Position numbers and translations under genes: made by a program. From a virus, in the IMG/VR virus record IMGVR_UViG_3300005253_001264, positions 1-25,231 of that record: 25,231 bases of DNA; one strand, 5' to 3'. A model generated the notes under the pieces. The model worked only from the letters and a program-made list of their open reading frames with translations, had not been told where the DNA came from and ran no database searches. This document shows positions 1-25,231 of the stretch, piece by piece. Numbering within the stretch: the stretch's first letter is position 1; every line of letters begins with the position of its first letter.

Positions 1-99
1 TTTTTCTTCTCCTGTTATTCTCTTTTCGTGCATCTCGGCGGCTACTTCAGTTTCCCATACTTTGCCATCACTCGTTTTCCAAGCTTCAATCTTTTTCAT
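1..99 (-). CDS. small hypothetical protein, C-terminus cut by the window edge
   Basis: The first 33 codons of a gene that runs off the left edge. It begins MKKIEAWKTSDGKVWETEVA, a pattern of a short beta hairpin followed by a helix (DGK-x-W/F-x-T-x3-A) that is common in tiny phage proteins of unknown role. A ribosome site (AGAGAAG) sits upstream and the start overlaps the previous stop as TAATG, so it is translated in line with the 59-residue gene upstream. No function is recognised. Confidence 0.7.
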   Translation of the reverse strand, partial: MKKIEAWKTSDGKVWETEVAAEMHEKRITGEEK

Positions 100-278
100 T
101 ATTCTTCTCTGATTAGTTTTAATATTAGTTCGGCCATCCATGCTTGTCCACGAAAACAACTATCACAGTAACAGTCGCCTCTTTCCTCATTAAATTTTTC
201 ATCAAAATAAGGACTTCTTTTGTCGTAAGTACAAAGGCTTTCTTTGACTCTTTTCATTTCTTCATCAGTTAATTTCAT
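99..278 (-). CDS. small cysteine-containing phage protein (59 aa)
   Basis: A 59-residue acidic protein starting MKLTDEEMKRVKESLC, with a central C-Y-C-x2-C cluster (about residues 37-41) that could bind a metal, and an amphipathic C-terminal helix. The start codon overlaps the stop of the radical SAM gene upstream as ATGA, and its own stop overlaps the next start as TAATG, so it sits inside a translationally coupled chain. Function unknown; the metal-binding idea is inference from the cysteines only. Confidence 0.75.
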   Translation of the reverse strand: MKLTDEEMKRVKESLCTYDKRSPYFDEKFNEERGDCYCDSCFRGQAWMAELILKLIREE

Positions 279-805
279 ACATTACTCCAATCAATTCTAA
301 ACCGGTCTTCCGGCTTCATATCATCGCAATCACCGATAGTCCATTGCCTAATTTGCATGTTATTATTTAGGGCAAATTGTAAGATATCATCATCCATTAG
401 CCTGTCTTGAATTAGTATCCGTATTGGTATAAGACAGACATGGATAAAAGTCATCTTTTCCTGATAATATGAATTAGGTTTTTCTTTGGGACTCCAGTTG
501 ACGCCGGTAAGACCGGCAGTTTTTAATGTAAACGCTTCATAATAATTTAAGGACATTCCATTGGTGTACAAATACATTTTTGCGTCAGGGTTGAAATACT
601 TCACCAAACAAATAAACTGTACCAGTTTCTCAAGTTCCATCAATGGTTCGCCACCGGTAATAGCAATTTCATCATATCTTTGCTGTGCAATCCATAATGC
701 CGTTTGATTTGTGAAAGAGTAATAAATCCTTTTGTCTTTCATACAGCAGAAAGAACAGTCGAGATTACACCGGTCGGTCAGCACTACTCGGCAGTTATTT
801 CTCAT
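275..805 (-). CDS. radical SAM protein, short form
   Basis: A 176-residue radical SAM protein. The canonical cluster motif C-x3-C-x2-C is complete (C13, C17, C20 in TDRCNLDCSFC), and the SAM-binding GGEP motif follows at residues 51-54 (ITGGEPL). Such enzymes bind a 4Fe-4S cluster and cleave S-adenosylmethionine to make a radical. At 176 residues it is compact, similar in size to QueE-like or NrdG-like activases, but no queuosine-pathway gene (queC, queD, folE) and no ribonucleotide reductase lies in this window, so the substrate cannot be named. It is coupled by ATGA to the L7/L12-like mini-gene upstream and to the 59-residue gene downstream. Confidence 0.88.
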   Translation of the reverse strand: MRNNCRVVLTDRCNLDCSFCCMKDKRIYYSFTNQTALWIAQQRYDEIAITGGEPLMELEKLVQFICLVKYFNPDAKMYLYTNGMSLNYYEAFTLKTAGLTGVNWSPKEKPNSYYQEKMTFIHVCLIPIRILIQDRLMDDDILQFALNNNMQIRQWTIGDCDDMKPEDRFRIDWSNV

Positions 806-966
806 TTTACCTCCACCTTTTCTACAAAAAGTCCGGCATCATGGTTATTTGTGTCATAGATAAGCACAATTGCTTGTATTGCTTCTGGTTTTTTGTCTTG
901 TTCCAGTAATCGTTTTACAAAACTCATTGCTCTGGTAGCTTTTACTACTTCATTCACTTCATTCAT
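802..966 (-). CDS. diverged second copy of the L7/L12-like mini-protein (54 aa)
   Basis: A 54-residue protein, MNEVNEVVKATRAMSFVKRL at the N-terminus and ending FVEKVEVK. It aligns along its length with its neighbour at 999-1154: MNE start, LL-x3-KK, AI-x2-I, a Y-D/G turn, and a final FV-[ED]-[KR]. It has lost the G-x-L/D-x-K/G core that makes the neighbour resemble ribosomal protein L7/L12. The spacing from the upstream repeat to the start is the same in both copies (10 nt). The ribosome site is GAAAGGAAAA. The stop overlaps the radical SAM start as ATGA. It is a paralogue by tandem duplication; role unknown. Confidence 0.75.
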   Translation of the reverse strand: MNEVNEVVKATRAMSFVKRLLEQDKKPEAIQAIVLIYDTNNHDAGLFVEKVEVK

Positions 967-998
967 ACTGATTTTCCTTTCGTTGCTTCAATTATTTC
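963..998 (-). pseudogene. retained 11-codon copy of the tail of the upstream radical SAM gene
   Basis: Read on the minus strand this stretch encodes EIIEATKGKSV and a TGA stop that overlaps the next ATG. The true C-terminus of the radical SAM gene at 1151-2359 is EIIEATKARSI with a TGA in exactly the same ATGA overlap. At DNA level 977-998 matches 1165-1186 at 21 of 22 positions. There is no open start for it here: the preceding gene's TGA is directly abutted. It is a duplication scar that still supplies the ribosome site for the next gene. Confidence 0.8.
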
Positions 999-1154
999 TC
1001 ATCTTGTCTCCAGCCTATCTACAAAATCTTTTCCATCACGTAAATCAGCACCATACATGAATCTGATTATTTTTATAGCAAGTATTTTCTTTTCATTTTT
1101 GAGTAGTTCTTGTGTAATCATTACAGCCAATACAGCTTTTTCTAACTCATTCAT
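999..1154 (-). CDS. ribosomal L7/L12 C-terminal-domain-like mini-protein (51 aa)
   Basis: A 51-residue protein whose second half (KKILAIKIIRFMYGADLRDG, then KDFVDRLE) reads like the core of the ribosomal L7/L12 C-terminal domain, where the usual pattern is K-I-x-A-I-K-x2-R-E-x-T-G-x-G-L-K-E-A-K-x2-V-E. In L7/L12 this helix-turn-helix surface contacts translation factors. The resemblance is a pattern match by eye, and a free mini-domain in a phage may do something else. The start overlaps the stop of the large radical SAM gene as ATGA. A paralogue lies directly downstream at 802-966. Confidence 0.75.
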   Translation of the reverse strand: MNELEKAVLAVMITQELLKNEKKILAIKIIRFMYGADLRDGKDFVDRLETR

Positions 1155-2359
1155 ATCGACCTCGCTTTCGTTGCTTCAATAATTTCCATACCGATATCAA
1201 ACAGTGATTCAGTAAATATCCTGACGGCGGCTGCTTCTAATGGTGTGTGATAACTACATTTCATGCTATTTTCATTAAGGTCTTGACCGACAGTACTAAC
1301 TTCATTTCCGACATAAGGAACAAAGTTTGTAATATTTAACATCAGGAAGTTTTGTTTGTTGTCATTTAGCCAGTCCAGTGTTGCCCAGTAGGTGAATAGG
1401 TTCTCACCCGGCAGTCCAATGATGATATTCGGGATTATATTGACTCCCATTTTTTCAAGGATGAACACAGCTAAATCGATGGTACTTGTATTTTGCGGTT
1501 TGCTGTATTTATTCAATATACTATTATTGAATGATTCTATTCCAAGTTCTACATTGACAACATACAGGGGTTTTAGGTCTTTGTTCCTATTGTTGAATTT
1601 TATTATTTGATGACATGTAGTCTGTATAGTAAATCCCTGAAATTTTGGATTGTACTTTTTGATTATTCGATAACATATTCCCAACCATCGGTAATTGTCG
1701 CACTGCCCAAAAGTTTTATCGTTGATGTAAATTAGTTCAAAATCTAAATCACGAAATGACATTATTTGTTGTAATACCCTGTTCCAAGAAACAGGTTTTA
1801 TTTCATCCGGCACAGTACAGAACCGGCAATGATTGGTGCATCCGTTAGATAAAGTCAGCCGGGGGATACATTTCGTTCCTTTGAATAAGGAGTAGTCGGT
1901 TCCGTATTGGTATTTAATCCCTCGAAATTTACAAAACTCTTTGATGTCAAGATACCATACCACATTGTTAAGACCTTTGAAGTATTCACTAAACTCTACG
2001 TATCCAATGTATCCACCAAATCGAAATTCTTTATCGGGATTGTTTTTTGCAATTACACGAAAATATTCTTTGTTGCAGTCCATAACAGAGGCAAGATAGA
2101 AATCAGCTTCAGGAAGAATAGGATAATGTCTGTCTCTGGAAATAATATCAATGTGAAATAACTCAAGTTCATTGTTTCTATCATTTAGGCAGTAAGCAAG
2201 TTCTGCAATCCAGGTCGGTATCTCCCAAAAATGCTTCGGTCGGTAGTAGCCTTCATCGGCCATGTTAGGCCAGATGGCCTTAAAGTAGTTATCAGCAGGA
2301 TTGCTCTTGTCATCAGGATTCAGTAACCGGTCGGATACTTGCAAGAAACAGTATTTCAT
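1151..2359 (-). CDS. radical SAM protein with B12-binding-like N-terminal region
   Basis: A 402-residue protein. The radical SAM cluster C-x3-C-x2-C is at C174, C178 and C181 (NGCTNHCRFC), preceded by a run resembling MiaB/Elp3-type and B12-binding radical SAM enzymes. The region before it (about residues 75-120, with ADFYLASVM and RFGGYIG) resembles the Rossmann-like B12-binding half of such proteins, though no clear D-x-H-x2-G cobalamin motif is seen. A GLPGE motif lies near residue 318. The start has GGAGA five bases upstream. Its end overlaps the L7/L12-like gene by ATGA. The substrate is unknown. A tRNA-Asn lies just upstream, so tRNA or peptide modification are possibilities but only inference. 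Confidence 0.85.
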   Translation of the reverse strand: MKYCFLQVSDRLLNPDDKSNPADNYFKAIWPNMADEGYYRPKHFWEIPTWIAELAYCLNDRNNELELFHIDIISRDRHYPILPEADFYLASVMDCNKEYFRVIAKNNPDKEFRFGGYIGYVEFSEYFKGLNNVVWYLDIKEFCKFRGIKYQYGTDYSLFKGTKCIPRLTLSNGCTNHCRFCTVPDEIKPVSWNRVLQQIMSFRDLDFELIYINDKTFGQCDNYRWLGICYRIIKKYNPKFQGFTIQTTCHQIIKFNNRNKDLKPLYVVNVELGIESFNNSILNKYSKPQNTSTIDLAVFILEKMGVNIIPNIIIGLPGENLFTYWATLDWLNDNKQNFLMLNITNFVPYVGNEVSTVGQDLNENSMKCSYHTPLEAAAVRIFTESLFDIGMEIIEATKARSI

Positions 2360-2384
2360 ATCAGTCTCCAGAGAAAAATTTAGC

Positions 2385-2412
2385 TTTCAAAAAATACTAC
2401 GTTTCAAAAAAT
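2385..2412. repeat. 11-nt direct repeat, period 17
   Basis: TTTCAAAAAAT occurs at 2385-2395 and again at 2402-2412, in the AT-rich gap between the tRNA and the radical SAM gene. It could be a promoter or RNA-processing element, but nothing in the sequence decides this. Confidence 0.55.
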
Positions 2413-2442
2413 GTTTTGTTCGTAAAATTTTATTTTCCTAAT

Positions 2443-2514
2443 CACGACCGACAGGACTCGAACCTGCATTCTCCGGTCAACAGCCGGAATCTCTACCAAT
2501 TGAGCTACGGTCGT
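2443..2514 (-). tRNA. tRNA-Asn (anticodon GTT)
   Basis: A full cloverleaf can be folded on the minus strand. The acceptor stem ACGACCG/CGGTCGT has 7 bp (2508-2514 with 2444-2450). The D arm is GCTC...GAGA with one end mismatch. The anticodon stem TCCGG/CCGGA is perfect and holds the loop CTGTTGA with anticodon GTT. The T arm GCAGG-TTCGAGT-CCTGT has one G-U pair. The discriminator is G and CCA is not encoded. It sits inside the accessory operon and is probably processed from the operon transcript. Phage tRNAs usually compensate for codon bias or for host tRNA cleavage. Confidence 0.93.
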
Positions 2515-2531
2515 TGTACTATTTACTCGAA

Positions 2532-2708
2532 TTATTCAACTCTCAACATGTCTGCATACTTTTTCGATTTGTAATAGTCCCGAATTAGAGGACGGTTGGA
2601 AGAAGCAGCCGGTTGTTTATCGTTATGAACAGTGAATCCGCTTCCCCTGCCTTGTTCTCTTGTTGGTTGCCATGCCAATCGGTCGGTTGAACTTGATAAG
2701 TTTTCCAT
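2532..2708 (-). CDS. small hypothetical protein (58 aa)
   Basis: A 58-residue polar protein starting MENLSSSTDRLAWQPTREQG, rich in Ser, Arg and Asn, with a Gly-rich middle and a basic end (YYKSKKYADMLRVE). It probably has little fixed structure. It follows the 83-residue gene by two bases (TAATAATG context) and precedes the tRNA. A ribosome site (AAAGGAAAC) lies upstream, within the end of the previous gene. No family is recognised. Confidence 0.65.
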   Translation of the reverse strand: MENLSSSTDRLAWQPTREQGRGSGFTVHNDKQPAASSNRPLIRDYYKSKKYADMLRVE

Positions 2709-2710
2709 TA

Positions 2711-2962
2711 TTAGTTTCCTTTCGGTCTAAGAAATGGTATATCATATTCTTCAAGCATTTCTCTTGCTACTTTTTGACGCAATGGAAAGACGACATTTGA
2801 TCGTCGGGCATTTTGTCTGATGTTGAATTCCATTCTGCGTCTTAGCCAGTTAGGACAGGGAACGGTTGCTATGGAATCACCGGGGTAGAGAAAGGTTCTG
2901 TCTTCTAATCTTATGGTGTCCATGTTTACATTTCGGGGTTTGTACTTTTTGTGCTTTTTCAT
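2711..2962 (-). CDS. small basic hypothetical protein (83 aa)
   Basis: An 83-residue protein with a very basic N-terminus (MKKHKKYKPR) and an Arg-rich middle (WLRRRMEFNIRQNARRSN), so nucleic-acid binding is plausible but unproven. The ATG at 2962 is chosen because it overlaps the previous stop as TGATG and has GGAG eight bases upstream; a TTG one codon earlier is also open. No family is recognised. Confidence 0.7.
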   Translation of the reverse strand: MKKHKKYKPRNVNMDTIRLEDRTFLYPGDSIATVPCPNWLRRRMEFNIRQNARRSNVVFPLRQKVAREMLEEYDIPFLRPKGN

Positions 2963-3129
2963 CAATGGTTCTCCAAGTAAACCTCTAATGCTGTCAATAG
3001 ATTAGTATCAGCTATATAGTACTTACTACCGGGGTATACGTTGTCAATCACTTGACAGAATCGTAGTGAGGGCCACCGGCTGTGTATTTCTTCCATCTTC
3101 TTCATAACTGCTTCAAAGTCATCAATCAT
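2962..3129 (-). CDS. small hypothetical phage protein (55 aa)
   Basis: A 55-residue protein, MIDDFEAVMKKMEEIHSRWP at the start, then LRFCQVIDN and YYIADTNLLTALEVYL. The pattern (amphipathic helix, R-F-C-Q-x2-x-N, then a D-x2-L-x3-L end) is one I associate with small, widespread phage proteins of unknown function. A clear GGAGA site lies upstream of the ATG, and the stop overlaps the next start as TGATG. Confidence 0.75.
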   Translation of the reverse strand: MIDDFEAVMKKMEEIHSRWPSLRFCQVIDNVYPGSKYYIADTNLLTALEVYLENH

Positions 3130-3143
3130 TATATCTCCATAAA

Positions 3144-3647
3144 TTAAACCATGTCGGCATAAGACACTGGCGTTCTACCCGCCTTTATTACAGCTTCACA
3201 CCATATTATTGCTTGATATTCTGCCGGTTTCATACCACGATGTTTAGCAAGTAGCTGTATTGCTTTTTCCAGCCGGTAATACTCTTTTCGTCTGATTTCC
3301 CTTTGTTTTATTCCAAAGTATCGTATTGTCCAAGTGTCAATAGAGACACGATTCATGTCGCCTTTTAAGTTGGCTGCAAAGGCCGGTACTTTATAACCGT
3401 GCAAGGGTTCTCTATATATTGCTCTCAGTACATTTGGAATATGACTTCCCATCAGCCCTTGATAGTCAATGTACCCATCATGTTTGTACCGTTCATAGAT
3501 GTTTTGTGCTATATCCCAATTTACTTTTACCTGCTTACGGGGGGACGTGGCAGCTAAGATATCACAGAACATATCAGCATCATCGCCATATAATTTCTCT
3601 ATGATTTGTCGGCTGTCTTTATACCAGTTTGTTCCGGTTTCGGTCAT
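3144..3647 (-). CDS. conserved phage protein, possible HhH-GPD (DNA glycosylase-like) fold
   Basis: A 167-residue protein (177 if the weakly supported GTG at 3677 is used). The order of motifs, an ILAATSPRKQV stretch, then KVPAFAANLKGD, then VSIDTWTIRYFG, resembles a phage family related in outline to helix-hairpin-helix DNA glycosylases: an A-x-x-S-P region, a K-x3-F-A-x-N-L-x-G-D loop and an aspartate before W/R. That would suggest DNA base recognition or repair, but catalytic residues cannot be assigned with confidence. The ATG at 3647 follows the upstream stop by four bases (TGAGCAAATG), which favours it over the GTG, whose ribosome site is poor. Activity is unproven. Confidence 0.75.
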   Translation of the reverse strand: MTETGTNWYKDSRQIIEKLYGDDADMFCDILAATSPRKQVKVNWDIAQNIYERYKHDGYIDYQGLMGSHIPNVLRAIYREPLHGYKVPAFAANLKGDMNRVSIDTWTIRYFGIKQREIRRKEYYRLEKAIQLLAKHRGMKPAEYQAIIWCEAVIKAGRTPVSYADMV

Positions 3648-3651
3648 TTGC

Positions 3652-3828
3652 TCACTTTTGTAATACCACACCGACACAACCTAATTCTTGTACGTCTGTG
3701 GTAGTTAATTGTTCATGGTTACAATCTCCGCAGTTATCCGGTTGACCACACCATTGACAAAGTTCCCAAGCCGGTAAATCCCAAATTCGGCCAAATTTAT
3801 CTACAAATCCTTTGATTTCAATATACAT
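3652..3828 (-). CDS. zinc-knuckle mini-protein (58 aa)
   Basis: A 58-residue protein with a short beta N-terminus (MYIEIKGFVDKFGRIWDLPA) and a compact C-x2-C-x5-C-x2-C cluster (C24, C27, C33, C36, CQWCGQPDNCGDC), a likely zinc site. Its end overlaps the weaker GTG start of the next gene in another frame. It follows the 79-residue gene after one base. Function unknown. Confidence 0.7.
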   Translation of the reverse strand: MYIEIKGFVDKFGRIWDLPAWELCQWCGQPDNCGDCNHEQLTTTDVQELGCVGVVLQK

Positions 3829-3829
3829 A

Positions 3830-4069
3830 TTATTGACTCGCTTTCTTTAAGACAGTTCGGCATTCTCTAATCTCGGTGGCTGTTGTTGGGCTGGTTAGTA
3901 AATTTTGTCTCCAGTGTGCCATGTTATTCAATACATATAGTAGCTGTACTTTAAAGTCTTTGGTTGTTTGGTCAAGTTGTAAGGCATAGTGAGCATAGTT
4001 GATAGCATAGTTTAGAGCCGGTACATGTTCATTCTTCTCGATGAGTTGTAAGGCTTCGGTTACTGTCAT
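3830..4069 (-). CDS. conserved small helical phage protein (79 aa)
   Basis: A 79-residue all-helical protein, MTVTEALQLIEKNEHVPALN at the start, followed by YAINYAHYAL, LYVLNNMAHWR and a basic end with ECRTVLKK. The A-L-N-Y-A-x-N-Y-A and Q-x-L-Y-V-L-N-N-x3-W-R pattern is familiar from many phage genomes as a protein without known function. The ATG at 4069 is preferred because GGGGAA lies seven bases upstream; an in-frame TTG 15 nt earlier has no such site. Confidence 0.78.
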   Translation of the reverse strand: MTVTEALQLIEKNEHVPALNYAINYAHYALQLDQTTKDFKVQLLYVLNNMAHWRQNLLTSPTTATEIRECRTVLKKASQ

Positions 4070-4071
4070 AA

Positions 4072-4209
4072 TTATGTTCCCCAACTAACATCGTTGTTTG
4101 TTTCTATTATCTCGTCTATTTGTTCTGTTATATACTCCCCCAAATCACAATCAAAATCAATGTCAGTGCCATTTTCGTCCGTCATTACTATTCGCCACCT
4201 GTCAATCAT
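4072..4209 (-). CDS. small acidic hypothetical protein (45 aa)
   Basis: A 45-residue acidic protein, MIDRWRIVMTDENGTDIDFD at the start, then CDLGEYITEQIDEIIETNN. Its ribosome site (AAGGAAA) is good and it ends two bases before the next start. It is too short for the usual open-frame cutoffs but fits the gene chain exactly. Function unknown. Confidence 0.68.
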   Translation of the reverse strand: MIDRWRIVMTDENGTDIDFDCDLGEYITEQIDEIIETNNDVSWGT

Positions 4210-4230
4210 AATAGTTTCCTTTAATAGAGG

Positions 4231-4443
4231 TTAATCAGTATAGTTCATACACCATTCATCAAATTCTCTAATCAAAGGCCAGATAGCATTTGACCCATAT
4301 TGATAGTTGGGAAATTCATCTTCAAGCATTGATACTAAGATTTGGCCGAAGTTTTCACGGATGTTCTTTTTTTGGAGTTGTCCCTTATACTTGGCTATTA
4401 ACTTTCGTACTCTGGTCAAGTCGCTTGTGTCTTTTTTTGTCAT
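4231..4443 (-). CDS. small helical phage protein, first gene of the left minus-strand operon (70 aa)
   Basis: A 70-residue protein, MTKKDTSDLTRVRKLIAKYK at the start, then NIRENFGQ and a C-terminal REFDEWCMNY. The K-x-I-x-E-N-F-G-Q pattern recurs in small phage proteins of unknown role. The ATG at 4443 has GGAGA five bases upstream; an in-frame ATG four codons earlier has none. It is the first gene leftward from the divergent control region, so it should be among the first expressed. Confidence 0.78.
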   Translation of the reverse strand: MTKKDTSDLTRVRKLIAKYKGQLQKKNIRENFGQILVSMLEDEFPNYQYGSNAIWPLIREFDEWCMNYTD

Positions 4444-4459
4444 AATAGTCTCCATAAAA

Positions 4460-4474
4460 GAATTAAAAAATTTC
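4460..4474 (-). repeat. 15-nt leader motif, left copy (inverted relative to 4926-4940)
   Basis: GAAATTTTTTAATTC on the minus strand, 16 nt before the start codon at 4443. An identical copy lies on the plus strand just before the start at 4952. A likely shared promoter or leader element of the two divergent operons. Confidence 0.6.
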
Positions 4475-4600
4475 GTTTCAATGTTGTTACGATTTTGTTT
4501 TGTTTTTGTTCTAAAGAAAATAAAAATTTATTTTTCCCCGAACAAATCCCCATGAAATTCGTAGTAATATATTTAAGAAAGCACGAAGCTTTCGCTACCA

Positions 4601-4702
4601 GTTCATGGAAGAACGAAGACAACCAAGGTAAGTGAGGCAGGAGGCCGAATATTGGTTACGTTTCGCATGAAAAGGTGAGAGCACGGCTGCTCGATAATAC
4701 CA
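4601..4702 (-). other. 102-nt duplicated intergenic element, copy B
   Basis: Read on the minus strand it starts TGGTATTATCGAGC and ends TTCCATGAAC; it matches 13411-13512 read on the plus strand and has exactly the same length. About 80 percent of the first 51 positions agree with one gap. Translated on this strand, the two copies share W-Y-x-R-A-x2-L-S-P-F, then S-A-S-C, then S-S-M-N at identical spacing, with several synonymous codon changes. Here the frame is open from an ATG at 4828 but lacks a ribosome site. It could be a structured RNA, a regulatory element or a relic gene. Confidence 0.6.
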
Positions 4703-4793
4703 GCCAAGCTTATTCCCTGCGTAATCTTCTTCCCCTTCGATGGCTTTATACCGTAAGCCTCTTCCCCTGCCATCAAAGCCACGGCTGGCAACC

Positions 4794-4827
4794 AGTCCTA
4801 TATTATCCAATAGTCCCATATTATCCA
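4794..4827. repeat. 16-nt direct repeat, period 18
   Basis: AGTCC[T/C]ATATTATCCA at 4794-4809 and 4812-4827, 15 of 16 positions equal. The second copy runs into the DnaA box; the first carries a near box (TTATCCAAT). The arrangement resembles short iterons. Confidence 0.65.
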
Positions 4828-4829
4828 CA
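4821..4829 (+). promoter_or_regulatory. consensus DnaA box (TTATCCACA)
   Basis: A perfect match to the E. coli consensus TTATNCACA. An imperfect box (TTATCCAAT) lies 18 nt to the left. A single 9-mer can occur by chance, but here it is in the only long divergent region left of 7 kb and next to AT-rich DNA. Confidence 0.5.
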
Positions 4830-4925
4830 AACAGACCGGTCGGTATGTTCTCGATGGATGGGGCAAAAGATTTTTTTATTTTATTACGAACCTTATTTTT
4901 TTTCCAGAGTATAGTTTGGAAAGCG

Positions 4926-4940
4926 GAAATTTTTTAATTC
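4926..4940 (+). repeat. 15-nt leader motif, right copy
   Basis: GAAATTTTTTAATTC, identical to the minus-strand copy at 4460-4474. The flanks also agree loosely (TTGGAAAGCG here, TTGAAACG there). It lies 11 nt before the ATG at 4952. Confidence 0.6.
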
Positions 4941-4951
4941 GGGGACATTTT

Positions 4952-5143
4952 ATGGCGTATGATATTGAAATAGAGTTTGATTCAACAGGCATCGGTATTT
5001 GCCCGGTATGTCATAGAGAAGTATGGTACGGGGCTTGCCAATATATAAGACATTATCAATGCGTTTCAGAAGTAGAAGTCTGTTCCGATTGCAAATCGGA
5101 CTTTATCAAAATAAATGACATCTTTTTTAGGGGGATAATATAA
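4952..5143 (+). CDS. zinc-ribbon mini-protein (63 aa)
   Basis: A 63-residue protein beginning MAYDIEIEFDSTGIGICPVC. Two knuckles, C-P-V-C near residue 17 and C-S-D-C near residue 44, with further Cys and His residues between them, suggest a single zinc ribbon. The ATG at 4952 has GGGGA six bases upstream and is chosen over an earlier in-frame ATG at 4916 without one. First gene of the rightward mini-operon; stop and next start overlap as TAATG. Small zinc ribbons in early phage regions often bind host RNA polymerase or nucleic acid, but nothing here proves it. Confidence 0.75.
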   Translation: MAYDIEIEFDSTGIGICPVCHREVWYGACQYIRHYQCVSEVEVCSDCKSDFIKINDIFFRGII

Positions 5144-5301
5144 TGGCGTGTGTATGCAGCGATTGCGGACTAACCGGCGAATCGTGTTTGTGTTCTGAAA
5201 CGAGTCGGTGCGTATCTTGTGAGTATTTCGACTACGTAGACGGTTGCACAATGCCGCCGGAAAACGATTGCAGTAAAGAGGGTTCAAGATGGGTATTTTA
5301 G
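5143..5301 (+). CDS. cysteine-rich mini-protein (52 aa)
   Basis: A 52-residue protein with ten cysteines (C3, C5, C8, C15, C17, C23, C26, C35 and C43 among them), starting MACVCSDCGLTGESCLCSET. Such density suggests two bound zinc ions or an iron-sulphur site. GGGGAT lies six bases upstream of the ATG, which overlaps the previous stop. It overlaps the next gene by 13 nt in another frame. No family is recognised. Confidence 0.7.
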   Translation: MACVCSDCGLTGESCLCSETSRCVSCEYFDYVDGCTMPPENDCSKEGSRWVF

Positions 5302-5468
5302 AGAATGTATATCTTAAGTGGTATTATACTCTGCCCACAATAAAACAAAGTGTTGGCATACTTGACAAATACGGCAAAGGTATTATTGGCCATATCGACT
5401 TTTGTGGAGAATGTTGTGTTGTTTGGGTGTCTTACAAAACAGTGTGCAAGGCTTTTTCTTATAAGTAA
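5289..5468 (+). CDS. small hypothetical protein (59 aa)
   Basis: A 59-residue protein, MGILENVYLKWYYTLPTIKQ at the start, with a Cys-rich middle (DFCGECCVVW) and beta-type spacing towards the end. GAGG lies seven bases before the ATG, inside the preceding gene. Unknown; the coupling and size match its neighbours. Confidence 0.65.
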   Translation: MGILENVYLKWYYTLPTIKQSVGILDKYGKGIIGHIDFCGECCVVWVSYKTVCKAFSYK

Positions 5469-5481
5469 AAGGGGATAAACT

Positions 5482-5538
5482 ATGCGAAAAAGAAAAAAGA
5501 AAATCCGAACAAAGAAAAACCGACAGCGTATAAATTAA
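5482..5538 (+). CDS. 18-residue highly basic peptide
   Basis: MRKRKKKIRTKKNRQRIN, eleven of eighteen residues Lys or Arg, no acidic residue. A strong ribosome site (AAAAGGGGATAAACT) precedes the ATG with ideal spacing, and the frame ends in TAA well before the next ribosome site. It may bind RNA or DNA, or may be a leader peptide whose translation matters. Too short for similarity to mean much. Confidence 0.5.
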   Translation: MRKRKKKIRTKKNRQRIN

Positions 5539-5579
5539 AAGAAGTGTAAACAATCATTTTATTTTATTGGGGAAAGACT

Positions 5580-5783
5580 ATGCAAGTAACAGAAGAAAAA
5601 AATCAGATTGTCATCAGACTTGACAAGAACAAAGTGCCGACCGTCTCACCCTCCGGCAAAACTTTACAGGTAGCGTCAAGTCATGGAAACACCCCAACAT
5701 CGGTGCAAGTCAACGGGTCGCCTCTTATCGTCGGCGTCAATGCTTTTATCAAGAATCCAGACTACGTCAAACCGGCAAAATAA
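5580..5783 (+). CDS. conserved small beta-rich phage protein (67 aa)
   Basis: A 67-residue protein: MQVTEEKNQIVIRLDKNKVP, then a conserved-looking SGKTLQVASSHGNTPTSVQV and VNGSPLIVGVNAFIKNP. The S-G-K-T-L-x-V-A-S-[ST]-H-G-N pattern followed by V-N-G-x-P-x2-[VI]-G-x-N-A-[FY]-I-K recurs in many phage and prophage genomes, without an assigned function that I can state. GGGGAAAG precedes the ATG. It is the last gene before the terminator. Confidence 0.85.
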   Translation: MQVTEEKNQIVIRLDKNKVPTVSPSGKTLQVASSHGNTPTSVQVNGSPLIVGVNAFIKNPDYVKPAK

Positions 5784-5805
5784 ATCATATCCCCACGGGG
5801 CAGAT

Positions 5806-5828
5806 AACCGGCTAGACTTAGTCCGGTT
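5806..5828 (+). other. hairpin downstream of 5783
   Basis: AACCGGCTA pairs with TAG-T-CCGGTT around a GACT loop (one bulged T). There is no T tract, so it is more likely a 3-prime protective or processing hairpin than a terminator. A smaller hairpin (GTGC-aag-GCAC, 5837-5847) follows. Confidence 0.5.
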
Positions 5829-5866
5829 ATTATCCAGTGCAAGGCACGAAATGATTGCACGAAAAA

Positions 5867-5895
5867 GGGCAAGGCCTCGGCTTTGCTCTTTTTTT
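5867..5895 (+). terminator. rho-independent terminator of the 4952-5783 operon
   Basis: GGGCAAGGCC pairs with GGCTTTGCTC (ten pairs, two G-U; the innermost open to make a loop), directly followed by seven T. The A run on the left side gives some terminator character in the other direction too. Confidence 0.85.
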
Positions 5896-5897
5896 AT

Positions 5898-6190
5898 GTC
5901 CATATCTTAAAATTATCGGACGGCGGCAAAATCAGTCTAAAACGTGGGTGTTGGAGTATATCAGAATCCCCCAAAAGCTTCCAGATTCGATTGTAAGCCG
6001 TCAAAATGATTTTTAGGTGGTAGACTGCCGGTCCATATTTTAGGCCATTAGAATCGAATTGACGAAATCTTTCGTAAACTATTGGAAATGGGGTCCTGTT
6101 TGACAGTCGGTATAATCGGCAGAAGTGCAATAATCGCGGGCATAATCCATCGGGTGATCTTGCGTATACCACTATAAGAGAAGAGAAAAC
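5898..6190. other. about 290 nt between converging terminators, no convincing gene
   Basis: The region lies between a plus-strand terminator and a minus-strand terminator, so neither neighbour operon should read through it. A 92-codon minus-strand frame (5894-6172, GTG start) is open but has no ribosome site and no recognisable motif. No promoter, tRNA or repeat is evident. Confidence 0.4.
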
Positions 6191-6226
6191 AAAAGGCCAT
6201 TGACCCTGAATAGGCCAATGACCCTT
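6185..6226 (-). terminator. rho-independent terminator of the 7059-6258 operon
   Basis: On the minus strand, AAGGGTCATTGGCC folds with GGGTCAATGGCCTT (about twelve pairs with one bulged G on each side and two G-U), followed by the T-rich tract TTTTGTTTTC. It lies 32 nt after the last gene. Confidence 0.75.
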
Positions 6227-6257
6227 GTTATGCCGTAAACCGTGTTTTAGCCGTCTA

Positions 6258-6461
6258 TTACAGGATTGTCAACAATTCTTGCAACCTGTTTTGGTCGAGT
6301 ATCGTGTTCGTTTCCACACAGTAAATATCGCCGTTGTACAGTTTCAGGTACTTGCGTTTGTTGACGCTTGAGACGTTACTTTTTGCCGGTTGATACTGGT
6401 CCTTAAACGGCCTGCGAAAATGACAACGAGTCGAGTTTGTGCCTATACATTCCCACTTCAT
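6258..6461 (-). CDS. small hypothetical protein (67 aa)
   Basis: A 67-residue protein with a basic, Cys/His-containing N-terminus (MKWECIGTNSTRCHFRRPFK) followed by a beta stretch (KYLKLYNGDIYCVET) and a Leu-rich end. C5, C13 and H14 could be part of a metal site. The ATG at 6461 is chosen because AAAGGGGAAAG stands directly upstream; a longer in-frame reading to 6530 passes through the preceding micro-gene. Last gene of its operon. Confidence 0.7.
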   Translation of the reverse strand: MKWECIGTNSTRCHFRRPFKDQYQPAKSNVSSVNKRKYLKLYNGDIYCVETNTILDQNRLQELLTIL

Positions 6462-6472
6462 ACTTTCCCCTT

Positions 6473-6541
6473 TCAGCATAATGCAATAAATGTTAATACT
6501 GCAACGATAAAGTACTCTCTTATACTCCATTGTCTACCCAT
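6473..6541 (-). CDS. 22-residue membrane micro-peptide
   Basis: Starts MGRQWSIREY and ends with a hydrophobic run (FIVAVLTFIALC). The basic, charged N-terminus and hydrophobic end fit a minimal inner-membrane peptide, N-in. GGGG lies eight bases upstream of the ATG, overlapping the end of the previous gene (TGAACAATG), and the stop is immediately followed by the ribosome site of the next gene. Its reality rests on this fit alone. Confidence 0.45.
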   Translation of the reverse strand: MGRQWSIREYFIVAVLTFIALC

Positions 6542-6544
6542 TGT

Positions 6545-6739
6545 TCAACCCCATTCCCCAACAAAGAAAATCACCTGTTCTGTAATCATCTTGACAAAAT
6601 AGATTCGGTCCTCTTCATGTTTGCTTTGAAACTTTGCGACCCCTATTGCTTCCTCTTTGTCTGTGTAGGTCGCAAACCGTGCTGATATATTGTCATCGAT
6701 AAAATACCGCAATTCATACTTTATTTTTTTCTTTTTCAC
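6545..6739 (-). CDS. small hypothetical protein (64 aa, GTG start)
   Basis: A 64-residue protein with a lysine-rich start (MKKKKIKYELRYFIDDNISA) followed by FATYTDKEEAIGVAKFQSKH and a beta end. The pattern strand, strand, T-D-K-E-E-A helix, strand is typical of small sequence-variable phage proteins. The GTG at 6739 is chosen because GGGGACGCAGA precedes it; the longer in-frame ATG at 6817 lies inside the previous gene and has no ribosome site. Confidence 0.7.
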   Translation of the reverse strand: MKKKKIKYELRYFIDDNISARFATYTDKEEAIGVAKFQSKHEEDRIYFVKMITEQVIFFVGEWG

Positions 6740-6750
6740 TCTGCGTCCCC

Positions 6751-6882
6751 TTAATTCAATAGATTGTAATAGTACTTCAGCAACTGTTTCAAACCGGCCT
6801 TCTCTGAAGGCGTGCATGTATGCAGGTCTTTTAGTACCTTGTCATATCTCTTTTGTATCTCTTTGCGTACTTCCTTGACCAT
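6751..6882 (-). CDS. small helical hypothetical protein (43 aa)
   Basis: MVKEVRKEIQKRYDKVLKDL at the start, then CTPSEKAGLKQLLKYYYNLL: two charged amphipathic helices with a T-P-S-E helix cap between them. A very strong ribosome site (GGGGGGCAGGA) stands before the ATG. It sits between two good genes with proper spacing. Unknown function; a helical hairpin that could dimerise or bind a host protein. Confidence 0.65.
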   Translation of the reverse strand: MVKEVRKEIQKRYDKVLKDLHTCTPSEKAGLKQLLKYYYNLLN

Positions 6883-6909
6883 TGTCCTGCCCCCCTATTA
6901 AATCCGCTG

Positions 6910-7059
6910 CTATAAAGTTTTCCTTGCCATTTTACGCACTTTACCGACCCGCTGTGCAGCACAAATCGCGGCCTCTTTTTCAGTAGGGAACCACGCAACA
7001 GCTACCCAGCGTCCACAAGAATAGACTTCAACACAAAATTGGTTATCTTGTTTTGCCAT
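6910..7059 (-). CDS. small hypothetical protein, promoter-proximal gene (49 aa)
   Basis: MAKQDNQFCVEVYSCGRWVA, then VAWFPTEKEAAICAAQRVGK and a basic tail. The outline strand, G-R-W turn, strand, T-E-K-E-A helix is like the neighbour at 6545-6739. GGGACAAAAAT precedes the ATG. It is the first gene behind the promoter at 7136-7164, with about 70 nt of leader. Confidence 0.68.
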   Translation of the reverse strand: MAKQDNQFCVEVYSCGRWVAVAWFPTEKEAAICAAQRVGKVRKMARKTL

Positions 7060-7085
7060 ATTTTTGTCCCTTCATTGGCATTAAC

Positions 7086-7126
7086 GATTGCTTGCAATCT
7101 CTATCAATCATACGATTGATTATTGC
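7086..7126. promoter_or_regulatory. two dyad elements in the leader of the 7059 operon
   Basis: GATTGC-tt-GCAATC (7086-7099) and ATCAATC-atac-GATTGAT (7103-7120), the second extended by GCAAT (7094-7098) and ATTGC (7122-7126). They lie just downstream of the promoter, where they could be repressor operators or hairpins in the 5-prime leader. Confidence 0.6.
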
Positions 7127-7135
7127 CATACTAAT

Positions 7136-7164
7136 AGTATACCCTATAGACTGCCGGTTGTCAA
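7136..7164 (-). promoter_or_regulatory. sigma-70 promoter of the 7059-6258 operon
   Basis: On the minus strand: perfect -35 TTGACA (7164-7159), a 17-nt spacer, and -10 TATACT (7141-7136). The start of transcription should be near 7129, about 70 nt before the first gene. This is the best housekeeping-type promoter in the window. Confidence 0.88.
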
Positions 7165-7674
7165 GTATTATCTCAAGTTTATTTTCGCAACGGTTACTGT
7201 GCAGCCTCCAGACCTCCTGTCTATTAGTATGTGCCCCGGTTGATATGCTGCCGGCATGTAATAGGTATACAATGACTATTGCCTATAGTATACTGGCTAT
7301 GTCTTGTCCCATCCCATATACATCGCGTGTGTAATATCGGACCGGGTACAGGTCCCCCCGATTGGACTATTCAGTATCGGGAGGGTGTGTTATACACTTA
7401 GAGAGATTTTCTGAAAAATATTTTTCAAAATTTTTGGGGGTCGTAATCATCTACAAAAGACTGACCGGCATAATTATGGACCTTGCTAATCGTGTACGGA
7501 ATCTTACAGAGTTATAATTATAAGGCTTATAACGATTAGTCTGAGGTTTCATAGAAATCTGTTCAGGGAAGACACTTACGGGGTATAAGTTGTGAGAGAG
7601 CCTCTATGATACATCCGCATGGAAAACAGTGCTCGCGTCCATTCTGAAGCCGGAAGTCCGTCCCCTCGGCCTAC
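7165..7674. other. about 510 nt non-coding region with several hairpins
   Basis: No gene with a plausible start is seen on either strand. Structure is abundant: GGACC/GGTCC (7339-7355), CCCGAT/ATCGGG (7357-7381), a perfect 14-nt palindrome GAAAAATATTTTTC (7413-7426), and a nested pair at 7486-7539. A second AGTATACT promoter-like block sits near 7290. A minus-strand AGGAGGT with no start codon behind it lies near 7210. It may hold a non-coding RNA, a regulatory leader or a relic gene. Confidence 0.45.
7486..7539. other. nested inverted repeats, possible structured RNA
   Basis: CTAATC (7486-7491) pairs with GATTAG (7534-7539), and GTTATAA (7511-7517) pairs with TTATAAC (7527-7533), giving two stacked stems with a 19-nt side loop between the left arms. 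This could be an RNA junction or a binding site. The strand is not determined. Confidence 0.5.
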
Positions 7675-7956
7675 TTACTGGCTTGTAACAGGAGTCTCAC
7701 CGAGACCCGGAACCGGAAATTCTCTTGAGCATAAAACAGGTGATTTTTCGAAAAAGACGGAACCGGCATATTTCTCAAGTTGGCACTCTTTATCTCCAAC
7801 AGCGATTAGCACCCCAAGGTCACGGATGATCACTCCCTCTTCCCCTTCCAATACTATTGGATAAGCATACTTTAGTAGTCGTCTTCTTCTGATACTTCTC
7901 AGTCCTTTTATCACGACATTCTGTAAGTCCACGAGTTGTTGTTGGTAATCTCTCAT
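7675..7956 (-). CDS. hypothetical protein, last gene of the PolA operon (93 aa)
   Basis: A 93-residue protein: helical, basic N-terminal part (MRDYQQQLVDLQNVVIKGLR followed by SIRRRRLL), then a beta-rich half (GVIIRDLGVLIAVGDKE). The ATG at 7956 follows the upstream stop (TGATATG) and GGAAAGG stands before it; a longer in-frame reading to 8157 runs through the upstream gene and is rejected. No family is recognised. Confidence 0.72.
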   Translation of the reverse strand: MRDYQQQLVDLQNVVIKGLRSIRRRRLLKYAYPIVLEGEEGVIIRDLGVLIAVGDKECQLEKYAGSVFFEKSPVLCSREFPVPGLGETPVTSQ

Positions 7957-7957
7957 A

Positions 7958-8431
7958 TCATTTCCTTTCCGGTATTCTAACATTTTCTGGATGGACGATA
8001 ATACCACCGTAATCAGCAGCACCTTTAACATACCCTTCTCTGTATCTGCTGTCCTCTTCCCAATAAGCAAAATTAACTGCAATGAATTCATCAAGAGCTT
8101 GTTTATCTGTAAGTACCACTCCTTCGTTTTCCTTGTATATTTTTTTGACCCATTCAATAGCCTGCTTTTCTGTCATAATAACATGGCAGTTGCCCCCGGA
8201 AGGATGTGGGTCATCGTAAGCAAGGAGTTTTGACATGTCATCTCCTTTTTTCTCACCTGTTATAGAATCGGTCCAATAGATACATGAAGTATGAGTTGAA
8301 ACTCTACAATGCTTTGTATAATCCTCGGCATCAAAAAATTTAGGACAATCACAATAGACTGCATTTTTTTTTATGTGAAGTTGCTTGTCTCCATTACGTT
8401 TACAAAAAGCACATCTAAAACAATCAATCAT
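7958..8431 (-). CDS. zinc-binding protein with possible internal translation start
   Basis: A 157-residue protein. The N-terminal part is Cys-rich (C4, C7, C10, C27, C29, C42, C50, starting MIDCFRCAFCKRNGDK), likely a zinc fold. From residue 66 comes a second domain, with a helix AIEWVKKIYKENEGV and DEFIAVNFAYW, a pattern I have seen in phage proteins as a stand-alone unit. GGGGGAAATGGT precedes the first ATG. An equally good site (AAGGAG, six bases) precedes the in-frame ATG at 8236, so a 92-residue form of the second domain alone is probably made too. Function unknown. Confidence 0.75.
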   Translation of the reverse strand: MIDCFRCAFCKRNGDKQLHIKKNAVYCDCPKFFDAEDYTKHCRVSTHTSCIYWTDSITGEKKGDDMSKLLAYDDPHPSGGNCHVIMTEKQAIEWVKKIYKENEGVVLTDKQALDEFIAVNFAYWEEDSRYREGYVKGAADYGGIIVHPENVRIPERK

Positions 8432-8519
8432 ACCATTTCCCCCTAATAAATCTCTTCAACAAAACAACCAACCGGACGGCACAATACACCAATATCAATA
8501 CTGCGAATACTTCAATCAT
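8424..8519 (-). CDS. 31-residue single-pass membrane peptide
   Basis: MIEVFAVLILVYCAVRLVVL followed by a basic tail (LKRFIRGKWYD): one membrane helix with positive C-terminal end, so probably N-out/C-in. GGAG lies six bases before the ATG. It overlaps the previous gene and the next gene by 8 nt each, as ATGATTGA-type junctions, which is strong evidence for a real coupled gene. Possible roles include membrane takeover or superinfection blocking; none shown. Confidence 0.6.
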   Translation of the reverse strand: MIEVFAVLILVYCAVRLVVLLKRFIRGKWYD

Positions 8520-8736
8520 TTGATTCTCCGTAAGATTTATGCTCTAAAGCCATCCACGGTGGAATGCCAATATAATCACGGCTATCCATAATATCCCGTA
8601 GTTCCTTATACATCGCGGCCTTACCAGCTTTACTCAACGGTTTCGAGATATAATACTTCTGCCATTTCGATTTACGCCATTTTATCTTCTGATAAAGCCA
8701 CAATAGCCATTTGAAGGGGTTCACGCTATAAGTCAT
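8512..8736 (-). CDS. small basic hypothetical protein (74 aa)
   Basis: MTYSVNPFKWLLWLYQKIKW, then KSKWQKYYISKPLSKAGKAA and an acidic end. Trp-, Lys- and Tyr-rich N-terminal segment could be an amphipathic membrane-surface helix. The ATG at 8736 has AGGAGTAAAA upstream; a longer in-frame start at 8799 lies in the previous gene without a site. Overlaps the preceding gene by 11 nt. Confidence 0.7.
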   Translation of the reverse strand: MTYSVNPFKWLLWLYQKIKWRKSKWQKYYISKPLSKAGKAAMYKELRDIMDSRDYIGIPPWMALEHKSYGESND

Positions 8737-9148
8737 TTTTACTCCTATCAGGATTGTCGGGATGACAGGCTTTACAACTCTCACCGATACTACGATCACA
8801 GAAACAAGGTTCGTAGTAAAAGGGAACCCCCCTGTACTTAACCATATTCAATGGTTTCTTGGAAGACCCGTGTTTTTCCCACTTCTCATCTTCTCCTATG
8901 CCATAATGGTCATGTTTATCTCCTAACCATGAAGGAATACCGACCGGTGGGTTACAGTCACAACCACGATCAGACAGAATCACAAGACGACCACAGCAAT
9001 AACAAGTTATGTATTTTCGGAGACATAGTTCCAGATCGGCCCAATACCAACCATTAGGTAAACGACCGGCCATACGGAGTCGGTAATTCCTCCATACCAG
9101 ATATCTCAGTAACCAAGTAGGAGTGTGTCTCCTTAGCCAGATAATCAT
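8726..9148 (-). CDS. cysteine-rich zinc-binding protein (140 aa)
   Basis: A 140-residue protein with ten cysteines in two groups: C42, C49, C51, C52, C63, C65 (ITCYCCGRL, GCDC) and C115, C117, C125, C128 (PCFCDRS, CKAC). The start is basic and hydrophobic (MIIWLRRHTPTWLLRYLVWR). Two zinc sites are likely. A textbook ribosome site (GGAGGATGTGAT) precedes the ATG, which overlaps the previous stop. Binding of nucleic acid or a host protein is possible; unnamed. Confidence 0.72.
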   Translation of the reverse strand: MIIWLRRHTPTWLLRYLVWRNYRLRMAGRLPNGWYWADLELCLRKYITCYCCGRLVILSDRGCDCNPPVGIPSWLGDKHDHYGIGEDEKWEKHGSSKKPLNMVKYRGVPFYYEPCFCDRSIGESCKACHPDNPDRSKNDL

Positions 9149-9345
9149 ATCACATCCTCCGGGGCCTCTTCTTTCAGGATATCAATATACATTTCAATTT
9201 TTTTTGTGGTTAGGTCTATATTTCCACAATCAACATTTACCAGTATGATTTCTCCATCAGTAGTGCAACCAACTGCCAGACAGTAATTATGATACAACCG
9301 TTCCAGTTCAAACAGAAATTCTTTTTCTCTTTGTTTCTCAATCAA
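9145..9345 (-). CDS. small hypothetical protein (66 aa, TTG start)
   Basis: A 66-residue protein, MIEKQREKEFLFELERLYHN at the start, then a beta hairpin (AVGCTTDGEIILVNVDCG) and a helix. The pattern helix, D-G-E-x-V-x-V strand pair, helix is common in tiny phage proteins. TTG is chosen as the start because it overlaps the previous stop as TTGA and GGAGA is upstream; there is no ATG nearby in frame. Confidence 0.68.
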   Translation of the reverse strand: MIEKQREKEFLFELERLYHNYCLAVGCTTDGEIILVNVDCGNIDLTTKKIEMYIDILKEEAPEDVI

Positions 9346-9542
9346 AATAATCTCCGTTTCTTTTCAAAGTCAGAACAGTCATTATTCTTATTCTTTACTT
9401 CACACTGTTCTTTCTGTTTATAAGAGTGAATATAAGTAATTACTGGTTTGGGGTTCTTCTTACAGACATACCCGAAACATCCCATCGCTGCTTCAAGATA
9501 TTTTTTATGTTTGCATTTTCCACAGAATACTAATTCACTCAT
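9342..9542 (-). CDS. six-cysteine phage zinc protein (66 aa)
   Basis: MSELVFCGKCKHKKYLEAAM, then C22, C27, C47 and C56 ending in NDCSDFEKK. The plan F-C-x2-C-K-H, two middle cysteines, and a final C-x2-F/D-F-E recurs in many phage genomes as a small protein presumed to bind zinc. The start overlaps the previous gene by 8 nt. Function unknown. Confidence 0.75.
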   Translation of the reverse strand: MSELVFCGKCKHKKYLEAAMGCFGYVCKKNPKPVITYIHSYKQKEQCEVKNKNNDCSDFEKKRRLF

Positions 9543-9750
9543 CACTATCACCGGCCTTTCTATATGGTCTATAAAGATTAAGAGGACATTCAATGGTGTC
9601 ACAGTTAGTTACTTCTGCCCGGTTGTAACCCATACATTCAATACAAAATGCTTTGACAGCATTCCGGGGACTGGCCTTACCAGATACCACAGCTAAGTAA
9701 TTCTTCCGGTAGATTCCCGGCATCTCGTCAGCCTTCTTTGTTATGCTCAT
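9535..9750 (-). CDS. conserved phage zinc protein of the SPR-x-A-x-K-A-x-C type (71 aa)
   Basis: The core GKASPRNAVKAFCIECMGYN, then C50 and C55 in CDTIECPLNLYRPYR, matches a family of small phage proteins with C-x2-C-x10-C-x4-C and a C-P-L-x3-R-P-[FY]-R end; function unknown. The start at 9750 is chosen because ATG overlaps the previous stop as ATGA. A start at 9855 in the same frame has a strong upstream GGAGGAA, giving 106 residues, but would overlap the previous gene by over 100 nt. Confidence 0.78.
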   Translation of the reverse strand: MSITKKADEMPGIYRKNYLAVVSGKASPRNAVKAFCIECMGYNRAEVTNCDTIECPLNLYRPYRKAGDSDE

Positions 9751-9944
9751 TCTCCCGGCCTTAATGTAATAATTTGAATTGAATGTTCTATCGGAAGTCT
9801 CCAGCCTCGTATGATAAAAACAATCCATGCCCATAATTTTGATTTTGTGTAGCATAGTTCCTCCACCTTCTCTAAAGTATAGAAGACACCTTCAGGAAAT
9901 ACCGGCTTCATCACTACCATGTACATCGTCTTGCTTTTTCTCAT
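9747..9944 (-). CDS. small hypothetical protein, partly overlapping its neighbour (65 aa)
   Basis: MRKSKTMYMVVMKPVFPEGV, then a helix and an aromatic stretch (LWAWIVFIIRGW) that could be membrane-associated. A good ribosome site (AAAGGAAAGAAAG) precedes the ATG at 9944, although this makes a 53-nt overlap with the gene at 9892-10041. A start at the internal ATG 9911 would cut the overlap to 20 nt. Its stop overlaps the next start as ATGA. Confidence 0.6.
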   Translation of the reverse strand: MRKSKTMYMVVMKPVFPEGVFYTLEKVEELCYTKSKLWAWIVFIIRGWRLPIEHSIQIITLRPGE

Positions 9945-10041
9945 CTTTCTTTCCTTTCTCGTATTGGTCCCACCAATTATCCCATTTCTTACGGTTGAAT
10001 GGCCGGGGACGGTCGCCTTTACCGGCATCACTCTTACTCAT
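9892..10041 (-). CDS. small charged hypothetical protein (49 aa)
   Basis: MSKSDAGKGDRPRPFNRKKW, then DNWWDQYEKGKKDEKKQDD: very charged, with a Trp-rich centre. Small proteins starting M-S-K-x-D-x-x-R-x-x-N-R-K-x-[WY] are frequent in phages, without known function. GAGG is upstream; the ATG overlaps the SPFH gene stop by 8 nt (ATGAGTAA). Confidence 0.65.
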   Translation of the reverse strand: MSKSDAGKGDRPRPFNRKKWDNWWDQYEKGKKDEKKQDDVHGSDEAGIS

Positions 10042-10576
10042 TTTCAGGTTCCTCTATTACAGTATGCTCGCCACCCATTATTCGGATATTCTTTGTTCTG
10101 CCGATGTCAGTGATATACACCTTCATAATCTTTAGGCCCATACCGGCAGCTTCGTCACGAACACCAGAAAGAATAGCTTCTCTTAACTCAGTAAGGTTGG
10201 TCAGGTCTTCAAAGTTATGGTGGCCTACGTATTCACAGATGATGCCGAGAGCCAGTGTACGGATATTTTCGTCGTAGTCGTGTACATCAAGCATTGCCTT
10301 ACGACAATCTGATACCCGATACTTTATACCTCCACTAATCACTATGTCTTTTAGATCGCGGGTAAGAGCACTTTGTGGCCGCAAATCTACTAACTGTGGA
10401 TTTACCTTTATCCCTCTGCACTCCTGTAATACCGGCCAATAGTAATACCATCCCGGCATTAAGGTCTTGACACGATTACCGAGAGTAAGACGGAGACCAC
10501 TCTCGTCTGGACCAAGGAAGTATTTCCGGGGGAGCCAGTCTCTCAGGTTCTTTAGTAGATTAGTCAGCCATTCCAT
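10034..10576 (-). CDS. SPFH/Band 7 domain protein
   Basis: A 180-residue protein with the SPFH (stomatin, prohibitin, flotillin, HflK/C) pattern: an N-terminal amphipathic segment (MEWLTNLLKNLRDWLPRKYF), then a P-G-x-Y-x2-W-P strand (MPGWYYYWPVLQ), D-L-R-P-Q, LTRDLKDIVISGGIKYRVSD (the usual T-x-D-x3-V-x-V-x-x-x-x-Y-R-V) and the helical ALGIICEYVG-x-LTELREAI part ending GLKIMKVYITDIG. Host SPFH proteins form large oligomeric rings on membranes. This one has no long membrane helix, so attachment would be by the N-terminal segment. Role in infection unknown. AAAGGGTAAGTA precedes the ATG. Confidence 0.85.
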   Translation of the reverse strand: MEWLTNLLKNLRDWLPRKYFLGPDESGLRLTLGNRVKTLMPGWYYYWPVLQECRGIKVNPQLVDLRPQSALTRDLKDIVISGGIKYRVSDCRKAMLDVHDYDENIRTLALGIICEYVGHHNFEDLTNLTELREAILSGVRDEAAGMGLKIMKVYITDIGRTKNIRIMGGEHTVIEEPENE

Positions 10577-10588
10577 TACTTACCCTTT

Positions 10589-10876
10589 CTAAGGAATAAT
10601 GATATTAGTGTTACCGCCATTCCGCACAGTAATCTGATGGTTAGGCAGTATAAGAGGATGATCAATGTCATGCTGAATAGCTGCTGCAACATTTTTCTTC
10701 ACCTTTTCAATTCTTTCATTGTGATGTATTAGCATATAAGCTTGTTGTTCTTGATCTTGTATTTTCTTTAGGCAGCAATGCTTGTACTTCTTTGGCTTTT
10801 CTCTATTATCATTCTCTTCGCAGGGACAAATGCTGTTGCGTTTCAGTTTTATGTGCTGTCGTTTAATCGTGGGCAT
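10589..10876 (-). CDS. SEC-C motif protein (95 aa)
   Basis: A SEC-C zinc motif occupies residues 13-35: R-N-S-I-C17-P-C19 ... K-K-Y-K-H33-C34-C35, against the usual R-N-x-P-C-P-C-G-S-G-K-K-Y-K-H-C-C; here the G-S-G turn is replaced by a longer acidic insert. The rest is helical and beta-rich with an Asn/Ile end. The motif is best known from the SecA C-terminus, where it binds zinc and SecB/ribosomes, but it is widespread in other proteins. The start at 10876 is preferred to 10882 because GGAG is seven bases away. It overlaps the upstream gene by 14 nt. Confidence 0.8.
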   Translation of the reverse strand: MPTIKRQHIKLKRNSICPCEENDNREKPKKYKHCCLKKIQDQEQQAYMLIHHNERIEKVKKNVAAAIQHDIDHPLILPNHQITVRNGGNTNIIIP

Positions 10877-11111
10877 TGCCATACTCCAAATTATATTTTT
10901 TCATGTAATTACTTCTCAGTCTTTCTCTTACCAAACCAGCCAGTCCTTTATCTTTTCTTAGATATTCTCCCTTGGGATATTTAGCACAGACAGGTCCACG
11001 GTAGCAAAAATCACAAACAAGAATCTTTCCACAATATTCTCTGTGAAATACTGTTACGTCAGACATAAGTAATGAAGGAAATTCCCTATCACAACATTCA
11101 CATTTTTCCAT
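10863..11111 (-). CDS. zinc-finger protein downstream of PolA (82 aa)
   Basis: MEKCECCDREFPSLLMSDVT, then C27, C33, C36 and C42 (VCDFCYRGPVC), followed by a basic helical tail (LVRERLRSNYMKKYN). Six to seven cysteines with C-x-C-C and C-x2-C-x5-C suggest two zinc sites, and the basic tail could contact DNA. The ATG overlaps the PolA stop as TAATG, with GGAG eight bases upstream. A partner of replication is plausible from context only. Confidence 0.75.
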   Translation of the reverse strand: MEKCECCDREFPSLLMSDVTVFHREYCGKILVCDFCYRGPVCAKYPKGEYLRKDKGLAGLVRERLRSNYMKKYNLEYGNAHD

Positions 11112-12958
11112 TATTTTGCTCCACTATATGTAGATCCGACACCGATATCGACCGACATCTTGAGAGGCAACTTTGGCATAGCGTTTTCCATCACATCAAC
11201 AATGAACGGCCTCGCCTTCTCAACCATGCCCTCATTTATCTCCATAACGATCTCATCATGCACAATCATAATGATTTTCAATCCCCACTCAGGATGCTCG
11301 TTAATTACTTTTCTCATATTATTGCAAGCACATCGAATCATGTCTGCCGCAAGACTTTGGATAAGAAAGTTAAAAGCCTGACGATGGGATTTCTTTTCAT
11401 TGGGGTCAAGTCTGCGTCTTCTTTTTGTGAGCGACCGGACATGCCAGTTTTCATTAAGGAAGGTGGAGCAACGTTGTATAGCTCTGCGGACTTCCGGATA
11501 AGCATTGAAGAATCTATCGATCCCGATCTGTGCAGTATCCTCAGATACTCCAGTACTTTTTGCGATTCCATACGCTGTTGTTCCGTAAATAATGGGGAAA
11601 TTATAACCGTTTTTTCCGATGTGCCTTTCATGGTCATATTTCTTTTTCAACTCCTTGTAACTTTTATGGCTTTCGGCTAACTGTTCCTCTTTAATGCCGA
11701 GTTCAAACACATGATTAGCTGTCATTAGGTGAAGATCATATCCCTTCTTAAAAGCATTAAGAAGAGTTGGGTCCCGGCTGATTATTGCCAGAATACGAAG
11801 TTCCTGACCCTTGTAATCTACACTCAAAAGTTTCTTGCCCTTGGGTGCTTCAAAAATCTCTTTGTAATCAAATGGAAGTAAAGGATTTGCTTTGGGGTTC
11901 TGTTGCATATTGGGTTTACTACAAGATAACCGGCCAGTCTTAGTACCGATATTCCAATATGAAGAACGCACACGACCATCATCGTCAAGATGTCCCGGCA
12001 TTGGTTCGATAAAAGAGCCAAGCAGTTTATCAACAATTTTATACTTGGCTACTTCGTCTATAAACTCATCACCGGCCAGATGAGTCATAGTCTCTTTGCC
12101 AACACTCATTTTTTTATTCTTACCATCCTTGCCGCCTTTGGTCAGATAAGGGGATTTGAGACCTCGACGTTCCAATTCCTTACGGATGTTATTGTCGCTG
12201 AGTTTATGTTTGCTTACCAGTTCGACATCTCCAGTAAACATATCAGCCTGAAGAGAGTAACCAAGGTTAAGCATCTTGTATAGTTTTTGCATAAGTTCAA
12301 GTCTTATGGCAGATGCTTTTATTCTGAGTTCCTCCAGCTTATCTCGATTTACTTGAACACCGTTTATTTCCATATCCATAAGAACGAATTGAAAAGGCAT
12401 CTCAACTTCAAAGAATAAACGACTGACACCAAGACCATATATCTTCTTATTGAATATTTTCATCAAAGCAAAGGTCCATTTAGCATCGTTACAAGCATAT
12501 TCAAGAAACATAGGATGATCAAATCCACATGTCGAAGCGTGTTCGTAGGTAATTGCTACAACACCAAGATACTTTTCAGCAAGTCCTTTTAGACCATGAT
12601 TGGAATTCTCATTGATAAGATGGTGAGCCGTCATCGTACAGAATATATTATCAGTCACATCGTAGATACCTTCCTTGTATAAGACTTTCAGATCGAAGGG
12701 AGCATTGTGCATAGCCACCGATTTGATATGAGTTGCAAACATGTGACGAATATATTTAATGGTCTTGGTCCTGTCTGGTTTTTTCATCTCATTGAGATTG
12801 ATGTAACAAGTAGTTTCTCCATTGCAAAAAGAACAGCCGACCATCTGTAACTTTGTGTAGTTCAAGTCTGAGGTCTCTGTATCAAATGAACAGGTCTTGA
12901 AGTCTCTGCGTCTAAAGTAATCATATACTTCTGCATAATTATGAAGAAAGGTATTCAT
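11111..12958 (-). CDS. polA: family A DNA polymerase with 3'-5' exonuclease
   Basis: A 615-residue replicative DNA polymerase. The proofreading exonuclease is complete: D26/E28 (FDTETSDL), N85-D89 (NAPFD), Y154-D158 (YACND). The polymerase domain has TGRLSCSKPNMQQNP (341-354), motif A at D381 (SVDYKGQELR, usual DYSQIELR), O-helix R445, K449, F454, Y458 (RHIGKNGYNFPIIYG) and motif C VHDE at 566-569. No 5'-3' exonuclease domain is present, as in most phage members. Phe at the position equivalent to E. coli F762 is the usual form; there is one extra residue between K449 and F454 against the standard spacing. It is coupled by TAATG to the sigma-like gene upstream and the zinc-finger gene downstream. 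Confidence 0.97.
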   Translation of the reverse strand: MNTFLHNYAEVYDYFRRRDFKTCSFDTETSDLNYTKLQMVGCSFCNGETTCYINLNEMKKPDRTKTIKYIRHMFATHIKSVAMHNAPFDLKVLYKEGIYDVTDNIFCTMTAHHLINENSNHGLKGLAEKYLGVVAITYEHASTCGFDHPMFLEYACNDAKWTFALMKIFNKKIYGLGVSRLFFEVEMPFQFVLMDMEINGVQVNRDKLEELRIKASAIRLELMQKLYKMLNLGYSLQADMFTGDVELVSKHKLSDNNIRKELERRGLKSPYLTKGGKDGKNKKMSVGKETMTHLAGDEFIDEVAKYKIVDKLLGSFIEPMPGHLDDDGRVRSSYWNIGTKTGRLSCSKPNMQQNPKANPLLPFDYKEIFEAPKGKKLLSVDYKGQELRILAIISRDPTLLNAFKKGYDLHLMTANHVFELGIKEEQLAESHKSYKELKKKYDHERHIGKNGYNFPIIYGTTAYGIAKSTGVSEDTAQIGIDRFFNAYPEVRRAIQRCSTFLNENWHVRSLTKRRRRLDPNEKKSHRQAFNFLIQSLAADMIRCACNNMRKVINEHPEWGLKIIMIVHDEIVMEINEGMVEKARPFIVDVMENAMPKLPLKMSVDIGVGSTYSGAK

Positions 12959-13305
12959 TAAAACTTTCCTACAATCTTCTCACCAAAGAATGTATCAGTA
13001 GTGCCGTCACTTCCTATCCCCGACATATCACCAAGCCGTATTGGGTTTCGTATGCTTCGTCTTACTTTTGCTGCTTCTGTTCTCTTTCGTTTCATATCTT
13101 CTTGTAGCCAAAGTACTCTTTTATAGGTTCCCTGTAATCTGTCTTCAAGAGAAGCTCTTGATATACCTAATTCTTGAGCCGCCTCATTATGGGATAGACC
13201 ATCAAGGTGTGGATGTACACAGATAAGAGCGTCTCTTTGTTTTTCTGTGAGTTTGGGAAACTCTTCTCCCAAATCAATTAACGGTCCTCTGGTACTGATC
13301 CTCAT
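12958..13305 (-). CDS. sigma region 4-like helix-turn-helix protein
   Basis: A 115-residue protein. Residues 20-62 (LTEKQRDALICVHPHLDGLS, then HNEAAQELGISRASLEDRLQ) read like sigma-70 region 4.2: an L-T-x-x-Q-R/E-x-x-L/A helix, G-L-S-x-x-E-A-A, then L-G-I-S-x-x-S/T-[LV]. It would recognise a -35-like sequence or other DNA site. The rest is basic, with a Gly-rich end. The ATG at 13305 has AAAGGGGATACC upstream; an ATG at 13341 in frame has none. It is the first gene of the replication operon, so it may control that operon or a later class of promoters. Confidence 0.78.
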   Translation of the reverse strand: MRISTRGPLIDLGEEFPKLTEKQRDALICVHPHLDGLSHNEAAQELGISRASLEDRLQGTYKRVLWLQEDMKRKRTEAAKVRRSIRNPIRLGDMSGIGSDGTTDTFFGEKIVGKF

Positions 13306-13352
13306 GGTATCCCCTTTCAAGGATAAAAAAGTAGCTTTCATTTAACTATACG

Positions 13353-13376
13353 GTTCGCAGAGGAAAATGTTCGCAG
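13353..13376. repeat. direct repeat GTTCGCAG, period 16
   Basis: Copies at 13353-13360 and 13369-13376, about 50 nt upstream of the sigma-like gene start on the minus strand. Could be paired binding sites for a regulator. Confidence 0.5.
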
Positions 13377-13410
13377 CAAAATAAAAATATTTTATATATA
13401 GTGGGGTACA

Positions 13411-13512
13411 TGGTATAATCGAGCGTCCCGGCTCTCCCCTTTTCCATGCGAATTAGAACCAAGTTCAGCATCGTGCTTCGTTGTATTCTTCTTTTTGGAT
13501 TCATCCATGAAC
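13411..13512 (+). other. 102-nt duplicated intergenic element, copy A
   Basis: Starts TGGTATAATCGAGC (an extended -10-like TGnTATAAT) and ends CATCCATGAAC. Matches 4601-4702 on the minus strand at the same length. The reading frame shared with the other copy is closed by TAG at four codons upstream and has no start codon here, so this copy is not an intact gene. Confidence 0.6.
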
Positions 13513-13642
13513 ACTTTGATACGCTCGCTTCCATGCTCGCTTAGTGTTGTCCCTTTTTAATTTATGCAAAATGGACGGTTAAAATGATAAATTTTATTTT
13601 GTCTTTTATTCATAAGTTGTTTAGAGGGAAGGAATTAAAATT

Positions 13643-13708
13643 TTTTATTTTTATTTTGAGGATTCAAACAACTGTTTGAATTTTACATTTATTTTATTTT
13701 TATTTTGA
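13643..13708. repeat. 17-nt direct repeats flanking a dyad
   Basis: TTTTATTTTTATTTTGA occurs at 13643-13659 and identically at 13692-13708. Between them lies ATTCAAAC-aact-GTTTGAAT (13662-13681), a perfect 8-bp dyad. The symmetric layout, 53 nt before the packaging operon, suggests a protein-binding site or promoter control. Confidence 0.6.
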
Positions 13709-13760
13709 AAAGAGTCTAAATTACCCATCCATTCAGCTTAATATATAGAGGGAGACCATA

Positions 13761-13985
13761 ATGAAATGGTGCAAACATTGTGAAACGAATAAGCCAGAAA
13801 AGTCCTTTAAGGACCGTGAGGACGGTTGGGGGCTGTATGATTGGTGCAATATATGCCGTTGGAGTGAGGGCCGTGATAGACTAACGCGAAGACAGCAAAA
13901 GTTTATCACCAAGACGCAATTTTTCTTTTTGAGGGACGAGCCTTGTCAAATTCCTGTAATACAGACCCCACTGCTGGTAAAATGA
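13761..13985 (+). CDS. zinc-finger protein related to HNH-family N-terminal modules (74 aa)
   Basis: MKWCKHCETNKPEKSFKDRE, then C29 and C32: C-x2-C ... F-x-x-x ... G-x-x-x-x-C-x2-C. This is the same N-terminal zinc module as in the next gene (HNH) and in endonuclease VII two genes on, but the catalytic half is absent, so it is either a stand-alone zinc protein or a truncated nuclease. GGGAGACCATA precedes the ATG. First gene of the late operon; its end overlaps the HNH gene in another frame (13943-13985). Confidence 0.75.
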   Translation: MKWCKHCETNKPEKSFKDREDGWGLYDWCNICRWSEGRDRLTRRQQKFITKTQFFFLRDEPCQIPVIQTPLLVK

Positions 13986-14446
13986 AAAGGTGCAATAAAT
14001 GTAAGGCCAAGAAACTTTTGTCTGAGTTCACTAAAGATCGCAGTAAGAAGGAGGGGCTGAAGTTTTGGTGCAGGACCTGCTGTGCAGAATATAAACGGAA
14101 GTATGTTCAGACCGATGCCAGTAAAGTATCGAGGAAGAAAAGGGATAAAAAGAGCTACGCTACTATTCCGGGATATTTACGGTGTGTTTTTTCAAGCATG
14201 AAGCGGCGATGCAATAATCCCGAAATCCATAATTACAACCGCTATGGTGGCCGGGGGATAAAAGTCCTTTTTAAGTCTTCTAAAGAATTTATCAAATATG
14301 TTGTCAACGAACTACAAATAGACCCAAGAGGATTAACTATTGACCGGATAGATAACGATGGCAACTATGAACCCGGCAACATAAGATTTGTGAGTCAAGC
14401 AGAAAACAATCAGAACCAAAACTGCAAAGAACTTCTTTTAGTATAG
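13943..14446 (+). CDS. HNH endonuclease, homing type
   Basis: A 167-residue protein: a C-x2-C/C-x2-C zinc module (C17, C20, C43, C46), a basic linker, then YGGRGIKVLF (101-110) and LTIDRIDNDGNYEPGNIRFV (131-150), the D-R-I-D-N-x-G-N-Y-x-x-x-N-x-R pattern of phage HNH homing endonucleases. It would cut DNA at one site and may be mobile. The TTG start at 13943 has AGGGA six bases upstream and gives an N-terminus (MSNSCNTDPTAGK) closely similar to that of the small terminase. The alternative is ATG 13982, which overlaps the previous stop as ATGA. Both are possible. Confidence 0.88.
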   Translation: MSNSCNTDPTAGKMKRCNKCKAKKLLSEFTKDRSKKEGLKFWCRTCCAEYKRKYVQTDASKVSRKKRDKKSYATIPGYLRCVFSSMKRRCNNPEIHNYNRYGGRGIKVLFKSSKEFIKYVVNELQIDPRGLTIDRIDNDGNYEPGNIRFVSQAENNQNQNCKELLLV

Positions 14447-14455
14447 GGTATTGTT

Positions 14456-15208
14456 TTGAGTGATAGCTGTAATCCAGACTCCACGACCGGGAAAGCCATA
14501 AGACGGAAACTCCAAAAAGGGGCTAAGTATAATTATGACTTTGTACAGGTGGCATCAAGGATGGTAGCTGCCGGTATGACTGAAAGGGATATTGGTTACG
14601 TTCTTGGTGTAAAGCCAACTACCATATCAAAGTGGAAGCAGAGATATTCTGAATTCAAACGTGCAACTGATTCCAAATCATCCGCAAAACAAATAGCAAC
14701 ATCACATCTTGTAGCCAATGGATTGAGGTCTGCAATAGGTTATGATTTCGAGGAAATAGATCAAGTATTCAAAAGAATAAAGAATCATAATTGGGATGAA
14801 GAGAATCCTGATGCTTCTGAAGAGTACATATTGGTCATTGATAAGGAAACAAGAAAACTAAAGCACCGTGCTCCTGATAAAGATTTACTAATGTTCTTTT
14901 TGCTTAACCTGAGTAATGAATATCATAACGTAAGATCAATTCAAGTAGAACAGACCAAGAAGCAAATAAACGTAAGTATTACTGGTCATCTTGAATCTGC
15001 TGATATTAGAAAATTGGCCGGTGCTGCATTTAAGACTGCGGACACTTTGGACAAAAAAACAAAAGTGATTGAAAGTAAAGTCGTCGATGTCATTGATGGT
15101 GAGTTTAATAATGACAGCATATCGGTCCCCCGTTGTGCTGACATTATTAAAGTTTCCAGCGATGTCAACGATGAATTTCTTGAAAGTATACTTGATGAAA
15201 AAGTGTAG
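14456..15208 (+). CDS. terS: terminase small subunit
   Basis: A 250-residue protein with an N-terminal helix-turn-helix (about 28-66: ASRMVAAGMTERDIGYVLGV, then KPTTISKWKQRY), a central helical part and an acidic C-terminus. The position directly before the large terminase, with an intervening endonuclease, and the HTH fit the DNA-recognition subunit that forms a ring on the packaging site. Start is TTG with AGGG eight bases upstream; no ATG lies near. The first thirteen residues, MSDSCNPDSTTGK, resemble the HNH protein's N-terminus. Its last 14 nt overlap the endonuclease VII gene. Confidence 0.85.
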   Translation: MSDSCNPDSTTGKAIRRKLQKGAKYNYDFVQVASRMVAAGMTERDIGYVLGVKPTTISKWKQRYSEFKRATDSKSSAKQIATSHLVANGLRSAIGYDFEEIDQVFKRIKNHNWDEENPDASEEYILVIDKETRKLKHRAPDKDLLMFFLLNLSNEYHNVRSIQVEQTKKQINVSITGHLESADIRKLAGAAFKTADTLDKKTKVIESKVVDVIDGEFNNDSISVPRCADIIKVSSDVNDEFLESILDEKV

Positions 15209-15641
15209 TCGGTGTGGCGAGACAAAAACACTGGATGACTTCCCTAAACACAAGCAATGCCGGGACGGACATATTGGTGTTTGCAAATTGTGTAGATATG
15301 ACGATAGAAAGAAGTGGCTGAAAAATGGTGGTAATAAAAGGGATGCTGCTATTGCAAGAAAGTACAGAACTACCCGTAAGGAAAAAGAATCCAGACTTAT
15401 GAGAGAGTATGGTCTTTCTTCCGCCGAGTGGCAGATTCTCTTTGATGGACAAAAAGGCAAGTGTCTTATTTGTGATACATATCAGGCTGATTTGAAACAG
15501 ACTCTTAATGTTGATCACTGTCATACCACCGGAAGGGTGCGAGGTTTACTATGTGGACCTTGTAATCAAGCACTTGGAATTATGAGGGATGACAGGAATA
15601 TTGTACTTAGGATGGTAAAATACATTGACGGCCATTGCTAA
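15195..15641 (+). CDS. recombination endonuclease VII family protein
   Basis: A 148-residue nuclease. N-terminal zinc module C4, C7, C30, C33 (MKKCSRCGETKTLDDF...), then the endonuclease VII core: C90-L-I-C93, D107-H108-C109-H110 (NVDHCHTTGRVRGLLC), C120-G-P-C123-N124, L-G. T4 endonuclease VII resolves branched DNA during packaging; many phage relatives behave as homing enzymes. The core is intact (zinc cysteines, the DHCH and the Asn). It lies between the two terminase genes and overlaps both, so it could act with packaging or be an inserted mobile gene. The ribosome site is weak (GAAAG). Confidence 0.9.
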   Translation: MKKCSRCGETKTLDDFPKHKQCRDGHIGVCKLCRYDDRKKWLKNGGNKRDAAIARKYRTTRKEKESRLMREYGLSSAEWQILFDGQKGKCLICDTYQADLKQTLNVDHCHTTGRVRGLLCGPCNQALGIMRDDRNIVLRMVKYIDGHC

Positions 15642-17652
15642 ATCTTTAGATACACCAGAAGGATTCTTTGAGGCAATACCTTCTAATGTCGCTGAGAATA
15701 TATCATGGAGAATGGATTTCCACGATAAGATAGCGAAAGATGCAGAGATGCAGAAAGTGTATAAGGCTTTATGTTGGAAGGATATAAAAATACTTTTCAA
15801 CTCTGCTTTGTGGGTTTACGACGCGGAGGGACCAACAGGAAAACGCAACCGGCCTTTTATTTTGTGGAAGCATCAGGAAGTTGCAGTCGATGCTATTCAC
15901 GACAGTATCCTAACGCAACACTGTATGGTTATCGACAAGTCTCGAAAAGAAGGAGCTACTGAGATTATATGTAAGACATTTGCCGGACATTTTCTGCTTG
16001 ACCCTGAGAGTAACTTTTTAGTTGGTTCAAGAAAAGCTGAATTTGTCGATAAAGGAGTAGAGATAATAAATGGCAAATTGATTGGATTACATAAGTCTTT
16101 GATGCACAAAGTATGCTATGCTCTTACAACCCTCCCAAATTGGCTGAGAGCTAATTTACTAAAAACATACATGCTGGTGCAGAATCTGGATAATTCAGCA
16201 GCAATAAGTGGTGAAGCAACGAATGAAAGTTTTGGAGCAGGGGATAGACAAAAGGGTGTGCTTGTGGATGAGATGGGCCGCACAGACCACAACATGGCCC
16301 TGAGTATCAATGACTCTATTCACGATACCTCAGATTGTGTTATTTTTAATAGTACTCACTTTTTCGGAGTAGAACATCCTTATAATCAACTATTGACTCA
16401 AAAGTATGGTGAGATACCGGTTATCATAATGCCTTGGACAGATAACCCCAATAAGAATAAGGGTTTATATCTTTCTCCTGATTATGATGTCGTTGAGATA
16501 AAAGACATAAAATGTTACAGAGAACTATGTCCAGAAGTATTTAATGACATTGAACCCATGAAAGGGTTCAAGATAAGTGAACTCAGAAGAGAGAATAAAG
16601 ACAAACCTTGGTCGGAAAAACTGGAAGCTATTAAGTTTACTGCTGACGGTGGAGATCTTAATGAAGGGGGCTGGAGAAGTCTCTGGTATGATAAGAAATG
16701 CAGAGAAAGACGACCGAGAGACATTGCCTGTAATATTGACAGACGACCAAAAGGTTCTGGCTCTTCTGTTTTCACGAATGCAACATTACACAGGATAGAA
16801 CAAACTACAGTATATACTCCAAATTTTGTTGGAGATGTTATTATAAAAAGAGGCAGAGATCATCTTGTATCAGGGGGGCGTGTAGTTCCGGGTGGTATAG
16901 GAAGACTAAAGTGGTGGGGGAAATTAGATAATGGTAGACCCGATCAAACACATAGTTTTATCATTGGTGGTGATATTGGTCTCGGTCGTGGAGCATCCAA
17001 TAGTGTTCTCAGTATTGTGGATGTCAACCTGAGTGAAGAAGTTGGTCAGTGGATTTGTCCGAGTACATCACCAGAAGATTTTGCAGACATTGCTGTAGCA
17101 TTATGTTTTTGGACTGGTGGACTTAAAAAGAGTACTTATCTGATATGGGAATCAAACGGAATTGGTGGAGTATTTGAAGGAAGAGTAGTAAAAAACAAGT
17201 ATCCATTCCTATATGTTCGTAGAGATGAGACAGTAAAACGTAAAAAGAAAAAAAATAAACTCGGCTGGCATAGTTCAAAAGGACCGGACGGAACAAAGTA
17301 CAGATTGCTAATGGATTTAGATGTAGCTCTCAAAGAGGGACTCAGTGATAATCCTATATCAAAACATCTGACGATTCATTGTGAACAAACTATAAGGGAA
17401 ATGGAATCTTACTTGTTCAATAATGCCGGTACTCCCCATCCAGCAAAGTTATCCAATGATGACGATTCAAATGCGAGTGCAGCACATGGAGATAGAGTTA
17501 TTGCTTTGGGCTTGTGTTGCTTGGCTTTATCATATCAACCAAAGGCATTTATAGAGAGACAGAAAGAGAAGGGCGGGAATACTCTCGGAGACAGGATGAA
17601 AACAAGGAAGTTGGAAGCAGCAAGGAAGAGTAACCGTAGGTTTATATATTAA
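15625..17652 (+). CDS. terL: terminase large subunit
   Basis: A 675-residue packaging ATPase and nuclease. ATPase: deviant Walker A at about 106-113 (SRKEGATE) and Walker B at 211-216 (GVLVDE). Nuclease of the RNase H type: D450 (IIGGDIGLG), E509 (IWESNG) and D623 (HGDRVIAL), all in place. It drives DNA into the portal and cuts the concatemer. The TTG start at 15625 overlaps the endonuclease gene by 17 nt; no closer ATG exists before residue 30. GGATGG is eleven bases upstream, a longer spacing than usual. Confidence 0.95.
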   Translation: MTAIAKSLDTPEGFFEAIPSNVAENISWRMDFHDKIAKDAEMQKVYKALCWKDIKILFNSALWVYDAEGPTGKRNRPFILWKHQEVAVDAIHDSILTQHCMVIDKSRKEGATEIICKTFAGHFLLDPESNFLVGSRKAEFVDKGVEIINGKLIGLHKSLMHKVCYALTTLPNWLRANLLKTYMLVQNLDNSAAISGEATNESFGAGDRQKGVLVDEMGRTDHNMALSINDSIHDTSDCVIFNSTHFFGVEHPYNQLLTQKYGEIPVIIMPWTDNPNKNKGLYLSPDYDVVEIKDIKCYRELCPEVFNDIEPMKGFKISELRRENKDKPWSEKLEAIKFTADGGDLNEGGWRSLWYDKKCRERRPRDIACNIDRRPKGSGSSVFTNATLHRIEQTTVYTPNFVGDVIIKRGRDHLVSGGRVVPGGIGRLKWWGKLDNGRPDQTHSFIIGGDIGLGRGASNSVLSIVDVNLSEEVGQWICPSTSPEDFADIAVALCFWTGGLKKSTYLIWESNGIGGVFEGRVVKNKYPFLYVRRDETVKRKKKKNKLGWHSSKGPDGTKYRLLMDLDVALKEGLSDNPISKHLTIHCEQTIREMESYLFNNAGTPHPAKLSNDDDSNASAAHGDRVIALGLCCLALSYQPKAFIERQKEKGGNTLGDRMKTRKLEAARKSNRRFIY

Positions 17653-17660
17653 GGAATAGC

Positions 17661-19409
17661 ATGGCCTCCATCATACACGAAAAAAATGTACGTGCTTCTT
17701 TTCCTCAACGTCTTGTCAGTGGCTCTAAGTCATGGTATAAAATAGTTGAACCGGCCTTGGTAAATAGAATGCTAATGCTGAAAGCAATAGAAGCCGGTTA
17801 CTTTTCCGGTACAGCAAGACAACACGGTATAAGTAAAAGCCATCCTATCAATCTCATGGACCGAAGTCTCAGTATTTTAATTCCATACTTAGTGATGAGT
17901 AACCCAAGACTTCTCATAACAAGCAAAAAGAGTGAGTATCGTCCCTTCGCAAAAACAACGGAATTGGCTTTTAACCATCTGATTGAAGAGATAAAATTTG
18001 CAATGAATTCACTCAGGCCGGTAGTAAGAGATTCCATGCTTGGTCTTGGTATCTTGAGAACCGGCATAATGAAATCACATGAAGTAGAAATTTTTGGTCA
18101 CAGACATGCAATAGGACAGGTTTACTCTGACCCTGTTGATCTGGTAGACTATATTGGAGACCCGTCTGCGATTTCTTTCGAGGGTTTCGAGTTTGAGGGA
18201 AATTACTACAAGATGCCTTTAGAGGCCGCACAGGAGGAATTCCGAAAACATGCAGACATACTCAAAGCTTCTTATAACCTGCACGGAGAACAAAGAGAAA
18301 ATGACCCACAGAGAATAGCAAAGAGAAATCATGTTGATGACCATGTTTCAACTCTTAGAGAATATGTCAGACTTGCAGATTACTGGATTCCAGATGAAAA
18401 TATAATACTTACTATTGAACCGAGCAGTGCAACTATCCTGCGTACAATAGATGCTGAAACGCCCGAAGGCGGGCCATACGATAAACTGTTTTACAAGGAC
18501 TTCCCCGGCTCTTCCCTTCCTATACCCCCACTGTGGTATTCAATGGACTTAGATGCGGCATTAAATGCGATTGTTCTGAAGATGAGAAGACAAGCAGAGT
18601 CACAGAAATCGAATCTTGTATATGAAGGTGATGCTGCGGATGATGCAGAAAGACTTGTTTCTGCTCCTGATCAGGGGTCAGTTAAAGTATCCAGTACTCA
18701 GGGGGTAGATGTTGTTACATGGCCGGGAATTGATGCTGAACATTATAAATGGGCGAATTACTTGGAAAATCAGTTCTCCATGCAGAACAACAACCTGTAT
18801 CTGTTAGGGGGACAGGGAACCGGTGCAGAGACTCTTGGACAGGACCAAATGCAGTTTGCTAATGCTTCCAAGAGTGTCGATGACATGACACAAAAAACCT
18901 ATTCCTTTACTCAAAGTGTGGCAAGAAAGATGGTATGGCACTTTTGGAGTGACCCACTAATATCTGTTCCAAGAATAAAAAGGATTGAAGGATTTGGTGA
19001 TATACCTGTTGTATTTGACCGGGCTGCAAGAGACGGGGAGTTTTGGGATTATGAGTTCAATGTCGAACCCTATTCCTTACAGAGACTATCTCCTACAGTA
19101 GAATTCCAAAGAACTATGAGTTTGCTGACACAGTGGATTCTTCCTTCTGCTCAGATTGCTGCTCAACAGGGTGCTCAAGTAAACGTACCGAAAGCAACGC
19201 AACACTTAGGTAAGATGATGGGACTGAGAGGATTGGATGACTGGTATGAGACCGCAGTTCCTTCGGCAGAAACTCGATTGAATCCGTATTCGCCAACACA
19301 AGGGAAAGTAAAACAAAAAGACGTTCAGGATGGTAGAACGGGTGCTAATCCAAACTCTGCAATAGCTAATAGTAGACAGAAAAATGAACGCAATGGGCAA
19401 CCCCTTTAG
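17661..19409 (+). CDS. portal protein
   Basis: A 582-residue protein directly after the large terminase, the standard place and size for the portal, the ring at the head vertex through which DNA passes. Supporting text: a basic N-terminus, a PLWYSMDLDAALNAI stretch, WPGIDAEHYKWANYLENQFS, a Gly-rich tunnel-loop-like region (LLGGQGTGAETLGQDQ) and a long helix (FANASKSVDDMTQKTYSFTQ), then a Gln/Ala/Asn-rich disordered tail. This is the gp-portal helix-loop pattern. AAGGAATAGC precedes the ATG. The assignment rests on order, size and general features more than on one signature. Confidence 0.85.
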   Translation: MASIIHEKNVRASFPQRLVSGSKSWYKIVEPALVNRMLMLKAIEAGYFSGTARQHGISKSHPINLMDRSLSILIPYLVMSNPRLLITSKKSEYRPFAKTTELAFNHLIEEIKFAMNSLRPVVRDSMLGLGILRTGIMKSHEVEIFGHRHAIGQVYSDPVDLVDYIGDPSAISFEGFEFEGNYYKMPLEAAQEEFRKHADILKASYNLHGEQRENDPQRIAKRNHVDDHVSTLREYVRLADYWIPDENIILTIEPSSATILRTIDAETPEGGPYDKLFYKDFPGSSLPIPPLWYSMDLDAALNAIVLKMRRQAESQKSNLVYEGDAADDAERLVSAPDQGSVKVSSTQGVDVVTWPGIDAEHYKWANYLENQFSMQNNNLYLLGGQGTGAETLGQDQMQFANASKSVDDMTQKTYSFTQSVARKMVWHFWSDPLISVPRIKRIEGFGDIPVVFDRAARDGEFWDYEFNVEPYSLQRLSPTVEFQRTMSLLTQWILPSAQIAAQQGAQVNVPKATQHLGKMMGLRGLDDWYETAVPSAETRLNPYSPTQGKVKQKDVQDGRTGANPNSAIANSRQKNERNGQPL

Positions 19410-19418
19410 GAGACAAAA

Positions 19419-19913
19419 ATGAGATCAGCAATAATGGTATTACTTGTATCAGTAGTTCTTTTCTTTAGTGGATGTGCTATGTTCCAGCCGAGAACCGCTG
19501 GCAGTAGACTTGCTAACTTACCTACCACTGGAACACAGGCGATATTTCAGACACTGAAAAGTAATAACTGGTTATTTACCTTATCAATAATCGGAGTAGG
19601 TGCTGGATTCTTTGCCTTCTTAAATGGAAGTTCCAAAGGACTTCAGTTTATGGCAGCATGTTTTATCGTCATCAGTCTCATCATAGGAGTGACTAAATAC
19701 TCTGCTATTATAGCCGTAATATCTATGATTGGAACTGTTGGTCTAATGGGCTACAGTATGTGGATACGAAAGAAGGCGATAAAAGAAATAGTGGAAGGAG
19801 TGCAACTGATCAGAGAAGAACCAACAATAAAACATGATGCTGCATTAAGTACATTCCAATCCAAAGCGACTAAGAAAATTGTAAAGAAAATAAAAACCAC
19901 AATTGATGTGTAG
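19419..19913 (+). CDS. membrane lipoprotein with three transmembrane helices
   Basis: A 164-residue protein. The N-terminal signal MRSAIMVLLVSVVLFFSGCA has a lipobox-like end (F-S-G-C19). Three membrane helices follow at about 52-68, 74-91 and 95-115, then a cytoplasm-type charged tail ending in a Lys-rich stretch. A holin, a spanin-like part or a membrane anchor are candidates; the lipid signal plus three helices does not match a named lysis family. AGGAG precedes the ATG. A membrane protein within the head block, between portal and scaffold, is notable. Confidence 0.8.
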   Translation: MRSAIMVLLVSVVLFFSGCAMFQPRTAGSRLANLPTTGTQAIFQTLKSNNWLFTLSIIGVGAGFFAFLNGSSKGLQFMAACFIVISLIIGVTKYSAIIAVISMIGTVGLMGYSMWIRKKAIKEIVEGVQLIREEPTIKHDAALSTFQSKATKKIVKKIKTTIDV

Positions 19914-19924
19914 GAGTCAGTATA

Positions 19925-20137
19925 ATGCCCAAAGGTATAGGATATCAAGACGCTTCTAAACTGTCGGCATTCAGACGAAAGAAAAGCAAAGATAAAGAGT
20001 CTCTGAAGAAACCCAAGTTTAACAAGAGAACAGAAAGTGTTATTCGGGGACTTGTGAAAGCCGGGTTTACCCGCGAGGAAGCTGAGGCGAGGGTAGATAA
20101 ATCCGCAAGAGAAGCGGCTAAAAAAAGGAGCAGGTAA
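19925..20137 (+). CDS. small basic protein in the head block (70 aa)
   Basis: MPKGIGYQDASKLSAFRRKK at the start, rich in Lys and Arg, with a helix TREEAEARVDKSAREAAKKR. Probably nucleic-acid or scaffold binding, by composition only. AGGAG is upstream; the stop overlaps the next start as TAATG. Confidence 0.72.
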   Translation: MPKGIGYQDASKLSAFRRKKSKDKESLKKPKFNKRTESVIRGLVKAGFTREEAEARVDKSAREAAKKRSR

Positions 20138-20502
20138 TGGCGGCAAACGGAACGGTAAACATAATTGCTCAACTTCTTGGTCTTGGTAAAGAGTTAAACT
20201 TCATTGATCGGTTTACTCTTACCAATACGCCTACTAAATCACACTATGCTTACAAACAACAGGTGGCAGCTAATACAGCCGAGGCTCTTGATATTGGTGA
20301 TATCTCTACCATTGATCTGATTGTAATAAAAGCAATTACTAATGATATGGAAATTGACACTTCTTGGGTATCATCTGAAAATGCTGAAATAGTTGTACTT
20401 GAAGGAGAGATAGCTGTATTCAAACCATCGGGTACTGTTTATGTCGATAACCAAACCACAGACGAACAGGTGACTTATGAGTACATTGTTATAGGGAGAT
20501 AA
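20137..20502 (+). CDS. small beta-rich virion protein (121 aa)
   Basis: MAANGTVNIIAQLLGLGKEL, then a regular series of strands with IDLIVIKAITNDMEIDTSWV, VVLEGEIAVFKPSG, VYVDNQ and a final YEYIVIGR. The fold looks like the small jelly-roll-like decoration or neck proteins found beside portal genes. AAAGGAGCAGGTA precedes the ATG. Virion role is inferred from the neighbourhood. Confidence 0.72.
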   Translation: MAANGTVNIIAQLLGLGKELNFIDRFTLTNTPTKSHYAYKQQVAANTAEALDIGDISTIDLIVIKAITNDMEIDTSWVSSENAEIVVLEGEIAVFKPSGTVYVDNQTTDEQVTYEYIVIGR

Positions 20503-20506
20503 TAAG

Positions 20507-20773
20507 GTGAATTCGGCAGATAAGCAATATGAACGTCATCTTTGTGAACAGACTTTGGAGATATCAAGAATTGTATATGTGGCAAGTTCTAATGAGTCAT
20601 ACCCAACAGCAAAACAAGTGATGGCGAAAAATGAGAAAGCAACAGTAGAAGAGATTCGTAATCAAATACAAGAGAATATAGATTTTCTCAGGGTGTACTT
20701 GAAATATCTGGTCTTTGATGTAGAGGCTTTGAGAAGAGAAATCACTGAACTGAAAAAAGCGAAGGGTAGATAA
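20507..20773 (+). CDS. small coiled-coil protein (88 aa, GTG start)
   Basis: MNSADKQYERHLCEQTLEIS at the start; the C-terminal half is a heptad-type helix (NQIQENIDFLRVYLKYLVFD, then VEALRREITELKKAK). A GTG start is used with GGGAGATAATAAG upstream. Possibly oligomeric. Its Q-N-I-x-F-L-R-x-Y-x-K-Y-L-x-F-D-x-E-A-x-R-R-E pattern occurs in phage head regions without a known role. Confidence 0.72.
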   Translation: MNSADKQYERHLCEQTLEISRIVYVASSNESYPTAKQVMAKNEKATVEEIRNQIQENIDFLRVYLKYLVFDVEALRREITELKKAKGR

Positions 20774-20774
20774 G

Positions 20775-21101
20775 ATGCCTGTATACAACTTCATGTGTCC
20801 GAGATGTGGAGAAGAGGATGATGATCTTTGTGCCTACCGGGATAAGAAATATCCTAAGTGTAAATGTGGTAGAAAAATGGTAGACGATTATTGTCCAAGA
20901 ACCACAAAAACTTATGGAGACAAAGAACGGGTATCAACGGCTCTTGGAGTACATCCTTCTCAAATAGCAAGCGGGGAAGCTGAGAGAGTTCATCCGGGAG
21001 CACGGTTTAACGAGAATGGTGATATGCTTATTAAGAATCGGGCCGAACAGAAACAACGGCTACGAGAACGCAATTGGGTAGATCGTAACAGTTATTGTTA
21101 A
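20775..21101 (+). CDS. FmdB-like zinc ribbon protein (108 aa)
   Basis: MPVYNFMCPRCGEEDDDLCA: the classic M-P-x-Y-x-[FY]-x-C-x2-C-G start of the FmdB family zinc ribbon, closed by C29/C31 and C40. The C-terminal half has VHPSQIASGEAERVHPGARF, a motif (H-P-x-Q-[IV] ... H-P-G-A-x-[FY]) seen in phage copies of this family near portal and capsid genes. Zinc binding is likely. The role in assembly is unknown. GGGTAGATAAG precedes the ATG. Confidence 0.82.
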   Translation: MPVYNFMCPRCGEEDDDLCAYRDKKYPKCKCGRKMVDDYCPRTTKTYGDKERVSTALGVHPSQIASGEAERVHPGARFNENGDMLIKNRAEQKQRLRERNWVDRNSYC

Positions 21102-21111
21102 GGGAGACAAA

Positions 21112-21474
21112 ATGAGTACAACGAACTTAAAGGGACAGTATTTTTATAAGGATATGGGGGACGGCACTTCGGTGAGTGTTGTAAGGAAACGTAGACCAGA
21201 TGATGAGGTCTGGGCTTTAGCTATGGAATTCCGGATGGGTGAAAAAGTTATGACATGTTTCCTTGAGGATTCCAGTGGGATATCTTTTGTTGAGGAGATG
21301 ACAGACGGACTTATTGACTATCTTGATGATGTGATTGAGATTGGTATTGAGATTCTGGAAGCGGACGGCGATGAATTTATTCTGCGAAAAAGAGAATTAG
21401 CCAAAAAGGAAAACAAGAAGGACAAGTGGAAAGATATCGAGACGACTAAAGAAGAGACAGTAAACAAAGCATAA
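21112..21474 (+). CDS. hypothetical protein upstream of the scaffold (120 aa)
   Basis: MSTTNLKGQYFYKDMGDGTS at the start, a beta-rich first half (VSVVRKRRPDDEVWALAMEF) and a helical acidic second half (IDYLDDVIEIGIEILEADGD) ending in a charged Lys/Glu tail. Fits a small head-assembly protein. AAGGGAGACAAA precedes the ATG, the same site as in the scaffold gene. No family is recognised. Confidence 0.72.
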   Translation: MSTTNLKGQYFYKDMGDGTSVSVVRKRRPDDEVWALAMEFRMGEKVMTCFLEDSSGISFVEEMTDGLIDYLDDVIEIGIEILEADGDEFILRKRELAKKENKKDKWKDIETTKEETVNKA

Positions 21475-21485
21475 AGGGAGATAAA

Positions 21486-22529
21486 ATGTCCGAAGAGATT
21501 AAGAATGATGACACCAATACTGATGATACAAACACAGACAATCCAAATATCGACGACACAAATGATGGGATGACTGATGGAGTTCCTACAGCAGTATCCA
21601 AAGCTATTGACACCGTGAATGATCAAAACAAGGACGATACTGATTACACTGATTTAGACGATGACAACAAGGACGATGACAATAAGGATGACGCCAAGGA
21701 TGATGATAATACCAAGGACAGTACTGATGACAGTACTGATAATGATACCGGAGATACCGGAGATGATGCCGATGAAGATGAAGGTATTATCGCACTTGGG
21801 TATGATGCTGAGACGGTCCAGAAGCTAAACGATCTTGACCCCAATATCGTAAAGGACATCAAAGCATTACTGGAGCGGGGGATTTCAGAAAAATCATCTG
21901 AGGATGACGACCCTGAGACTCCAAAGAAAAAGATCGAGAAGGTTGAGACTACGGGGCAAGTTACAGATGAGCAGTTGGAGGCTCTTGAAAAAGAGAATCC
22001 GGCTATGGCTGCTATTGTAAAGAGTCTCAACAGTCAGGTCGGAAAACTTTCCACTGCACTTAACTCGGTGACAGAAGACGAGAAAGTAAGAGCAGAGAAA
22101 GCAGAGAAGGAAGAGCACTACAGTAACTTCTGTGATATGAATAAAGTGTTGGATGGGTTGGAGAAAGACTTTCCTATCTTTGGTACGTATGACAAACTCC
22201 CTATGAATGTGGACGGAGTGCCTGATGACCGACATCGCTCAGTTAGAGAAAGAGCAGACTTGTGGGGTAAGGCCAATGCGTTGTATTCTACAGGGGCATT
22301 CGGTTCCTTTAAGGAATCGTTAGAAAGTGTTATTACCTTGTACCGAGGAGAAAACGGTGAGAACCTCGCCATGAGGAAAGTGGCTAAGGAATTAAGAGGC
22401 CGTTCAAAACAGATTACAACTCGTCCCAACAGAACTAAGACGAAAACAAAGACACCTAAAGAGGGCAGTGATGCTTTCATGGAGAAGGTCGTAGGAGACG
22501 CTCTCGCAGAAGCGGGTGTCAAAGACTAA
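21486..22529 (+). CDS. scaffolding protein
   Basis: A 347-residue protein. The first 90 residues are almost all Asp, Asn, Thr and Lys (MSEEIKNDDTNTDDTNTDNP and onward). The middle is helical with coiled-coil features (KSLNSQVGKLSTALNSVTED, then EKVRAEKAEKEEHY). The end is basic (SKQITTRPNRTKTKTKTPKE). An acidic, helical protein right before the major capsid gene with a basic tail is the normal scaffold layout; the tail would dock the capsid shell and is released or digested later. AAGGGAGATAAA precedes the ATG. Confidence 0.88.
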   Translation: MSEEIKNDDTNTDDTNTDNPNIDDTNDGMTDGVPTAVSKAIDTVNDQNKDDTDYTDLDDDNKDDDNKDDAKDDDNTKDSTDDSTDNDTGDTGDDADEDEGIIALGYDAETVQKLNDLDPNIVKDIKALLERGISEKSSEDDDPETPKKKIEKVETTGQVTDEQLEALEKENPAMAAIVKSLNSQVGKLSTALNSVTEDEKVRAEKAEKEEHYSNFCDMNKVLDGLEKDFPIFGTYDKLPMNVDGVPDDRHRSVRERADLWGKANALYSTGAFGSFKESLESVITLYRGENGENLAMRKVAKELRGRSKQITTRPNRTKTKTKTPKEGSDAFMEKVVGDALAEAGVKD

Positions 22530-22545
22530 GAACAAGGAGTTCTAA

Positions 22546-23640
22546 ATGAGTGCAGATTTAACAATTGAACAGGCAGTAGATGTTGGTCACGCTACGCTGG
22601 CTTCATATCGTAAGGAAGCTTTGCAGATGACCTTCAATGATATCAGTCACGAACTGTATAATACGTGGATGGCAAAAGCCGAGCGTGACAGTGGTGATTC
22701 TATCAAGGATTTCATTACTCTGACAGATACGGGTAATGCAAAGATGATCTCGTTGTGGGAAGAGGATACTCATAACACAGTCAATACTGACCATGAGATC
22801 AAGGTAGACTGGGCACATGCTACGACCAATATGGATTACAACCGTATTGAGTTGGCAATGAATACTGGCAACAAGGTTCGGATTTACAAGTATCTGACCG
22901 GCAAACAGTTGAACATGTACCGAGAGTTTGGTGAGCTTTTGCAGGTGAAGTTGATTCTTTCCCCGGCAAGTGCTACCGACAAGAAGAATCCTCATGGACT
23001 GGCTTCTTGGCTGAGTCTGGGTACTTCCGGCTCAACCGGTGCTTGGACTGGTTACAAGGGTAGGTATAATGATGGTTCTGGTACTGCGTACAATGTTGGT
23101 ACGATTAGTTCCAGTGCGTCCGACAAACCTCGTTGGGCTTCGTATTACGCTGACCATCAGGGACAGTTTGGTGATAATCTTCTTAGTTTGCTCGGTAGAG
23201 CTACACGGAAGACCCACTTTATCCCGACGATGCTTCCGACCGCTGTTGCCAAAGAGACTGGACCTCAACCGTTCCGTTATTACAGTAATGATAATGTGAT
23301 CGGAAACCTCGAAGCAATAGCTCGTAAGATGGACGACAATGTTGGTCCCGATCTTGCTAAGTACTTCGGTCGTATTCTGTACAAGGGTGTTCCGTTTATC
23401 TACGTGAGCTTCCTTGATAGTAGTTCCAGTTACACCCCAATTATGGGTACTGACCCGATCTATGGTGTCAACCATGATTTCTTCAAGGTTCGTATTCTGA
23501 GAGAGAATGACTATACCCTCGGCAAACCTACGCCAAGAGACGGTTCTCACAATATTCTCACTGTGCCCCTTGATGTTTCGTTGGCGATTACCGCTACTAC
23601 CAGACAGCGGGCCGGGTTCCTGATTAGTCAACATGCGTAA
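22546..23640 (+). CDS. major capsid protein
   Basis: A 364-residue protein directly after the scaffold. MSADLTIEQAVDVGHATLAS at the start, then a long helix ALQMTFNDISHELYNTWMAK, TLTDTGNAKMISLWEEDT, a Gly/Ser/Thr-rich loop (GTSGSTGAWTGYKGRYNDGS), and a conserved-looking C-terminus with TVPLDVSLAITATTRQRAGF. Size, place, dense GC-rich codons and absence of other candidates support a HK97-fold major capsid protein. The exact family is not assigned. Ribosome site AAGGAG precedes the ATG. Confidence 0.9.
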   Translation: MSADLTIEQAVDVGHATLASYRKEALQMTFNDISHELYNTWMAKAERDSGDSIKDFITLTDTGNAKMISLWEEDTHNTVNTDHEIKVDWAHATTNMDYNRIELAMNTGNKVRIYKYLTGKQLNMYREFGELLQVKLILSPASATDKKNPHGLASWLSLGTSGSTGAWTGYKGRYNDGSGTAYNVGTISSSASDKPRWASYYADHQGQFGDNLLSLLGRATRKTHFIPTMLPTAVAKETGPQPFRYYSNDNVIGNLEAIARKMDDNVGPDLAKYFGRILYKGVPFIYVSFLDSSSSYTPIMGTDPIYGVNHDFFKVRILRENDYTLGKPTPRDGSHNILTVPLDVSLAITATTRQRAGFLISQHA

Positions 23641-23703
23641 GAAGTAATGTCGGTCGAGTTATGTAAGGCCGTGAATGTAAAAGTATTTTGAAAGGAAAGT
23701 ATT

Positions 23704-24822
23704 ATGGCGTTTAGCCAATTTGGAACGAATGCAAATGCTCGCAAAAAGCGGGTATATTACACAGAAGGAAGTACGATTTATGAGGGTATGCCGGTATGCT
23801 ATGAGTTTGACGCAACGGCAAATGTCCTTGATTACGACAAGGGTGCTGGCGGTGATAGAGCTTGTCAGACAAGTCCTACTACTACGGCAGAAGGCAACCA
23901 GAATGAAGGTAAATTCATGCGGGTAGAAGACCCTGATACTGGTAACATTCAGTTTTTTGCTGGTGTTGTTGCGGGTTCTTCTTATGCGGGCCTTGTAGGA
24001 CCCCGCTGGTTGGATATTTATATTCCCAATGGGGCTATTGTTCCTGTCCGTGCAGATGTACAATGTACTGTAGGCAGAACTATTCTTGCTGTTGAGAGTG
24101 CTTCTCAGGAGCTTACTGTTCCTCTGGCAGCTAATCAGGCAAGACCTGTTGCTATTGCTGCGGAAACAACGGATTTGTCCAGTGTAAGTGGTCTTACTCT
24201 TGCAAAATTGGATGCAAGTTTGTTTATTACACAGGACAATACTGGCGACCCTCTGATCATAGATGATGATGCTGCTGCGGCAGTGACCGTGAATAGTATT
24301 AACTTGCTATTTAATGGTACTGGTGGACCGAAGCGTGGTCTCTATGCAGTTGGTGAGATTGCCGGTCTGGGTCATGCGACATGGGGTATGTGGAAATATA
24401 GATCATATCTAAGTGCCGCATTGGTATCTAATGTTGTCCATACTCTCTGTGCAAACTTGCATTTCAAAGATGGTGCTGAGATAGCAGTAACTTCCGGTCA
24501 CTGGAATTCTGCTATGTATGCTTCTGTAGAAACAGAAGTATCGGCAACTGCCCCTGATTTGAGTGGCGGTTCTGTGGCAGGTCTTTCTTTGGAGTACTAT
24601 GTTGATGAAAGTACAGGAGCACCGATCAAAGCTTATGCCTTGTATGTTCATGCCGGTACTTACAATTGGGATGGATTGTTAGCTATCCGAAACGCAGGAG
24701 ATTGTGGAGATTACACCTCTACCGGAGATGCTCCGGCTCTTGCTACTGGTGATAAGATGATTCCTGTTGATATTGCAGGGACAACTTATTACCTCGTTGC
24801 TTTAGCGGATTCGGGTGTGTAA
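23704..24822 (+). CDS. large structural protein, possible capsid decoration or head fibre
   Basis: A 372-residue beta-rich protein: MAFSQFGTNANARKKRVYYT, then TEGSTIYEGMPVCYEFDATA, a Gly-rich body, HWNSAMYASVETEVSA and a beta-rich end with TYYLVALADSGV. The K-x-V-x-Y-x-E-G-x-x-x-x-x-G-M-x-[VL]-C-Y pattern is typical of virion proteins coded just after the major capsid in phages of this type, where they are usually annotated as structural. AAAGGAAAGTATT precedes the ATG. Whether it is decoration, fibre or vertex is not known. Confidence 0.75.
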   Translation: MAFSQFGTNANARKKRVYYTEGSTIYEGMPVCYEFDATANVLDYDKGAGGDRACQTSPTTTAEGNQNEGKFMRVEDPDTGNIQFFAGVVAGSSYAGLVGPRWLDIYIPNGAIVPVRADVQCTVGRTILAVESASQELTVPLAANQARPVAIAAETTDLSSVSGLTLAKLDASLFITQDNTGDPLIIDDDAAAAVTVNSINLLFNGTGGPKRGLYAVGEIAGLGHATWGMWKYRSYLSAALVSNVVHTLCANLHFKDGAEIAVTSGHWNSAMYASVETEVSATAPDLSGGSVAGLSLEYYVDESTGAPIKAYALYVHAGTYNWDGLLAIRNAGDCGDYTSTGDAPALATGDKMIPVDIAGTTYYLVALADSGV

Positions 24823-24842
24823 TAAAGAAGTGTGTTTTAATG

Positions 24843-24875
24843 GGAGGGGCCTTAACCGGCCCTTCCTATCTTTTC
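24843..24875 (+). terminator. putative terminator between structural genes
   Basis: GGAGGGGCC pairs with GGCCCTTCC (nine pairs, one G-U) around a TTAACC loop, followed by the T-rich TATCTTTT. It ends about 20 nt before the next start and may reduce expression of downstream genes relative to the capsid genes. Confidence 0.7.
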
Positions 24876-24896
24876 TAACTTTTTAAGGGGACAGAA

Positions 24897-25231
24897 ATGA
24901 AAATGTATGATTTGGACCTGAGTGAGTACAAGGTAGATTTCGAGCGATGGGAAGTAGAGGACGAAAAACGGGTTCTTAAAACAGGCAAAGAACCCTTCCC
25001 GATCAAGAAGGAAATTGCCGACATGCTCCGAATACCGGGCGTCTACAAAGATGGAGTTGAGTCTTTTGACGGCCTGATGTTGAGTAGAGAAATTCGGGCT
25101 TGCGAAGACGATAGTTTCAAAATCAATGAGGACGAATTGAAAATTTTGAAGGCTGTTATGGACAAGTTGATTGCCCGTGATCACAATCCTTCTACGGGTC
25201 AGATTGCTCTCGGTGGGCCACGTTACGAGGA
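24897..25231 (+). CDS. hypothetical protein, C-terminus cut by the window edge
   Basis: The first 111 codons: MKMYDLDLSEYKVDFERWEV, then KTGKEPFPIKKEIADMLRIP and DELKILKAVMDKLIARDHNP. Acidic and helical, ending at the edge with GGPRYEE. AAGGGGACAGAA precedes the ATG. Its place after the structural genes suggests a virion or head-closure protein; no family is recognised. Confidence 0.75.
   Translation, partial: MKMYDLDLSEYKVDFERWEVEDEKRVLKTGKEPFPIKKEIADMLRIPGVYKDGVESFDGLMLSREIRACEDDSFKINEDELKILKAVMDKLIARDHNPSTGQIALGGPRYE

Follow-up and report, generated by a model that had tools for sequence, protein, structure and literature searches.

Candidate CsrA decoy RNAs of uncultivated tailed phages, some of which carry two inverted copies

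Introduction

What is the element that stands, in inverted orientation, in both divergent control regions of an uncultivated phage? The window analysed here is a whole stretch of 25,231 nt, a 25-kb virus record that encodes a family A DNA polymerase and a terminase. A sequence-only reading had noticed that 4601-4702 and 13411-13512 resemble each other, and it had weighed past coding, a promoter with a leader, and a small RNA as explanations. The analysis below makes it rather probable that the element is a phage RNA titrating host CsrA, encoded on the strand with GGA loops (the GGA strand) in two inverted copies.

CsrA/RsmA controls metabolism and motility. The same regulator controls CRISPR-Cas expression in Serratia (PMC8450108), and csrA genes are carried by phages and plasmids (PMC7366521). 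RsmE binds hairpins with an ANGGAN hexaloop in which N is variable (PMC7652899), and RsmN binds the AAGGAU loop of RsmZ (PMC3791407). The TwoAYGGAY RNA (RF01731) of Clostridia and gammaproteobacteria contains tandem G.A and is a CsrA-binding sRNA by proposal, as yet unproven (PMC4333381).

Extent and distribution of the element

The match between the two copies is real. Aligned without gaps, minus-strand 4702-4601 and plus-strand 13411-13512 were identical at 62 of 102 positions from end to end, including 24 of the first 30 and 9 of the last 10. The gapped local score of copy 1 against copy 2 was 52, compared to a maximum of 34 in 500 dinucleotide shuffles and of 31 among about 1000 random pieces of the window. 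The equal length of 102 arises through compensating indels, and relatives show that the element extends past its first proposed 3' end: copy 1 reaches about 4555, and copy 2 about 13566. Both copies lie between divergent genes, as had been described, in gaps at 4456-4950 and 13342-13760.

4555..4702, plus strand: copy 1, proposed RNA (GGA strand), in the reverse orientation to copy 2 and directed toward a small rightward operon at about 4951; based on the match to copy 2 and on the second copies that L011 and L014 have at the corresponding place, termini approximate
13411..13566, minus strand: copy 2, proposed RNA (GGA strand), directed toward the operon of the sigma-region-4-like gene and DNA polymerase; based on homologous elements in seven relatives and on GGA hairpins, termini approximate

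One contig was near-identical to the window, and further contigs were gathered through polymerase and terminase alignments. The sequence-only reading had let the element stand or fall with its recurrence in related phages and with a match beyond chance. Neither condition refutes it, since the match exceeds chance and the element is conserved at the same place in seven relatives (L003, L027, L009, L012, L013, L014 and L011), in a gap with the sigma-region-4-like gene, which adjoins the DNA polymerase, on one side and a small HNH-like gene on the other. Three records (the window, L011 and L014) had a second, inverted copy, with the same orientation of the two copies to each other; in this count, most other records are fragments. 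In L011 and L014, the second copies sit in a second control region. In more distant contigs of 45-48 kb, a second array was not found. When copy 2 was searched against the DNA of annotated phages, no match was returned, and pattern scans for extra copies returned known relatives only, plus chance hits in unrelated genes. Among the bacterial genomes searched for a host link, none had the terminase, and polymerases were only 22-32% identical and came from mixed phyla.

Elsewhere in the window, a tRNA-Asn (GTT) gene at 2443-2514 on the minus strand adjoins a radical-SAM protein gene (1151-2359). The 102 nt at 15077-15178, which end a terminase-small-subunit-like gene, match their own reverse complement at 72.5% and form a long imperfect palindrome.

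Coding potential

The amino acids that the two window copies share in one frame had been read as a hint of past coding, and would fit a decayed duplicated coding sequence. This origin was rejected. The spacings between conserved blocks vary by non-multiples of three (28, 31, 35, 57, 58, 60 and 69), stops interrupt almost all frames of almost all copies, and the frame of the conserved TGCGAA block differs between the two window copies. With the frame lost, stops throughout and indels not in threes, the relatives already refute a coding remnant, which is now hardly credible.

Hairpins and strand of the element

The conserved blocks form small hairpins on the strand opposite to that on which the match had been quoted (here called the TGGTAT strand). 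Their arms vary, and their loops stay constant as C-A(n)GGA(n)-G. Hairpin D takes the form (G)CGAGC-AnGGAn-GCGAG(C), hairpin C the form UUC-AnGGAn-GAA, and hairpin E either AGCA-GGA-UGCU or GGC-AGGAR-GCC. The features in the window are as follows.

4601..4614, plus strand: copy 1 hairpin C, GUUC-AUGGAA-GAAC, GGA loop
4632..4650, plus strand: copy 1 hairpin E, GUGAGGC-AGGAG-GCCGAAU, GGA loop on a tandem G.A stem; L011 has this form too
4679..4692, plus strand: copy 1 hairpin A, GAGCA-CGGC-UGCUC, with GGC instead of GGA
13421..13434, minus strand: copy 2 hairpin A, GAGC-CGGGAC-GCUC
13442..13452, minus strand: copy 2 block B, UUCGCAUGGAA, which varies least of all blocks
13467..13477, minus strand: copy 2 hairpin E, AGCA-CGA-UGCU, stem retained, GGA changed to CGA
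13499..13512, minus strand: copy 2 hairpin C, GUUC-AUGGAU-GAAU, GGA loop; arms covary in relatives
13523..13540, minus strand: copy 2 hairpin D, GCGAGC-AUGGAA-GCGAGC, GGA loop on a tandem G.A stem

In an alignment built without structure, 97.3% of pair cells were paired, compared to 26-53% when slid. Covariation in the same alignment was 0.333 versus 0.154 in shuffles, and none of 500 shuffles reached it. The outermost pair of hairpin C was seen as UA, AU, CG and GC, the outer C-G pair of hairpin D becomes U-A in L003 and L027, and the stem of hairpin E in copy 2 covaries with the GGC/GCC form in copy 1 and L011. An alternative pairing, of block B with the 3' arm of hairpin D, agrees with the data, but it competes with that hairpin and was not relied on.

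A preference for the GGA strand was observed. Stems over 18 regions contained seven G.U and no A.C oppositions. In hairpin D, two G.A oppositions lie side by side between the inner and the outer pairs; such tandem G.A would be U.C on the TGGTAT strand. All 11 copies carried two to three CA(n)GGAnG sites on the GGA strand and none on the other, against a shuffle expectation for CANGGANG of about 0.1 per copy. In the elements, 29 of 53 GGA were in loops with four or more closing pairs, compared to 17% of phage GGA generally. The RNA structure of the element is well supported; the small RNA that had been offered as an alternative was right in kind, with the opposite strand now the better supported one.

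Several results were counted against a CsrA decoy. Copy 1 of the window has two GGA sites only, and RNAalifold recovered only two of the hairpins. The rules for calling hairpins were also picked when the close group had already been seen. Whole-element folding energies were near those of shuffles on both strands, which counts mildly; the separate short hairpins may be the cause of this unremarkable energy.

The inverted repeats could also act as DNA, as iterons or a replication origin adjoining A/T-rich DNA, with repeats that form cruciforms. In line with this, there are A/T-rich tracts, copy 1 has one DnaA-box-like site nearby, and the GC skew has a minimum close to copy 2. However, the GC skew is confounded by gene orientation, and the arms vary yet remain complementary while the loops stay GGA, the reverse of selection by a protein that binds duplex DNA. 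A DNA-level role is accordingly highly improbable.

GGA loops in distant relatives

Loop specificity was assessed in distant relatives that had been left out of motif recognition, with all 64 trinucleotides as the loop control. GGA was the top loop of the 64 in the gap, with 22 hairpins in 16.7 kb versus 64 in 357 kb elsewhere (7-fold, p 2e-11), and the next-best trinucleotide had eight; 18 GGA hairpins remained without near-duplicate contigs (p 3e-9) and 14 without tandem G.A (p 2e-6), although the contigs are mutually related and these p-values overstate independence.

A scan for GGA-hairpin clusters found them in this gap in L060, L061 and L029, and GGA hairpins were present there in L018, L021, L025, L028 and L016 as well. 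The L060 array consists of GGCA-GGGA-UGCC, AUCCA-GGA-UGGAU, GGGAC-AGGAA-GUCCC, GGGAGA-AUGGAA-UCUCCC and CGAGC-AGGGA-GCGAG. In L060 and L061, the array is on the strand that points the opposite way, which was counted against a decoy. In L021, L025, L028 and L029, the loop of the last hairpin, CGCAGGGA, is constant and the arms are re-paired (GCCC/GGGC, AGCTC/GAGCT and GGATTC/GAATCC). Hairpin clusters at window 15610-15716 and at L060 15931 fall inside predicted genes or extend across them, and were regarded as chance occurrences.

These loops bear on the binding partner. Any phage-host link through CsrA is putative, and some loops are GGGA, a GNRA tetraloop, so that the hairpins might instead be bound by another protein that reads GGA loops, such as a regulator or antitermination protein of the phage. 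We regard this as quite unlikely. The loops are also UGGA, CGGA, AGGA and plain GGA, and the invariant preceding A with C-G closing is the pattern of CsrA/RsmE.

Promoter-like sequences and conserved boxes

Both copies had been said to begin with an extended -10-like sequence.

4689..4702, minus strand: extended -10-like sequence of copy 1, TGGTATTATCGAGC, conserved in the window copies and L003 only
13411..13424, plus strand: extended -10-like sequence of copy 2, TGGTATAATCGAGC, conserved in the window copies and L003 only

The shared start was confirmed for TGGTAT[A/T]ATCGAGC in both window copies and in L003 (14 of 14 positions). In L027 it is degenerate, and the L009/L012/L013/L014 group lacks it, so that it is no defining feature of the element. 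A promoter at this block could drive an RNA from the TGGTAT strand whose UCC loops could pair with Shine-Dalgarno sequences. Its conservation in three copies favours such a promoter and leader, as does the good folding of copy 1 on that strand (z -3.1). However, the block is missing in half of the close relatives, the G.U pairs become A.C and tandem G.A becomes U.C on this strand, and the loop control gives TCC only 7 hairpins versus 22 for GGA. This alternative, to which the sequence-only reading had given a place, is very unlikely, and the GGA strand is the better supported one.

On the GGA strand, a promoter-like TTGACA...TGGTATAAT lies shortly upstream in four relatives (L021, L025, L028 and L029). 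In the window, neither a consensus promoter nor an intrinsic terminator was found on the GGA strand, and this was counted against a decoy.

Other conserved sequences were observed in the control regions. In L003, four tandem TGGTA repeats at 5027-5065 end in the conserved TGGTATAATCGAGC block. A GTTCGnnnnAAAATAAA box is present at the edges of both control regions (window 4508-4543, 4875-4891 and 13369-13385), with four sites, two of them forming a 36-bp inverted pair, compared to 1.5 expected with up to three mismatches. It is conserved upstream of the polymerase operon in relatives and probably belongs to a promoter or regulator site of the phage. In all close relatives, TATATAGAGGGAG (window 13741-13754, with equivalents in L014, L013, L012 and L011) precedes the HNH-like gene, and the similar TTATAGAGGG is found where the GGA-strand RNA would begin in L012, L013 and both L014 copies; the two are a candidate shared phage promoter. 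A search for a single-subunit RNA polymerase, made for the idea that TATATAGAGGGAG is a T7-like promoter, gave no match, but its control search likewise gave none, which makes this negative uninformative. The repeats GTCC[T/C]ATATTATCC in the region of copy 1 (window 4795-4829; about 13240-13270 in L014 and about 15725-15760 in L011) resemble a TATTATaGGACGTGTCCgATAATA palindrome in L014, and are likely operators. A DnaA-box-like TTATCCACA lies at window 4821-4829.

Comparison with known CsrA-binding RNAs

TwoAYGGAY and the element share GGA loops closed by C-G, a tandem G.A stem and several hairpins per RNA (PMC4333381). Their overall architecture differs, and the element is found in phages and in two copies. 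AUGGAU and ACGGAU loops and, in most copies, tandem G.A in hairpin D follow the TwoAYGGAY pattern, and other loops, such as AAGGAG and AGGGAU, deviate from A-Y-GGA-Y. In an Rfam scan of the L011 element, only TwoAYGGAY surfaced, on the predicted strand, at 16.9 bits, far below the gathering cut-off of 43. The TwoAYGGAY model gave no match in the window or 18 other records, and the window and L014 elements had chance-level Rfam matches or none.

CsrB, CsrC, RsmX, RsmY and RsmZ, which sequester CsrA/RsmA, are like the element short non-coding RNAs with multiple ANGGAN hairpins, whereas the element is phage-encoded and has fewer sites per RNA (2-5). By the strict rule, each copy has two to three hairpin sites with ANGGAN loops, and L060 has up to five. 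The CsrB model RF00018 gave no match at E <= 10 in 20 records. With GGA and tandem G.A likeness but Rfam scores below the cut-off, the element resembles RNAs of the CsrB and TwoAYGGAY type and is a member of no Rfam family tested.

Phage and plasmid csrA genes are also mobile elements that touch the host Csr system (PMC7366521); there a protein is carried, whereas here it is an RNA with putative CsrA sites. No csrA gene was found in 15 of the phage records, and no report of a phage-encoded CsrA decoy RNA was found in the open-licence literature searched.

Discussion

We infer CsrA as the partner because the loops match the ANGGAN bound by CsrA/RsmE. In the proposed mechanism, the RNA gene would be transcribed in the window phage from the strand opposite to the TGGTAT strand. 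The transcript would fold into a row of hairpins with A(n)GGA(n) loops, a C-G closing pair and often tandem G.A stems, and these loops would bind host CsrA dimers during infection. Titration of CsrA would then release mRNAs that are normally repressed or stabilised by it.

The same hairpins could instead act in cis, as the 5' leader of the neighbouring early operons, with CsrA binding controlling these operons and no titration. The GGA strand faces the polymerase operon except in L060 and L061 (copy 1 faces the small rightward operon), and the array and the operon have no terminator between them. On the other hand, L029 has a second promoter-like sequence between the array and the next gene, the close group has a conserved promoter-like box in between (read by eye), and the orientation is reversed in L060 and L061. 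Furthermore, three to five sites per RNA in two copies are a better fit to titration. A cis-acting leader is thus unlikely, though the likeliest of the alternatives.

For the group as a whole, the balance leans, a little more cautiously, toward a whole family of uncultivated tailed phages whose genomes encode RNA decoys for CsrA/RsmA, some of its members in two inverted copies. If this is true, these phages commandeer a global post-transcriptional regulator of the host by RNA instead of protein. A phage decoy RNA would be a compact reset of the host in early infection, and it would bear on the proposal that CsrA-binding sRNAs exist beyond gammaproteobacteria (PMC4333381).
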